From Bacteroidales bacterium (GTDB lineage: Bacteria; Bacteroidota; Bacteroidia; Bacteroidales; Muribaculaceae): a stretch of DNA of 64,000 nt. Shown here one piece after another: positions 1-64,000 of the stretch (positions are counted from its first letter, which is position 1; the number at the start of each line of letters is the position of its first letter). The notes under the pieces were generated by a model. It saw nothing but the letters and a program-made list of their open reading frames with translations. It was not told where the DNA came from and did no database searches. A program made the translations under genes and the position numbers. The stretch spans positions 1-64,000 of the forward strand of contig CAJTFH010000020.1 in the NCBI GenBank assembly GCA_910575545.1, given 5' to 3'.

Positions 1-44
1 CCGAGGCCTCCGGAGCGCCTCCCGAACCGTCACTGTTTGACTGA
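1..44 (+). CDS. 3' end of an unidentified gene (partial)
   Basis: Reading frame 3 is open from the window edge to a TGA at 42-44 and ends ...PPEPSLFD. The Pro/Ser-rich tail looks like a natural protein C-terminus, but 13 residues are too few to name a family. It is convergent with the broken regulator at 106-303, with a small hairpin between them. The other two frames also run to nearby stops, so the frame choice is tentative. Confidence 0.25.
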   Translation, partial: EASGAPPEPSLFD

Positions 45-70
45 GGGGGCTTGTAAAGTAAAAAAGAAGA

Positions 71-98
71 CTCGAACACCGTAAAATCAGCGTTCGAG
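71..98. terminator. Hairpin between convergent genes
   Basis: CTCGAAC at 71-77 pairs with GTTCGAG at 92-98 around a 14-nt loop. It lies between the gene ending at 44 on the plus strand and the regulator fragment ending at 106 on the minus strand. No strong T-tract follows on either strand, so a bidirectional terminator is only an inference. Confidence 0.3.
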
Positions 99-105
99 CC
101 ATACT

Positions 106-303
106 TTATTGCGCTATTTGAGTTTTATCGGACAGCAATAATTTAAAATAGCCCGACTCAATCAGACCCAACCTCCTGCAGCATTCACCATCCGACAAAA
201 ATTTATCCCCACGGCCATATCGCGCGGAGACGCCCTCCCTGACACATAGTTGTCTGAGGGCGTCAAGGTTCAGGCTGTCATATAAAGTGTTAAAACGAGG
301 CAT
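106..303 (-). pseudogene. Truncated Crp/Fnr-type cyclic-nucleotide-binding regulator remnant
   Basis: The 65-residue product resembles the N-terminus of a Crp-family regulator: an amphipathic start (FNTLYDSLNLDALRQLC), a Y-x-RGD-K-x-L-x-x-G segment and the LGLIESGYFK strand typical of the cNMP-binding beta-roll. It then stops at TAA, before most of the beta-roll, the dimer helix and the DNA-binding HTH. Family members are about 190-220 residues. Sequence beyond the stop shows no continuation in any frame I read. A start codon and a promoter-bearing repeat lie upstream. I read it as a decayed gene; a short orphan ORF cannot be excluded. Confidence 0.5.
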
Positions 304-306
304 AAG

Positions 307-392
307 GCAAAGCTACGAATAAGTCAGGAGCAAAGCCAAATTTATTTGAACTTTGCCGGGCGTGAGTATCTAAGGCTGCGCCAAAGATACGG
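307..392 (-). repeat. 86-bp promoter-bearing dispersed repeat, copy A
   Basis: This aligns without gaps to 32111-32196 (67 of 86 bases identical by hand count). The best conserved core, on the plus strand, is GCGTGAGTATCTAAGG. Read on the minus strand both copies sit just upstream of a minus-strand gene. Each includes a TATCTTTG -7 box and an ATTTGGCT segment that can act as the -33 element. In copy A the proximal box is degenerate (TAGCTTTG at 307-314 region). Confidence 0.6.
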
Positions 393-425
393 AAAAAACG
401 GAAAGCAAACAACCCACTAAATCAA

Positions 426-1412
426 CTATATCCCGGCAGAATTCCGGTGTTTTGCCACCGTCGTCATCGCCATTCCGGCGATAATAACCGCCATAGCCAC
501 AACCTGAATCCAATGCAGCCTTGCAAGCCCTACAGCCACGGAAGCAACCGTGGCCACAACAGGCACCAGATACTGGTAGATTGACACCAATTCGCTCCCT
601 ATCAGCTTCGTGGCAGGAGAAATCAGGAAATAAGCCAGGAATGTCGGGCACAGCAGCACGAATCCTATCAGCAGCCAGGGCTCCACATCATTGGAATGAT
701 GGAAAATTTCCGCATGAGGAAACGCGGGAAGCAGCACCAACACCGGCACGGTGGCAAAAAGGAACACCCACTTAAGCAAAGTGACAGGCCGGTAGTTTTT
801 CGACGGCTTCTCGATAATCACCAGATAGAACGAATAGCACAGCGTGGAAGCCAAAGCCAGGATATCGCCCAACAGCCTGTCGCTCCCCTTGCCGCCTCCC
901 CTGCCGGCAAGGATTATGGCAAGTGCGCCGGCAAAGGCAACAACAACCCCGAGGATTTCCAGACGCGAGATGCGGCGGTGCTGGAAAACGGCCCCTATCA
1001 ACATCACAAACACAGGTGGAAGCGTCATGATTATCGACACATCGATAGGATCGCCATACCGGAGCGCCTCATTGAAAAGGATTAGAAAAGACGACAGCCC
1101 TACAGCGCCACCCAGAACCACAGGAAGCCAGTCTCCCCGTTTTATGGAGGCCGTTTTCACGAACAGCGATGCCAGCCACATCAGCACACACCCGCCGACC
1201 ACACGGAACACAGTCAAATCCATTGCCGTCATCCACTGCGGAATCAGCATTTTCGCCACAGGAATGTTTATACCGAAAAATAGCGTGGCCACAAAAATCA
1301 TCAGATTACCACGAAATAGCCCACCCTCGTTTCCGTTCACCCGGCTGTCACCCTTTACCATAACATCATTTATTACTCCATTAGAAACGCCGTGGCTGCA
1401 AGCATGGTTCAA
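426..1412 (-). CDS. EamA/DMT-family membrane transporter
   Basis: The protein is predicted to be an inner-membrane exporter of the drug/metabolite transporter superfamily. The 328 residues contain about ten hydrophobic segments in two homologous halves of five, the standard EamA arrangement. The first starts near residue 35 (LMIFVATLFFGINIPVAK) and the second half near residue 180 (ILALASTLCYSFYLVI). About 34 polar residues precede the first helix, so the true start may be the internal Met 18 at 1361 (MVKGDSRVNG). The substrate cannot be read from the sequence; family members export amino acids, purines or other metabolites. It stands alone between the Crp remnant and trigger factor on the same strand. 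Family assignment is firm, function is not. Confidence 0.85.
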   Translation of the reverse strand: MNHACSHGVSNGVINDVMVKGDSRVNGNEGGLFRGNLMIFVATLFFGINIPVAKMLIPQWMTAMDLTVFRVVGGCVLMWLASLFVKTASIKRGDWLPVVLGGAVGLSSFLILFNEALRYGDPIDVSIIMTLPPVFVMLIGAVFQHRRISRLEILGVVVAFAGALAIILAGRGGGKGSDRLLGDILALASTLCYSFYLVIIEKPSKNYRPVTLLKWVFLFATVPVLVLLPAFPHAEIFHHSNDVEPWLLIGFVLLCPTFLAYFLISPATKLIGSELVSIYQYLVPVVATVASVAVGLARLHWIQVVAMAVIIAGMAMTTVAKHRNSAGI

Positions 1413-1438
1413 TTTATGACCCGGTCATATAACGACAA

Positions 1439-1470
1439 GACGCACCACCTGCCGATGCAGATGATGCGCC
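1439..1470 (-). terminator. Hairpin after tig
   Basis: On minus-strand RNA, 14 nt at 1457-1470 pair completely (three or four G-U wobbles) with 1439-1452 around a four-base loop. On plus-strand RNA the same positions would be A-C mismatches, so the structure belongs to the tig transcript. The following T-tract is weak. Confidence 0.45.
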
Positions 1471-1495
1471 TTTTATTAATTCCAATAAACTTCAG

Positions 1496-2854
1496 TTATT
1501 CGGCTTGCGCGAGAGCCTTGAACTCATCGAGGCTGACGGTCTTGGCTTCGAGATTGACAAGCGCCTTGATTGAGTTGAAGAGCTTGCGGTTGGCAACATC
1601 CTCACGGATACGACCGGCATAGTTCTTATCCTCAAGTATGCGGCGGGCATAATTGGTGAGGGTCTCGTCGTCCATGTTGGTCATGCCATACTGGGCGAAC
1701 TGCTGATAAGCGATACCTTTGGCGAAACCGAGCAAATCCTCTTCATTAACCTTGATGTCGAGGTTAGAAGCTATCTTGCCACGGATAAGTTCCCATTTGA
1801 TTGAAGGAACCATTTTGGTGTATTCCTCGTCAACATTCTCGGGAGTAAGCTCCTCGTTACGGGCAACAAGCCATTTCTTGAGGAATTCGGCGGGTAATTC
1901 AAAGTTTCCGAATTTCTCTACAATCAGCTTCTGGGCGTCACGGTTGAAGAGATGGTCGCTGTTGGGAGCTAGCTGGGCGGCAATCATCTTGCGCAGTTCT
2001 GCGTAATATTCCTCTTCGGTTGTGAAAGTCGCGCCGGGGAACACCTCTTTGTAGAATTCCTCACCATGTTCGGCAGGTTTGAGCACAATGATTTCAGAAA
2101 TCGCCATTTCGAAATCGCCTTTGATTTCAGCAGCTTTTTCTTTATCAACATGCAACATGGAAGCCATTTCGGCAGCGTTGCCGTTGCATGTTGCGGCGGG
2201 GTTGAAAACCACCTTGTCGCCGACCTTCTTGCCCAGGAAAAGAGCCGCCTGGTCTTTGTCGGTGAAATACATCGGGGCAACAATGCCGTCGACAACCTGG
2301 ATGGCGTCTTCCGAAGTCTTCACATTACCGTCAGCGTCAAGCTCCATGATAGCGCCTTTCACCAAGGCCTTGGCATCTACCTCTTCACCCGGAACCTGTG
2401 CGCCGAAACGCTCGCGCAGGGCGGTATCCTGGTCGTTGGCCATCTGCTCCGACACCTCGATGGTGTAGAACGGCACAGTCATGTCTTTGTTTATTTCGAT
2501 ATTGAGAGACGGAGCCATACCGACTTCATACTCAAAAGTATAGTCCTGGTCATCGAGGTTGATTTCCTTCACCTCAACCGGAAGCGGTTCGCCGAGGATA
2601 TCGAGCTTTTCATTGCGGATAAAATCAATAACCGAGCGGTAGACCTCTTCGTTGAGCACATGGCTCTTTACATCCCTGCCGAAACGGCGACGGAGCTGGT
2701 CAATGCTCACATGCCCTTTGCGGAAACCGGGTATGACGCGGGTGCGCCCTATTTCTTTAAGTTCTTTGTTAACCTTGTCGAGATAGTCGTTTTGGGTTAC
2801 TTCGACCTTGATACGACCCTCGAGGTCGTTGGCCTTTTCAAGCGTAACTTGCAT
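1496..2854 (-). CDS. tig: Trigger factor, ribosome-associated chaperone and prolyl isomerase
   Basis: Trigger factor binds the ribosome at L23 and shelters nascent chains. The 452-residue product begins MQVTLEKANDLEGRIKV, the usual start of Bacteroidetes trigger factors, and carries the ribosome-binding signature as PGFRKGHVSIDQLRRRFG (residues about 45-62). A divergent central PPIase-like region and a long helical C-terminal chaperone domain follow, ending LDEFKALAQAE. An upstream in-frame ATG at 2893 would add 13 unconserved residues, so I chose 2854. A -7 box at 2908-2915 leaves a leader of about 45 nt. The gene is divergent from ftsE. Confidence 0.95.
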   Translation of the reverse strand: MQVTLEKANDLEGRIKVEVTQNDYLDKVNKELKEIGRTRVIPGFRKGHVSIDQLRRRFGRDVKSHVLNEEVYRSVIDFIRNEKLDILGEPLPVEVKEINLDDQDYTFEYEVGMAPSLNIEINKDMTVPFYTIEVSEQMANDQDTALRERFGAQVPGEEVDAKALVKGAIMELDADGNVKTSEDAIQVVDGIVAPMYFTDKDQAALFLGKKVGDKVVFNPAATCNGNAAEMASMLHVDKEKAAEIKGDFEMAISEIIVLKPAEHGEEFYKEVFPGATFTTEEEYYAELRKMIAAQLAPNSDHLFNRDAQKLIVEKFGNFELPAEFLKKWLVARNEELTPENVDEEYTKMVPSIKWELIRGKIASNLDIKVNEEDLLGFAKGIAYQQFAQYGMTNMDDETLTNYARRILEDKNYAGRIREDVANRKLFNSIKALVNLEAKTVSLDEFKALAQAE

Positions 2855-2907
2855 AAAATGAACTGTTTTTATGTTGTTATTATGATTAATCACTATATTT
2901 CAAGGTG

Positions 2908-2938
2908 CAAAATTAACCCTAAAAATCCGATAAACCAA
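2908..2938 (-). promoter_or_regulatory. tig promoter
   Basis: On the minus strand TAATTTTG (plus-strand 2908-2915) matches the Bacteroidetes -7 consensus TAnnTTTG. A TTG (2936-2938) lies 20 bp upstream. Confidence 0.6.
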
Positions 2939-3007
2939 TTTGCCGCCCCACTTTTTATCCAAAATTAGCATTTAGGGCAAGCTGAAATTCCTGTTAATAT
3001 GCATTTA

Positions 3008-3145
3008 ATGAACAACCGACAAGCGCGCCACCTCATCGGATACGGCCTTATTGACGACAACATTCTGAAAACAGTTCGCCTGCGCAAGATGAAAAAACAT
3101 TTATCTGTTGAATATATTCTTTTCATATTCCGGTGCGTGTGTTAA
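3008..3145 (+). CDS. Possible 45-residue peptide, unknown
   Basis: An ATG-initiated ORF of 45 codons starts MNNRQARHLIGYGLIDDNI and ends FIFRCVC before TAA. Its first half uses GC-ending codons like the surrounding genes, its second half is AT-rich. No family is recognised and no clear promoter precedes it. It may be a gene remnant or chance. Confidence 0.2.
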   Translation: MNNRQARHLIGYGLIDDNILKTVRLRKMKKHLSVEYILFIFRCVC

Positions 3146-3194
3146 ATTTACGTTAATGGAAGGATGATGGGGGGGCTGATTGGGGTTAATGGCC

Positions 3195-3202
3195 TAACTT
3201 TG
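3195..3202 (+). promoter_or_regulatory. -7 box for ftsE-lysC
   Basis: TAACTTTG matches the Bacteroidetes -7 consensus and lies 78 bp before the ftsE ATG. No TTG is seen at the right distance upstream. Confidence 0.45.
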
Positions 3203-3279
3203 TGATTTAAAGATTCAAAAGCTGATTATCGGGCTTAAGGGAATTGGCCCGGGAATATCATCCCTATAACATTGAAAAG

Positions 3280-3954
3280 ATGAAGGTCGTTGATTACAGG
3301 AACGTGGAAATTCTCCGCAAAGAACTGGTGGTGCTGAAGCATGTTGATTTCTCGCTTGAGGAAGGCGAATTCGTCTACCTCATAGGAAAGGTAGGCAGTG
3401 GAAAATCAAGCCTGCTAAAGTCGATGTATGCCGAAATTCCGGTTTTCACAGGCGACGCGCGGGTGATGGACATCGACCTCGTAGGCATAAAACGCAAGCA
3501 GATACCGCTTTTGCGGCGCCAGATAGGTATAGTGTTCCAGGATTTCCAGCTTCTGACCGACCGTAACGTCTACGACAATCTGAAATTCGTGCTCGACGCA
3601 ACCGGATGGACAGACCGCGATGCCAAAGACACCCGCATCGAAGAGGTGCTCCGGCAGGTCGGCATGGCCACCAAGAGCTACAAGATGCCCCATGAACTGT
3701 CGGGAGGAGAGCAACAGCGCATCGTCATAGCACGCGCCCTGCTAAACAAACCTAAACTCATCCTTGCCGATGAGCCCACCGGCAATCTCGACCCTGCCAC
3801 AGGCGACCATATAGTGCACCATCTCAGGGAAATCGCTTCACAGGGCACTGCCGTCCTGATGGCCACACACAACATGCAGCTTGTTGAGCAATATCCATCG
3901 CGAGTGATACGTTGCGCCGACAAGCGACTTGAAGAGATTGATGTTCAATCATAA
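3280..3954 (+). CDS. ftsE: FtsE-type cell-division ABC transporter ATPase
   Basis: This is a cytoplasmic ABC ATPase that pairs with FtsX at the division site to regulate septal peptidoglycan hydrolysis. The 224 residues contain the Walker A GKVGSGKSS (about 36-44), the Q-loop region FQDFQLLTDRNVYDN typical of FtsE, the signature LSGGEQQR, the Walker B LILADEPTGNLD and the switch histidine in MATHN. An upstream TTG at 3244 would add 12 residues lying close to the -7 box; the ATG gives the conserved start. lysC follows 55 bp downstream. No ftsX lies next to it, so the partner must be encoded elsewhere. LolD-like ATPases are similar, but the GEFVYLIGKVGSGKSS wording favours FtsE. Confidence 0.88.
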   Translation: MKVVDYRNVEILRKELVVLKHVDFSLEEGEFVYLIGKVGSGKSSLLKSMYAEIPVFTGDARVMDIDLVGIKRKQIPLLRRQIGIVFQDFQLLTDRNVYDNLKFVLDATGWTDRDAKDTRIEEVLRQVGMATKSYKMPHELSGGEQQRIVIARALLNKPKLILADEPTGNLDPATGDHIVHHLREIASQGTAVLMATHNMQLVEQYPSRVIRCADKRLEEIDVQS

Positions 3955-4009
3955 ACCTGAAACATCCTAAAGCAGTATACTACATAAACTAACGGTAACA
4001 GACTATCAG

Positions 4010-5326
4010 ATGAAGGTTTTGAAATTCGGAGGCACTTCGGTCGGAAGTGCCAGACGCATCAAAGAGGTTGCCAACCTTATCACAGGGCGCGGAACAAACA
4101 TTATCGTGCTCTCTGCAATGTCGGGCACAACAAACACTCTTGTTGAAATAGCAGATTATCTATATAAAGGCAACACCAACGGCGCAAGGGAGATAATCAA
4201 CTCACTCGAAAAGCGTTATGCAACTGTGATGGAAGAGCTGTTTGCCAGCGGGGAATACCTGGCGGCCGCTCGTGAGCGCCTGTCGGAATTCTTCCATCAT
4301 CTGCGGTCGTTCACCCGCGACGGATTCACCGTGACAGAAGAGAAAGAGATTCTCGCACAGGGGGAACTTATGTCGACCACGCTGATGGATCTTTATCTCC
4401 ATGAGCAGGGCTTCAACTCAGTGTGGCTTCCAGCGCTTGAATTCATGCGCACCGACACAGACGGTGAGGCCGACAGCGACTACATCGCCCAACACCTGCA
4501 ACCGATGCTCGACAGCCATCCCGATGCCGACCTCTTCATAACCCAGGGCTTCATCTGCCGCAACTCAAAAGGGGAAATCGACAACCTTCAACGCGGCGGC
4601 AGCGACCTGACAGCCTCGCTGATAGGTGGCGCCCTGTTGGCCGAAGAGATCGAAATCTGGACAGATATCGACGGAATGCATAACAACGACCCCAGGTTTG
4701 TGGAGCAGACCGAGCCGGTTCATGAACTCCATTTCGACGAAGCTGCCGAACTGGCCTATTTCGGCGCAAAAATACTGCATCCCACATGTGTTATGCCCGC
4801 CCGAATGAACAACATACCCATCAGGGTGCTCAACACGATGGAACCGGAAGCCCGTGGCACGTTGATTTACAACACAGTGCACTCACGGTCAATCAAAGCC
4901 GTGGCAGCCAAAGATAACGTAATCGCAATAAAAATAAAATCTTCACGGATGCTTCTGGCATCCGGATTCATCCACCGGGTATTCGAGATTTTCGACAACT
5001 ACCACCGCCCCATCGACATGATTGCCACCAGCGAGGTCGGAATATCCGTAACAATCGATAATCCGCTGAAACTTGAGCATATTATCGACGAACTTAAAGA
5101 GATAGGAACAGTCACAATCGACTACGACATGGTGATAATCTGCGTTGTAGGCGATCTGGAATGGCACAACCGTGGGTTCGAGGCCAAGGCTGTCGACGCC
5201 TTGCGCGACATCCCGGTGAGGATGATATCCTACGGAGGGTCGAACCGCAACATATCGTTCCTGGTAAAGAAAGAAGATAAGGTTAAAGCCCTCAAAGCCC
5301 TGTCGGAACACCTGTTCCTGAACTGA
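4010..5326 (+). CDS. lysC: Aspartate kinase
   Basis: The enzyme phosphorylates L-aspartate, the first step to lysine, threonine, methionine and diaminopimelate. The 438 residues begin MKVLKFGGTSVGSA, with the KFGG nucleotide-binding motif. The kinase domain includes FITQGFICRN, GGSDLTASLIGGAL and WTDIDGMHNNDPR, and spans about residues 1-280. Two C-terminal ACT domains (about 300-438) provide feedback control, as in other monofunctional aspartokinases. There is no fused homoserine dehydrogenase. It follows ftsE in the same direction and probably shares its transcript. The effector amino acid cannot be read from the sequence. Confidence 0.95.
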   Translation: MKVLKFGGTSVGSARRIKEVANLITGRGTNIIVLSAMSGTTNTLVEIADYLYKGNTNGAREIINSLEKRYATVMEELFASGEYLAAARERLSEFFHHLRSFTRDGFTVTEEKEILAQGELMSTTLMDLYLHEQGFNSVWLPALEFMRTDTDGEADSDYIAQHLQPMLDSHPDADLFITQGFICRNSKGEIDNLQRGGSDLTASLIGGALLAEEIEIWTDIDGMHNNDPRFVEQTEPVHELHFDEAAELAYFGAKILHPTCVMPARMNNIPIRVLNTMEPEARGTLIYNTVHSRSIKAVAAKDNVIAIKIKSSRMLLASGFIHRVFEIFDNYHRPIDMIATSEVGISVTIDNPLKLEHIIDELKEIGTVTIDYDMVIICVVGDLEWHNRGFEAKAVDALRDIPVRMISYGGSNRNISFLVKKEDKVKALKALSEHLFLN

Positions 5327-5379
5327 TTACCTGATTACAGATAATAAGAGATTGTCTAAACCATACACACACCCGAATA

Positions 5380-6888
5380 ATGGGAATAAGAACCAAAATC
5401 ACATTGCTTGCCTTTGCCATCACGGCAATCCCGCTGGCGTCAGCTCAGACAGCCACCGGCACTCAACCGGGAACCCCGTCAGGCCAGGCATATCCAGAAG
5501 TGGTAATGTCGCTCGAACGCTGCCTGGAAATAGCTTTGACCGACAACCCCACTGTCAAAGTGGCCGACATGGAAATCAAGCGCCTGGACTTCTCACGCAA
5601 AGAAGTAATCGGCCAGCTGCTGCCTAATATCAGCTTCAGCGGCATGTATAACCGCGCACTGGCCAAACAGGTGGCCTACATGAACATGGACGGTTTCAAA
5701 ATGCCCGGGCTTGGAGGCTCAACCGGCGACGACACCACCGAAGGCGACGGAGATGGAACCGGCACACCACAACAGATAAAATCGCGGGCCGGCGGCTCAT
5801 CAGGCAGCGGCAAACGCGACGACGGCATCAAGATGGGGCTTGACAACAGCTACCAGCTCGGATTCTCGGCATCGCTGCCGCTGATTGCCCCTCAGTTGTG
5901 GAAATCGCTGAAGCTAAGTGATTCGCAGATTCTCGAAAGCATCGAACAGGCCCGCAGTTCACGCCAGTCGCTCGTAAACCAGGTAAAAAACGCCTACTAC
6001 GGCCTTCTGCTTGCTGAAGACTCATATAAAGTCATCGAGCAGAACATGGAGATGGCGCGTTTCACAGCCGACCTCTACCAGCGCCAGTTTGAAGCAGGAA
6101 CCGCCTCGCAATATGATGTGTTGCGCACCCAGGTGGCCATGCGCAACATCGAGCCGGAACTGACTCAAGCACAGATCACCATCCGCCAGGCCCGTCTGCA
6201 ACTGCTGCTTCTGATGGGCATATCCGACTATTTCGAGGTGAAACCCGACGTGGCACTCGCCGATTATGAGAAAACCATGTATGACCGCACAATGGCCATG
6301 TCGCGCGACATCAGCCGAAATTCCGACCTGAGGCTGCTCGACATACGCACAGAGATGCTCTCACGCACCCTGACGGTGCAACGGATGGCATGGTTCCCGA
6401 CCCTGGCCCTGACGGCCAACTACAGCTGGACTTCATCAAGCAACGGGTCGCCGTTCAAGAATTTCCGCTGGAATCCATATTCGATGGTAGGTCTGTCGCT
6501 GTCGCTACCCATATTCGAGGGCGGACAACGCTACAGCCGCATTAAACAAGCGAAAATCCAGGTCGACGAGATGCAATGGCAGCGCGACAACCTCGTAAAC
6601 TCGATAAACATGCAGGTCGACCTCGCGTTTGAAAACATACAGCTCAACGTCAAGCAGATCGACTCATGTTCAGAAAGTGTCAGACAGGCAACCGCAGCCC
6701 ACGACATAGTGAAACGCAGTTTTGAAATCGGGGCAGCTTCATATCTCGATTTGCGCGATGCTGAACTTGCCCTGACCCGCTCGCGACTGGCCTACAACCA
6801 GTCAATCTACAATTTCCTCGTTGCCTCGAGCAACCTCGAGCAGCTTGTAGGCGCCTACGACGTAACCCCCTACATGCCCGCGCGTTAA
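5380..6888 (+). CDS. TolC-family outer-membrane efflux channel
   Basis: This is the outer-membrane exit duct of a tripartite pump. The 502-residue precursor has a signal peptide (MGIRTKITLLAFAITAIPLASA) and two outer-membrane-efflux-protein repeats rich in long helices, for example SLVNQVKNAYYGLLLAEDSYKV and the matching LVNSINMQVDLAFENIQLNVKQ. A Gly/Asp/Ser-rich insert of about 50 residues lies near residues 110-155 in the first repeat, a low-complexity loop unusual for the family. It heads an operon with the adaptor (33 bp downstream) and the RND pump, which supports the assignment. Confidence 0.93.
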   Translation: MGIRTKITLLAFAITAIPLASAQTATGTQPGTPSGQAYPEVVMSLERCLEIALTDNPTVKVADMEIKRLDFSRKEVIGQLLPNISFSGMYNRALAKQVAYMNMDGFKMPGLGGSTGDDTTEGDGDGTGTPQQIKSRAGGSSGSGKRDDGIKMGLDNSYQLGFSASLPLIAPQLWKSLKLSDSQILESIEQARSSRQSLVNQVKNAYYGLLLAEDSYKVIEQNMEMARFTADLYQRQFEAGTASQYDVLRTQVAMRNIEPELTQAQITIRQARLQLLLLMGISDYFEVKPDVALADYEKTMYDRTMAMSRDISRNSDLRLLDIRTEMLSRTLTVQRMAWFPTLALTANYSWTSSSNGSPFKNFRWNPYSMVGLSLSLPIFEGGQRYSRIKQAKIQVDEMQWQRDNLVNSINMQVDLAFENIQLNVKQIDSCSESVRQATAAHDIVKRSFEIGAASYLDLRDAELALTRSRLAYNQSIYNFLVASSNLEQLVGAYDVTPYMPAR

Positions 6889-6920
6889 CACAACTACACA
6901 CCAAGAAAACAAACCATATC

Positions 6921-7952
6921 ATGCGTCTACATAACATCATCACCTCCATTCTGATTGCCGCCGCATTGACAGCCTGCAGCGGGAAAGAGACTCCCGGCAA
7001 CGGCCAGGTCAACAAAAACGAAGATCAGCTCCCCACAGTTGAAGTGCTGGAAGTACGTTCAACCTCCGTGCCGCAAATCGGCGAATACACCGCCACTGTT
7101 GAAGCGTTCAAGACCAACAACATCTCCACCTCGACACCCAACCGCATAAAGCAGATTCTTGTCGACGTTGGAGCCCACGTGGCCGCAGGGCAGAAAGTGG
7201 TGGTGCTTGATGATGTCAACATCGAACAGCTCAAAGTCAGACTCGACAACACCGAGCGCGACTATGACCGCGCAGTAGAGCTTCTCAACATAGGCGGCGG
7301 CACACGCCAGGCCGTAGACCAGTTGAAAACCGAGCTCGACGCTGCCCGACGCCAGTATGCCAATATGGTCGAGAACACCATACTTACATCACCCATCGCC
7401 GGAGTAGTGACAGCCCGCAACTACGACCCGGGCGACATGACGGGGCAATTGCCGATATTGACCATCGAACAGGTGCAACCGGTGAAAGTAATCGTCAATG
7501 TCTCTGAAAGCGAGTTTTCGAAAGTGCACAACGGCATGGAGGTAGATGTCACCACCGATGTCTATCCCGACCGCAGTTTCAAAGGGAAAGTCTATCTCAT
7601 ACACCCCACAATCGATGCCGCCACACGCACCTTCACTGTTGAAATAACACTGCCTAACACGGATTCAGACATAGTGCCGGGAATGTTCGCCCGCGTTACA
7701 ATCAGTTTCGGCGAAGCCGACCATGTTGTTGTGCCCGACCGGGCGGTTGTGAAACAACCCGGCTCAGGCAACAGATATGTCTATGTCTACCATCCCGACG
7801 ACCGCACGGTGAGTTACAACCTTGTGCAGCTTGGACGCCGCATCGACAACTCCTATGAGGTGCTGTCGGGAGTCGACAACGGGGCGCAGGTGGTGATTGC
7901 AGGCCAATCGCGACTGACCAACGGAGCCAAAGTCGAACTGGCTGAAAAATAA
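6921..7952 (+). CDS. RND efflux periplasmic adaptor lipoprotein (HlyD/AcrA family)
   Basis: This membrane-fusion protein links the RND pump to the TolC-type channel. The 343 residues start with a lipoprotein signal (IAAALTACSGK; Cys at about 19 would be lipidated). The biotinyl-lipoyl halves follow (PNRIKQILVDVGAHVAAGQKVVV and ILTSPIAGVVTARNYDPGDM), flanking a short coiled hairpin, then a beta-barrel domain (PVKVIVNVSESEFSKV) and the membrane-proximal domain (VVPDRAVVKQPGSGNRYVYV). Length and order fit the family. It sits between the channel and pump genes in one operon. Confidence 0.94.
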   Translation: MRLHNIITSILIAAALTACSGKETPGNGQVNKNEDQLPTVEVLEVRSTSVPQIGEYTATVEAFKTNNISTSTPNRIKQILVDVGAHVAAGQKVVVLDDVNIEQLKVRLDNTERDYDRAVELLNIGGGTRQAVDQLKTELDAARRQYANMVENTILTSPIAGVVTARNYDPGDMTGQLPILTIEQVQPVKVIVNVSESEFSKVHNGMEVDVTTDVYPDRSFKGKVYLIHPTIDAATRTFTVEITLPNTDSDIVPGMFARVTISFGEADHVVVPDRAVVKQPGSGNRYVYVYHPDDRTVSYNLVQLGRRIDNSYEVLSGVDNGAQVVIAGQSRLTNGAKVELAEK

Positions 7953-8002
7953 GCCTACGAGAAACCATATAGAACAGTTACAGGATATAGAACAGTTATA
8001 GT

Positions 8003-11000
8003 ATGAGCCTATATGCCAGCGCCGTCAAGCGGCCCATCATGACCACGCTATGTTTCGTGGCGGTCGCCATCCTCGGCCTTTTCTCGCTGTCGACCCTCCC
8101 TATCGACCTTTATCCCGATGTGGAGACCAACACAATCATGGTCATGACCACCTATCAGGGAGCGAGTGCACAGGATATCGAACAGAATGTGACCCGGCCG
8201 TTGGAAAATGCCCTCAATGCCGTCAACGACCTGAAGCACATAACATCGAAATCGCGTGAGAACATCTCGCTGATTACCCTCGAATTTGAATACGGCAAAG
8301 ACATCGATGTGCTGACCAACGACGTACGCGACAAGCTCGACATGGTCAACAGCGCGCTGCCCGACAACTCCGAGACCCCGATAATCTTCAAATTCAGCTC
8401 CGACATGGTGCCCATCGTGATGCTGTCGGTGCAAGCCGACGAATCGATGCCTGGGCTTTACAAGATTCTCGACGACGGTGTTGTCAACCCCCTGGCGCGA
8501 ATCTCCGGAGTCGGTTCAGTGTCGATTTCCGGTGCTCCCAAACGTGAGATACATGTCTATGTCGACCCTCACAGGCTTGAAGCCTACAACCTGTCGATTG
8601 AAACCATCTCCCAGATAATCGCCGCCGAAAACCGCAATATTCCCGGCGGCTCTTTCGACATAGGTTCCGACACCTACTCGCTGCGCGTACAAGGCGAGTT
8701 CACCTCAGCCGACCAGATGAAAAAAATCGTGGTAGGCTCGCGCGACGGACGCAACATCTACCTCAGCGACGTTGCCCGCGTTGACGACTCACTCGAAGAA
8801 CGGGCACAGGAAACTTTCAACGACGGACGCCGTGGCGCCATGATTGTAATCCAGAAACAGTCAGGCGCAAACTCGGTTGAAATCTCAGACCAGGTGTTGA
8901 AGATGCTCCCGTCGCTGCAGCGCCGCCTACCATCCGACGTGAAACTCGACATCATAGTCGACACCTCCGACAATATCCGCAACACCATCGATTCACTGGT
9001 GGAAACGGTGCTTTACGCGCTGCTGTTCGTGATTATAGTGGTATTCGCATTCCTCGGCCGCTGGAGGGCGACACTCATCATCACCATCACCATCCCAATC
9101 TCGCTTATAGCGTCGTTCATCTACCTGGCCCTTACAGGCAATTCGCTCAACATCGTGTCGCTGTCGGCTCTGTCGATTTCAATCGGTATGGTGGTCGACG
9201 ACGCCATAGTCGTGCTGGAGAACGTAACCACCCATATCGAGCGTGGAGCCGACCCGAAACAGGCCGCCATCAACGGAACCAATGAGGTCGCGGTGTCGGT
9301 AGTGGCGTCAACGCTTACCCTGATTGCCGTGTTCTTCCCGCTCACCCTCGTGACCGGCATGACAGGTGTGCTTTTCCGCCAGCTGGGATGGATGGTCACC
9401 ATAATGATGATTATCTCGACAGTGTGCGCCCTCTCGCTCACCCCTATGCTTTGCAGCCAGCTGCTCCGCAAAGACAACAAACATGGCAAAATCTACACAC
9501 TGCTCTTCTCCCCGGTCAACCGCGGACTCGACGCTTTCGACAACGGCTACGGCCGCTTGCTGGGCAAGGTCGTGAGCCATAAAACAGTGACGGTGCTGGT
9601 CTGCATAGGCATATTCATCGGGTCGCTCTGGCTTGTGCGCCGGGTTGGCACAGAGTTCTTCCCCACTGCCGACGACGGCCGGTTGCGTGTCAACCTCGAG
9701 CTGCCAATCGGCACACGTGTGGAAATCGCCAAAGAAACCACTGCGCGCCTGGCCAAGGAATGGCGCGACAAATATCCTGAAATAAAAGTGCTTAACTACA
9801 CCACCGGCCAGGCATCGTCTGACAACGTTTTCGGTTCGTTGAGCGACAACGGATCCCATATCGTGTCGATGAACGTGCGCCTGAGCGACCCCGGTGACCG
9901 CGAGCGCAAAATCACCGAAATCGCCGCTATGATGCGTAAAGACCTCGAACATTATCCTGAGTTCTCAAAATATCAGGTGAATGTCGGCGGTATGGGTGGC
10001 ATGGGCGGCCAGTCTACAATCGATTATGAAATCTACGGCTACGATTTCGCGGAAACCGACTCGGTGGCACAAAGGCTCGTCAGAGTGCTCAGAGGCATAA
10101 AAGGTGCTGCCGACGTGAGGGTGTCGCGTTCAGACTACCAGCCTGAATACCAGGTGGATTTCGACCGCGAGAAACTGGCTATGTACGGGCTCAACCTCCA
10201 GACCGCAGCCACATATCTTCGCAACCGCATCAACGGGGCTCTGTCGTCGCAGTTCCGCGAAGACGGAGAGGAATACGACATAAAAGTGATGTATGCCCCC
10301 GAACACCGCACATCGTTAGAGGATATCGAAAACATTCTGCTCTATTCGCCCCAGGGGAATTCAGTGAGAGTGAAAGATGTGGGTAAAGTAGTCGAGAGGT
10401 TCACCCCCCCGACTATCGAGCGCAAAGACCGCGAAAGAATCATAACTGTGAGCACCGTTGCCGACGGAGTGCCGATGAGCCGGATTGTCGATGAATCGCA
10501 GAAAGCCATCGATAACATGGATATCCCTGTAGGCATCAACATCCAGCTTGCCGGAAGCTATGAAGACCAGCAGGATTCATTCCGCGACCTTCTGACCCTG
10601 GCGCTGCTCATCATCATCCTTGTGTATATCGTCATGGCCGCGCAGTTCGAGAGCTACACCTACCCCGGCATTATCATGACCTCGCTGCTCTTCGCCTTCT
10701 CAGGAGTGTTCATCATGCTCTACATCACCGGCCACAACCTCAATGTGATGTCGCTCATCGGTGCAATCATGCTGATTGGTATCGTGGTGAAAAACGGCAT
10801 AGTGCTGATCGACTACATCTCGCTCAACCGCGAGAGGGGCATGTCGATACGCCGGGCGGTGATCGACGGCGGCCGCTCACGTCTGCGCCCCGTTGTGATG
10901 ACCACGCTGACCACCATCCTCGGCATGGTACCTATGGCCGTAGGCACAGGGCAAGGCTCTGAAATGTGGCGCCCGATGGGTGTGGCCGTAATCGGCGGTC

Positions 11001-11128
11001 TGACCTTCTCCACCATACTCACCCTGCTGTTCGTGCCTACGCTCTACTGCATCTTCGCATATGTAGGGGTCAAGAACCAGCGCCGCAAACTGCGCAAAGC
11101 CAAAGCTAAAGCCGCAACAGCCAAATAA
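8003..11128 (+). CDS. RND-family multidrug efflux transporter (inner membrane)
   Basis: The protein is a proton-driven AcrB/HAE1-type pump. Its 1041 residues show the full RND layout: TM1 near the N-terminus (IMTTLCFVAVAILGLFSLSTLP), two large periplasmic loops and twelve transmembrane helices in two halves. The proton-relay aspartates are present as GMVVDDAIV (D399, D400) in TM4. The TM11 segment (IGAIMLIGIVVKNGIVLIDY) has the usual Lys and Asn. The C-terminal tail is basic (NQRRKLRKAKAKAA). Substrates are unknown; drugs, bile salts or detergents are typical. The gene is third in a complete tripartite operon. Confidence 0.95.
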   Translation: MSLYASAVKRPIMTTLCFVAVAILGLFSLSTLPIDLYPDVETNTIMVMTTYQGASAQDIEQNVTRPLENALNAVNDLKHITSKSRENISLITLEFEYGKDIDVLTNDVRDKLDMVNSALPDNSETPIIFKFSSDMVPIVMLSVQADESMPGLYKILDDGVVNPLARISGVGSVSISGAPKREIHVYVDPHRLEAYNLSIETISQIIAAENRNIPGGSFDIGSDTYSLRVQGEFTSADQMKKIVVGSRDGRNIYLSDVARVDDSLEERAQETFNDGRRGAMIVIQKQSGANSVEISDQVLKMLPSLQRRLPSDVKLDIIVDTSDNIRNTIDSLVETVLYALLFVIIVVFAFLGRWRATLIITITIPISLIASFIYLALTGNSLNIVSLSALSISIGMVVDDAIVVLENVTTHIERGADPKQAAINGTNEVAVSVVASTLTLIAVFFPLTLVTGMTGVLFRQLGWMVTIMMIISTVCALSLTPMLCSQLLRKDNKHGKIYTLLFSPVNRGLDAFDNGYGRLLGKVVSHKTVTVLVCIGIFIGSLWLVRRVGTEFFPTADDGRLRVNLELPIGTRVEIAKETTARLAKEWRDKYPEIKVLNYTTGQASSDNVFGSLSDNGSHIVSMNVRLSDPGDRERKITEIAAMMRKDLEHYPEFSKYQVNVGGMGGMGGQSTIDYEIYGYDFAETDSVAQRLVRVLRGIKGAADVRVSRSDYQPEYQVDFDREKLAMYGLNLQTAATYLRNRINGALSSQFREDGEEYDIKVMYAPEHRTSLEDIENILLYSPQGNSVRVKDVGKVVERFTPPTIERKDRERIITVSTVADGVPMSRIVDESQKAIDNMDIPVGINIQLAGSYEDQQDSFRDLLTLALLIIILVYIVMAAQFESYTYPGIIMTSLLFAFSGVFIMLYITGHNLNVMSLIGAIMLIGIVVKNGIVLIDYISLNRERGMSIRRAVIDGGRSRLRPVVMTTLTTILGMVPMAVGTGQGSEMWRPMGVAVIGGLTFSTILTLLFVPTLYCIFAYVGVKNQRRKLRKAKAKAATAK

Positions 11129-11162
11129 TCTCCAAAAGATTGAAAACCTCCAACCGATAACA

Positions 11163-11456
11163 ATGAAATCGATATTGATAACATTCGACCAGGCCTATTA
11201 TGAGCGCATAATCACCGTGCTCGACAAGCTCAACTGCCGCGGGTTCACTGCCTGGAAAGAGGTGCAAGGGCGCGGCACCCACACCGGCGAGCCCCACTAC
11301 GGCAGCCACGCCTGGCCGTCGATGGCCTCAGCCATAATCACCATAGTCGACGACACCCGCGTAGCCCCGCTCCTCTCCACCCTCCGCTCCATGGATGAAG
11401 CCACCCCCAAACTCGGCCTCCGCGCCTTCGTCTGGCCCATCGAGCAAAGCATATGA
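11163..11456 (+). CDS. PII-like small protein linked to RND pump
   Basis: The 97-residue product (MKSILITFDQAYYERIITVL...) has the ferredoxin-like pattern of PII-type proteins: a first strand KSILITF, a helix ending in a short TAWKEVQGRG strand/T-loop-like segment, and AIITIVDDTRVAPLLSTLRSM. It lacks the classical PII T-loop and uridylylation tyrosine context. It starts 34 bp after the RND gene and is probably the last gene of the operon. A role in sensing a small ligand for the pump is inference only. Confidence 0.6.
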   Translation: MKSILITFDQAYYERIITVLDKLNCRGFTAWKEVQGRGTHTGEPHYGSHAWPSMASAIITIVDDTRVAPLLSTLRSMDEATPKLGLRAFVWPIEQSI

Positions 11457-11482
11457 TAAGTAAGTCGTCAAAATTTCCCCGT

Positions 11483-12178
11483 TTACTTCTGCATATGCCG
11501 GCAGAGGATGGCGTAGGATTTGGGGGTACCGAGGCAGGTTAGGATATCGCCGGGGGAAACGGTGAGGGATGTGTCGGAAAGGTCGAGGGTCTGGAGGCGG
11601 GTGGCATCTATGCCGAGGGTGTTGACGGATTTCTCCGGACGGGAGGCAGCAACCAGCTTAAGCCCGAACATTTTGTCGGGATCGGCAAGGTCGGAATAAG
11701 TCATCGACAGGAAATAGTCGGGCGTAGAGAACCGGATAATGAAATTGTCGCGGTCCACACGCAACGACTCCACCTTTGTGCCCAGGGCAAGCTCGTTAAC
11801 AAGGTCGTGGGCAGCGCGCTGCTCGGGAGTGATTATACGCTCGACTCGCATACCCTCGAGAATGTCGCGATGGAGTTCGTCGATAGCACGTGCATAGAGT
11901 CTGCGCACTCCCAGTTTGCGAAGCAACGCCACCGTCTTGATGCTCGCACCGAAATTTTCACCGATGGCGACAATGACAAGATCCACATTCTTCAACGGCA
12001 ACACCCCGAGGGAGGCCTCGTCGGTAGAATCGAGTATATAGGCCGTTGAAATATAATCTTTTATGGCATTGACCTTAGTGGCACTGCTGTCGGCTCCAAT
12101 GACCTCATGCCCCATGTCTGTGAGGTCTTTTGCGAGATTGGTGCCGTAGATGCCGAGTCCGATAATCAGGTAGCGCAT
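11483..12178 (-). CDS. TrkA/KtrA-type potassium channel regulatory subunit
   Basis: This cytoplasmic RCK subunit gates the TrkH/KtrB channel in response to nucleotides. The 231 residues start with a Rossmann fold, MRYLIIGLGIYGTNLAKDL (GxGxxG), with Asp-Ser at the second strand end (EVIGADSSA). A TrkA-C domain occupies the last ~90 residues (LGTKVESLRVDRDNF and the SLTVSPGDILTCLGTP hairpin). It starts 22 bp after the trkH stop on the same strand, so the two are cotranscribed. It is convergent with the efflux operon. Confidence 0.9.
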   Translation of the reverse strand: MRYLIIGLGIYGTNLAKDLTDMGHEVIGADSSATKVNAIKDYISTAYILDSTDEASLGVLPLKNVDLVIVAIGENFGASIKTVALLRKLGVRRLYARAIDELHRDILEGMRVERIITPEQRAAHDLVNELALGTKVESLRVDRDNFIIRFSTPDYFLSMTYSDLADPDKMFGLKLVAASRPEKSVNTLGIDATRLQTLDLSDTSLTVSPGDILTCLGTPKSYAILCRHMQK

Positions 12179-12200
12179 GACTGGATGTTTTGTGTCTAAG

Positions 12201-14063
12201 TTAGTTTATGATTATGTTATCGGTGGGGAATTTGGCAGGAGGGTCGGTATGGCTGCCAACGATGCCCACCAACAGGGAGATTATGCCTACACGCCCGAGG
12301 AACATCGCCACACTTAGCAGGATTTTTGATGCAACGGATAGTTGGGAGGTAATGCCGAGCGACGAACCCACTGTAAACAATGCCGATGCGGCCTCATAGA
12401 GCAGACTGCGCGTCGGCAGCTCCGGTTCAAGCCCCACAAGCACCATAGCGAAAAACACATAGGCCACAATCGACAGCCCTATAACGGCATGGGCGCGACG
12501 AATCGACGGCACCGACAGGGTGCGGCGGAAAGCCGTCACTCGCTCACGCCCTAAGATCACCGCTTTCAGATTAAGCAGCATAGTGGCGAGAGTGTTGATT
12601 TTTATACCTCCGGCGGTAGACTGCGACGCGCCGCCAATCCACATCAGCACAACAAACATAATCAATGTGATGTTGAGGAAACCGGCAGGATTCACCGAAG
12701 AAAAACCCGACGAGCGGGGCACGAAACTGTTGAACAACGACTGCACTATCTTATGCCCCAGCGGCATACCATAAAGGGCGTTGTCATACTCAAACAGGAA
12801 AAACAGAACAGAGCTGACTGCCACAACCCAGGCCGTTGTCACAAGCACGATTTTAGTGTTAAGGTCATAGATATGAGCCGGAGAAGAATAACATCCCCTG
12901 CGGAACATGCGGCACCATAGCGATCGGAGCCGGCGCACCACCGCACTCTTGAAATTCATCAACACCGGGAAACCTATCCCTCCCGCAAAAATCAGTACAC
13001 TCGCAATGATATATACCCATTGGTTCGATCTCAGCAACACAGGGTTAGATAGGCCTCCCTCGATATTCGAAAAGCCCGCATTGCAGAATGCCGACAATGA
13101 ATGGAAGGCAGCAAAAACCATTTCTTCTTCAATGGTCGTGCCCATCTCGCCATGGATGCACAAAAAGAACCCCACTGCCCCCAACGCCTCGATGAATAGA
13201 GTGAATCCAAGAATATAAAGCAATGTAGGGACCAGGGCATTGATGGTTTTGGAATAAATCATGTCTTTCACCATCAGCTGGCTGTAAATCGACGTGTTGC
13301 CGCTGAAAAACAGGGCGAAAAAACTCGTGAAGGTCATAACGCCAAGACCTCCGGCCTGCACCATAACCGCCAGCACCACCAATCCAGTGGGAGTGAACGT
13401 CTGAGACACATCAACAGTTGTCAACCCGGTGATACACACCGCCGAAGTCGACACAAACAGAGAATCAATGAAACCGATGCCTGAAACAGTGCATTTAGGC
13501 ATCATCAGTACAAGCGACCCTATCAGGATGAAAAACAGGAAACTCGCCGACATCAGCAACGAAGGGTTGGTGCGCTTGCCCACCACCGACATCACTCCAT
13601 ATGAAATATCCACCGCCGCATATGCCGCCAGGATGGCATATATGAACCGGTGGTTATAGAGAATCTTTTCCAGCACAGGAATCCATGGCGATTCCGGATG
13701 GGGATAAACCAGCGGAAACATAGTGACCAGCACTGCAATGTCGACCACCCACTTCACTATGCGGCTATCCTTTACGGTTTCTTTGAAATTCAGAGCCAGG
13801 TTAAAAAGTATATTAACCAGGAAAACGATATTGCACCCTGTGATGATGCGGTCTATAGTGCGTAGCTCATAGTCGCCATGATCAAAACCGAAACGCACCG
13901 TCAAAGCCGTCAGACAAGCCAACGAGGCAATCACAGCAACCACTCCAAGACCTTTGGCAACACTGCGTATGACAACCATAAAACGGCTCGTCAGCCTCAG
14001 ATAGCCATGACGGACTTTCTGAAACTGACGTGCGACAATATGCCTCCTTGCTTCCCCGGGCAT
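12201..14063 (-). CDS. TrkH/KtrB-family potassium uptake membrane subunit
   Basis: This is the ion-conducting subunit of a K+ (or Na+/K+) uptake system. At 620 residues it exceeds the usual 440-480 because of an N-terminal extension with four or five extra helices (to about residue 160), as in other Bacteroidales homologues. The channel core then begins at LLMSASFLFFILIGSLVLMMP. Selectivity-loop regions resemble the family: TSAVCITGLTTVD, ALSAFCNAGFSNIEGG-like and GASQSTAGGIKINTLA, each with the expected Gly. It lies between a DUF4923 gene (12 bp upstream) and the trkA-like gene. Confidence 0.92.
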   Translation of the reverse strand: MPGEARRHIVARQFQKVRHGYLRLTSRFMVVIRSVAKGLGVVAVIASLACLTALTVRFGFDHGDYELRTIDRIITGCNIVFLVNILFNLALNFKETVKDSRIVKWVVDIAVLVTMFPLVYPHPESPWIPVLEKILYNHRFIYAILAAYAAVDISYGVMSVVGKRTNPSLLMSASFLFFILIGSLVLMMPKCTVSGIGFIDSLFVSTSAVCITGLTTVDVSQTFTPTGLVVLAVMVQAGGLGVMTFTSFFALFFSGNTSIYSQLMVKDMIYSKTINALVPTLLYILGFTLFIEALGAVGFFLCIHGEMGTTIEEEMVFAAFHSLSAFCNAGFSNIEGGLSNPVLLRSNQWVYIIASVLIFAGGIGFPVLMNFKSAVVRRLRSLWCRMFRRGCYSSPAHIYDLNTKIVLVTTAWVVAVSSVLFFLFEYDNALYGMPLGHKIVQSLFNSFVPRSSGFSSVNPAGFLNITLIMFVVLMWIGGASQSTAGGIKINTLATMLLNLKAVILGRERVTAFRRTLSVPSIRRAHAVIGLSIVAYVFFAMVLVGLEPELPTRSLLYEAASALFTVGSSLGITSQLSVASKILLSVAMFLGRVGIISLLVGIVGSHTDPPAKFPTDNIIIN

Positions 14064-14075
14064 CGGTATTTCTGT

Positions 14076-14753
14076 TTATTTGACTTTTGTCAGCTCGAAG
14101 CCGCAATTAAGTCCGTCGTAGGAGTTGAGCATCGAAGCCACCGACTTCAGTGTAGACTGCCCCGACACCGAAGCTATAGAATTGACAAGGGTAATCAGTT
14201 TTGACGCGTCGAAAGTAATGGTAATCTTACTTCCGACTTTCTCTACATGAGCCTTGAATTGTCCCAACGGAATCTTGCCGGCAGCCTTGAACTGGAATAT
14301 AAAGTCTCCGTTTTCAGAGTCAGCATCTTTGGCATACGTTCCCGACAAAGCGCCACGTCTCAGCTGGAACTTGAAAGTGCCATCGTTGTTAAACACCGCT
14401 GTCAGGTTGTTGATACCGGCCTTGTCATAATATGGCGACAGTTTCTCGACAATCACACCCGATGCCGCCGCACCACCGGCCTTTTTCAGCAAATCAGAGC
14501 TTTTGAAGGCCACAGCCGGTTTGTTATACTTCCACGAACCCACAAGATCGGCTTCAGTCAGATTGCTTTTTGAAATCAATCCTTCAACAAGCCCCTGCAG
14601 ACCGGATAGCGCCGTGTTGCCACCCTTGTCATCGCCTGAATTTCCTCCGCCTAAAGCGCCCTTCAACAGATCAGTGATATCCGGAGCAGCCTGAACCGCC
14701 GGAACAGAAGCCATAACAATCAGGGCAGTTACTAATATAACCAGTTTTTTCAT
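14076..14753 (-). CDS. DUF4923 family exported protein
   Basis: The 225-residue precursor has a signal peptide (MKKLVILVTALIVMASVPAVQA) followed by a Gly/Asn-rich linker and a lipocalin-like beta region (LVGSWKYNKPAVAF ... TAVFNNDGTFKFQLRRG ... GDFIFQFKA). This fits the Bacteroidales family DUF4923. Function is unknown; the GSWKY motif suggests small-molecule or lipid binding. It is the first gene of a minus-strand set with trkH and trkA, spaced by 12 bp, though a link to potassium uptake is not evident. Confidence 0.75.
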   Translation of the reverse strand: MKKLVILVTALIVMASVPAVQAAPDITDLLKGALGGGNSGDDKGGNTALSGLQGLVEGLISKSNLTEADLVGSWKYNKPAVAFKSSDLLKKAGGAAASGVIVEKLSPYYDKAGINNLTAVFNNDGTFKFQLRRGALSGTYAKDADSENGDFIFQFKAAGKIPLGQFKAHVEKVGSKITITFDASKLITLVNSIASVSGQSTLKSVASMLNSYDGLNCGFELTKVK

Positions 14754-15084
14754 CTCTTTTTGATATTGTTAGTTATCGGAACATGCCGCCACAGAACGGT
14801 TCAACTATAAAACACTTTCCCCACGGCGGCTTTTTGTGCAAAGATACAATTTTTTCATCACCATAGTAATAAACATCCGTGGTTAAGTAAACCCCGTTCA
14901 CAGAAGTTAAGAAAATTAACGTTTATGATTTTTACGAAAGGTGAAAAAAGCGTAACTTTACGCAAATTTTTGTCAATGCGTGTGCATGTGAACCAAGGCT
15001 TGCATATTCCATTGGCAATTTAATGGATTACAAAGCGTTATCCGCTACGAAACCCGGTTGTGGGCCCAGTATACAGACAGTTCA
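14754..15084. other. Divergent intergenic region
   Basis: These 331 bp separate the DUF4923 gene from the outer-membrane gene at 15085. They hold a minus-strand -7 box (14839-14846) and a weaker plus-strand box TAACTTTA (14953-14960). I see no RNA gene or repeat. Confidence 0.6.
14839..14846 (-). promoter_or_regulatory. -7 box for DUF4923-trkH-trkA
   Basis: TATCTTTG on the minus strand matches the Bacteroidetes -7 consensus, 86 bp before the DUF4923 start codon. No clear -33 TTG is visible. Confidence 0.45.
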
Positions 15085-15819
15085 ATGGTTAGACGCATAA
15101 TTATATTTCTTGCAATCCTCGCCTCTGCATGGGTGGCTGCAACCGCCCAGGTGGAATTCAAACGCGGCCTGGAGCAGATTTCATTCATCCCTAAAGGGCA
15201 GTGGATTACAGGTGTCAGCGTGAGCTACTCCCAATCGAACCAGGATAAATATCAATTCCTGATTATCGAAAACATGTCGGGCGACACCTACACATTCAAA
15301 GTCAGCCCGATGCTCCTCTACTGCTTCCAAGACAATCTGGCGGCAGGTGGCAAATTCGCATATTCACGCAGCCGCACCCGCTTAGACAACGCCACCGTTG
15401 TCATAGACTCGGAAACAGACTACACCCTCGAAGGAATCTACAACATATCACACAACTATTCGGCATTGGCCGCGTTCCGCAACTACATCAGCCTGGGGCG
15501 CAGCCGCCGTTTCGGCTTCTTCAACGAAGTGCAGCTGCAGGTCGGCGGATCGGAGTCGAAACTGTGCAGCGGTCGTGGCGATGACCTCACAGGCACTTTC
15601 GAGCGGTCGTGGAATATCAACGTAGGCCTTGCGCCCGGCATGGTGATGTTTCTCAACAATTATTCGGCCATAGAGGTAAATGTGGGGGTGCTCGGTTTCT
15701 CCTACAGCCGCACCAAGGCCACAACCGACCAGATTTATGTGGCCGGCCGCGACAGCAAACGCGCCAACTTCAAAGTCAACCTCTTCTCAATCATGTTCGG
15801 TGTGGCTTTCTACCTGTAG
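15085..15819 (+). CDS. Outer-membrane beta-barrel-like protein (paralogue 1)
   Basis: The 244-residue precursor starts MVRRIIIFLAILASAWVAATAQ, a signal peptide. Alternating aromatic/hydrophobic strands follow, ending in an outer-membrane-style Phe/Tyr-rich strand (LFSIMFGVAFYL). It shares an ordered set of motifs with the next gene: F-I/V-PKGQW near the N-terminus, and RNYISLGRSRRFGFFNEVQLQ against RNYVGLGRGRRFGVFNEVELA. Function is unknown. A TTG at 15058 would add nine residues before the signal peptide, so I used the ATG. It is probably cotranscribed with 15854-16747 and the lipoprotein gene. Confidence 0.75.
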   Translation: MVRRIIIFLAILASAWVAATAQVEFKRGLEQISFIPKGQWITGVSVSYSQSNQDKYQFLIIENMSGDTYTFKVSPMLLYCFQDNLAAGGKFAYSRSRTRLDNATVVIDSETDYTLEGIYNISHNYSALAAFRNYISLGRSRRFGFFNEVQLQVGGSESKLCSGRGDDLTGTFERSWNINVGLAPGMVMFLNNYSAIEVNVGVLGFSYSRTKATTDQIYVAGRDSKRANFKVNLFSIMFGVAFYL

Positions 15820-15853
15820 CGCCACGACAGGCTTCAACCCAAGCAATGACACA

Positions 15854-16747
15854 ATGTTAAAGCGACTCAACATAATAACCACAGCAATACTTATCCTGAC
15901 GGCAGCACTGTCGGCCTCGGGCAAGAACCTCGTGGAATCAATAAACCCCTTTGAGAGGTTTGCCAAAGGAGAAAAAATACTGCTTGACTCGGCAAGCGTC
16001 AACGACCCCTCGCTCCATGAGCGTGTGATTGTCGGGGAAGACACTGTGAGCATCATCATCCCGCAGAAAAACTACGGCCGCTATGACCGTGGGCTGTTCA
16101 ACTTCCTGTTCGTGCCGAAAGGCCAGTGGTCCTTCGGGCTCATGGCCTCATATGGCGAGTTCAACACCGACGACATCCAGCTGCTGTCGATTCTGAAAAA
16201 CTTCAACATCAACATCAAAGCATACTCCCTGCAACCCTCGATTTCCTATTTTTTCAGCAACAACCAGTCGATAGGCATCAAGTTCAATTATTCACGTCAG
16301 CTGGTCGACCTTGCCGGTCTGACATTCGACATAAGCGACGACATGAGCTTTTCACTCTCCGACGTAAGCTATTATTCGAAAACCTACACATCATCGATTG
16401 CCTACCGAAACTACGTAGGGCTGGGACGCGGGCGCCGGTTCGGAGTATTCAACGAGGTTGAGCTCGCATTCGGCGCCGGTTCCTCCCGGTTCAAACGCCA
16501 CTATGGTGAGGATATCCGCGACACACGAACCGCCTCCATGACCGCCTCGCTCAACTTCTCCCCCGGTGTGTGCGTGTTCATCATGGACTATGTGAGCTTC
16601 AACGTGTCATTCGGCGTATTCGGACTGAAACTCCACCATGAGCGGCAAAGCACCAACGGTGTCGACGAAGGCACGCGGTTTTCAAGCGGAGCCAACTTCC
16701 GATTCAACATTTTCAACATAAATTTCGGCATGGCAGTGTTTATCTGA
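15854..16747 (+). CDS. Outer-membrane beta-barrel-like protein (paralogue 2)
   Basis: The 297-residue precursor (MLKRLNIITTAILILTAALSASG signal) is a tandem paralogue of the preceding product, with about 50 extra residues at the N-terminus containing LVESINPFERFAKGEKI. The shared blocks are FVPKGQWSFGLMASY, FSNNQSIGIKFNYSR and RNYVGLGRGRRFG. It ends in NIFNINFGMAVFI, an outer-membrane C-terminal strand. The start follows the previous stop by 34 bp. The long upstream extension of the frame overlaps the previous gene and is not used. Function is unknown. Confidence 0.75.
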   Translation: MLKRLNIITTAILILTAALSASGKNLVESINPFERFAKGEKILLDSASVNDPSLHERVIVGEDTVSIIIPQKNYGRYDRGLFNFLFVPKGQWSFGLMASYGEFNTDDIQLLSILKNFNINIKAYSLQPSISYFFSNNQSIGIKFNYSRQLVDLAGLTFDISDDMSFSLSDVSYYSKTYTSSIAYRNYVGLGRGRRFGVFNEVELAFGAGSSRFKRHYGEDIRDTRTASMTASLNFSPGVCVFIMDYVSFNVSFGVFGLKLHHERQSTNGVDEGTRFSSGANFRFNIFNINFGMAVFI

Positions 16748-16785
16748 CCATGGCAATCAGACCAGACCGCCACAATACAGACAGA

Positions 16786-18396
16786 ATGACTATCCATAGA
16801 TTCCATAACATATTCCGGGCAATAGCCGCCACACTGGCAACGGCGGCGATGATGCTCACAAACGGATGCCTTAAAAACGACATCCCCTATCCGCGCATAC
16901 AGCCCGACATAACAGCAATCGAGGCCGAAGGTCTTCTCAGCCCGGCGGAAATCGACGTGCCAGGCCGCATGGTGGTGATGAAATTCGATGAAAGCGTCGA
17001 CCTCAGCAACGTTGACATCACTTCTTATTCGCTGAGCGAGGGGGCTTCGATCGTGAACGGCGACCTCGACAAACCTGTCAATCTGACAAAATATTACATC
17101 GTCACCCTGAAACTCTATCAGGAATACGACTGGGTTCTCCAGGGGGTGCAGACCATCGAGCGGTATTTCACCGTAGAGAACCAGATCGGGGCAACAATCA
17201 TCGATGTGACAGCCCGACGCGTGGTTGTGACAGTGCCTGAATCCTCAGGGCTTGAAAAGGTGAAAGTACTAAAAATAAAGCTCGGCCCGGCAGGAGAGAA
17301 AGACGGCCGGCCGATAACCGTAACCACCCCCGCACTGGCCGGAGAGACCATCGACCTTACACAGCCGGTCAAAGTGACCGTAAGCTCCTTCGGCCGCGAA
17401 GAAACGTGGACAATCTATGGCGAGACAGCAACGTCAAACGTCGCAACCCTACGCGCCGACGCCTGGACGCAGGTGGCCTGGATCTACGGCACTGCCATCG
17501 AAGGGCGCGACAACGGAGTGGAATACCGCCTCAAAGGCGCTGACGAATGGATTAAAGCGCCACAATCAGCGATAACCTCGACGGGAGGCTCATTCTATGC
17601 ACGCCTGACCAACCTCAACCCGCAGACCACCTACGAAGCCCGCGCATATTCCGACGAGGAACTGGGCGCAATCGTTGAGTTCACAACAGGCTCAATAGAG
17701 CAAGTGCCAAACTCATCGCTGAGCGAATGGAGCAAAGCCGGGAAAGTATGGAATCCATGGCCTGAAGGCGGTGAGTCATTCTGGGATACCGGAAACAAAG
17801 GGGCTACAATCGCAGGCGAAAGCAATTCAACCCCTACAACCGACACTTCGTCGGGCACCGGTCAGGCGGCCCGCCTCGAAACCATATTCGCCAGTGTGTT
17901 CGGAATCGGCAAACTCGCTGCAGGCAACATATTCACAGGCACTTATGTGCGCACCGACGGAACAAACGGAGTGCTCAGTTTCGGACGCCCCTTCACCCAG
18001 CGCCCAACCAAACTGCGCGGTTATCTCAAATATAACAGCACCCCCATCAGCAACACCACAGCCGACTATGCCGACCTGCTGGGTCAGCCAGACATCTGCT
18101 CTGTCTATATCGCATTGATTGATTCCCCCGAACCGGTGGAAATCCGCACAAACCCCAAAAACCAGCAGATGTTCGACCCCAACGGCTCCTACGTGGTGGC
18201 CTACGGCAACTTTGAAAGCAACCAGACTATACCCGAATACATCCCGTTTGAAATCGAGCTGGACTACAGGGCAACCGACCGTGTGCCACGCTACATCATA
18301 ATCGTGGCATCGGCCAGCAAATACGGCGATTTCTTCACCGGAGGTGTCGGAAGCCTACTTTGCATCGACGACCTCGAGCTGCTCTACGACTACTAA
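16786..18396 (+). CDS. PCMD-domain surface lipoprotein
   Basis: The 536-residue precursor has a lipoprotein signal ending MMLTNGCLKND (lipobox Cys about residue 29), so it is likely anchored in the outer membrane. Two Ig-like/beta segments follow (about 45-230, including VVVTVPESSGLEKVKVLKI). The C-terminal ~220 residues (from SLSEWSKAGKVWNPWPEGG) match the putative carbohydrate metabolism domain (PCMD), including SFWDTGNKG and FSFGRPF-like elements and a final FFTGGVGSLLCIDDLELLY. PCMD proteins are common beside Bacteroidetes surface structures and may bind glycans. It starts 38 bp after the beta-barrel gene; a more distal ATG at 16750 is possible but spoils the signal. Confidence 0.8.
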   Translation: MTIHRFHNIFRAIAATLATAAMMLTNGCLKNDIPYPRIQPDITAIEAEGLLSPAEIDVPGRMVVMKFDESVDLSNVDITSYSLSEGASIVNGDLDKPVNLTKYYIVTLKLYQEYDWVLQGVQTIERYFTVENQIGATIIDVTARRVVVTVPESSGLEKVKVLKIKLGPAGEKDGRPITVTTPALAGETIDLTQPVKVTVSSFGREETWTIYGETATSNVATLRADAWTQVAWIYGTAIEGRDNGVEYRLKGADEWIKAPQSAITSTGGSFYARLTNLNPQTTYEARAYSDEELGAIVEFTTGSIEQVPNSSLSEWSKAGKVWNPWPEGGESFWDTGNKGATIAGESNSTPTTDTSSGTGQAARLETIFASVFGIGKLAAGNIFTGTYVRTDGTNGVLSFGRPFTQRPTKLRGYLKYNSTPISNTTADYADLLGQPDICSVYIALIDSPEPVEIRTNPKNQQMFDPNGSYVVAYGNFESNQTIPEYIPFEIELDYRATDRVPRYIIIVASASKYGDFFTGGVGSLLCIDDLELLYDY

Positions 18397-18538
18397 CCAG
18401 AAGTTGCCCAATTAGGCGATTTTACCCGACAATTGGCCTATAGGGGTTATTCCTAAGGTAATGTGCAACATTCAACCCGATGGATACGTTAATGGAAAGG
18501 GGTGTATAGTCAGTTCTATAAACATTAACCAAGAAATT

Positions 18539-19294
18539 ATGAAAACGTTAAAAGCAATGGCCGTGGCAACGGCACTGGTTATCGGCACCACCACAGCCAG
18601 AAGCGCCACAAGCTACATGTTCGACAATCCCGACAACACAACATATTTCGGCGCACGCATAGCCCTCGACATCTCTTCAGCAGCAAACGGAGGCGGAGCC
18701 TACAGCAACAAGGCCGGATTCTCAGCCGGAGTTGTCTATAACATCCCCCTATGGATGAACCTTTATTTCGAACCGGGTCTGTCGGTGTTTCTCAACAATT
18801 TCGGTTGTTCGAGCTGGCAGACCACAACAGTGCAGATTCCTAACCTAAATCCCGACGGCACCCCGGTTCTCGGACCGGATAACCAGCCTATTATTGACGA
18901 AAAAGATTTCAGCTACCAGCAAGACGGCACCATACGCAACTTCGGCTTCAGGATTCCGATGATTGTAGGCTACCACTTCGACTTCGCCGAAGATGTGAAA
19001 GTGCATGTCTACACCGGCCCGCAACTCAACATAAACCTGCTCGCCCGCTATCACCGCGAAGCCGTGTATGTACCTACCCATGAACAGGAAGCCGAAACCT
19101 TCGGAATATTCGGAACCGGCGGTTTCAAGACCCTCGACTTCCAATGGAATTTCGGTGTCGGACTTACATGGCAGACATATTATCTCGGGCTTGGAGGCGC
19201 ATGGGGATTAACCCATATGAAAAGCTCAACCGAAATGCTGCCACGCGACCTCAGGCGCAACCTGTTCTCAATAACTCTCGGATATAACTTCTGA
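18539..19294 (+). CDS. Porin-like outer-membrane beta-barrel protein
   Basis: The 251-residue precursor starts MKTLKAMAVATALVIGTTTARSA (signal peptide). Barrel strands such as YFGARIALDISSAANGG, LYFEPGLSVFLNNF, FGFRIPMIVGYHF and WNFGVGLTWQTYYLGLGGAWGL follow, ending NLFSITLGYNF. This is the pattern of the outer-membrane protein beta-barrel family (OMP_b-brl) in Bacteroidetes. Length and C-terminal Phe fit. It follows the surface-protein cluster after 142 bp. Function is unknown. Confidence 0.8.
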   Translation: MKTLKAMAVATALVIGTTTARSATSYMFDNPDNTTYFGARIALDISSAANGGGAYSNKAGFSAGVVYNIPLWMNLYFEPGLSVFLNNFGCSSWQTTTVQIPNLNPDGTPVLGPDNQPIIDEKDFSYQQDGTIRNFGFRIPMIVGYHFDFAEDVKVHVYTGPQLNINLLARYHREAVYVPTHEQEAETFGIFGTGGFKTLDFQWNFGVGLTWQTYYLGLGGAWGLTHMKSSTEMLPRDLRRNLFSITLGYNF

Positions 19295-19309
19295 TTCCGG
19301 TTGTCACAA

Positions 19310-20230
19310 ATGAAGTTTTTCGCAGCCCCGATGCAAGGGCACACAGAAGGCATATTCTGCCGGTTCCACAGCGACACATACGGCCCTGCCGACTTCTATT
19401 CCACCCCATTCATAAGGGTGGAAAAGGGTGAGGTGCGCCGCCGCGACCTGCGGGTCAACGACCCGCAGACAGTAAAAGGGCTAAATGTAATACCACAGGC
19501 AATCTTCCGCGACATAACCGAGTGGAAGCTAATCGCAGAGGCCGTAGCACAACTGGGATTCACCACCCTCGACATGAATCTCGGCTGCCCATTCCCGCCG
19601 CAGGTCAAGCATGGGCGAGGTGCGGCATTGCTCCGCAACCCCTCGCTGCTCAAAGCTGTCGCCGAAGAGATGCCCTCATTCCCCACATTGACCTTTTCCA
19701 TAAAAATGCGCCTCGGCGTGGAACAACCCGACGAATGGACAGCCATAATCGACACTATCAACTCCATGCCATTGACAAGGGTCACAGTGCATCCGCGTGT
19801 GGCCACACAGCAATATGGAGGGGAATTACATATCGGACAATTTGAAACACTGGCGCGGGAGCTGCGTCATCCGATTGTCTACAACGGCGACATAGCCAAC
19901 CCAGACGACATAGACCGCATAGCCGACCGCTACCCCACTCTTGAAGGCGTAATGGCCGGACGCGGTCTGTTGGCACGCCCATCACTCCATGCCGAATGGC
20001 TCGAAGGGCGACAGTGGAGCCGTGAGGAACGAATCATAAAACTGCTCCGACTCCACCGCAATCTTTTCGAGCACTACCGCTCCACCCTCTGCGGCGACGC
20101 CCAGATATTGATGAAAATCAAACCCTTCTGGGAATACCTTGAGCCTGAGATCGGCCACAAACCCTTCAAAGCCATCAAAAAGGCCTCATCCCTCCCCAAA
20201 TACACAACCGCCGTCGACTCCATCAGTTAA
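19310..20230 (+). CDS. tRNA-dihydrouridine synthase family protein
   Basis: This FMN enzyme reduces uridines in tRNA D-loops. The 306 residues start MKFFAAPMQGHTEGIFCRFH, corresponding to the FMN-binding first strand (APMxGxT). The hallmark LDMNLGCPFPPQVKHGRGAALL follows, with the catalytic Cys in NLGCP. SIKMRLG, VTVHPRVATQQYGG and VMAGRGLLARPSLHAE cover the rest of the TIM barrel. The family subtype (DusA/B/C) is not certain, so no symbol is given. A TTG nine bases upstream could also serve, but the ATG gives the usual N-terminus. Confidence 0.9.
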   Translation: MKFFAAPMQGHTEGIFCRFHSDTYGPADFYSTPFIRVEKGEVRRRDLRVNDPQTVKGLNVIPQAIFRDITEWKLIAEAVAQLGFTTLDMNLGCPFPPQVKHGRGAALLRNPSLLKAVAEEMPSFPTLTFSIKMRLGVEQPDEWTAIIDTINSMPLTRVTVHPRVATQQYGGELHIGQFETLARELRHPIVYNGDIANPDDIDRIADRYPTLEGVMAGRGLLARPSLHAEWLEGRQWSREERIIKLLRLHRNLFEHYRSTLCGDAQILMKIKPFWEYLEPEIGHKPFKAIKKASSLPKYTTAVDSIS

Positions 20231-20600
20231 CCTGTTGGATTCCAGACAATCTCTTAGACACCCCTACCTTCACCACACAGCTGCTCCTGAGAGAGACCAA
20301 ACTCCTTTATATGCCTGAAAAACAGCAAGCCTATTTCATCAAATATCTCAGACATTCTTAAAAACCCTTTCAGACATTGCAAACATACAGAATGTTTCCA
20401 ATATCAGCAACAATGCCGGTGATGATATTGTCAGTCATTCTGATTTAGCCGTCAATTAACCATCCCACAATAAAACCACAATCAACACAAGCATTACCGC
20501 CATAAGGCATTGACATATTTTTTTAATTATTTCTTGGCATTTTCATGCAAAAAGCATTATCTTTGGATTACCAATTCCTGAACAAAATTATTTGACATAT
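20231..20600. other. Intergenic region upstream of clpP
   Basis: Apart from the clpP promoter at its right end, these 370 bp show no ORF, tRNA-like fold or repeat I can support. The sequence is AT-rich with several short ACATTC/GAATG elements. Confidence 0.6.
20534..20565 (+). promoter_or_regulatory. clpP promoter
   Basis: TTG at 20534-20536 and the -7 box TATCTTTG at 20558-20565 are separated by 21 bp, matching the Bacteroidetes housekeeping promoter. The clpP ATG lies 35 bp downstream of the box. Confidence 0.65.
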
Positions 20601-21299
20601 ATGAACCACTTCAACAACGACTTCCGTAACTATGCCGTAAAACATATGGGCATGAACGGAATGGCACTCGATCAGTACTCCGCTGCAAATGCCGCCGCTG
20701 CCATCCGCTCCAGTTACATTTCGCCGACAATCATCGAGGAACGCCAGCTCAACGTGGCCCAGATGGATGTGTTCTCACGCCTGATGATGGACCGTGTTAT
20801 TTTCCTCGGCACCGATGTCAATGACTACACCGCCAACGTAATACAAGCCCAGCTGCTCTATCTCGACGCAGCAGACCCAGGCAAAGATGTCACCATCTAC
20901 ATCAACTCACCCGGCGGTTCGGTCTATGCAGGGTTAGGCATCTACGACACAATGCAGTATATCTCGTCTGACGTCACCACAGTCTGCACCGGCATGGCCG
21001 CATCGATGGCCGCAGTGCTGCTCGTAGCCGGCCAAAAAGGGAAACGCTTCGCCCTCAACCATTCACGGGTGATGATCCACCAGCCGATGGGAGGTGCGCA
21101 AGGACAGGCTTCCGACATTGAAATAACAGCCCGCGAAATCCAGAAACTGAAAAAAGAACTCTACCAGATTATCGCCGACCATTCCGGCCAGCCTTTTGAG
21201 AAAGTAGAACAAGACTCCGACCGCGATTACTGGATGACCGCACAGGAAGCCCTGGCCTACGGCATGATTGATGAAGTTCTAACAAAAGCCAAACATTGA
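20601..21299 (+). CDS. clpP: ATP-dependent Clp protease proteolytic subunit
   Basis: ClpP forms the tetradecameric serine-protease chamber fed by ClpX. The 232 residues contain the catalytic serine in [11 protein letters not shown] (S135) and the catalytic histidine in [10 protein letters not shown] (H160). Further family features are the strands [23 protein letters not shown] and the [22 protein letters not shown] segment with the catalytic aspartate. An N-terminal extension of about 40 residues precedes the mature core, as in other Bacteroidetes. clpX follows after a terminator-like hairpin, so the two may be only partly coupled. Confidence 0.96.
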
Positions 21300-21335
21300 C
21301 CCCGAGCCAAAAGGCTCAGAGAGTGTCAGAGTTTG

Positions 21336-21373
21336 TCTGAAAATTTTCCAAAAGATTTTCAGAGCCATTTTTT
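21336..21373 (+). terminator. Hairpin with T-run after clpP
   Basis: TCTGAAAAT (21336-21344) pairs with ATTTTCAGA (21355-21363), followed after GCCA by six T. A smaller GAGCC/GGCTC hairpin lies just before, at 21304-21317. This could attenuate readthrough from clpP to clpX. Confidence 0.55.
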
Positions 21374-21477
21374 AATTCGCCAAAAAAGACCTGAAAATCA
21401 ACAGATAATCTCATTAAAACTTTAGACAATCTCCTAAATTAACGCACACCCACTGACCGGCTTTCACAAAAAAATCA

Positions 21478-22755
21478 ATGGCAAAGAAAAAAACTGAAAC
21501 ATGCGCATTCTGCGGCCGCCCAGGCTCCCAGTCGGAAGTGCTGATTCCTTCGGGCATCACACCCGACGTGTTCCTGTGTGCCGAATGTGCCGACTCAATC
21601 CACGAAATCCTCGAAGACTTCAGGGGCTCTATGGGTAAAGGGAAAGGAGCGAAGAAAGACTCCGACACCCCCGCGCTTAACAAAATCCCCAAACCGAAAG
21701 AAATCTGCGAGTATCTCGACCAATATGTCATAGGGCAGGAAAGCGCGAAACGCTATCTTTCCGTGGCCGTCTATAACCATTACAAACGCCTTGCCCAACC
21801 CGCCGGCGACGATGTTGACATAGAAAAGAGCAACATTGTGCTCGTAGGCCCCACCGGTACAGGCAAAACCCTGCTGGCCAAGACAATCGCACGGTTGCTC
21901 GAAGTGCCTTTCACAATCGTCGACGCCACGGTGCTCACCCAGGCCGGATATGTGGGGGAAGACATCGAAAGCCTGCTGACAAGGCTGCTCCAGGTGGCCG
22001 ACTACGATGTTGCCAAAGCAGAGAAAGGGATAGTGTTTATCGATGAAATCGACAAAATCGCCCGCAAAGGCGACAACCCCTCAATCACCCGCGACGTCAG
22101 CGGCGAAGGAGTGCAGCAAGGTCTGCTGAAACTACTTGAAGGGTCGGTGGTCAACGTGCCACCACAGGGAGGACGGAAACACCCCGAACAACGCATGATA
22201 CCGGTCGACACAAAAAACATCCTCTTCATCTGCGGAGGAGCTTTCGACGGCATCGAGCGCAAAATCGCCCAACGACTCAACACCCATGTTGTAGGCTTCT
22301 CGACCGATGCCGGACGCAAAAGGGTAAACCGCGACAACTACCTGAGCTATGTGGCGCCGCAAGACCTCAAGTCATTCGGGCTGATACCCGAAATAATCGG
22401 ACGTCTGCCGATACTAACCCACCTCGACCCGCTCGACCGCAATGCCCTCAGAAGGGTGCTCACCGAACCGAAAAACGCCATCACAAAACAGTATGAGAAA
22501 CTGTTTGCCATGGACGGGGTGAAACTCAAATTCGAGCCGGAAGCGCTTGATATGATTGTCGACAAAGCAATAGAATACAAACTCGGCGCACGCGGACTGC
22601 GGGCCATCGTTGAGACCGTTATGATCGATTCGATGTTCGAGCTCCCCTCATCGTCGAAAAAAACATTCACCGTCAAGCCCGAATATGTGTTGGAGAAACT
22701 CCAGCAATCGCATTACGAGCTTAACAAAGACCTCATACAATCGCCGGGCAACTGA
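21478..22755 (+). CDS. clpX: ATP-dependent Clp protease ATP-binding subunit
   Basis: ClpX is a AAA+ unfoldase delivering substrates to ClpP. The 425 residues start with a zinc-binding domain ([12 protein letters not shown] ... [10 protein letters not shown]; four Cys). The Walker A is [14 protein letters not shown], Walker [13 protein letters not shown], the pore loop is GYVGEDIE, the IGF-type ClpP-docking loop is represented by LTHLD-region sequences, and sensor elements lie in [10 protein letters not shown]. Length is standard. It lies between clpP and recQ. Confidence 0.96.
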
Positions 22756-22802
22756 CCCTCTGAAGGCTATAAAGGAAAACCACTTTAACCTCTCTGATTT
22801 CC

Positions 22803-24983
22803 ATGACAACAAAGCAACAACTGACCGACGCCCTCAAACTACACTTCGGGTTTGACAAATTCAAAGGCAACCAGGAGCAAATAATGCTCTCGCTTCTGGG
22901 AGGGAACGACGTGTTCGTCCTCATGCCCACAGGCGGTGGCAAATCGCTCTGTTATCAGTTGCCATCTTTGCTGATGGAAGGCACAGCCATAGTGGTATCA
23001 CCTTTGATAGCGCTGATGAAGAACCAAGTTGACGCCATGCGCAACTTCAGCACCGACGACGGCATTGCCCATTTCCTGAACTCATCGCTCAACCGGAGCG
23101 CGATCGACCAGGTGAAGAGCGATGTCCTGTCGGGCAAGACAAAGCTGCTATACGTGGCGCCCGAATCTCTCACCAAAGAAGAGAACATTGAATTTTTAAA
23201 ATCAGTTCCCATCTCGTTCTACGCTGTCGACGAAGCCCACTGCATCTCCGAATGGGGGCACGATTTCCGCCCTGAATACAGGCGCATACGCCCGATAATC
23301 AACGAAATCGCCAACCGTCCGGTCATAGCTCTAACCGCCACCGCCACACCGAAAGTGCAACACGACATTCAGAAGAATCTCGGCATGGCAGATGCGGTGG
23401 TCTACAAATCCTCGTTCAACCGCGAGAACCTGTTCTACGAAATCCGCCCCAAAACGCCGGCTACCGACCGCGATATAATCAAATTCATAAAAAACCGCGA
23501 CGGACGCTCAGGAATAATCTACTGCCTCAGCCGCAAGAAAGTGGAGGAACTTGCAGAACTGTTGAAAATCAACAACATCAAGGCCCTCCCATATCATGCT
23601 GGAATGGACGCAGCCACCCGCTCGGCCAACCAAGACGCATTCCTGCTGGAACAGGTCGACGTGATTGTGGCAACCATAGCCTTCGGCATGGGTATCGACA
23701 AGCCCGACGTGCGCTACGTAATCCACTACGACATGCCCAAATCGCTCGAAGGCTACTACCAGGAAACCGGGCGCGCCGGCCGTGACGGAGGAGAAGGACA
23801 CTGCCTGACGTTCTACTCGGCCAAAGACCTAAAGAAAATGGAAAAATTCATGCAAGGCAAACCTGTGACTGAACAGGAAATCGGCAAACAGCTTCTCAAC
23901 GAGACAGCCTCTTATGCCGAGTCTTCGGTATGCCGACGCAAGACATTGCTCCATTATTTCGGCGAAGACTTCGCAGCCGAGAACTGTGGGAACTGCGATA
24001 ACTGTTTAAATCCTAAGAAGAAAGTGGACGCTAAAGATGATTTATGCGCGGTATTGGAAACAATCTCCGCCCTTAAAGAAAAGTTTAAAGCAGAACACAT
24101 AATCGACGTGGTGACCGGACGCGAAACCAACGATGTGCGATCATATCACCACGACACCCTCGACGTTTTCGGCTGCCTGCCGAAAGCCGACCGCCGCTAC
24201 CTCAACACACTTATCAGGCAGGCGACACTGGCGGGCTACATCGACCGGGAAATCGAAAATTTCGGGCTTGTGCATATAACCCCCAAAGGGAAATCATTCC
24301 TGAAGAAACCTTCAGCATTCAAAATCGTCGAAGACAACGACTTCAGTGAAGAAGAGGAGGAAACCCCGATCAAAAGCGGAGCTTCATGCGCTGTCGACCC
24401 TGAGCTATACTCCATCCTGAAAGACCTCCGCAAAAAAATTGCCAAACATTATAACCTGCCACCCTACGTCATATTCCAGGATCCCTCGCTCGAAGCAATG
24501 GCAACCACCTATCCGGTAACGATGGAAGAGCTCCAGAACATCACCGGGGTAGGCGCCGGCAAAGCCAAACGCTACGGCGAAGAGTTCATAAAGGTCATCA
24601 AGACCCATGTGGAAGAAAACGAAATAGAACGCCCTGAAGACCTGCGTGTGCGCTCGGTAGCCAACAAAAGCCGGATAAAAATATCAATCATACAGGCCAT
24701 AGACCGCAAAATCGACCTCGACGAACTCGCCAACTCTAAATGCATGGAATTCGGCGAACTCCTCGACGAAATAGAAGCCATAGTCTACTCAGGCACAAAA
24801 ATAAACATAACCTACTTCATCAATGAAGTAATCGACGACGACCACCAGGACGACATCTTTGAATATTTCAAAGAGGCAGACTCCGATTCTCTCGAAGAAG
24901 CAATCCAGGAACTCGGCTCGGAATACAGCGAAGACGAAATCCGCCTTATGCGCATCAAATTCCTGTCGGAACTCGGCAACTGA
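22803..24983 (+). CDS. recQ: ATP-dependent DNA helicase RecQ
   Basis: RecQ is a 3'-5' DNA helicase in recombination and replication repair. The 726 residues contain Walker A MPTGGGKSLCYQ, DEAH box AVDEAHCISEWGHDFRP, the aromatic-rich loop just after it, and motif VI YYQETGRAGRDG. The RQC zinc site is CRRKTLLHYFGEDF...CGNCDNC, followed by a winged helix and a HRDC domain (about 530-610). About 100 extra C-terminal residues rich in Asp/Glu follow, typical of the longer Bacteroidetes RecQ. Its 3' end is 60 bp before a hairpin inside a dispersed repeat. Confidence 0.95.
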   Translation: MTTKQQLTDALKLHFGFDKFKGNQEQIMLSLLGGNDVFVLMPTGGGKSLCYQLPSLLMEGTAIVVSPLIALMKNQVDAMRNFSTDDGIAHFLNSSLNRSAIDQVKSDVLSGKTKLLYVAPESLTKEENIEFLKSVPISFYAVDEAHCISEWGHDFRPEYRRIRPIINEIANRPVIALTATATPKVQHDIQKNLGMADAVVYKSSFNRENLFYEIRPKTPATDRDIIKFIKNRDGRSGIIYCLSRKKVEELAELLKINNIKALPYHAGMDAATRSANQDAFLLEQVDVIVATIAFGMGIDKPDVRYVIHYDMPKSLEGYYQETGRAGRDGGEGHCLTFYSAKDLKKMEKFMQGKPVTEQEIGKQLLNETASYAESSVCRRKTLLHYFGEDFAAENCGNCDNCLNPKKKVDAKDDLCAVLETISALKEKFKAEHIIDVVTGRETNDVRSYHHDTLDVFGCLPKADRRYLNTLIRQATLAGYIDREIENFGLVHITPKGKSFLKKPSAFKIVEDNDFSEEEEETPIKSGASCAVDPELYSILKDLRKKIAKHYNLPPYVIFQDPSLEAMATTYPVTMEELQNITGVGAGKAKRYGEEFIKVIKTHVEENEIERPEDLRVRSVANKSRIKISIIQAIDRKIDLDELANSKCMEFGELLDEIEAIVYSGTKINITYFINEVIDDDHQDDIFEYFKEADSDSLEEAIQELGSEYSEDEIRLMRIKFLSELGN

Positions 24984-25032
24984 CCCTGACGGTCACAAAG
25001 AAATCATCAAGCAGAAACCGGCCATACAGGCC

Positions 25033-25203
25033 TTAAACAACAGGCGCTGTGTCGAAATTCGACCAACGCCTTTTTTGCATCCGGATGGAGAGGGTGCTGT
25101 CAGAATGGTTCAGATGGTAGGAGCCTGAGGGTGAGGGGGAAGGGAGTTGACTAAGGTCAATGACCGAACCCGAAGCCCTCGGGCGACGACCCAGATGAGC
25201 CAT
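25033..25203 (-). CDS. Short ORF carried by the 184-bp repeat (copy 1)
   Basis: The 56-codon frame starts MAHLGRRPRASGSVIDLSQL and continues with a Pro/Ser stretch and an RRWSNFD segment before ending after DTAPVV. The same frame is open in copy 2 (59 residues, different C-terminus). Of the differences inside the frame, one is synonymous, one changes Q to P and one changes A to T. Two copies can agree simply because the DNA is nearly identical, so coding is unproven. Confidence 0.25.
   Translation of the reverse strand: MAHLGRRPRASGSVIDLSQLPSPSPSGSYHLNHSDSTLSIRMQKRRWSNFDTAPVV
25043..25076 (+). terminator. recQ terminator provided by the repeat
   Basis: A near-perfect 14-bp hairpin followed by TTTTTT lies 60 bp after the recQ stop codon. 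It fits an intrinsic terminator on the plus strand. Confidence 0.6.
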
Positions 25204-25226
25204 TATGACACACCCTCCTGTTATAT
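25043..25226 (-). repeat. 184-bp dispersed intergenic element, copy 1
   Basis: This is 179 of 184 identical, without gaps, to 32257-32440. On the plus strand it opens with a 28-nt hairpin (25043-25070; inverted arms GGCGCTG and CAACGCC plus GTCGAA/TTCGAC) followed by six T. An inner pair of inverted repeats closes the rest: GAGGGTGCTGTCA (25090-25102) against TGACACACCCTC (25206-25217). TTGAC-TAAG-GTCAA and GCCC-TC-GGGC form smaller stems inside. In both copies it sits directly downstream of a minus-strand gene. Confidence 0.9.
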
Positions 25227-25321
25227 CGTAAAACATGGCAAAACAAACACGCAGGCTATTGGCAAATATAGCAACACACTACTTCACCATTATGCGTCAC
25301 TGCATAGTCAACAATTGGTAA

Positions 25322-26014
25322 TCAAAATAATTTCCGTGGCTTTGTTGCCTGGAAATCTTTAAGATATGTCGGAACGGAATAGGCCAGGTCAAGAAAACGC
25401 CCCTCCCTGAATGCCTTGTCTGAGAGGGCGAGCATGTCAACGGCCAACGGTTTGATATCGTCAACAAACCGCGCATTCCTATGGGCGAGCACGTCACGGG
25501 CTTTATCACTGCCATTACCGAAAAACAACACCTCTCCGCGTTCAAGCCATTTATCATAAGAATCCGGTTCGAGAATCAGAGGGGACGGATCTGCCAGAAC
25601 ATTCAGAGCGAGGTCATAGACCGCCGTATAGACCTCCATGCGGCGGGCGTCGATCATCGGTGCGAACATAACATTCTCATCAAGCTCAGGCTGCGAGAAC
25701 ATCACCGACACAGCCATGGTTTTCAAAGTGTCGACACCAATCAGAGGCACATCGAGCGCATATGCCAGACCCTTTGCCTCTGACAGGCCGATGCGTAGCC
25801 CAGTGTAACTACCCGGCCCAAGCGACACACCCACAGCGTCGAGACGCATTTCATGGCGCCTCAGATGGTCGAGACACCCCTTTATGAAGCCACTGAGCAA
25901 AGTGGCGTGGTTGCGGCCGTCAAAAGCCTCAAAATGTTCCAGAATAGCGCCCTCTGAAGTCAGGGCAACCGAGCAAACGTCGGTAGAAGTCTCTATATTT
26001 ATTATCGTCGGCAT
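25322..26014 (-). CDS. tsaB: tRNA t6A biosynthesis protein TsaB
   Basis: TsaB is the inactive ASKHA partner of TsaD in the threonylcarbamoyladenosine complex for ANN-decoding tRNAs. The 230 residues start MPTIINIETSTDVCSVAL, the phosphate-binding-like first hairpin, with FDGRNHATLLSGFIKGCL and the conserved SLGPGSYTGLRIGLSEAKGLAYAL. An upstream ATG at 26050 lies inside the -7 box, so 26014 is the start. It is divergent from yicC with overlapping promoter boxes, and the 184-bp repeat follows its stop. Confidence 0.92.
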   Translation of the reverse strand: MPTIINIETSTDVCSVALTSEGAILEHFEAFDGRNHATLLSGFIKGCLDHLRRHEMRLDAVGVSLGPGSYTGLRIGLSEAKGLAYALDVPLIGVDTLKTMAVSVMFSQPELDENVMFAPMIDARRMEVYTAVYDLALNVLADPSPLILEPDSYDKWLERGEVLFFGNGSDKARDVLAHRNARFVDDIKPLAVDMLALSDKAFREGRFLDLAYSVPTYLKDFQATKPRKLF

Positions 26015-26047
26015 CTTTTTGCTGGGAATATCATAAAAAAGTCTATG

Positions 26048-26055
26048 CAAATTTA
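26048..26055 (-). promoter_or_regulatory. tsaB -7 box
   Basis: TAAATTTG on the minus strand, 34 bp before the TsaB ATG. No good -33 TTG is visible. Confidence 0.45.
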
Positions 26056-26076
26056 CGGCTTTCGATTGGAATTAGC

Positions 26077-26084
26077 TAAATTTG
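26077..26084 (+). promoter_or_regulatory. yicC-gmk-nadD -7 box
   Basis: TAAATTTG on the plus strand, 23 bp before the yicC ATG and only 22 bp from the opposing tsaB box. The divergent promoters overlap. Confidence 0.45.
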
Positions 26085-26106
26085 CCTTTAAATAGATTAA
26101 TCAGAA

Positions 26107-26982
26107 ATGACATTATCCATGACAGGGTTCGGCAACGCAGTTGTCGAATATCAGAACAAGAAATTCACAGTCGAAATCAAATCGCTCAACAGCAAGCAGC
26201 TCGACCTGTCGAGCCGCGTGCCCACAGGGTTCAAGGCCATTGAACTCGACATGCGCAACATCATAGCTTCACACCTTGAGCGTGGCAAAGTCGAGATGTG
26301 CCTCTATGTTGAAACCACTTCGGCAGATGCCTCAGTGCAGCTTAACATACCGGCATTGGAAAGCCATAAGAAACAGATAGAAGAGGCATCCTCGCAATTG
26401 GGGATAGCGGTTCCGGAAGACTGGTATTCAGTGTTGATGCGTTTCCCCGACGCCATCCACAGCGAGACCCCGGCAGAAATCAACGACCAAGAGCGGGCGG
26501 CAGTGTTGCAAGCCGTGGAAGCTGCAGCTCAAAAACTGATGGAATACCGGGCCGCCGAAGGGGAAAAACTCCGGGAATTCTTCACCGAGCGCATAAACCG
26601 CATTTCTGAACTGTTAGACGAAGTGCCCCGTTATGAAAACGAGCGTCTGGTGAAAATCCGCACGCGCATTGAAGAGGGGCTTGCCTCGATACCCAAAGTC
26701 GATTATGACAAAGGGCGTCTTGAGCAGGAAATGATTTTCTACATAGAGAAGCTCGACATAAACGAAGAAAAACAACGTCTGCGCCAGCATCTCGACTACT
26801 TCATGGAAACTCTCCTTGCCGGAGGAAGCCAAGGGAAAAAACTCGGCTTCATATCGCAGGAAATGGGGCGTGAAATCAACACCATGGGTTCTAAAAGCAA
26901 CCATGCCGAGATGCAGATTCTCGTGGTGAAAATGAAAGACGAACTCGAGCAGATCAAAGAACAGGTGCTCAACGTAATGTAG
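26107..26982 (+). CDS. yicC: YicC family endoribonuclease-like protein
   Basis: Members of the YicC/YloC family act on RNA in E. coli and Bacillus; the role in Bacteroidetes is not defined. The 291 residues open MTLSMTGFGNAVVEYQNKKF, the standard family start. RHL-like SRVPTGFKAIELDMRN follows, and the C-terminal DUF1732 block DINEEKQRLRQHLDYFMETLL...GKKLGFISQEMGREINTMGSKSNHAEMQ is intact. It heads the compact set yicC-gmk-nadD, a common Bacteroidetes order. Confidence 0.92.
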   Translation: MTLSMTGFGNAVVEYQNKKFTVEIKSLNSKQLDLSSRVPTGFKAIELDMRNIIASHLERGKVEMCLYVETTSADASVQLNIPALESHKKQIEEASSQLGIAVPEDWYSVLMRFPDAIHSETPAEINDQERAAVLQAVEAAAQKLMEYRAAEGEKLREFFTERINRISELLDEVPRYENERLVKIRTRIEEGLASIPKVDYDKGRLEQEMIFYIEKLDINEEKQRLRQHLDYFMETLLAGGSQGKKLGFISQEMGREINTMGSKSNHAEMQILVVKMKDELEQIKEQVLNVM

Positions 26983-27020
26983 CCACCATTCCCAACCTCC
27001 AACACTAACCCTCAATTCTC

Positions 27021-27593
27021 ATGAACAAAGGCAAACTCATCATCATCTCAGCCCCCTCAGGGTGCGGCAAATCAACCATAATTGGCGACATCATGGATCG
27101 GGGAGAACTCGACCTGCAGTTTTCCGTGTCGGCCACAAACCGCAAACCACGCCCCGGCGAAATCGACGGCGTCAGTTATCACTTCCTGACCGACCAGCAG
27201 TTTAAAGACCTGATCGCCGAAGGCGCATTCGTGGAATATGAGCAGGTCTATCCCGGCCGCTACTACGGCACTCTCCGCAGTGAAATCCAGAACCGCGTCA
27301 ACGAAGGCCATAATGTGATTCTCGATATCGACGTCAAAGGAGGCGTCAACGTAAAAAAACTGTTCGGCAGCGATGCCATGAGCATATTCATCGCGCCCCC
27401 AAGCATCCCCGAGCTGCGCAACCGCCTGAAAGGGCGAGGATCCGACACCGACGAAGAAATCGAACAGCGCGTAGGCCGTGCGGAATATGAGCTCACTTTC
27501 CAGCCGGAATATGACCATGTGGTTGTCAACGACACCCTTGCAGAGGCAATAGGCCGGGTGGAATCGCTGATGGCAGACTTCATAGGGAAATGA
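27021..27593 (+). CDS. gmk: Guanylate kinase
   Basis: The enzyme phosphorylates GMP to GDP with ATP. The 190 residues show the P-loop SAPSGCGKSTIIG, SVSATNRKPRPGEIDGVSYHF (GMP-binding Ser/Arg/Tyr), VEYEQVYPGRYYGT and ILDIDVKGGVNVKK, all canonical. The stop overlaps the nadD start by four bases (ATGA), which suggests translational coupling. Confidence 0.97.
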   Translation: MNKGKLIIISAPSGCGKSTIIGDIMDRGELDLQFSVSATNRKPRPGEIDGVSYHFLTDQQFKDLIAEGAFVEYEQVYPGRYYGTLRSEIQNRVNEGHNVILDIDVKGGVNVKKLFGSDAMSIFIAPPSIPELRNRLKGRGSDTDEEIEQRVGRAEYELTFQPEYDHVVVNDTLAEAIGRVESLMADFIGK

Positions 27594-28147
27594 CCGCAGG
27601 GATTTTCGGGGGCTCGTTCAATCCAGTCCACAACGGCCATATAGCCCTGGCAAAAGCTATTGTGGAACGTGGAATTGTCGACGAAGTGTGGTTGAGCCTT
27701 TCGCCTCAGAACCCGTTGAAAGACCATCCAGAAGAGCTGGTCGACGACGCCGACCGGCTCGCAATGCTCCGGCTTGCCACCAATGGCATCAAGGGCCTGG
27801 AAGTATGCGACATAGAACTGTCGCTACCGCGCCCGTCATACACCATCAACACCCTGCGGGCACTCTCACGGCAATATCCCCGAAACCGTTTCAGGCTCAT
27901 TATAGGCGCCGACAACATGCTGGTGTTCGACCGGTGGAAAGACCACGCGGAAATAATGCGCGATTACAACCCGGTTGTCTATCCGCGTCCGGGCTACGAC
28001 TGCCCGCAAGCAATCACCGGACTGCCCGAATTCCCGGTTTCGAGCACCGAAATACGCAATCTTCTCAAAGGACACAAGCCGGTGAACAAATTGCTCCCCC
28101 ACGCAGTAATAGAATATATCTCACAGCGGGGGCTATACACTCGCTGA
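27590..28147 (+). CDS. nadD: Nicotinate-nucleotide adenylyltransferase
   Basis: NadD converts nicotinate mononucleotide to deamido-NAD in NAD biosynthesis. The 185 residues have the nucleotidyltransferase signature GIFGGSFNPVHNGHIALAK, the substrate segment LSLSPQNPLKDH, and FPVSSTEIRNLLKG, the ISSTxIR motif. Length is standard. It overlaps gmk by 4 bp. Confidence 0.96.
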   Translation: MTAGIFGGSFNPVHNGHIALAKAIVERGIVDEVWLSLSPQNPLKDHPEELVDDADRLAMLRLATNGIKGLEVCDIELSLPRPSYTINTLRALSRQYPRNRFRLIIGADNMLVFDRWKDHAEIMRDYNPVVYPRPGYDCPQAITGLPEFPVSSTEIRNLLKGHKPVNKLLPHAVIEYISQRGLYTR

Positions 28148-28186
28148 AAATCTCCCTACCCGGCACGTTAATCTACTGACATAATC

Positions 28187-30750
<2,564 letters not shown>

Positions 30751-30863
30751 AGCTAATTGAAGATTTAAAAGGCCTTTAAAAGCCCTAAAACGCAGCAATA
30801 AATGGGCAACAATCATGAAGTTCCCCTCTCCGGCCGGCCTTTATTGGCCTTTGATGGATTTTT

Positions 30864-30885
30864 ATGGCTTTTATTAGCCATTTAA
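30864..30885 (-). terminator. Weak hairpin between ligA and symporter
   Basis: ATGGCT (30864-30869) and AGCCAT (30876-30881) form a six-bp stem between convergent genes, followed by TTAATTT on the plus strand. Several GGCC palindromes lie just before. It may act on either strand. Confidence 0.3.
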
Positions 30886-30895
30886 TTTCAGATTA

Positions 30896-32095
30896 TCAAC
30901 CTTTTAAATTATCAGGTTTGACCAGCTTGCCCACTATGATTGCGATTGCGCCGTCGCCGGTAACGTTACAGGCTGTGCCGAAGCTGTCCATAGCTATGTA
31001 AAGGGCTATTATCAGAGCACAATCGGCTTCGGTGAAACCGAGCATGGAAGTGAACAACCCCAAGGCTGCCATAACCGCACCACCAGGCACTCCCGGAGCG
31101 GCAATGATAGTTATCCCCAACATGGCGATAAACCCGGCAAACATGCCGAAATCATAGGGCATACCATGGGCAATCATAAGCGCCAACGCACATGCCACCA
31201 ACTTCAGAGTGCTGCCCGACATATGGATTGTTGCGCACAACGGCACTGTGAATCCTGCCACATCCTTGTTGACCCCCATAGCCACCGCACGTTCAAGCGT
31301 AACCGGAATCGTTGCAGCCGACGACTGGGTGCCCAGCGCGGTGAAATAAGCCGGCATCATAGTCCAAAGCAGTTTCAACGGATTCCGGCTACCTGACGAG
31401 AAAGGCGCTGCAACACAATACTGAAACACCAACACAAACACGTGGAGCGCGAAAATCACAGCTATTATCTTTATGAATGTGCCGACGATCGACCCTACTT
31501 CCCCCGTGACTGTCATATTCAGGAAAATGCCGAATATATAAATCGGCAGCAAAGGAATTATCACCTTCTCTATTACCATCGTCACTATCATCCGGAATTC
31601 GTCGAGGCCGCTTTTAAGAACCCCTTTCGGGAGGAAAGCACATCCCAAGCCGACCACAAACGCAGTCACCAAAGCCGTCATCACCCCCATAAGCGGAGGC
31701 ATCGGAATAGCGAAATATGGCTGTGGATGCAAAGCTGTTGACGTGGCTGCAACATATCCGGCAGGTTCAATCATCTCCGGGAAGAACAGAACTCCGGTAA
31801 AATACGAAAGGAATCCGGCAAACAATGTGAAACCATATGCCAACAGAGCGGTTATCACCAGCATCTTCCCCGCTTTCGCCCCTATATCGGCTATAGCCGG
31901 GGCAACGAAGCCCAAAATGATAAGCGGGATACAGAAGCCGAGAAACTGGCTGAAAACCGCATTGAACGTGGCCATAAGCCTCGCCCCCCACATCGGGCAC
32001 ACATATCCCGCACCGATTCCAAGCGCTATCGCTATCAGAATCTTCGGCAACAGCCCCATCCTGCCCCACCAGCTCCTTTTCTCTTCATTTTCCAT
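30896..32095 (-). CDS. Dicarboxylate/amino acid:cation symporter (DAACS family)
   Basis: This is an inner-membrane sodium/proton-coupled carrier of dicarboxylates or acidic amino acids. The 399 residues (MENEEKRSWWGRMGLLPKIL...) show eight helices plus re-entrant loops with the family motifs FTALGTQSSAATIPVTLE (serine-rich HP1), ATIHMSGSTLKLVACAL and GVPGGAVMAALGLF (HP2), and the C-terminal MDSFGTACNVTGDGA. Bacteroidetes relatives are often called serine/threonine or glutamate transporters; the substrate is not resolvable. An ATG at 32143 lies upstream of the promoter, so 32095 is the start. Confidence 0.93.
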   Translation of the reverse strand: MENEEKRSWWGRMGLLPKILIAIALGIGAGYVCPMWGARLMATFNAVFSQFLGFCIPLIILGFVAPAIADIGAKAGKMLVITALLAYGFTLFAGFLSYFTGVLFFPEMIEPAGYVAATSTALHPQPYFAIPMPPLMGVMTALVTAFVVGLGCAFLPKGVLKSGLDEFRMIVTMVIEKVIIPLLPIYIFGIFLNMTVTGEVGSIVGTFIKIIAVIFALHVFVLVFQYCVAAPFSSGSRNPLKLLWTMMPAYFTALGTQSSAATIPVTLERAVAMGVNKDVAGFTVPLCATIHMSGSTLKLVACALALMIAHGMPYDFGMFAGFIAMLGITIIAAPGVPGGAVMAALGLFTSMLGFTEADCALIIALYIAMDSFGTACNVTGDGAIAIIVGKLVKPDNLKG

Positions 32096-32110
32096 GGCAT
32101 CGTATTTTCC

Positions 32111-32196
32111 ACAAAGATACGGATTAGCCGGGAGCGAAGCCAAATAAATTTTGGCTTTGCCAAGCGTGAGTATCTAAGGCAGAGCCAAAGATAGCT
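32111..32196 (-). repeat. 86-bp promoter-bearing dispersed repeat, copy B
   Basis: This aligns ungapped to 307-392. On the minus strand it carries two TATCTTTG boxes (plus-strand 32112-32119 and 32186-32193) and ends immediately before the symporter gene. The proximal box has a TTTG 21 bp upstream (32141-32144), giving a complete promoter inside the repeat. Confidence 0.7.
32112..32144 (-). promoter_or_regulatory. Symporter promoter within repeat B
   Basis: The -7 box TATCTTTG and the -33 TTTG are separated by 21 bp on the minus strand. The likely transcription start near 32105 precedes the ATG at 32095, giving a very short leader. Confidence 0.6.
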
Positions 32197-32237
32197 ATAA
32201 ATAGGAATCAAACCGAAAGATACGCTGTTTATTCGCG

Positions 32238-32417
32238 TTAATAATCATGAAAAAACGGCGTTGTGTCGAAATTCGACCAACGCCTTTTTGGCATCCGGAT
32301 GGAGAGGGTGCTGTCAGAATGGTTCAGATGGTAGGAGCCTGAGGGTGAGGGTGAAGGGAGTTGACTAAGGTCAATGACCGAACCCGAAGCCCTCGGGCGA
32401 CGACCCAGATGAGCCAT
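32238..32417 (-). CDS. Short ORF carried by the 184-bp repeat (copy 2)
   Basis: The 59-residue frame starts MAHLGRRPRASGSV like copy 1 but ends DTTPFFHDY because the flanking sequence differs. No Shine-Dalgarno or separate promoter is seen. It may be the reading of a structured RNA rather than a protein gene. Confidence 0.25.
   Translation of the reverse strand: MAHLGRRPRASGSVIDLSQLPSPSPSGSYHLNHSDSTLSIRMPKRRWSNFDTTPFFHDY
32250..32284 (-). terminator. gpmI terminator provided by the repeat
   Basis: A 14-bp hairpin (32257-32284) is followed on the minus strand by six T (32250-32255). It lies about 180 bp after the gpmI stop codon. Confidence 0.6.
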
Positions 32418-32440
32418 TATGACACACCCTCTTGTAATAT
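32257..32440 (-). repeat. 184-bp dispersed intergenic element, copy 2
   Basis: The near-identical partner of 25043-25226 has five substitutions and no indels. It begins 24 bp after the gpmI stop codon (minus strand) and ends with the hairpin at 32257-32284. On the minus strand the hairpin is followed by GTTTTTT, a good intrinsic terminator for gpmI. On the plus strand it is followed by five T. Confidence 0.9.
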
Positions 32441-32463
32441 ATCCGTCACTCAGAAGAGCAGAA

Positions 32464-33981
32464 TCAGGGCTTCACAAGATTGCGGCCGGTCATCTCTGCC
32501 GGCTGGGTGATGCCCATTATGTGGAGGATGGTCGGAGCCACGTCGGCAAGGATACCGTTCTCCACGGTTGCGCTCTTATCGGCTGTCACATAGACACACG
32601 GAACCGGGTTGAGGGAATGGGCCGTGTTGGGAGTGCCGTCGGCATTGATGGCGTGGTCGGCATTACCATGGTCGGCAATGATTATAACCTCGTAGTCGGC
32701 GGCTTTTGCAGCCTCTACAGTGTCGCGCACACATTCATCCACAGCTTTCACAGCCTTCTCTATCGCTTCATACACACCGGTGTGACCAACCATGTCGCCA
32801 TTGGCGAAATTGACAACAATGAAGTCGTATTTCTCGCTTTTTATCGCCTCGACCAGTTTGTCTTTCACCTCATATGCACTCATTTCGGGCTTGAGGTCAT
32901 AGGTTGCCACTTTCGGAGATGGCACAAGTATGCGGTCTTCACCCTCGAAAGCCGCCTCGCGTCCGCCATTGAAGAAGAACGTCACATGTGCATATTTTTC
33001 AGTCTCTGCGATATGGAGCTGGCTCTTATGTTCTTTCGACAGATATTCGCCGATAGTGTTCTGAACGTTTTCTTTCGGGAAAAGGATATGCACCCCTGTG
33101 AACGACGCATCATAGGGTGTCATGCAGTAGTATTGCAGACCGGGAAGGGTTGTCATGCCCTCCTGCGGCATGTCGTGCTGTGTCAGCACAACGGTCAGTT
33201 CCTTGGCGCGGTCGTTGCGGTAGTTGAAGAAAACAACGGCATCGCCCGGCTTGATGGTGCCATCTACCGTCGAGTTGTTGATCGGTTTGATGAACTCGTC
33301 GGTAACATCCTCGTCGTAGCTTTCCTGCATGGCCTTAACCATGTCGGTAGCCTGTTTGCCTTCACCTTTCACCAGCAGGTCATAGGCCACTTTCACGCGG
33401 TCCCAGCGTTTGTCGCGGTCCATCGCATAGTAACGTCCGATGATTGAAGCAATCACACCGGCGCTGTTTTTGCAATGGTCTGTCAGACGCTCGATGAAAC
33501 CCTTTCCGCTGCGGGGGTCGGTGTCGCGGCCATCCATGAAGCAGTGCAGGTAAACATTTTCAAGACCGTATTCCTTGGCAATGTCACACAGAGCCTCGAT
33601 ATGCTCAAACGACGAGTGCACACCACCGGTCGAGGTCAGCCCCATCAGATGGAGCGACTTACCGTTTTCCTTGCAATATGAATAAGCGCTCTTGATTTCG
33701 GGATTGTCGAGAATCGATCGGTCGGCTATCGCTTTGTTGATTTTAACCAGATCCTGGTAAACCACGCGGCCGGCACCGATATTGAGGTGGCCGACCTCAG
33801 AGTTGCCCATCTGGCCGTCGGGCAGACCTACGTTTTCGCCTGAAGCCTGCAGCTCCGAATGGGGGTAGCTTTCTATGAGATATTTCCAATATTCGGGACG
33901 GGCCGAATAGATGGCGTCACTTTTCGAGTGGTTGCCGATTCCCCATCCGTCGAGAATCATCAGTAATGCTTTATGTGCCAT
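32464..33981 (-). CDS. gpmI: 2,3-bisphosphoglycerate-independent phosphoglycerate mutase
   Basis: The enzyme interconverts 3- and 2-phosphoglycerate in glycolysis using two Mn2+ and a phosphoserine intermediate. The 505 residues start [24 protein letters not shown] (metal Asp). The catalytic serine is in [16 protein letters not shown], a metal/substrate segment in [12 protein letters not shown], the [13 protein letters not shown] block and [12 protein letters not shown] follow, and [10 protein letters not shown] is near the C-terminus. All belong to the alkaline-phosphatase superfamily core. Length is standard. A stable hairpin separates it from fumarase upstream. Confidence 0.96.
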
Positions 33982-34010
33982 GTGTTTTATTTGTGATTAT
34001 CTTATCATTT

Positions 34011-34036
34011 GGGGTCGCGGCCATTGCCGCGACCCC
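34011..34036 (-). terminator. Strong GC-rich hairpin between fumarase and gpmI
   Basis: GGGGTCGCGGC (34011-34021) and GCCGCGACCCC (34026-34036) form a perfect 11-bp stem with a 4-nt loop. On the minus strand it follows the fumarase stop codon; the downstream tract is AATGATAA rather than a T-run, so it may be a processing or stability element as well as a terminator. Confidence 0.55.
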
Positions 34037-34060
34037 GTTTATCTGATTCTATACCCCGGA

Positions 34061-35707
34061 TTATTTCAATCCGCAGGCATTGCATTTGTTCTGTATCTCT
34101 TTGAAGAAATCGTTGCCTTTGTTATCAACAAGGATAAACGCAGGGAAGTTCTCGACCTCGATTTTCCAGATGGCCTCCATGCCGAGTTCTGGATATTCGA
34201 GCAATTCCACCTTCTTGATGGAGTTCTGAGCCAGGATGGCCGCCGGTCCGCCTATCGAGCCAAGGTAGAAACCACCGTTGTTTTTGCACGCGTCGGTCAC
34301 CTGCTGGCTGCGGTTCCCTTTGGCTATCATAATCATCGAGCCGCCGGCTTTCTGGAACTGGTCTACATACGGGTCCATTCGCCCGGCCGTTGTCGGGCCG
34401 AAAGATCCTGATGCCATACCTGCGGGGGTCTTGGCCGGACCGGCATAGTAGATGGGGTGGTCTTTGAGATACTGGGGCATCGGTTCGCCCTTGTCAAGGC
34501 GCTCCTTGATTTTGGCATGGGCAATGTCGCGCCCTACGATGATTGTGCCGTTGAGGCTCAGGCGGGTGGCAACGGGGAACTTGTCGAGGTCAGCCAGCAC
34601 CTCGCTCATGGGGCGGTTGAGGTCGATTTTCACAGCATCCCCCTCCCCTGCCATGCGAAGTTCCTCAGGAATCAGTTCGCCGGGGTTGGCATCGAGTTTT
34701 TCAATCCACAAGCCGTCTTTGTTGATTTTCGCTTTCACATTGCGGTCGGCCGAGCAGCTCACCCCCATGCCGATAGGGCACGATGCACCGTGGCGCGGCA
34801 AACGGATAACCCTGATGTCGTGGGCGAAATATTTCCCTCCGAACTGGGCTCCGAGGCCAATCTGCTCCGAGGCTTTCTTAAGCTCGTTTTCCAGCTCCAC
34901 ATCGCGGAAAGCACGGCCATATTCATTGCCGGTTGTCGGGAGGTTGTCGTAATACTTGATCGACGCTTTCTTAACCGTCTCAAGGTTCTTCTCGGCAGAT
35001 GTGCCGCCTATCACGAATGCTATATGATAGGGGGGGCAAGCCGCCGTGCCGAGGGTCTTCATCTTCTCGACCAGGAAAGGCACGAGTGTTTTGGGATTGA
35101 TTATCGCTTTGGTTTCCTGATAGAGGTAGGTTTTATTAGCCGAACCGCCACCCTTGGCTACAAACACGAAATGGTATTCGTTGCCCTCACCGGCATGGAT
35201 ATCAATCTGCGCCGGGAGATTGCAGCCGGTGTTCACCTCGTCATACATGTTCAGAGGAGCATTCTGCGAATAACGAAGGTTATCGGTGGTGTAAGTGTCA
35301 TAGACCCCTTTCGACAGCTTTTCTGCATCATCGCATCCGGTGTAGACCAACTGCCCTTTTTCGCCGTGGATGATGGCCGTGCCTGTATCCTGGCAGAAAG
35401 GCAGTTGCCCCTTGGCGGCCACCTCCGCGTTGCGGAGCATGGTCAAGGCCACATATTTGTCGTTTGACGACGCCTCAGGGTCGCTGAGTATTTTGGCAAC
35501 CATCTTGTTATGCTCACGGCGCAGCATGAAGGCATTGTCGTGGGTGGCCTGGCGTGCAAGCACGGTCAGGGCCTCAGGGTCGATCACGAGGAATTCGTGG
35601 CCGCCCCAGTTCTCGGTCTTAACATAATCCGACGTTAGATGGTAATACTCGGTGGTGTCAGGCCCCAGAGGGAACATTTCCTGATAGTGAAACGGTTTTG
35701 TTGCCAT
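34061..35707 (-). CDS. Class I fumarate hydratase (iron-sulfur)
   Basis: This oxygen-sensitive [4Fe-4S] enzyme hydrates fumarate to malate. The 548 residues fuse the alpha and beta domains. The N-terminal portion includes [18 protein letters not shown] (cluster Cys) and [18 protein letters not shown]. The C-terminal beta domain includes [24 protein letters not shown] and [27 protein letters not shown]. The size matches single-chain class I fumarases; tartrate dehydratase-type relatives are split. It has its own promoter upstream. Confidence 0.94.
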
Positions 35708-35763
35708 TGTAGGTTTTATATTGTTGATTTTCGTTGTTTTGCAAGCCTTACGCTATCTAACTG

Positions 35764-35795
35764 CAAAGATACGAATTTTTGGAAGTTGTCTCAAA
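35764..35795 (-). promoter_or_regulatory. Fumarase promoter
   Basis: The minus-strand -7 TATCTTTG (35764-35771) and TTTG (35792-35795) are separated by 20 bp, a full match to the Bacteroidetes promoter. The box lies 57 bp from the start codon. Confidence 0.65.
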
Positions 35796-35885
35796 TTTTT
35801 TCACACCGAAAACCGGCGCCCCTATCGGGACACCGGCCGTTATTTCTTTAGAACGTATGTGGCTTTCAGCCACAACATTATTATA

Positions 35886-36509
35886 TCATTCAGTTGCAGA
35901 CGACGGCACACCGCCTTTTGTAAAAATAAGATTCTTATCGTTGATTTCGCAGGTCATTATAGACCCTTTCACATGGATATCCTCAATTTCGGTGATATTT
36001 GAAAACACGTTCTGGGCAGCACGGTTAATCTGCTGTGTCGCAAGCACAACAGCCCCGGGGCGCAGTTTTTCTACCGACGGCGACGACTGGCCGTCGACAA
36101 CATTGTAATTCAACTGCACACCGTCTGGATCCACATTCACACTCATCGACGTCACATCAAGGCTTATGGTCAGGTCATCGTCATCTTTGGCCTGATACAC
36201 CCCTGTGATGGTAGCGTTTCCCGAGGAGGTTATCTGCAAAGGCGACACAAGAGAATCGTTTAACTGCATGGTGTTTTCAACCGTAATCAGCGCCGTCATC
36301 GTGACTGTGCCCTCCGTGTCGGTAGTCCCTGCGGTGAATTCAAGCATTCTGACCAAAGATGCCGTTGCAGCTCCGGTGTCAAGCAGCATCTCAGGATTCC
36401 CGGTCCATTCCCCCTGCACCGATTCGGCAAGTTTGGCCCGGGAGTCACAACCGGTCAGCATAGCGCCCAAAATGGTGGCGCCCAAAGTAAGCGTCAATAT
36501 CTTTGTCAT
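35886..36509 (-). CDS. Lipocalin-like lipoprotein, unknown
   Basis: The 207-residue precursor starts MTKILTLTLGATILGAMLTGCDSRA, with a lipobox and Cys at about 21. Repeated short beta strands follow (VQGEWTGNPEM, GTVTMTALITVENTM, GNATITGVYQAKDDDDLTISLDV), as in lipocalin-like Bacteroidetes proteins that start with a GxW motif. No enzyme motif is seen. It stands between fumarase and a DUF6377 regulator, all on the minus strand but with separate spacing. Confidence 0.65.
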   Translation of the reverse strand: MTKILTLTLGATILGAMLTGCDSRAKLAESVQGEWTGNPEMLLDTGAATASLVRMLEFTAGTTDTEGTVTMTALITVENTMQLNDSLVSPLQITSSGNATITGVYQAKDDDDLTISLDVTSMSVNVDPDGVQLNYNVVDGQSSPSVEKLRPGAVVLATQQINRAAQNVFSNITEIEDIHVKGSIMTCEINDKNLIFTKGGVPSSATE

Positions 36510-36616
36510 ATTTTCACAATATTAATTATCCGTTAATAAAACTATAACACCCCTTGTGGCCAATCGTTCACTCATGGCATATAATTCGACAATTAACCGC
36601 CTACGCAGGTAAAGCG

Positions 36617-38209
36617 CTATCCTATAGCCATTATGTCGGCCTCGAATGTGTCGCGGCTTATGGCCTTATTACGCAATTTGTTACGGTAGGCATATATCGT
36701 ATTCACGCTGTAGTTGAGAATCTGTGCCACCCGCTGGGCGTCGTCGATTCCCAGACGCATGAATGCCAGGATGCGCAAGTCGCTGTTGAGCAGCTCCCCA
36801 TCAGGAGGCGCAATCCTATGTTCCGGGCGCAGAAGTTCATTCACCCTTTCTACGAATGCAGGATATATATGCAGGAATGCATCATCAAAAACCGAATAAA
36901 ACTCCTTACTCTGCTCTTCGATGAATTTCCCCGATTTCGTCAGCTTCTGAAGCTCATCGACCTGCCCTGACGACAGCTTGCGGTTGACAAGTTTGCTGAA
37001 CTGCTGCAACTTATCCATATATATCGAGCTTAGCGCAAGAAACTGGCTGATATACACGTCTTTCGTCTTATTTGCCTCTTCAAGCACACTTTTCATGCGG
37101 TCAACCCTCCGCAACTGACGCCGCAGATACCACATGGCCACCACCAATGCCACCAGACACACCACCAGCACCAGGATAGCCACATTTGTCACCCGCCGCC
37201 AGGCTGCAATCTGGCGCCCGTGGTCATGTTCAACCATCGTCAGAAGTTCCGACGTCTGCCCTATCCTCACCGAGGCCCGGCTGCCGACCGCGTTATCCAT
37301 AGCCGTAATCAGATAATTATGGGCACGTTTGGTTTCCCCGGCCTCAAACAGGGAACCACCAAGCTCCTGAATCGACGTCACCTCCAGAGCCGCACGCCTT
37401 ATGTCGGCTATCGCCGAATTGGCAAGATGATATATATAATCGTTGCGGTTGCCAGACACCCGTGCAATCTCCGCAAGGATATGGCTTGCAACGGCATATT
37501 CTCTCGTGTCGGAGGAGATTTCCCCCACCAGCGATGAAAGCACCTGCCGGCTACGGGAATATTCCCGGCATGAATAATAATACTCGCCAAGATTGAGCCT
37601 GTAATCGACCGACCCCTTGTCGAGCAGAGGCAACAGACGTTTCTGCGCATCCACCGAAAGGTTGCGCCAGCGGTCGCGCCCGGGCACACCTTCGTCATAG
37701 TAGCTGGAGATATAGGAATACATCTGGCGTGTGGCATCGCGGTATGTACGCCACAGCCCCGCTCCAAACCGCGTGGTATCGACCAACGCAACTTCCTGAA
37801 TCGCATCATGGATATACCCCCCTATCGACAGACAGGTAGCACGGCGTACACGGAATTCCGTCACAAGCGAGTCCATCCCACCCTCCCGGGCCGTCAATAA
37901 ACCCTCACCATAATAAAAGATTGCCGAATCATTGTTGAAAGAACTGTAACGGCCGGCGATATCCATCGTGCAGTCGAACCATCCGCCATCTCCGCGACGC
38001 AATCCCCTGCGCACCTGCTTAACCGAATCTATGCCCTCCTCACGCAACTGCTTGTAGGCATCGACCCGCCTGATTTCGCGGTCAAGACGGTCAAGAACCC
38101 TCTCCACATCCTCCTTTGCAACAGCCTCAAGGGAGGACGCGAAGTGGCAGAACATCGCCACACACAACATCCTCAGACATAACAGACCAATCGATTTCCG
38201 ATTTTCCAT
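36617..38209 (-). CDS. DUF6377 membrane-bound regulator with TPR-like sensor and HTH
   Basis: The 530-residue protein has a signal segment and an extracytoplasmic TPR-like helical region (about 30-330). One transmembrane helix follows (VTNVAILVLVVCLVALVVAMWYL, about 335-360), then a cytoplasmic coiled coil (RRVDRMKSVLEEANKTKDV). The C-terminal LuxR/HTH-like end is LRILAFMRLGIDDAQRVAQILNY and VNTIYAYRNKLRNKAI. This is the layout of Bacteroidetes DUF6377 proteins, thought to sense at the envelope and bind DNA. The ligand and targets are unknown. The -7 box lies at 38276-38283. Confidence 0.85.
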   Translation of the reverse strand: MENRKSIGLLCLRMLCVAMFCHFASSLEAVAKEDVERVLDRLDREIRRVDAYKQLREEGIDSVKQVRRGLRRGDGGWFDCTMDIAGRYSSFNNDSAIFYYGEGLLTAREGGMDSLVTEFRVRRATCLSIGGYIHDAIQEVALVDTTRFGAGLWRTYRDATRQMYSYISSYYDEGVPGRDRWRNLSVDAQKRLLPLLDKGSVDYRLNLGEYYYSCREYSRSRQVLSSLVGEISSDTREYAVASHILAEIARVSGNRNDYIYHLANSAIADIRRAALEVTSIQELGGSLFEAGETKRAHNYLITAMDNAVGSRASVRIGQTSELLTMVEHDHGRQIAAWRRVTNVAILVLVVCLVALVVAMWYLRRQLRRVDRMKSVLEEANKTKDVYISQFLALSSIYMDKLQQFSKLVNRKLSSGQVDELQKLTKSGKFIEEQSKEFYSVFDDAFLHIYPAFVERVNELLRPEHRIAPPDGELLNSDLRILAFMRLGIDDAQRVAQILNYSVNTIYAYRNKLRNKAISRDTFEADIMAIG

Positions 38210-38275
38210 AACAACTGCTACACGTCAACAACAACTACACTTCCATAATCATAACGTACCATGGCATTGCATCCA

Positions 38276-38283
38276 CAAAATTA
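38276..38283 (-). promoter_or_regulatory. DUF6377 gene -7 box
   Basis: TAATTTTG on the minus strand, 67 bp before the start codon. No good -33 element is seen. Confidence 0.4.
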
Positions 38284-38324
38284 GTATTTTCCCCGTAATT
38301 CACTCTCCTTAACACCACCAAAAC

Positions 38325-38354
38325 TTGCAGTTCGGAAAAGAAAACGTATCTTTG
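38325..38354 (+). promoter_or_regulatory. Promoter of the PPIase-OstA operon
   Basis: TTG (38325-38327) and TATCTTTG (38347-38354) are separated by 19 bp. A TTG codon at 38359 lies at the expected transcription start and cannot be the start codon. Confidence 0.6.
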
Positions 38355-38430
38355 TCAGTTGAAAACCTCCTCTCCGGCCGGCATTGCGATTTTGTTGGCC
38401 AATCGAACATATCCGAAAGTTACTGACATC

Positions 38431-39789
38431 GTGAAACTTCGTTCAACATCCCTTACCGTGGCTTTGGCCGCCGTAGCGCTGGCCGCATTGGCAGCCAACA
38501 ACAACATAGTCGAAGAGGTTGCGTGGATGGTCGGCGACCAGCCCATCTACAAAAGCGAAATCGAAGAAGCCTACCAGCAGATGCTCTATGAAAAGACGCC
38601 GATTAACGGCGACCCCTATTGCATCATACCCGAGCAGCTGGCCCTGGAGAAACTGTTTCTCCACCAGGCCGACATTGACACCGTGGAGGTGCAGGAATCG
38701 ATGGTCACACAAGCCGTGGAGCAGCGCATCAACTATCTTATCAGCAACCTCGGCTCGAAAGAAAAGGTAGAAGAATATTTCCGCAAGCCGTTGGCCGAAT
38801 TCCGCCAGCAGATGTCGGAAAGTATGCGCAACCAATACCGGGTGCAGGAAGTGCAGCGCAACATATCGAAAGACCTCAAAGTCACCCCCTCCGACGTGCG
38901 CCGCTACTTTTCCTCACTCCCCGAAGACTCCATACCGTTCATCCCCATGCAGGTCGAGGCCGAGATCATATCGGTAAACCCCAAAATCCCCCAGCAGGAA
39001 ATCGACGACGTTAAAGCCCGTCTGCGCGATTACGCCGACCGCGTGAACCGGGGAGAATCGGAATTCTCCACCCTCGCCATCCTATACTCGGAAGACGGCA
39101 GCAGCGTGCGCGGAGGTGAAATCGGATTCATGGGGCGCGGCCATCTCGAACCCGAATATGCCGCTGTAGCCTTCAACCTCAACGACCCAAAAAAAGTATC
39201 GAAAATCGTCGAGACCCAATACGGCTACCATATCATACAGCTGATTGAAAAACGTGGTGACCGCATCAACACCCGCCACATACTCCTGCGGCCGAAAGTG
39301 TCTGACTCCGAGCTGACCAACTCACTCAACCGCCTCGACTCACTGCGCACCGAAATCAACAACGGCAAATTCACATTCGAGGAGGCCACCGTTGTGTCGC
39401 AAGACAAAGACACCCGCAACAACCACGGCCAGATGGTCAACCCGGAAAACAACACCATCCGTTTCGAGATGTCGCAGCTCCCACAGGAAGTGGCCAAGAA
39501 AATTTCCACCATGGAAGTAGGCGACATATCAGAGGCATTCGTCATGAAAGACCCCAAACGCGACCGCGACATTGTCGCCCTCGTAAAACTCACAGCCCGC
39601 ATACCGGCCCATAAGGCCAACCTATCCGACGACTACCAGGTAATCAAGGGAATGTATGAGAATGCCGCCAAACAGAAAATGGTCGACGAGTGGATTAAGA
39701 AAAAAATCAACGACACATATGTGAGGATTGAAGACAACTGGGTAGATTGCGAATTCCGCAACCCTGGCTGGATAAAAATCAGGAAATAA
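38431..39789 (+). CDS. SurA-like periplasmic peptidyl-prolyl isomerase
   Basis: The protein is predicted to be a periplasmic chaperone for outer-membrane proteins. From a GTG start the 452 residues give a signal peptide (KLRSTSLTVALAAVALAALA). A SurA-like N-terminal domain follows (VAWMVGDQPIYKSEIEEAYQQ), then two parvulin domains. The first is well conserved (FSTLAILYSEDGSSVRGGEIGFMGRG ... VETQYGYHIIQLIEKRGD) and the second more divergent (INTRHILLRPKV ...). GTG is chosen because the upstream frame lacks an ATG and starts at the promoter. It precedes an OstA-like gene by 7 bp, consistent with an outer-membrane assembly operon. Confidence 0.9.
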   Translation: MKLRSTSLTVALAAVALAALAANNNIVEEVAWMVGDQPIYKSEIEEAYQQMLYEKTPINGDPYCIIPEQLALEKLFLHQADIDTVEVQESMVTQAVEQRINYLISNLGSKEKVEEYFRKPLAEFRQQMSESMRNQYRVQEVQRNISKDLKVTPSDVRRYFSSLPEDSIPFIPMQVEAEIISVNPKIPQQEIDDVKARLRDYADRVNRGESEFSTLAILYSEDGSSVRGGEIGFMGRGHLEPEYAAVAFNLNDPKKVSKIVETQYGYHIIQLIEKRGDRINTRHILLRPKVSDSELTNSLNRLDSLRTEINNGKFTFEEATVVSQDKDTRNNHGQMVNPENNTIRFEMSQLPQEVAKKISTMEVGDISEAFVMKDPKRDRDIVALVKLTARIPAHKANLSDDYQVIKGMYENAAKQKMVDEWIKKKINDTYVRIEDNWVDCEFRNPGWIKIRK

Positions 39790-39796
39790 CCTATAA

Positions 39797-41566
39797 ATGA
39801 CGGGGAAAAGCCGACATAACGGCAAAGGCATGTTCGCAGCCCTGGCGATGGCAGCAATGCTCGTGGGAGTGTCGCTGCTGGCGGCAGCGCAGCAACCGGC
39901 CCCGAAAGCCGACACCACCCGACGAATACCACGCACCCTGAGACAACCCGACACCGTGCCCATCCGGCCGGTGATTCCCGGCGAAAACCGCCATCAGGGC
40001 GACCGCATATTCCTTGAACGAGCCGACGAACTCCGGGCCAGACAGGGAATCGACTACCAGATTGTGGTCGGAAACGTCGAATTCCGCAAAGGCGACATGT
40101 TCATGTATTGCGACAGCGCCCACTTCTACGACAACCCAGGAGCGCTACAGGCTTTCGGCAACGTACACATGGAGCAGGGCGACACCCTATTCGTATATGC
40201 CGACCAGCTCGACTATGCAGACTCAACCCAGCTCGCGGTGCTTTACGCCGACCCCGGCAAGAAAGTGCAGCTAATAAACCGCGATGTAACCCTCACAACC
40301 GACATCTTCAACTACGACCTCGCAATCGACCTCGGGTTCTATGAAGTAGGAGGGGTGCTCACCGACCTGCAGAACCGTCTCGAATCCCGCTACGGCGAAT
40401 ACAGCCCTACTTCTAAAGATGCCCTGTTCCGCGAAAACGTCCATCTAAAAAGCCTGCAGAACAACGACACCCTCAACATCTACACCGACGAGATGCTCTA
40501 TAACACCCTGACCCACATAGCAATCCTCGACACCACATCAACCATTATAGCATCCGACGGCACAATCTACACCACACGTGGCGTCTATAACACCGAAACC
40601 TCACAGGCCGACCTCTACCACCGCTCACTCGTGGTGGCTTCAAACGGTAACACCCTCACAGGCGACACCCTGTATTACGACAAAAACATCGGGTTCGGAG
40701 AGGCTTTCGGAAACATCGAACTGACCGACACCGCAAACAAAGTGATGCTATGCGGCGACTACGGCTTTTATTTTGAAGTGGCCGACAGCGCCATGGTAAC
40801 CGGCCATGCACTCGCCAAAGAATACTCCTCGGCTGCCGACACCCTCTACATGCACGCCGACACAATCCGCACATACCTCGTCATAACTCCCGCCAAGGCA
40901 CTCAACGACTCTGTGACCCAACCGGCCGACACCACCCACCACCTCATAGCCGCCCCCCATGTGCGGTTCTTCCGCTCCGACCTCCAGGGACTGTGCGACT
41001 CGATGACATTCGTGCAGCGCGACTCAATGATGTATCTCGACTACCACCCCGTCATATGGAACGAAAACAAACAGATTTTCGGAAACAAAATCCAGGTGCA
41101 CCTGCGCGACTCCACGGCCGACTGGGCCAAACTGCCCGAGTTCGGTTTTATGGCCGAATGGGTCGATGAGGAGTTCTACAACCAGCTAACAGGCAAAGAG
41201 ATGTATGCCACTTTTGCCAACGGCTCAATACGTCATCTTGATGTGAGCGGGAACGTACAGGCAATAATGCTTCCGCAGGAAAATGATTCAACCTACAACA
41301 AAATAGCCAACATCGAAAGCTCATTCCTTGCGGCCGACTTCAAAAAACAGACAATCGAGCGCATGAAGATGTGGCCAGAGACCTCAGGCACCATGACACC
41401 TCTGTATCTCGCAAAAAAAAGCCTCTATTACCTGCCGCAGTTCCGATGGTTCGAACCGTTGCGACCGGCAAGCCCGCTTGATGTGTTCAACATCTCCCGG
41501 GAGATGCTCGACTTGATGCAAGAACCCCCATTCGGCACATCACGCCGCAAAGCCGCGCCTAAATAA
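39797..41566 (+). CDS. OstA-like (LptA/LptD N-domain) protein
   Basis: The 589-residue precursor has a signal (FAALAMAAMLVGVSLLAAAQ) and repeated beta-jellyroll OstA units: VVGNVEFRKGDMFMYCDSAHFYDN, FGNVHMEQGDTLFVYADQLDYAD and FGNIELTDTANKVMLCGDYG. These resemble the lipopolysaccharide-transport bridge proteins LptA/LptC and the N-domain of LptD. The full LptD barrel is absent. A role in carrying lipid A/LOS across the periplasm is inferred from the fold and its neighbour, a SurA-like isomerase 7 bp upstream. Confidence 0.85.
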   Translation: MTGKSRHNGKGMFAALAMAAMLVGVSLLAAAQQPAPKADTTRRIPRTLRQPDTVPIRPVIPGENRHQGDRIFLERADELRARQGIDYQIVVGNVEFRKGDMFMYCDSAHFYDNPGALQAFGNVHMEQGDTLFVYADQLDYADSTQLAVLYADPGKKVQLINRDVTLTTDIFNYDLAIDLGFYEVGGVLTDLQNRLESRYGEYSPTSKDALFRENVHLKSLQNNDTLNIYTDEMLYNTLTHIAILDTTSTIIASDGTIYTTRGVYNTETSQADLYHRSLVVASNGNTLTGDTLYYDKNIGFGEAFGNIELTDTANKVMLCGDYGFYFEVADSAMVTGHALAKEYSSAADTLYMHADTIRTYLVITPAKALNDSVTQPADTTHHLIAAPHVRFFRSDLQGLCDSMTFVQRDSMMYLDYHPVIWNENKQIFGNKIQVHLRDSTADWAKLPEFGFMAEWVDEEFYNQLTGKEMYATFANGSIRHLDVSGNVQAIMLPQENDSTYNKIANIESSFLAADFKKQTIERMKMWPETSGTMTPLYLAKKSLYYLPQFRWFEPLRPASPLDVFNISREMLDLMQEPPFGTSRRKAAPK

Positions 41567-41608
41567 ACTGCCACCCTTCAGGCAACAAACCCAACACCAT
41601 CAACAGCC

Positions 41609-42913
41609 ATGAACCTACTGACCTCCGACCTCCTGACATTCCTGCGTAATTCCCCCTGCAACTTCTTGGCAGTCGACAACCTACGCCATAAACTGGAACG
41701 CGCCGGTTTCACCCCGCTCGACATGCGCGACCATTGGGATATACACCCCGGAAGCCGCCACTTCGTTGTGCAGAACAATTCGGCAATATTCGCGTTTATC
41801 GCCGGAAGCGGCCAACCTTCCATGGGCTACAAAATAATCTGCGCCCACTCAGATTCGCCCGGATTCCGCATAAAACCGAATGCAGAGATGCTATGCAGCG
41901 GCAACACCCTAAAGCTCAACACTGAAGTCTACGGAGGCCCGATTCTATACACCTGGTTCGACCGCCCCCTGTCAATCGCAGGACGCGTAATCCTCAGAAG
42001 CGACAACCCCTTGCAGCCCACGACACGCCTGGTCAACCTCCAACGCCCCCTGATGACCATACCACATCTGGCCATACACTACAACAGGTCGGTCAATGAT
42101 GGCAACCCACTGTCGCGGCAACGCGACATGCTGCCGGTCACCGCCCTTCTATCCGAGCCGGGCGCAGCCGAAAACTTCATTATCAACCTCGTGGCCACTG
42201 AACTTGGAGTTGACACCTCGGAAATACTCGATTTCGACCTCAACCTCTTCGACACAACCCCTCCGTGCCTTTTCGGCATAGATAACGAATTCATCTCGGC
42301 CTCGCGCATCGACGACCTAGAAATGGCCCATTGCGCAGTGACCGCACTAATATCAAGCACCGCCGACCACGCAACCGACACATCAATGACCCGCGTAGTC
42401 GCGGTTTTCGACAACGAAGAAACCGGCTCCGGCACCAAACAGGGGGCGGCATCCCCGATTCTGCGCACCATCCTTGAGCGCATCAACCGCTCGCTCGGAG
42501 GCGACAGCGACACTTTCGCCCAAGCCGTAGCATCATCATTCATGATTTCTGCCGACAACGGCCATGCAACCCACCCCAACTACGAGAACAAGCAGGATCC
42601 CACAAACCATCCCCAGCTCGGCAAAGGACCTGTGATTAAAATCAATGCCAACTGCAAATACATGACCGACGCAGATTCGGCAGCCGTATTCCGCACTATT
42701 TGCGCCAAAGCCGGCGTGCCGGTGCAGACATTCGTAAACCACAGCGACGTAGCCGGAGGCTCCACACTGGGCAACATCCTCACATCACAGCTACCACTCA
42801 GAGGTGTCGACATGGGCGCTCCGCAATGGGCAATGCACTCATGCCGCGAAACCGCCGCCGTAGCCGACCATCTCTACATACACCGGGCCTTCGCCACTTT
42901 CCTCTCCATTTAA
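41609..42913 (+). CDS. M18 family aminopeptidase
   Basis: This is a binuclear-zinc tetrahedral aminopeptidase that prefers acidic or other N-terminal residues. The 434 residues carry the metal ligands in YKIICAHSDSPGFRIKP, VFDNEETGSGTKQGA (catalytic Glu pair) and FVNHSDVAGGSTLGNI near the C-terminus, plus a DFDLNLFDTTPP block. Length fits the M18 family. It follows the OstA-like gene by 42 bp and may be cotranscribed, though its role is peptide turnover in the cytoplasm. Confidence 0.92.
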   Translation: MNLLTSDLLTFLRNSPCNFLAVDNLRHKLERAGFTPLDMRDHWDIHPGSRHFVVQNNSAIFAFIAGSGQPSMGYKIICAHSDSPGFRIKPNAEMLCSGNTLKLNTEVYGGPILYTWFDRPLSIAGRVILRSDNPLQPTTRLVNLQRPLMTIPHLAIHYNRSVNDGNPLSRQRDMLPVTALLSEPGAAENFIINLVATELGVDTSEILDFDLNLFDTTPPCLFGIDNEFISASRIDDLEMAHCAVTALISSTADHATDTSMTRVVAVFDNEETGSGTKQGAASPILRTILERINRSLGGDSDTFAQAVASSFMISADNGHATHPNYENKQDPTNHPQLGKGPVIKINANCKYMTDADSAAVFRTICAKAGVPVQTFVNHSDVAGGSTLGNILTSQLPLRGVDMGAPQWAMHSCRETAAVADHLYIHRAFATFLSI

Positions 42914-43033
42914 GGATTTAACACACACCTAAACAGTTTCTTAAAATCCAATGCCAATACAATAAGAATCCACGTTGCAATCCCAGGCAACAAAATCTTG
43001 AAGTTCGTAAAGAAATATCCGGATGGGCCATAG

Positions 43034-44572
43034 TCAGCGGGTGGAACGCATACGCTTCTCAGCCGAGGGGTTGATTTTCTTACCCCTATAAAACGTCTTT
43101 ATATAATCAATCAGATCGTCATAGACAATCCGGTCGCTTTGCGCAACCACCTTACCCTTAGTCAACGGTTCCATATAATCCCCCCCGTTAGCCAGATAAT
43201 CAATTGTGGCCACGCGGTAGATCCTGTCATAATCAAGCGGTTTACCGTTGATTTCAATCGACACGCACTTTTTAGCCTGGGGATCGAAAACAATCTCCAC
43301 ACCCTTGCTGACCCCGTCTCCACCCCGCGCAGCCATTACATCAAAAGCAGCCGCGAGGTCACTTCCCTTCACTTCTTCCACCAAGATACGGTTATCAAAC
43401 GGCTGCATCATCATAATCTGCCCCTGTGTGATGTCACCCTTCGGCAGACTGCGGCGGATTCCGCCCTTGTTCATTATCGCCAGATCAACATCCATTTTTG
43501 CCAGACGGCGCCCCCATCCAAGTGCGAAATCGCTCAGGAAATTCAACAATGGAGCCTCGCGGTTACTGAGTTCCGATGCACTCCGCCCTATTTTAACCCC
43601 CATAAGCTCATCAACACCTTTCCTGTAAGGCGCAAGCACGGAATCCAAGCGGTGGTCAACACGGCCGTCCAGCCTTGAATCAATCGTAATCTGGCGGTAC
43701 TCCGGCAATTTAAGCCCTAAACTGTCGAGATCCACCGTCACCTCTGCCACAACCTGGCCGCTTTTACCATTCTGAGTAACCAGAACCGGCCGGCCGGCAG
43801 CATTCTCCACCCATTCCTGCCCGCCACCCGGCTTTATAAGCGAATGGCTATGGCCGCCAAGGATAATGTCGATATCCTCCGACGATGCGGCAAGCTCCCT
43901 GTCCGACGGCGAAGGCACATCATCATAACCGATATGGGTAATCGCCACCACCATGTCAGCCTTCTCATTATGTTTAAGATGCCACGCCGTGGCGTTGGCA
44001 GCCTTTATACCGTCGAGATAACCTACCCCATCATAGTTCCCCTCTGAAATCATACCCTTAGGATTGAGGTTAATCCCAATGATACCGATTTTCTTCCCCC
44101 CAACCTCTTTAATGGCATATGGCTTGAAATAAGGCTCCAGGCCGCTACCCACCAGGTCATAGTTAGTGGTAATCCATTGTGTAGTGCTGTTTTTCAGATT
44201 CCGGGCCAACGATTCAACACCATTGTCGAAATCATGGTTCCCGACAACAGCATAATCATAACCAAGCTCATTCATCATTCTGGTTTCAACCTCCCCCCGG
44301 TAGATATTGAAAAACAGAGTGCCCTGCACAGCATCCCCCGCATCAACCAACAACACATTCTCATGCACGCCCCTGATGCTGTCAACAACCACCTTACGAC
44401 GCGCAATCCCCCCTGAGCCCTTGTCAGTCGGGTCAATCTGGCTATGTGTATCGTTGGTCTGCAAAATAACCAGCTCCTCGCCACACACACCGACAGCTGC
44501 CGCCGCCAAAAACAAACAAACAGCACCAATCCGCGCCATATCACTAATCCCCATAATCGCTCTATTAATCAT
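43034..44572 (-). CDS. 5'-nucleotidase/metallophosphatase family exported protein
   Basis: The enzyme is predicted to hydrolyse nucleotides or UDP-sugars in the periplasm. From the ATG at 44572 the 512 residues have a signal (ARIGAVCLFLAAAAVGVCG). The calcineurin-like phosphoesterase core follows with VILQTNDTHSQ, VLLVDAGDAVQG, AVVGNHDFDNGV, VVAITHIGYDD and IILGGHSHS. A 5'-nucleotidase C-terminal domain (about 320-480) ends in LAIMNKGGIRRSLPKGDI and ATIDYLANGGD. ATGs at 44635, 44554 and 44539 are alternatives, but the promoter box at 44611-44618 excludes the first. Confidence 0.9.
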   Translation of the reverse strand: MINRAIMGISDMARIGAVCLFLAAAAVGVCGEELVILQTNDTHSQIDPTDKGSGGIARRKVVVDSIRGVHENVLLVDAGDAVQGTLFFNIYRGEVETRMMNELGYDYAVVGNHDFDNGVESLARNLKNSTTQWITTNYDLVGSGLEPYFKPYAIKEVGGKKIGIIGINLNPKGMISEGNYDGVGYLDGIKAANATAWHLKHNEKADMVVAITHIGYDDVPSPSDRELAASSEDIDIILGGHSHSLIKPGGGQEWVENAAGRPVLVTQNGKSGQVVAEVTVDLDSLGLKLPEYRQITIDSRLDGRVDHRLDSVLAPYRKGVDELMGVKIGRSASELSNREAPLLNFLSDFALGWGRRLAKMDVDLAIMNKGGIRRSLPKGDITQGQIMMMQPFDNRILVEEVKGSDLAAAFDVMAARGGDGVSKGVEIVFDPQAKKCVSIEINGKPLDYDRIYRVATIDYLANGGDYMEPLTKGKVVAQSDRIVYDDLIDYIKTFYRGKKINPSAEKRMRSTR

Positions 44573-44610
44573 AATCGGTTCACTTAACAAACTTAAAATC
44601 CTTACGACTG

Positions 44611-44618
44611 CAAAATTA
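44611..44618 (-). promoter_or_regulatory. 5'-nucleotidase -7 box
   Basis: TAATTTTG on the minus strand, 39 bp before the chosen start codon. Confidence 0.45.
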
Positions 44619-44684
44619 TAACAATTCCACATCAACCTGCCACCCTAAAAGGTCGAAAAAATTCCGCATATTCTAAATTTTTAT

Positions 44685-44692
44685 TAATTTTG
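44685..44692 (+). promoter_or_regulatory. Glycerate kinase -7 box
   Basis: TAATTTTG on the plus strand, ending 18 bp before the ATG. A TTG codon at 44690 is inside this box, so it cannot be the start codon. Confidence 0.45.
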
Positions 44693-44710
44693 AGCAATAA
44701 TACACCAGTA

Positions 44711-46042
44711 ATGCCAAGCATACTCATTGCTCCCGACAAATTCAAAAACACCCTCGCCGCCACTGAGGTAGCCGATGAAATAGCATCCGTCATCAGAGAA
44801 ACCATGCCGGACGCCACAATCCGGATTTGCCCCATGGCCGACGGCGGAGAAGGAACTGCCGGAATCCTCGCATCACACCTGTCGCTGCAACCGGCCTCCA
44901 TCCTCGGTCACGACCCGATGATGAACAAAGCCATAATCCGCTATTACGAATCAGCCGACACATGCGCCGTCGATTGCGCAGCCATCGTCGGACTACAGAT
45001 GCTTTCCGGCTCCAGGCGCCTCACACCCTGGAAAGCAACCTCCTATCCACTAGGGGAATTCATCAACGAAATGCTCTCAAAAGGCAAACAGAAAATCATA
45101 ATCGGCCTCGGAGGCTCAGCAACAATCGACGGAGGCATAGGGATGCTCCAGGCATTAGGGGCACAATTCACCGACGTCGACGGAGAACCAATCCCCGCCC
45201 CCATATGCGCCGAATCACTGTCAAGAATCTTCTCCATCGACTTCTCCGGAATGCCGCGGGCCGACCTTGCGCGCCGCATCCGTATTCTCGCAGATGTCGA
45301 CCTACCATTGATACCCTACGGCCAAAACGACACAGGCCTATCCTCCCTATCCTTCGCCCCCCAGAAAGGGGTAGCGGATTCCGACATAGACACCCTCGCC
45401 AACGCCCTGTCAAACTATATCGACGCCGTTGACGAAGCCCTCTATCCCCCCTCCAACCAGCCACGTTTCCAAGGAGCCGCAGGCGGATTGGGCTATGCAT
45501 TCCACCGCGTTCTGCGATGTCCCGCATCACTCGGCGCCGAAAAAATAATAAGCATGTACAATCTGTTCAATCCACGCCCCGACCTCGTGATAACAGGCGA
45601 AGGCTCCTTCGACAACCAGTCATTCACAGGGAAAGCCACAGGAACAATCTGCAATCATGCATCATCCGCAAACACACCGGCAATCGTCATCACCGGCCGG
45701 TCGTCAATATCGAAACTACCCGGAAACGTGACAGTGCTGACAACATCACCAAATCCACCCGTATCATCAAGAAACACCAACCGCACACACCACCCCGACC
45801 ACACACCCACCCGCCAAGAAGCCCTCGCCAACCTGCGTGCAACCTTGCGCAAAACGCTTCCCCCCGCCATCGCTGCATCCCTACAAAACCCACCCGCAGA
45901 ACCCTCCACAGAAACACCCACCACCCCACCTTCAGCCACGGCTTCAACACCCCCGGCAACTCCCACCCACGAATTATCGCACAAATATTTCCAAACAGAC
46001 ATCTTCAAAAAAACAATCAAAAAAATCAGAGAAAAACTTTGA
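44711..46042 (+). CDS. Glycerate kinase with unusual Pro/Thr-rich C-terminal extension
   Basis: The enzyme phosphorylates glycerate with ATP. The core (about 1-340) has the family motifs ILIAPDKFKNTLAATEVA, ICPMADGGEGTAGILA, GLGGSATIDGGIGMLQALG, and VITGEGSFDNQSFTGKATGTI near the active site. The last ~100 residues are a low-complexity tail rich in Pro, Thr and Ala, without domain character, ending KYFQTDIFKKTIKKIREKL. Type 1 glycerate kinases are usually about 370-390 residues and end soon after the TGEGS region, so this 443-residue product may be an altered 3' end. It stops 87 bp before the tRNA. Confidence 0.85.
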   Translation: MPSILIAPDKFKNTLAATEVADEIASVIRETMPDATIRICPMADGGEGTAGILASHLSLQPASILGHDPMMNKAIIRYYESADTCAVDCAAIVGLQMLSGSRRLTPWKATSYPLGEFINEMLSKGKQKIIIGLGGSATIDGGIGMLQALGAQFTDVDGEPIPAPICAESLSRIFSIDFSGMPRADLARRIRILADVDLPLIPYGQNDTGLSSLSFAPQKGVADSDIDTLANALSNYIDAVDEALYPPSNQPRFQGAAGGLGYAFHRVLRCPASLGAEKIISMYNLFNPRPDLVITGEGSFDNQSFTGKATGTICNHASSANTPAIVITGRSSISKLPGNVTVLTTSPNPPVSSRNTNRTHHPDHTPTRQEALANLRATLRKTLPPAIAASLQNPPAEPSTETPTTPPSATASTPPATPTHELSHKYFQTDIFKKTIKKIREKL

Positions 46043-46068
46043 TAGTTCAAAAAACTATTGTAACTTTG
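46038..46068 (+). promoter_or_regulatory. tRNA-Arg promoter
   Basis: TTTG (46038-46041) and TAACTTTG (46061-46068) are separated by 19 bp. The box lies 62 bp before the first tRNA. No -7 box lies in the 125-bp spacer, so both tRNAs probably share this promoter. Confidence 0.65.
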
Positions 46069-46129
46069 CACTCGCAAATCCACGACAGCGTAGCGTCTCC
46101 GACGCCACCTGCCAACAAGGAAAAGCAAT

Positions 46130-46203
46130 GGTTCGCTAGCTCAACTGAATAGAGCATCTGACTACGGATCAGAAGGTTACAGGTTTGAATCCTGTGCGAA
46201 TCA
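46130..46203 (+). tRNA. tRNA-Arg(ACG), copy 1
   Basis: The 74-nt cloverleaf has acceptor GGTTCGC/GCGAATC and discriminator A, an AGCTCAACTGAATAGAGC-type D arm, anticodon stem TCTGA/TCAGA with loop CTACGGA (anticodon ACG, read as ICG for Arg), and T arm ACAGG-TTTGAATC-CTGT. CCA is not encoded. No T-run follows; transcription must run on to copy 2. Confidence 0.95.
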
Positions 46204-46328
46204 CAACAAACACCGGCGTTCCAAAGCCCAAGGCATCGCAAGCCATCAAGTCCCTACAGCCCCTAAAGAGTTTAGAGACCTTAGCGACCAAGCCGCCAAA
46301 AACGCCCGACCTTCTCCAACAAACCAAC
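46204..46328 (+). other. Spacer between the tRNA genes
   Basis: This 125-bp purine/pyrimidine-mixed spacer is rich in CCAAG/AAGCC repeats (several C-A-A-G-C elements). It has no promoter or T-tract and is expected to be removed during processing. Confidence 0.6.
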
Positions 46329-46402
46329 GGTTCGCTAGCTCAACTGAATAGAGCATCTGACTACGGATCAGAAGGTTACAGGTTTGAATCCTGTGCGAAT
46401 CA
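46329..46402 (+). tRNA. tRNA-Arg(ACG), copy 2
   Basis: This is identical base for base to copy 1 across all 74 nt, 199 bp downstream. It is followed by an intrinsic terminator. Confidence 0.95.
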
Positions 46403-46404
46403 CC

Positions 46405-46434
46405 CAAGGTGAGCCCTTCGGCTCACCTTTTTTT
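46405..46434 (+). terminator. tRNA operon terminator
   Basis: AAGGTGAGCC and GGCTCACCTT form a ten-bp stem with a CTTC loop, followed by TTTTT. A textbook intrinsic terminator. Confidence 0.85.
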
Positions 46435-46749
46435 CATACCCACCCCACACACCGCACCCTCCAGCACATAGCAAAATAGGGCGCATGGTAAAAAACGGGT
46501 CAGCGGATTTTTCCGGTGGGCGGGAGAGAGTGTCAAGAGTATAATGTGGCCAGTCTGAACATAAGAAGAAGCAGATAAAGCACTGTCTAAAGAAGAACAA
46601 GCTATCGAATTACTAAAGGGTATGACCCCGGACCAAATAATGGCTGTGATTTCGGCAATCAACAGATAAGATGCAATTGTCCCAGCAGCTTTGACAGGTT
46701 GTGTAATCCCCGAATTATCACCAACTTTGCAATATAAATACACTTGGAT
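46435..46749. other. Left end of the accessory island
   Basis: The stretch starts at the tRNA terminator and holds the gene remnant (46565-46669) and little else. No integrase or att-like duplication of the tRNA 3' end is seen here. Confidence 0.5.
46565..46669 (+). pseudogene. C-terminal remnant of an unknown gene
   Basis: An open frame with no plausible start reads EEADKALSKEEQAIELLKG, then MTPDQIMAVISAINR, and stops at TAA (46667-46669). The amphipathic helical wording looks like the end of a real protein, but the rest is missing: a stop codon lies at 46562-46564 and nothing upstream continues it. It marks past insertion or deletion next to the tRNAs. Confidence 0.4.
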
Positions 46750-48296
46750 ATGCCTCTGACAAAAGATGAAATACGGTCGCTTTTAGGCGATATTGAGAAT
46801 GAGCGCGTGGAACGCACATTATCCACCGACAACACCAAGAAGATGTCGGAGGCTATCTGTTCGTTTGCCAATGACATCCGCAACACGAAGAAGCCGGGCT
46901 ATTTTCTTATTGGTGCCGATGATAATGGTGTTCTCGATGGACAGACATTCACTGATGAGCAGTTGCGTTCATACGCAGGACTCCGCAATTCAGGAACAAT
47001 ACTTCCTCCACCGGCAATGATGGTCTACAAAGAGACGTTTCCTGAAGGCGAAGTTGCGGTTATTGAGGTTCAGCCAAGCGAAGACACCCCGGTCAGATAT
47101 AAAGGTGTAATCTGGATAAGAATCGGAGCGAGGAAAGCGGAAGCGAACACGGAGGAGGAACGCATCCTGACCGAAAAAGGACAGATACACAGTTCTTCTT
47201 TCGATGGCCGCCCATGCCGTGAAGCTTCTATTGAAAACATTGATGTCGAACTGTTCAAGAATGAGTATCTGCCTAAAGCCGTGTCTCCGGCAACATTGGC
47301 TAAGGATACGCGCACGCCTATCCAGCAGATGGCATCATTGCGCCTTTTCGATACACGGTTTAATTGCCCGACATACGCCGGAATCCTATTGTTGGGACAC
47401 GACCCGCAATACTTTATTCCCGGCGCATACATCCAGTATGTTAAGTTTGCCGGGCCTACCCGTGCCACAAAGGTGCTGAAAGAAAACCGCTTCAAGGGCA
47501 ATCTTATCTCAATGCTGAAGGAACTGGAATATTTCATCAAGTATTCAATCGAGAGCAAGCGCCCCGAATTTGTCAGCGTATTGCGCGAAGAGCCACGCAT
47601 CAACTATCCGTGGGAAGCTATCCGCGAGCTCGCCATGAACGCCGTGATGCACCGCGCCTATAACGGCAACAACTCCCCGATAAAATTCTACGAGTATAGC
47701 GACCGCATAGAGATTGACAATCCGGGCAACTTATAGGAAAGGTGAACTTGGAGAACTTTCCCAACGAAACAGACTATCGCAATCCCAACATAGCCGAGAT
47801 AATGCTCAATCTTGGTTATGTCAACCGTTTCGGCAGCGGTGTGAATACAGTTTCGACACTTCTTGAGGAAAACAAGAGTAATCCTGCCGAATTTCTTCTC
47901 GGTGATTATACCACATTCAAAGTGGTTGTCCAAAACGCCGATGTCATAGAGAGTGGCACCAATGACACAGCAAAATCGCCCAATGTCATAGTTAATTCTA
48001 ACGAAACTGGCACCAATGATGATGAGGCTGGCACCAAGAGTGGCACCAATGAGAACATAGATGGCACCAATAATAATGGTGTTGGCACCAATAGTGGCAC
48101 CAATAATGATGCTCAGCGAAAAATTGCTATAATAGAGATGATGAAGCATAATAAACGTGTCAGTGTCACTCAAATATCCAAGTCCTTGAATATCCCTCGC
48201 CGGACACTATTTAGAATCATTGATATATTGAAGTCTGAAAACCGGATCAAACGTGTTGGAGATTTAAAGTCTGGCACATGGGAAGTTATAGAATAG
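46750..48296 (+). pseudogene. AlbA_2/Schlafen-type ATP-binding protein, frameshifted
   Basis: This reads as one gene broken near 47731-47736. The first part (46750-47736, 328 residues from MPLTKDEIRSLLGDI) has an AlbA_2/Schlafen-like N-domain (about 10-140: ICSFANDIRNTKKPGYFLIGADDNG) and a GHKL/HATPase_c_4 C-part (YPWEAIRELAMNAVMHRAY, IEIDNPGNL) but ends before the G-L-Y-G lid. The second part (frame from 47742, 184 residues) continues LENFPNETDYRNPNIAEIMLNLGYVNRFGSGV, exactly the expected continuation, then GTN-rich repeats and a winged helix. TTATAGGAA in place of TTATATGGA would restore one frame, so a single T appears lost. It precedes the TOTE gene by 18 bp. Sequencing error or programmed -1 shifting are the alternatives. 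Confidence 0.8.
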
Positions 48297-48314
48297 CTCC
48301 CGGCTGTTATCCTT

Positions 48315-51131
48315 ATGAACGAGGCGGAAATTAACGAATTAAATCGGTTGCGAGCAGAGAATGCACGGCTGAGGGCGTTGTTGACACGTCATGGGATTGC
48401 GGCGGACGAACCGGAGTCTGCGTTGCCTCGAAAGCCGGCACTATCCTTGGATGAGAAGGTGGCACTCTTTCGCGGTTTGTTTCAGGGTCGAGAGGATGTG
48501 TTCGCTCGGAGATGGTTTAGTTCCTCCTCAGGTAAAAGCGGCTATCAGCCGGTATGCGCTCGGGAATGGAATCGGGAGTATTGCGACAAGAAAAAGTATA
48601 AATGTGCGGAATGTCCCAACCGCGAATTCCAGCCGTTGAGCTACAATGATATTTACAGGCATCTTGAAGGGAAAGACCCAAATGGACGTGACGTTGTAGG
48701 AGTTTATGCAATTTTGCCGGATAATTCATGCTGTTTTCTTTGTTGCGACTTCGATGACAAGAGTTGCGAGCATGGGTATCAAGATGATGTAAGAGCATAT
48801 GTGTCTGTCTGTCGCGACTGGGGCGTTCCGGCATATATCGAGCGATCTCGCTCCGGCAATGGCGCTCATGTGTGGATTTTGTTTGTTGAACCGATAAAAG
48901 CTCAGACGGCACGGCGATTGGGCAATGCAATTCTCACAGAGGCGATGGAACGAGAGGGCCGGATGTCATTCAAATCATATGACCGATTCTTTCCTAACCA
49001 AGACTTTATGCCTACGGGTGGATTCGGCAACCTTGTTGCCTTGCCGTTGCAAGGGAGAGCGCGTAAAGACGGTAACAGTGTGTTTGTGGATGATGATTTC
49101 ATCCCCTTTACTGACCAATGGGTATATCTGCAAGGAATGACGAAGATGACAGCCGCAGAGGTCGAGAAGTTAGTGTCGAGATATGACCGGGAGCCGCTTG
49201 GCGAATTGTCAAAGTCCAGCGAATCCGCACCATGGGAACGACCGTTGCCAAAGCCTATGAATAAGGCTGATTTCCCTAAGAGCATCACCATTATACGCTC
49301 ATCCGGCATTTATATTCCGACAAAGGATTTGTCTGCCAAAGCTATAAATCATCTTAAGCGTCTGGCGGCGTTCAAGAATCCGGAATTTTATGCGAAGCTC
49401 GGGATGCGACTGCCTGTCTATAATCTTCCACGCATAATATCATGCTCGGAGATAACTGACGATTATCTCATTGTGCCAAGAGGTTGTGAAGAGTCTGCTA
49501 TAGATTTCATCAGAGAAAATAATGTGGATGTTGAGATTCAGGATAAGACAAATCCGGGATTGCCTATTTCAGTAGAATTCAATGGTCAGCTGTATCCTGA
49601 GCAAGAACAAGCGATTGAGGAACTTGCCCGGCATAGTTGCGGAACTCTGTATGCCACGACAGCCTTTGGCAAAACCGTTACCGCCGCCGCTATAATAGCA
49701 CGGAAGAAAGTCAACACACTGATACTGGTACACACCAAGGCATTGCTCGACCAATGGCGCAAACGTCTTTCGGAATACTTGATAACATATTTTCGACCGG
49801 AGGAACAACCTAAAGGTCGTGGCCGACGTAAGAAATTTCAACAATTCGGAGCATTGTCATCTACGGAAAACACACTCAACGGCAAAATTGACATCGCTAT
49901 ACTACAATCGTGCATCAACGACAATGAGGTAAAACCGTTTGTGCGCGAGTATGGCATGGTGATTGTCGATGAGTGCCATCATGCACCGGCGGTCAACTTT
50001 GAGCGCATTCTCCGTGAGGTGAACACCCGTCATGCCTATGGTCTTACTGCTACGCCAATACGCAAAGACGGCCACCAACCGATCATCTTTATGCAATGCG
50101 GTGAAATCCGTTATACGTCCGATTCAAAAGCTCAACTTGTCCGACAATCCTTCCGGAGACTCCTTATCCCACGTTTTACATCTCATCGCAATCTCAATGC
50201 CGATGGCAGCAACTACGCTCAGATTCTCGATGAGCTAATCGAAAACGAATCACGAAATAAGCTCATGCTGGATGATGTCGCTGCCAATCTCGCCGAAGGT
50301 CGCACTCCGATAATTCTTACTGCACGCACGGCTCACGTTGACATTCTTACTGAACAATGCCGCAAAATTTGCCCGAATGTAATACGACTCGTAGGCAATG
50401 ACTCCGCAAAAGCCAAGCGAGAGGTAATGTCCCGACTGAATGATATTCTGGCAAACGAACCATTGATTGTTGTCGCCACTGGTAAATACGTAGGAGAAGG
50501 CTTCGACCTTCCGCGGCTCGATACTCTGATGCTTGCACTCCCTGTGTCATGGAAAGGACTGATTGCACAGTACACCGGACGACTGCATCGCAACTATCCC
50601 GGTAAAAACGAAACTCGTATATACGACTATATCGACCTGCGCGTTTCGGTCTGTGACTCGATGTATCGTAAGCGTCTTCAAGGTTACAAAGCGGTAGGCT
50701 ATTCCATCGCTGTCGCTAACGAAGGGCTGTTTGCTGAACCTACAACTGAGACCATCTTTGATGCGTCGGATTTTGAAAAACCATTCCATGACGACCTTGC
50801 ATCAGCGAAACAAAGTATCGTAATTTCGACAATGCGTTTGGGCTGGAATAAGACACCACGAATCGTCGACCTGCTCGCCGCCACCTTACTACGCGGTATA
50901 AGTGTCACAATCGCCATCTCTGAAACAGGCCATCGGGAAGCCGAACTTCAGGAGATGGGCTTCAGCATCATCCACCGGCCAGAGAGTAAGATGCAATGCG
51001 CCGTCATCGACCAACGTATAGGCTGGTACGGCAGCGTCAACCTCATCGGCCGTTCTCTTGCCGATACAAATGTTATACGGATGGTCTCATCTGATTTGGC
51101 GAATGCCTTAATTGATGCTTTGAGGCTGTGA
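48315..51131 (+). CDS. TOTE-type primase-helicase-PLD conflict protein
   Basis: The 938-residue fusion starts with a leucine-zipper-like coil (INELNRLRAENARLRALL). An archaeo-eukaryotic primase (AEP) domain follows at about 45-320. Its candidate metal aspartates lie in CCDFDDK (D145, D147, D148) and the SGNGAHVW motif carries H185. An SF2 helicase follows, with a Walker A variant TTAFGKT (to 454), DECHH (552-556), LTATP and QYTGRLHR (752-759). The C-terminus is phospholipase D-like (about 820-938), but the catalytic HxK(x)4D reads KMQCAVID (892-899), so His and Lys are missing while GSVNL remains. Homologues are found in predicted TOTE defense systems. It likely works with the ATPase upstream. 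Confidence 0.85.
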   Translation: MNEAEINELNRLRAENARLRALLTRHGIAADEPESALPRKPALSLDEKVALFRGLFQGREDVFARRWFSSSSGKSGYQPVCAREWNREYCDKKKYKCAECPNREFQPLSYNDIYRHLEGKDPNGRDVVGVYAILPDNSCCFLCCDFDDKSCEHGYQDDVRAYVSVCRDWGVPAYIERSRSGNGAHVWILFVEPIKAQTARRLGNAILTEAMEREGRMSFKSYDRFFPNQDFMPTGGFGNLVALPLQGRARKDGNSVFVDDDFIPFTDQWVYLQGMTKMTAAEVEKLVSRYDREPLGELSKSSESAPWERPLPKPMNKADFPKSITIIRSSGIYIPTKDLSAKAINHLKRLAAFKNPEFYAKLGMRLPVYNLPRIISCSEITDDYLIVPRGCEESAIDFIRENNVDVEIQDKTNPGLPISVEFNGQLYPEQEQAIEELARHSCGTLYATTAFGKTVTAAAIIARKKVNTLILVHTKALLDQWRKRLSEYLITYFRPEEQPKGRGRRKKFQQFGALSSTENTLNGKIDIAILQSCINDNEVKPFVREYGMVIVDECHHAPAVNFERILREVNTRHAYGLTATPIRKDGHQPIIFMQCGEIRYTSDSKAQLVRQSFRRLLIPRFTSHRNLNADGSNYAQILDELIENESRNKLMLDDVAANLAEGRTPIILTARTAHVDILTEQCRKICPNVIRLVGNDSAKAKREVMSRLNDILANEPLIVVATGKYVGEGFDLPRLDTLMLALPVSWKGLIAQYTGRLHRNYPGKNETRIYDYIDLRVSVCDSMYRKRLQGYKAVGYSIAVANEGLFAEPTTETIFDASDFEKPFHDDLASAKQSIVISTMRLGWNKTPRIVDLLAATLLRGISVTIAISETGHREAELQEMGFSIIHRPESKMQCAVIDQRIGWYGSVNLIGRSLADTNVIRMVSSDLANALIDALRL

Positions 51132-51182
51132 AACTATAAGAAGACATGGGGACAGCGACTTCGGGGCAGTCCCAAGCCCCGG

Positions 51183-51257
51183 CACGGCAAGGTTATTTTG
51201 TGGTAACGTCAGAGTTACCCAAAATCCAAACAGTAACTGTTTGGACACCTTGCTGTG
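51183..51257. ncRNA. Possible three-way-junction structured element
   Basis: The outer arms CACGGCAAGGT (51183-51193) and ACCTTGCTGTG (51247-51257) pair over 11 bp with one G-U. Inside are two hairpins: ATTTTG-GGTAAC against GTTACC-CAAAAT (51195-51225) and CCAAACAGT against ACTGTTTGG (51226-51244). It lies 52 bp after the TOTE stop. It could be an RNA, a cruciform site or a terminator-like end; no family is recognised. Confidence 0.4.
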
Positions 51258-51590
51258 CTCCAATGAGCACACTCTCCAATAAGAAAACCTGAATGGATTG
51301 CCTCTGTTGTGGCCTCTGTTCAGAGGCTGTGCGGATGCTGAGGACGCAGCTTCCGTTGCTCGATGCAAAGTTACGGCGATTTTCTGCCGGTTGGTGCTAT
51401 ATCTATTGTATATAGCTATATACATGTACAACCTTATGCTATATTCGGCCAAAAATGTTTGGTGGGGATGAAAAATTATCCCTTACGTTTGCAACGTCAA
51501 CGACACGAAATGCCTCCGACTGGAGGCTCTCAAATCGGGTCGATGATACGAGATGTCTCTTAATAATACTATGACGCCTGACGGTGATTA

Positions 51591-51644
51591 ACTGATTGCG
51601 GTGGGCCAAGCCCACGCGCGAGCACTGCGTGGTTGACTAATCAG
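51591..51644. repeat. 54-bp repeat, copy 1
   Basis: This matches 51937-51990 at 50 of 54 positions without gaps. It starts ACTGATTGCGG, contains a GTGGG/CCCAC hairpin and ends CTAATCAG, so its two ends are imperfect inverted repeats (CTGATT/AATCAG). Confidence 0.85.
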
Positions 51645-51936
51645 TCGCACAACTGAATCTCCGTCAAGTCACCATTGATTCTCAGCGCAATAGACTCCGC
51701 TCTATGCGTGGATGGTAAATGTTACCGCCCCTATGACCGTCGATTGCTGCCGCCTATATGGTCCTACGGCAATTTAATTGACACTTCACCCAACTGATTA
51801 TACACCTGTTTGATTGACTGGGTAAAGCATCAATCATTCAGTTGATTGCCTGCCTCGCCAAACAAGCGATTGAGTGACTGATTGGTTAGTCAGAACGTCA
51901 GTATCGCTAATGTCCAAAGTGGCAGAGCTGCAACTG

Positions 51937-51990
51937 ACTGATTGCGGTGGGTCAAGCCCACACGCGAGCACTACGTGGTTGGCTAATCAG
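51937..51990. repeat. 54-bp repeat, copy 2
   Basis: Second copy, 346 bp downstream of copy 1 and in the same orientation, with four transitions relative to it. Two copies only; not a CRISPR array. Confidence 0.85.
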
Positions 51991-52138
51991 GCAGAACACC
52001 GCTTGCTTGATTGACTGAAGCCATACCCAATCAATCGCCCACCCAATCATCTGACTGCGCAGTTGCGCGATTAACCGGTTGATTGGTTGAAGACCTGATT
52101 AGTCAGCACTTCAACCAATCAGTCAATCGCCTGTGTGA

Positions 52139-52189
52139 CCAGTTGATTGAGTGGTCAAGTAGTTGCGTATTCAGTTGATTGAGCGGTCA
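52139..52189. repeat. Direct repeats CAGTTGATTGAG(T/C)GGTCA
   Basis: An 18-base unit occurs at 52140-52157 and 52172-52189 with one difference, 32 bp apart (about three helical turns). The related core TTGATTG and its complement recur across 51790-52130. Confidence 0.7.
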
Positions 52190-52261
52190 TGCGATTAGAC
52201 AACTAAATTTTCAACCGGATTCTATCTTCTTTGTAGATGGAATCAAAACTCTCACGCTCTA

Positions 52262-52573
52262 ATGCAAAGCACCCCGCAAAATATCAACCCATCAACCCTA
52301 TTGTTCGTAGTGCCGGAAGAAGAGTGGCGCAATCTCCATGACACACTGGAGCAAATCATCGACCTCATCACCCGACGCAACTCCGATGATTCCAGCAACG
52401 AATGGATAGAATCCGAAGATGCCCGCAAGCTCCTCGGCATCTCCCCCAAGACGTGGCAGAACTACCGCGACCAACGCCTCATTCCCTTCTCGCAGATAGG
52501 CCGCAAAATCTACGTCAACCGCACCGACCTCGACGCCTTCCTCCGCCAGCATCGCATAGCGCCGAGAAAATAG
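52262..52573 (+). CDS. Excisionase-like helix-turn-helix DNA-binding protein
   Basis: The 103-residue protein has a coiled N-terminus (about 1-45) and a MerR-like winged helix of the HTH_17 excisionase type: WIESEDARKLLGISPKTWQNYRDQRLIPFSQIGRKIYVNRTDLDAFL. Such small proteins are frequent beside mobile and defense genes in Bacteroidetes. It ends 11 bp before a 17-bp palindrome that overlaps the next promoter, so autoregulation or control of the downstream operon is plausible but not shown. Confidence 0.85.
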   Translation: MQSTPQNINPSTLLFVVPEEEWRNLHDTLEQIIDLITRRNSDDSSNEWIESEDARKLLGISPKTWQNYRDQRLIPFSQIGRKIYVNRTDLDAFLRQHRIAPRK

Positions 52574-52584
52574 CAATCACTTTC

Positions 52585-52624
52585 ATGGCAATCGGTTATG
52601 TTTTGCGACATAACCGATTGCCAT
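52585..52624. promoter_or_regulatory. 17-bp perfect palindrome overlapping a promoter
   Basis: The arms ATGGCAATCGGTTATGT (52585-52601) and ACATAACCGATTGCCAT (52608-52624) are separated by TTTGCG. The right arm contains the -33 TTG. A second palindrome CTCAAAAATTTTGAG (52625-52639) fills the space to the -7 box. This is more consistent with an operator than a terminator, as no T-run follows directly. Confidence 0.7.
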
Positions 52625-52647
52625 CTCAAAAATTTTGAGTAACTTTG
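52618..52647 (+). promoter_or_regulatory. Promoter of the helicase-methylase operon
   Basis: TTG (52618-52620) and TAACTTTG (52640-52647) are separated by 19 bp. The predicted start near 52654 gives a leader of about 150 nt before the helicase ATG. Confidence 0.65.
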
Positions 52648-52732
52648 TATTAATAGCAACTATAACAATCTGAATATGGCCGAAACGGTTTAACTACACA
52701 GGCAGCGATGCCGCCAAACCAATAAAATTCTG

Positions 52733-52801
52733 AAACTCCCAAGCAGTCGTTTCAAGGCTCGGTCAGCCATCAGATAACTGCCGCCGGAGTTTTTATTTTT
52801 T
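52733..52801 (+). terminator. Terminator-like attenuator in the leader
   Basis: AAACTCC (52733-52739) pairs with GGAGTTT (52786-52792), enclosing GCAGT (52744-52748) with ACTGC (52777-52781) and GGCT with AGCC (52757-52769). A T-rich tract TTTTTATTTTTT (52790-52801) follows directly, and the helicase ATG starts 7 nt later. The shape is that of an intrinsic terminator in a 5' leader, or the 3' end of a ~150-nt small RNA. Confidence 0.6.
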
Positions 52802-52808
52802 CATAGAG

Positions 52809-55800
52809 ATGGCAAATGCCCTAATTGATAACTCCGAGCGATTCTTGCTCGTTAAATATATCAAAGAGTTGGTCTCACACCCTGAGTGTAATCATATTAT
52901 GATTGCGACTGGTTATTGGGACTTGCCCGGCACGGCTTTAATCTATGAAGAACTTAAAGACTTCTTCGCACGAGGCGGAAAACTAGACTTACTGATAGGT
53001 CAGGAACCACAATTGCAATACTATCAAGCCTCACGAGAAGCACATCGATTCCCCGATTTCTATATTCAGAGAGATGTTAATACACTTACTGACGAGTATA
53101 AGCCCATCGGCAAGTTGATTATTGATAATGCCCTTACAGAAGAAAACTCCAGTGGAAAGTTTGAGATTCGTGTTTACGGTCAAGGCGAACATAAAGAATT
53201 TCTCCATGCTAAGTGCTACATATTCCTTGGCAATAATCATACACTTGCAACCGGAATTGTTGGCAGCTCGAATTTTACATTGAAAGGTTTACAGGGCAAT
53301 GCCGAGCTAAACTATCTTGAAGAGAATGGCAATAGCGTTGCAGCTCCGTATACAGATTATTCAACGTCTAAATCTCATAAAGCGTGGTTTGAAGAACTTT
53401 GGCAGAACAGCGAATTGTGGTCCGGAAAGTTTATTAAGAACATTCTCAAACCTTCCCCCATTGGTGTAGAGATTGAGAAAGATAACGAAGTTGAAAAATC
53501 TCTTTCGCCCTACGAAGTATATATTAAGTATCTCCAATTGCAGTTTGGAGACATGATTGATGCTAATACATCTGAAGTCCTTAAATCGTATTTGCCACCG
53601 TCATTCAATACCCTTGAATATCAGCTTGACGCAGTAAAACAGTGCTTTTCTGTAATGAAACGATTCGGTGGCTTTATTCTTGGCGATGTCGTCGGTCTTG
53701 GCAAAACTGTAGTTGGGGTATTGCTTATCCGTCATTTCCTTGAAAATGCCGAAACACTTGGTCGTGTACGCAAAGTTCTGATTGTAACACCTCCGGCTAT
53801 TAAGAAAGCATGGGAAAAGACAATAAAGGATTTTGACAACGATAACCCTCGTAATAACATTGAACTCAGTGTTGACTTCGTAACTACCGGAAGCATCGGA
53901 AAAATCACAGAAGAGCTGGAAAATACCGATGATATTGAAGACAGTGACGAAATAGAGAACATCGAGTTTAGAAACTATGGGATGGTTCTTATTGACGAGA
54001 GTCACAACTTCCGCAATTCAGAAACTCAGAAATATAAGGCGATTGATGACCTAATCGGTCTTATCAACCCCACTCCATACGTCGCACTCTTGTCTGCCAC
54101 GCCCCAAAATAATTCGCCCAAAGATCTTTACAATCAGATACGCTTATTTCAACGCACGCCCAATAACTCAAACTTACCCAATGTTGAGGGTGGGAAGCTC
54201 GACTCTCTATTCAATGCGATGGAGCGACGCTTTAAGGAGGCGAGAGGTATCTCCCAAGATACCAACGAGGGTAAAGCAGAAGCTCGTGCTATTGTAAAGG
54301 AAGTTTCTGAAAAAATCAGGAACTGTGTCCTTAATGACCTTGTTGTTCGTCGTACTCGTACCGATATTCGAAATCTATATGGTGAAGATGCTGAATTGCT
54401 GAAATTCCCAACAGTGAAGGGACCTCATAAACTCGAATATCAGATGGATGAGGAACTCTCAAGGCTCTTTGCTGATACCGTTGATGCTATTTGTCCTCCT
54501 GCAACTGGAGAATCATTTGATCCGGATAAACATATCGGCTTTTATCGTTATGCCGCGATTACACAGTTTGTTAATAGTGATAATAAGAAGCTATACGAGA
54601 AACGAAATCTTACGGTTGATAGCATTACCCGAAGACTTCAGCGCATTATGCGGATTCTGCTGGTAAAGCGGCTTGAAAGCAGCCTTGTGGCATTCAAGAA
54701 AACGCTTGAAAATCTGAACCGATATAATGACGTCATGATAGATATGCTTCAACACGACTGCGTATTTATCTGCCCGGATATTGATGTCAATAAATTGCAC
54801 AACGAGCATAAAGGAAACTTCGCAGCGTTCAAGGCTGTGGTGGAGGCAGCGATTGAGCATAAAGGCGGAAACAACAGATGTTTCAAAGCATCCGATTTTA
54901 ACGAATCGTATCTCGAAGATTTGCAAAAAGACCGATTGCGCATTGGCTCTTTGCTTGAACGGTGGCGTGAGAATACTGAAGATCCTAAATTCGACCGCTT
55001 CAAAGACGCAATAAATCCTGAACTATTCAATCCGGAGATTAACAATCCTTCGGGAGCGAATAAGCCTCGTTTGGCTATTTTTACCGAAGCAATCGACACG
55101 CTCAAATCATTGGAACGAGCATTAAAGGCAAAGGGACACAAAGTGCTTAGCATTACAGCACAGAACCGCACTGAAATGCAGGAGGCAATTGAGGCGAACT
55201 TCGACGCAAACTGCAAGCCGGAGAATCGTCGTGATGATTATGATGTAATCGTCACGACCGAAGTTCTTGCCGAAGGCGTGAATCTGCATCGGTCTAATGT
55301 CATCCTAAATTATGATGCTCCGTGGAATGCAACTCGCTTAATGCAACGCATCGGTCGTGTAAACCGCATCGGTTCCACTGAAGATTTCGTCCATGTCTTC
55401 AATTTCTTCCCATCAGATGAAGGTAACAGCCAGATCCGCCTTATTGAAAAGGCCTATGCGAAACTCCAATCTTTCCATGAGATGTTTGGCGAAGATAATA
55501 AGGTATTCAGTGAACGTGAGGAGCTTGTTGAGCATGACCTACAACATTTCGTTGATGGTGATGAATCCCCATTTGGTCCGTTTATCAAGGAACTGAAAGC
55601 TTATCAAGACAATTCATCGGAACGATATGATTATATCGCCTCCGTAGATGCTGACGGACTTGGAGGCGTTTTACAAACGAGTGAGGAAAACAATTATGGT
55701 ATTTTCGTATTTACTGATAACTCACAAGAACTGATTTCAGTAGCGGTGGAGAAAACGCAGGAAGACACCTCTTCACATATAATTTCATCATTGGCAACTA

Positions 55801-56219
55801 TGCAACGATTGAAATGCGAGCCTGATACTGAGTTTGTCGATATACAATGTGATGATGCACTTGCTGACACAGCAAAAAAAGCCTATCAAAAACATGTTGC
55901 CCACTATATCACAGCTACCGATGCAAGCAGAAAGTCAGCGGATGCACTTGCCGTGTTATCATCATTGCGATCACGCACCGATGTAACACAAGAGTCAAAA
56001 AAACTTTTGAAGCAAATAGAAAAACTTGTCAGAGCAAAAGATAATTATGTCATTAAACAGGTAATGAAATTTGAGAACTACCAAGGCTCTCTCTTTGGTG
56101 CTGATGATGACATAAATGCGCTCCTTGATGCAGCTCTATCAAATTTAGCTAACCGCGCTCAGGCAAAACGAGGAGATGCTAAACTCGTACTCTATTCTGA
56201 AACTAAAAGCAATAACTGA
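52809..56219 (+). CDS. PLD-nuclease/SNF2-helicase fusion (restriction-associated)
   Basis: The 1136-residue protein joins an N-terminal phospholipase D-type nuclease (about 1-190; LHAKCYIF with H133 and K135, GSSNFTLKGLQGNAE) to an SNF2 ATPase. The helicase has Walker A GLGKT (296-300), DESHN (396-400), LSATPQNN and motif VI QRIGRVNRIGS (846-856). A helical region and a ~150-residue C-terminus with no family name I can support follow. Such proteins pair with adenine methylases in restriction-like islands. It lies 3 bp before the methylase and begins the long operon. It has one PLD motif, so dimerisation would be needed for nuclease activity. Confidence 0.88.
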   Translation: MANALIDNSERFLLVKYIKELVSHPECNHIMIATGYWDLPGTALIYEELKDFFARGGKLDLLIGQEPQLQYYQASREAHRFPDFYIQRDVNTLTDEYKPIGKLIIDNALTEENSSGKFEIRVYGQGEHKEFLHAKCYIFLGNNHTLATGIVGSSNFTLKGLQGNAELNYLEENGNSVAAPYTDYSTSKSHKAWFEELWQNSELWSGKFIKNILKPSPIGVEIEKDNEVEKSLSPYEVYIKYLQLQFGDMIDANTSEVLKSYLPPSFNTLEYQLDAVKQCFSVMKRFGGFILGDVVGLGKTVVGVLLIRHFLENAETLGRVRKVLIVTPPAIKKAWEKTIKDFDNDNPRNNIELSVDFVTTGSIGKITEELENTDDIEDSDEIENIEFRNYGMVLIDESHNFRNSETQKYKAIDDLIGLINPTPYVALLSATPQNNSPKDLYNQIRLFQRTPNNSNLPNVEGGKLDSLFNAMERRFKEARGISQDTNEGKAEARAIVKEVSEKIRNCVLNDLVVRRTRTDIRNLYGEDAELLKFPTVKGPHKLEYQMDEELSRLFADTVDAICPPATGESFDPDKHIGFYRYAAITQFVNSDNKKLYEKRNLTVDSITRRLQRIMRILLVKRLESSLVAFKKTLENLNRYNDVMIDMLQHDCVFICPDIDVNKLHNEHKGNFAAFKAVVEAAIEHKGGNNRCFKASDFNESYLEDLQKDRLRIGSLLERWRENTEDPKFDRFKDAINPELFNPEINNPSGANKPRLAIFTEAIDTLKSLERALKAKGHKVLSITAQNRTEMQEAIEANFDANCKPENRRDDYDVIVTTEVLAEGVNLHRSNVILNYDAPWNATRLMQRIGRVNRIGSTEDFVHVFNFFPSDEGNSQIRLIEKAYAKLQSFHEMFGEDNKVFSEREELVEHDLQHFVDGDESPFGPFIKELKAYQDNSSERYDYIASVDADGLGGVLQTSEENNYGIFVFTDNSQELISVAVEKTQEDTSSHIISSLATMQRLKCEPDTEFVDIQCDDALADTAKKAYQKHVAHYITATDASRKSADALAVLSSLRSRTDVTQESKKLLKQIEKLVRAKDNYVIKQVMKFENYQGSLFGADDDINALLDAALSNLANRAQAKRGDAKLVLYSETKSNN

Positions 56220-56221
56220 CT

Positions 56222-59200
56222 ATGGAACTCAAGCATAAGTTAGAAAAGATATTTAACAATGATTATCCCGGAACTGACCGTTTCATAGCGGATGTTATTG
56301 TGCCAATCTTCGGCAATGAAATCGAATATATAAACGATGACCTTGCCGAGAGAGAAAACTATGCGGAAAAAGCTAAAAATGCTGGAATCAGGCACATCAA
56401 ATATATCGGAGACCTTACGGAAAAGAACTATAATGCTGATAATATCGCCCTTCTTGATGTAACCCTCGATGATTCTAAGAATATAGAGCGTTCTCGTGTC
56501 AATATTCAGCAGCTTATCCGTTCCATAATGGATTATCGTCAGCACCTTATGATTGTATTCCATTACGAGGATGTCGTTGATAAGCAATGGAGATTCTCTT
56601 ACGCTCATAAAGGCGATTCATTAAAAGACTCCACATCTGCCAAACGCTACACCTACGTTTTTGGACGTGATTATCGTGGTCGTACAGCAGCAGAGCGATT
56701 TGAAGTCCTTTCTAAGAGCCCACGAAGGGATGAAGACTTTGAAAAGGCTTTTTCTGTTGCCGCACTTAGTGATGAGTTTTTTGATAAATACCGTGATATC
56801 TATGCCGATTTTGTTCAGTATATCACCGGAAAACGATACGAGAAAGTCAAAAATAAGTGGGAGGAAGTCAAGAAAGATGAACCAAACACTGAAATTTTTT
56901 CGCAATTCAATAACGATGATAAACGGGTAAGAGACTACATTAAGAAGATGCTTGGTCGTCTGACATTCCTCTGTTTTCTGCAAAGAAAAGGCTGGATGAA
57001 TAACGATCGGAACTTCTTACAGAATCTGTATCAGACATCTCTTCTTCAGGCTGATTTTCTTGATGCAGTTTTGGAACCTTTGTTCTTTGGCGTATTAAAT
57101 ACTCCACCCGAAAAACGTAAGGAAGTATTTGTAAAGAATGGTTGGAATACTGATTTAGTGGCGGAATGGAGTGAAATCCCATATCTTAATGGAGGTCTAT
57201 TTGAACAGACCCATGAAGATAAACTTACTGTCAAGTTCCCAAAAAATTTTTTCCAAGAGTTGTTTAAGTTTTTAGGGGAGTATAATTTCACTATTGATGA
57301 GAACGATCCGGATGATGCCGAGATTGGCATTGACCCGGAAATGTTAGGACGTGTATTCGAGAGCCTTCTTGAAGATAACAAAGACAAAGGAGCTTTCTAT
57401 ACGCCTAAAGAGATTGTTCAATATATGTGCCGCCAGAGCATTATCGAATATCTTAAAACTCATACCGAGCAATCGCTTCACGCCGATATTGAAGACTTAA
57501 TTAATAAAGGGCTCGTCAATCATGCTCTGCAAAGTAAGGATAATGCAAGAACTCTTTATAAACTTCTTAAAGAGGTAACGGTGTGCGATCCGGCAATCGG
57601 TTCGGGGGCATTCCCTATGAGTATTCTCAATATCCTATTTACGGCGCGTCAGCACCTATACGGATTCCTCAAAGAATCAGAGCCGTTTAATCCTCTCGAA
57701 GTAAAGAAAGATATTATTAGGGACAATATCTACGGTGTGGATATTGAACAAGGTGCAGTTGATATTGCTCGGCTTAGATTTTGGCTTGCTATTCTTGTTG
57801 AAGAGCAGTTTGCAACGCCATTGCCTAACCTTGATTATAGAATCGTGAGGGGTAATTCTCTAATCACTACATTTAATGACGAGTATATTCAACTACCCGA
57901 TAATCCTGACGGTAGAACCAAACTTGCTAAACTCAAGAAGGAACTCCATCAACTCCAAAACGATTTATTTGACCTGAATGGAGATGCGAAACTCCAACGC
58001 GAAATAGAAATCAAATGTAAGATACTGGATATTCTTAAAGTTCAGCTTGGCATTGATAAAGCTAATGCTCAGGCAGAAGGTAGAATTGAATCTGATATAT
58101 TTGAGGATAAAAATTTGTCCGGAAAAGCATTAAAGAAAGCCAAACAAGCTCGTGCAATAGAAGAAATTAAGAGCAAAAGCCTTTTTGCTCTTAATAACCT
58201 TATAACATCGTTGACTACCCCTGCCACCTCATTGGCAGATAGAGCACAGATTGACATCAAGTTCTTTGACTGGAAAATTGTATTTAGCAATATCTTTAGT
58301 GATGATGCTAATGCCTCCGGTTTTGACATTGTTATTGGTAATCCGCCATATATAGTATATGAGGGTACAAATACATCGGATTTGCCAATTCTAAAAGCTA
58401 TTCGAGAATATAAATCTGCGTTTGGGGGAAAGCTTAACGCATATAAGGTTTTTGTCGCTAGCGCTTCTAATATTTTGTGTAAACCGAATGGTATTGTGGA
58501 TTTAATATTCCAGAACTCATTTTTGGCTGATAAACAGGCAACGCTGTTAAGACGCGATATCCTTTTGACTCATAAGGTTATTAGACTCGATTCTTTCCCA
58601 GAGCGTGATAATAAAAAGAAACGCGTTTTTGAAAGTGCAAAAATGAGCGTGTGTATATTATGTGCCCAAAAAGGCCTCTCTTCGTCTGAAAGTTTCACTG
58701 TGAATTTTTGGGATGATAGGCATATGACATCTGGTCTTAAAACTCGGTTCTCATTTAATGACATTCAATTAATAGATCCTGTAAACTATAGTATTCCTAG
58801 ATTGGCCTTGGCTAACATTCCTTTAATTGCTAAAATGGCAAAGAAGAATGATATACATTTAAATTGCTACCAAGGAGAACTCAACGTGTCTGTTCACAAG
58901 GAATATTTTACGAAGAATCCTGCATTTCCAGCAATATTAAAAGGAGCATCGATTCAACGTTACTACTATACTTTTAATATGAGTCAGGGTGTTATTGAAT
59001 ATGTGGATGAACCAAAATACTTATCTAGATTTGGCACTTCCGAGAAATCTCAACATCATACAAGTCCTCGTATAGTAATGCAAGGTATGACAGGTGCAAA
59101 CGATAAAGTTAGACTCGTTAGTGCACTTGTGCCGAGTGGATATTACCTTGCTCATTCATGTAACTATATAGTTCCATGTGATGAGATTGATTTAGTTGCA

Positions 59201-59533
59201 TTGCTAGCTATATTAAATTCAAAGGCAATGAATTGGTATTTCAGATGTTTCAGTACTAATAGCAACGTCAATAGTTATGAGGTTGAAAATCTCCCAATAC
59301 CTAGATTAGATAGAAGACAAGAGGAATTACTCTATGATTTAGTAACCAATGTTACTGAAGAAAAACAAAAAAATCCCACAGTTGATACTTCATCCAACGA
59401 GTCATTAATAGATATCATTGTATATCATCTCTACAATTTGATTTACGATGAAGTCCTCATCATTGATCCACAAACACCAATCTCTCGCGATGAGTATGAA
59501 TCGTTTAATATAGACACTTATGGACAATCGTGA
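56222..59533 (+). CDS. Eco57I-type adenine-specific DNA methyltransferase
   Basis: The 1103-residue protein is a predicted N6-adenine methylase. SAM-binding motif I is CDPAIGSGAFPMSIL (D456), and the catalytic NPPY is VIGNPPYIVYEG (707-710). Between them lies a charged coiled coil (about 570-655). The N-terminal ~400 residues include YGRDY-like beta segments and ENDPDDAEIGIDPEMLGRVFESLLED, a block typical of large restriction methylases. The C-terminal ~250 residues are a likely target-recognition region (LISR-type end SRDEYESFNIDTYGQS). No separate endonuclease motif is obvious. It probably acts with the PLD-SNF2 protein. Confidence 0.9.
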   Translation: MELKHKLEKIFNNDYPGTDRFIADVIVPIFGNEIEYINDDLAERENYAEKAKNAGIRHIKYIGDLTEKNYNADNIALLDVTLDDSKNIERSRVNIQQLIRSIMDYRQHLMIVFHYEDVVDKQWRFSYAHKGDSLKDSTSAKRYTYVFGRDYRGRTAAERFEVLSKSPRRDEDFEKAFSVAALSDEFFDKYRDIYADFVQYITGKRYEKVKNKWEEVKKDEPNTEIFSQFNNDDKRVRDYIKKMLGRLTFLCFLQRKGWMNNDRNFLQNLYQTSLLQADFLDAVLEPLFFGVLNTPPEKRKEVFVKNGWNTDLVAEWSEIPYLNGGLFEQTHEDKLTVKFPKNFFQELFKFLGEYNFTIDENDPDDAEIGIDPEMLGRVFESLLEDNKDKGAFYTPKEIVQYMCRQSIIEYLKTHTEQSLHADIEDLINKGLVNHALQSKDNARTLYKLLKEVTVCDPAIGSGAFPMSILNILFTARQHLYGFLKESEPFNPLEVKKDIIRDNIYGVDIEQGAVDIARLRFWLAILVEEQFATPLPNLDYRIVRGNSLITTFNDEYIQLPDNPDGRTKLAKLKKELHQLQNDLFDLNGDAKLQREIEIKCKILDILKVQLGIDKANAQAEGRIESDIFEDKNLSGKALKKAKQARAIEEIKSKSLFALNNLITSLTTPATSLADRAQIDIKFFDWKIVFSNIFSDDANASGFDIVIGNPPYIVYEGTNTSDLPILKAIREYKSAFGGKLNAYKVFVASASNILCKPNGIVDLIFQNSFLADKQATLLRRDILLTHKVIRLDSFPERDNKKKRVFESAKMSVCILCAQKGLSSSESFTVNFWDDRHMTSGLKTRFSFNDIQLIDPVNYSIPRLALANIPLIAKMAKKNDIHLNCYQGELNVSVHKEYFTKNPAFPAILKGASIQRYYYTFNMSQGVIEYVDEPKYLSRFGTSEKSQHHTSPRIVMQGMTGANDKVRLVSALVPSGYYLAHSCNYIVPCDEIDLVALLAILNSKAMNWYFRCFSTNSNVNSYEVENLPIPRLDRRQEELLYDLVTNVTEEKQKNPTVDTSSNESLIDIIVYHLYNLIYDEVLIIDPQTPISRDEYESFNIDTYGQS

Positions 59534-59537
59534 TTGT

Positions 59538-59870
59538 ATGAAAGCATTTGGAGAATGGCTATGCTCCATCGCTCCGAACTCATTGGCTAAATCTCTGACA
59601 CATGACTCTATAAGGTATATGTACGAGCGAGATTTTGTAATTGTTACTAATTTATGCAATGGCTTTTGGGAAAACCCCACTATATAAATTAAGACAATAG
59701 ATGGAGCCAAAGAACGCTATAAAGAAGTCAATAGAGCGTTGTTAGAAATCTCCCCTCTAGCCGAAGATGAGAAGGAAAAGGTATCAGCCCAAATCGATCT
59801 CAATGCTGAAGAGCAAAAGAAGATATGGATAAATATTCTTCAATTAAAAGGTATAACTATAACTGAGTAA
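59538..59870 (+). pseudogene. Split small ORF between methylase and membrane gene
   Basis: An ATG 4 bp after the methylase stop starts 49 codons (MKAFGEWLCSIAPNSLAKSL...) that end in TAA at 59685-59687. The same frame continues without another stop for 60 codons, with a charged helix (DGAKERYKEVNRALLEISPL, EEQKKIWINILQLKG), ending TAA at 59868-59870. The second half has no ATG. I read it as one ~109-residue gene with a nonsense mutation, or a short ORF followed by a remnant. No family is recognised. Confidence 0.4.
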
Positions 59871-59880
59871 TAGGAAATAT

Positions 59881-60378
59881 ATGTGTCTATACTGTAATGT
59901 AAATACTGAAATGATACCAGTATCTACCGTCTGGTGGATTGTAGTAATATCCGTTTTAGCAACCTTCATAATTTCGTGGTTTCTATTCCATCACCTATGG
60001 TTTAAGAAAAGCTCCTATCCGAAATTCTCGCAAAGATTGGAATATCTTGTTATTTGGTCTGGAAGTTGGATACAACGATTGTGGTATCTAATCCTATTAA
60101 TCGGAAGTACTATTTACTTTCTTAATCATATGGAACAATGTATGGATTTAACGTTTTCTACAGCGTTCAATGGTAAAAATGTTATTTTCATATTTTGGTT
60201 GGGACTTTTACTTCTGCCTCTTTTTGAAAAATTTGAAATTTTTGGAATTAGTTTAAAAATTAAGCGACAGACTGAGGTCTCAATAAATGCAGCTTATAAT
60301 GCAATCAATAATGAGCGTATAATGGACGCTGATGAATTAGATCAGTTACATAGAAATGGAGGCCAAAATGAACAGTAA
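59881..60378 (+). CDS. Small membrane protein, unknown
   Basis: The 165-residue protein has probably three transmembrane helices: VSTVWWIVVISVLATFIISW (about 14-34), IQRLWYLILLIGSTIYFLNHM (about 64-84) and VIFIFWLGLLLLPLF (about 100-115). The rest is a hydrophilic C-terminal tail of about 50 residues (FEIFGISLKIKRQTEVSINAA...). No enzyme or transporter motif is seen. It starts 10 bp after the split ORF and its stop overlaps the next gene. A membrane-acting effector or anchor in the defense operon is speculative. Confidence 0.7.
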   Translation: MCLYCNVNTEMIPVSTVWWIVVISVLATFIISWFLFHHLWFKKSSYPKFSQRLEYLVIWSGSWIQRLWYLILLIGSTIYFLNHMEQCMDLTFSTAFNGKNVIFIFWLGLLLLPLFEKFEIFGISLKIKRQTEVSINAAYNAINNERIMDADELDQLHRNGGQNEQ

Positions 60379-60625
60379 CCATAATATATTAGATGGAGCC
60401 ATACGACAAGGGATAAATCTAATGAGAAATCCTAACTTGTCAGAACAACAATTTAATATATGGCTAGAGTATTCAAAAAACTTATTAGGTCTTGCTTCGA
60501 AAAATAATGCGTTAATGATAAATTATCATACAGTTATTTATGCTGCGACCAACAGGAACCTTATGCCGTATCAAAAATTAAGTATGTGCCTTCAATACTT
60601 AATAAGTATTCAATACACGCTATAA
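60368..60625 (+). CDS. Small helical protein, unknown
   Basis: The 85-residue protein starts MNSNHNILDGAIRQGINLM, overlapping the membrane-protein gene by 11 bp. It is helix-rich (SEQQFNIWLEYSKNLLGLASK), without a signal peptide. An upstream ATG at 60356 would add four residues. The overlap suggests coupled translation. No family recognised. Confidence 0.55.
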   Translation: MNSNHNILDGAIRQGINLMRNPNLSEQQFNIWLEYSKNLLGLASKNNALMINYHTVIYAATNRNLMPYQKLSMCLQYLISIQYTL

Positions 60626-60629
60626 AGAT

Positions 60630-60806
60630 ATGTCAACACTGAGCGAACTGTATATCACAATGGAGAATTTGCGTAAGCTCAACCTCCCCATTGATGAACG
60701 GCTTAAACAGGAAGCCGCGAAACTTGAAGAGGATCTCATACGCACCGAGATTCTCCCTGAAATGTATGTGCCTAACGTCTTTAACAATTATAGTACCGAG
60801 ATTTAA
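60630..60806 (+). CDS. 58-residue coiled-coil protein, unknown
   Basis: The protein begins MSTLSELYITMENLRKLNL and is highly charged and helical (DERLKQEAAKLEEDLIRTEI), ending VPNVFNNYSTEI. It starts 4 bp after the previous stop codon and ends 2 bp before the NTPase start. Its GC-rich codons (CGCACCGAGATTCTCCC) differ from the AT-rich flanks, so it may have been acquired from another module. A connector or antitoxin-like role is only a guess. Confidence 0.55.
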   Translation: MSTLSELYITMENLRKLNLPIDERLKQEAAKLEEDLIRTEILPEMYVPNVFNNYSTEI

Positions 60807-60808
60807 GT

Positions 60809-63800
60809 ATGGCAATTCTCTCCGATATTATTAGTGCTTTAGGCCGAATAGATGCAGCTCTTTTCCAACAATTAGGGGATGAGCTTTTAACTGCTATTTA
60901 TAAACCGATAAACATTGAGTCTCGAGGGACAAAAAAAGGACAAGTTAAAACACGTAAAGGCAGTCCTGATACTATCCTTTCAATGTGCAGTGGGAAAATA
61001 TTAATAGAATATACCACACAGTCAGATCATCCCCAAAAACAGTTTATAGCTAAGTTAAAAGGAGATATTACATCTTGTCTTAACGTCAAGAAAACAAGAA
61101 TTCCGATAGAAGAAATAAAAGAGATTATATTGTTTTCTAATCAAAGAATCACTATAGATATTCAAGATAATCTAAGAAACTACCTATGCGCGCAATATCC
61201 AGCTATAAAACTGACAATATTCTCAATAGATGATATTGCTACTAAATTACAAGACACTCCGCGTCTGTTACATGAATATTTAGGGATAGAAACATTTCCG
61301 GGCTTAGTTGAGATATATTCTTTTATTAAGCGCTACTCGTCTCCAAAATTCACATATCTAACACCAATTGATAATCCATATTTTGAATTAGAAACTCAAC
61401 CAGTTTCAAAAGGAGCCGAAATATTGGAATCAAATGATTTCTTCATAATATCCGGAGAACCTGGCATGGGTAAAACACGTTATGCTGTTGAGATTGCGAA
61501 TGCTTATTCCGACAAAACAGGAGCAAAAACCTTTGTCATAGAAGAAACAAATCGTCATATAAATGATATTTTAAGTAGTATTGATAATAGTACATCTTAC
61601 TTATTTATTATTGATGATGCAAATAGAACCGCTATTTGGGAAGAGGCAATTGAGTTTTATAAGCATTCTCTCAATAATAATGTGAAATTTATTGCGACAG
61701 TTCGTAGTTATGCTCTTGATACTATTATTGCAAAATGTTCAAACTTGGTAAAAGTAGAGCAAATTGAAATGTCTCAATCCCCGGAAGATCTTGCATCAAA
61801 AATCCTTAGCTCGTTTGGTATTACCAATAGGCATTGGCACAAACGCATTAATGATATAACTGGTAAGAATATCAGGTTAGCAGTAATGTGTGCTCAAATT
61901 GCTTTGAATGGGAAAAAGTATAATGAACTAATCAATGTGGAAGGGGTATATGACGAATATTATAAACCCATCTTTAATCATTTAATATCAGATGGAACCA
62001 ATCGCAAACTAATAAAAGTTGTTGCTATTATCTCTTTTTACAAAGTTGTTGATTTAGAGGAGACCTCATTGTTAAACCAAATTGAACAAGTTTTTGGCTT
62101 TGAATCGTCAGAGTTTAAATCTATATGTCGCAAACTTGAGGAATTGGAATGTATAAACATCACTGATTATAATATTGCTACCATACAGGATCAAAATTTT
62201 GGAACGTATGCATTCTATCAATGTTTCTATGTTCTTAAAGAACTGAGTTTATCCCATCTAATTGAGAAACTGCATAATCGACGAGAGCGATTGACGGACA
62301 GTATATTTTCCGTATGGAATTGCTTTCATAAAGAAGAAGTAATGGATTTCTCCCGAAGTTCTATCTCTGATGCGTGGAAAGGTCTGTCAGTTTCTATCAA
62401 AGAAGAACGAGAAAAATGCGAGTTTTTAGAAGTATTGGGAGGTGTAATTCCCACCATGACTTTTACTTATATTAAGAGGTTAATTAAGGAGAATAAGTTT
62501 GATGATTTTAGTCATTCTAATGTAAGTTCAGATAGCATCCTTTCCATACTTTCTCATTTCTCACATTCAGAGGAATCTGACACCGCTACGGCATTAACTC
62601 TAATCGTTGAGTTCTTAAAGGACCATCCTAATAAAATGGAAAGTGCTGTGAGAATAATATCAGAGCACTGGATATATGATGAAATTGACTATGCTAACTC
62701 ATACAAACGTGAAACTAATATCATTGAAACTCTCATAGATTTATCAAAAGATAGTGAAACTGCGTTTGCATTAGCAAGTAAAGTATTGCCATCATTTCTT
62801 AAATTTACCTTCCACTATTCTCGCTCAAAAGGAAGGAACTTTGTATTCGGACGTTATGCAGTGGTTATAACGGATGAACTGAAAGCCAATCGTAAAAGAA
62901 TATGGGAATGGATTAACAGCAATATCGCGAAACTTAATCAGGAGGTATTTCTGAATAATCTTTATGAAGATTTTTATGAAGTAAAATCCATTGCAAAAAA
63001 GCTAGTAAGTACTGAATTGGATCTTCTAAACGATTGTGTTAGCAAACTTAATATCACAGAAGATTTCAATATGTGTGGGAATCTAGCATCTCTTAGTCAG
63101 CGGATAAAAGCTATTTTAGGGAAAGATATACTCCATATAGATTGGTCTAAGGCTAATAGACATTATCTTCTGGACTGTCAAATATGCAAAGATAAAAATC
63201 GACGAAGTAGTAGGGTATGGGAGATTGAACGTAAAAATATTGGCAAGCTCGCAAAAGCAAAATCTTTAAAGGAAATCAAATGTTTAGTAAATGATTTGAT
63301 TAATATAGCTGCCCTCAAAAATATTGAGAATGACTTTAGAATATCGTATGTAATTGAAAGCACATTTGAAATAAGTCAGCTGAAAGGATTTGAACTTTGG
63401 CAGTACTGCATTGATGAGGGATTGAGTTTCATCCCATCTAGAGTTATTGCAATATATCATAGTAAAGGATATAGCTTGATGCAGCTTGTTAAATTTATTA
63501 AATCTCAAAGTCTTGCTCTTAGATCGAACCTAATGTTAGCTTTTGTTGGGATTATTGACAATCCATCTTATATGATACCCGAACATGATTTTTGTGAAGC
63601 GATACGATATCATTCGTTAGAGTGGTTTACTATAAATGGCCTATGTAAAAAATATTATTCTGATGATAAATTTAATAATGGGTGTCGCTCTGTTATGGCA
63701 GCCCTTATAGCCAGAGTGCGTAATGCTTTGTCAATTAATGAATCAGAAGAGTTCCTCTTGAACTTTTGTAAACAATATGAGTCTAAAATAAAACTTGTTG

Positions 63801-64000
63801 AATACGTATATATTAATGCAACTAAGAGCCAAAACAGGTTCGATTATGACCATAAATTACTGAAGTATCTATTGCAAATATCACCTCAATTTTGGGTTGA
63901 ATGTTGCAAAGCCATTCCGATGTTCGTAGAACGACATAATATAAGTCCGTATGAATTTATATGGGATATTGAGAGCTATCCAATAATTATAGAGTTCACA
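60809..64000 (+). CDS. STAND-type NTPase with nuclease-like N-domain (Avs-like), 3' end off window
   Basis: An ATG at 60809 opens a frame with no stop to the window end: 1064 residues, N-terminus to at least mid-protein. The N-terminal ~130 residues show a divergent PD-(D/E)xK arrangement: PD (D54) then ILIEYTTQ (E67, with T in place of the usual K). The P-loop SGEPGMGKTRYA (216-223) and Walker B LFIIDDANR (D269, D270) follow, then long helical repeats (about 350-1064) like the sensor regions of STAND proteins. The pattern matches the Avs/AVAST class in outline, in which NTPases sense phage proteins and activate a nuclease. The exact subfamily is not assigned. It starts 2 bp after the small gene. 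Confidence 0.8.
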   Translation, partial: MAILSDIISALGRIDAALFQQLGDELLTAIYKPINIESRGTKKGQVKTRKGSPDTILSMCSGKILIEYTTQSDHPQKQFIAKLKGDITSCLNVKKTRIPIEEIKEIILFSNQRITIDIQDNLRNYLCAQYPAIKLTIFSIDDIATKLQDTPRLLHEYLGIETFPGLVEIYSFIKRYSSPKFTYLTPIDNPYFELETQPVSKGAEILESNDFFIISGEPGMGKTRYAVEIANAYSDKTGAKTFVIEETNRHINDILSSIDNSTSYLFIIDDANRTAIWEEAIEFYKHSLNNNVKFIATVRSYALDTIIAKCSNLVKVEQIEMSQSPEDLASKILSSFGITNRHWHKRINDITGKNIRLAVMCAQIALNGKKYNELINVEGVYDEYYKPIFNHLISDGTNRKLIKVVAIISFYKVVDLEETSLLNQIEQVFGFESSEFKSICRKLEELECINITDYNIATIQDQNFGTYAFYQCFYVLKELSLSHLIEKLHNRRERLTDSIFSVWNCFHKEEVMDFSRSSISDAWKGLSVSIKEEREKCEFLEVLGGVIPTMTFTYIKRLIKENKFDDFSHSNVSSDSILSILSHFSHSEESDTATALTLIVEFLKDHPNKMESAVRIISEHWIYDEIDYANSYKRETNIIETLIDLSKDSETAFALASKVLPSFLKFTFHYSRSKGRNFVFGRYAVVITDELKANRKRIWEWINSNIAKLNQEVFLNNLYEDFYEVKSIAKKLVSTELDLLNDCVSKLNITEDFNMCGNLASLSQRIKAILGKDILHIDWSKANRHYLLDCQICKDKNRRSSRVWEIERKNIGKLAKAKSLKEIKCLVNDLINIAALKNIENDFRISYVIESTFEISQLKGFELWQYCIDEGLSFIPSRVIAIYHSKGYSLMQLVKFIKSQSLALRSNLMLAFVGIIDNPSYMIPEHDFCEAIRYHSLEWFTINGLCKKYYSDDKFNNGCRSVMAALIARVRNALSINESEEFLLNFCKQYESKIKLVEYVYINATKSQNRFDYDHKLLKYLLQISPQFWVECCKAIPMFVERHNISPYEFIWDIESYPIIIEFT

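Follow-up and report, generated by a model that had tools for sequence, protein, structure and literature searches.

What is the sequence that recurs almost unchanged, in unrelated surroundings, at two places in the 64,000-nt stretch of DNA analyzed here (the window)? An earlier note had described a dispersed 184-bp element, and our comparison bore out both the unrelated neighbors that it reported and the near-identity of the copies, which have five mismatches in 184 positions and are free of indels. The repeat itself is real, but its conserved part is 175 nt long, at 25043-25217 (copy 1) and at 32257-32431 (copy 2), in both cases on the + strand, taken here as the functional one; the last 9 nt of the 184-bp interval are target flank that is alike by chance. 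Both loci stand as well, but two is too low a count for the genome of this gut bacterium (3.27 Mb, 73 contigs), in which a 30-base core pattern recovered 53 element copies and a reversed-pattern control none. At least 40 of these own copies, as we call those of the genome that contains the window, are full-length with 97-99% identity. Among the 52 examined, 49 span exactly 175 nt with sharp ends, the set comprising 16 near-identical sequences in which common polymorphisms occur only at positions 5 and 34 and all others are singletons. One length in 49 of 52 copies, together with 16 near-identical sequences, indicates a recent burst. With about 53 copies, sharp ends, a patchy distribution and recent bursts, the suggestion of a MITE-like dispersed repeat was well founded, and the element is a real, recently active mobile repeat. 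It probably forms a branch of the ERIC superfamily that has gained a terminator-like hairpin and whose ends are not those of ERIC.

Contig ends in four genomes (G004, G001, G265, and G140) carry many copies at their first or last bases. The repeat breaks short-read assemblies, so that copy counts are underestimates. One own copy (L097; G000:C2, around 4856) lacks the apical part and keeps both ends and the basal stem.

On the + strand the unit consists of two parts, a bulged hairpin of about 12 bp followed by T6, and a 128-nt main hairpin that resembles ERIC. The main hairpin occupies 25090-25217 in copy 1 (+; 135 bits, E 3.8e-30 with covariance model R2, built from Bacteroidales copies only, and supported by covariation) and 32304-32431 in copy 2 (+; R2 138.8 bits, E 5.1e-31), and the long-range GAGGGTG...CACCCTC pairing that had been proposed for the element proved to close this single long hairpin. 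Folding of 25080-25226 gave a dG of -85.2 (z -10.9) for the + strand and of -58.4 (z -5.1) for the minus strand; this asymmetry, together with purine-rich internal loops, points to the + strand as the selected one. Double changes occur in 24 of the 35 predicted pairs among 21 aligned copies. In 45 diverse copies, 95.4% of the cells are paired as opposed to 32-42% with slid partners, the covariation is 0.592 as opposed to 0.196 in shuffles, and 44 of the 45 retain one G-U wobble; compensatory double changes in 30 of 33 pairs strongly support the structured nucleic acid that had been suspected. In the alignment of copies, near-invariant loop strands lie around CAGATG...AGG, GGGAG...TGACCGA, and GCGACG..CAGAT, several of which probably form tandem G-A mismatches. 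In copy 1, the conserved internal-loop strands are CAGATGGTAGGAGC (25111-25124, +) and GCGACGACCCAGATG (25183-25197, +), both near-invariant in alignments A1 and A3, and between them lies the apical core GGGAG-TTGAC-TAAG-GTCAA-TGACCGA (25142-25167, +), which is common to ERIC (alignments A3 and A4 and a pan-phylum motif scan). No Rfam 15 covariance model matched the element at E<=1.

The smaller part, a predicted terminator-like hairpin (GGCGCTGTGTCGAAATTCGACCAACGCC, bulged), lies upstream at 25043-25070 (+) in copy 1, followed by its T6 tract at 25071-25076 (+), and at 32257-32284 (+) in copy 2; in about half of the own copies T6 is replaced by T5G. The 14-bp terminator hairpin of the earlier description is thus present with its T tract, but its stem is bulged and about 12 bp long, and because of the bulge a strict terminator scan that allowed none did not call it. 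In the own genome this hairpin is part of the amplified unit. A strong hairpin also lies directly upstream in other genomes of the family (47 of 70 copies, versus 0 of 700 shuffles), variable in sequence from copy to copy with the pairing kept. From these features we infer that the upstream hairpin may act as a terminator.

The genomic setting is that of gene ends. Copy 1 lies 59 nt past the stop codon of a recQ-like helicase gene (22803-24983, +; Pfam DEAD, Helicase_C, RQC, and HRDC), with which a tsaB-like gene of the TsaD/TsaB superfamily (25322-26050, -; Pfam PF00814) is convergent. Copy 2 is situated 32 nt past the stop codon of gpmI, encoding 2,3-BPG-independent phosphoglycerate mutase (32464-33981, -; Pfam iPGM_N and Metalloenzyme), and 5' of a sodium:dicarboxylate symporter gene (30896-32143, -; Pfam PF00375). 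The position of both copies after a minus-strand gene therefore holds for the tsaB-like gene and gpmI, with the addition that copy 1 is also 3' of recQ on the + strand. Among the 50 own contexts scored, 22 are convergent, 26 codirectional, and two divergent, so that 48 of 50 are not divergent, and copies typically lie 20-40 nt past a stop codon. Codirectional copies have no clear orientation preference (16 sense versus 10 antisense). A 3'-UTR or terminator module, one of the possibilities raised previously, is supported by the context (gene ends and the upstream hairpin) and not as a function. Reading of the flanks placed three own copies (L002, L030, and L072; G000) directly 3' of tRNA genes.

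To describe the distribution of the repeat, we searched at increasing taxonomic depth. Among 13 other genomes of the genus, blastn found matches in eight and no match in five, along with weak matches in two other genera of the family; the nearest relatives are about 82% identical in recQ. Covariance model R1 detected the element in 38 of 297 family genomes (10 of 30 genera), several with many near-identical copies; at the level of the order, model R2 was positive for 67 of 393 genomes (47 of 206 genera). With at most 150 candidates scored per genome, so that the larger numbers are lower bounds, R2 counted at least 68 copies in Porphyromonas somerae, at least 51 in P. uenonis, and 14 in P. loveana and, in other phyla, at least 144 in a Deltaproteobacteria bin, at least 34 in a Lentisphaeria bin, 20 in a Sandaracinaceae bin, and 19 in Providencia. 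Similarly, the matches listed for a degenerate core motif, for which we estimate about 0.5 chance matches in the whole collection, include Porphyromonas, Hallella, and Muribaculaceae as well as Lentisphaeria, Deltaproteobacteria, Sandaracinaceae, Clostridiales, Coriobacteriales, Dormibacterota, and Providencia; some of these matches come from metagenome bins, in which mislabeling or stray contigs are possible. Plasmids and phages gave no blastn match to the Bacteroidales-type element, and viral contigs no motif match.

Knowledge of ERIC repeats dates back to about 1990, and strain typing makes use of them. With the Providencia copy as query, we reached loci in E. coli, Salmonella, Klebsiella, and Proteus. 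At the first of these, locus L403 in E. coli, the ERIC2 primer site is exact and the ERIC1R site carries one mismatch. Model R2 missed none of the 13 ERIC loci tried (E 4.7e-9 to 0.004, 16.6 kb searched). Most of these matches are some 100 nt long or longer, and two are confined to the core (25 nt, E 0.004), where the likeness is partly selected because the loci were reached via a core-motif scan. Conversely, model R3, built from ERIC copies only, places matches on many Bacteroidales elements, at the coordinates of the elements themselves, with the best matches at E 4e-7 (L220), 3e-6 (L312), 7e-6 (L366), and 1e-5 (L230), and has no match in 196 kb of element-free DNA from the order. When 18 kb of the window were searched without filtering, R3 ranked the two copies first and second with weak scores (15.8 and 14.9 bits, E 0.05-0.09), so that the link to ERIC runs mainly through intermediate members of the family.

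In addition to these reciprocal covariance-model matches, the Bacteroidales elements share with ERIC (also IRU or RU-1; 127 bp) the form of a single long imperfect hairpin, intergenic and multi-copy, the apical core (A/G)GGAG-stem-TGAC(C/T)G, and related internal-loop strands (AAGGCGGC ... GCCAACGC versus AAGGCGC ... GCAACGCCGC). ERIC, however, ends in TA and has a TA duplication (PMC2229807). The element has neither TATA..TATA ends nor this duplication; it ends in GGCG...CACCCTC with flanks ..AA / TT.., has diverged arms, belongs to a different phylum, and usually includes the extra upstream terminator-like hairpin in its unit. On the basis of sequence and fold, the repeat appears to be a Bacteroidales branch of the ERIC superfamily, a relation that the earlier note did not include and that R2 and R3 support; because the TA ends and the TA duplication are missing, we file it as a superfamily relative and not as ERIC itself. 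Convergent evolution of a protein-binding hairpin is a less likely source of the likeness. Published work places ERIC in Enterobacteriaceae and Vibrionaceae (PMC10969869), and among the 40 genomes of a stem-loop survey only those of E. coli, Yersinia, and Vibrio are listed with it (PMC2267715). In the literature covered, mostly freely readable papers, we found no report of ERIC in Bacteroidota and no transposase given for ERIC, and a search by the element sequence string returned unrelated papers only.

In the own genome, the left and right flanks of a single copy are often perfect inverted complements of each other from the exact junction outward. Such complements reach at least 4 bp in 15 of 52 own copies (2.3 expected from the flanks of other copies), at least 6 bp in seven (0.24 expected), and at least 10 bp in three (near 0 expected), as in CCGCCACAAAAA / TTTTTGTGGCGG; a permutation test gave 0 of 20,000, with no excess further out. 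In L051, L044, L019, L059, and L027 the complements abut the element, mostly exactly at its ends. Other genomes give a weak signal (pooled p 0.02; L203, at 9 bp, is the single clear example), which is partly due to a left boundary that is hard to place in them. Candidate explanations are insertion at the centers of palindromes, fold-back copying at insertion, and later template switching at the hairpin base. The first, a candidate by comparison with known elements, has parallels in some REP dimers, which lie inside palindromes (PMC3733652), and in YPAL, whose targets span or adjoin dyad symmetry (PMC2229807). YPAL (RU-2; about 168 bp, in Yersinia and Erwinia), compared here by description only, is like the element in size, internal inverted repeats, and the lack of TA ends, but differs in its duplications of 3-26 bp, against one of 19 bp in one of 52 copies here. 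That copy (L006; G000:C30:7459-7641) has the direct duplication ATATCATAAAAAGGGTGTG on both sides, directly before a native hairpin GGGTGTCTGAA..TTCAGACACCC. Among the 52 own copies no consistent target-site duplication was found apart from this one case, and direct flank similarity is slightly above background (p 0.01, partly due to L006; 52 copies).

The likely reading, in our view, is a non-autonomous mobile element of the ERIC superfamily that is moved in trans and that also serves as a 3'-UTR or terminator cassette. A putative enzyme supplied in trans would use the conserved loops to recognize the folded strand, be it RNA or single-stranded DNA. Because the unit carries its own terminator-like hairpin, insertion near gene ends would be tolerated or preferred, and an inserted element would become the 3' end of the neighboring transcript, where it could influence termination and mRNA stability in the way that ERIC RNA in Yersinia is reported to alter the stability of upstream mRNA through RNase E (PMC2229807). 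No mobilizing gene came to light; the fetched loci contain no recurrent neighbor gene and no arm-gene-arm copy.

A rather unlikely alternative is a classical MITE derived from an insertion sequence with terminal inverted repeats and cross-mobilized by a DDE transposase. Size, copy number, intergenic location, and a terminal inverted symmetry, imperfect and with TGTGTC close to each end, fit this origin, which calls for insertion-sequence ends matching GGCG...TGTGTC / GACACACCCTC. The same absence of a recurrent neighbor gene or arm-gene-arm copy among the fetched loci speaks against it, however, as do the target-site duplication in only one of 52 copies, the conservation of structure over the whole length and not just at the ends, and the terminal stem, which varies in sequence between genomes while its pairing is kept. 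Intergenic non-coding repeats of the same order, BrickBuilt, MITE239, MITE464/PgRS, and MITE700, are described in Porphyromonas gingivalis, where the terminal inverted repeats of MITEs match IS5-family ends (GAGACC..., ACGTCAG...; PMC4596501); their ends differ from those of the element.

Quite improbable in our judgment is a functional host RNA under selection, acting in cis as a 3'-UTR element or in trans as an sRNA and not selfish, even though the strong structural constraint, the conserved unpaired motifs, and the location at gene ends would suit it. Near-identical paralogs stand at unrelated genes, the balance of 16 to 10 among codirectional copies gives no clear preference of orientation, and the distribution is patchy, five of the 13 genus genomes being without a blastn match and 38 of the 297 family genomes positive.

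That the repeat is of REP/REPIN type, tagged by its internal GTAG and moved by a RAYT (Y1 tyrosine transposase, PF01797), is very improbable and largely refuted. The element shares with REPs and REPINs the nature of an intergenic palindromic repeat at gene ends with GTAG in a loop, in many copies the conserved one, and atypical REPs in Bacteroidetes have been reported (PMC6006769). However, PF01797 had no match in the own genome or in seven further carriers (G006, G250, G292, G027, G265, G140, and G272), none of the 55 Y1 loci fetched has the element or its hairpin nearby, the tag is internal instead of terminal and is not conserved (GATGCAAGG in many copies), and the unit is much longer, at 175 nt, than the 20-40 nt hairpin of a REP with its terminal GTAG or CGTC tag. 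A spreading small protein gene is scarcely credible: the frame beginning MAHLGRRPRA is open through nearly all own copies, but these are near-identical, so that its openness counts as one event, it usually runs into unrelated flank that would supply the C-terminus, and the conservation attributed to it is absent, a stop falling within 37 codons in eight of the 14 relatives that keep the ATG.

With the trans-mobilized hairpin as the preferred reading, we tentatively propose, as a possibility short of an even chance, that an ancient superfamily of hairpins spans several phyla, with ERIC as one of its branches, that its members would travel as folded single strands, either RNA or single-stranded DNA, by means of a dedicated loop-reading factor, and that insertion or replication across the element would leave perfect inverted flank complements and not direct duplications. 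Relatives in Bacteroidales and other phyla make a widespread element class of what has been described as an enterobacterial and vibrio feature (PMC10969869). They also open a comparative route to the mobilizer, as a gene common to burst genomes and missing in sister genomes, and the covariance models from this family can be used in annotating gut genomes, where the repeats are often at contig ends.

L086 (G010), L229 (G003), L305 (a Coriobacteriales bin), and L187 (G280) contain partial copies that are nested or in tandem, among them arms that recur beyond a full copy. The hairpin arms of L099, L100, L101, L102, L105, L106, and L108 (genomes G001, G006, and G011) harbor, at several positions, a second and smaller element of about 33 nt (TCATCGACC..GGTCGC TTGGCTCAGCCAAG or similar), REP-like in appearance and apparently mobile on its own.
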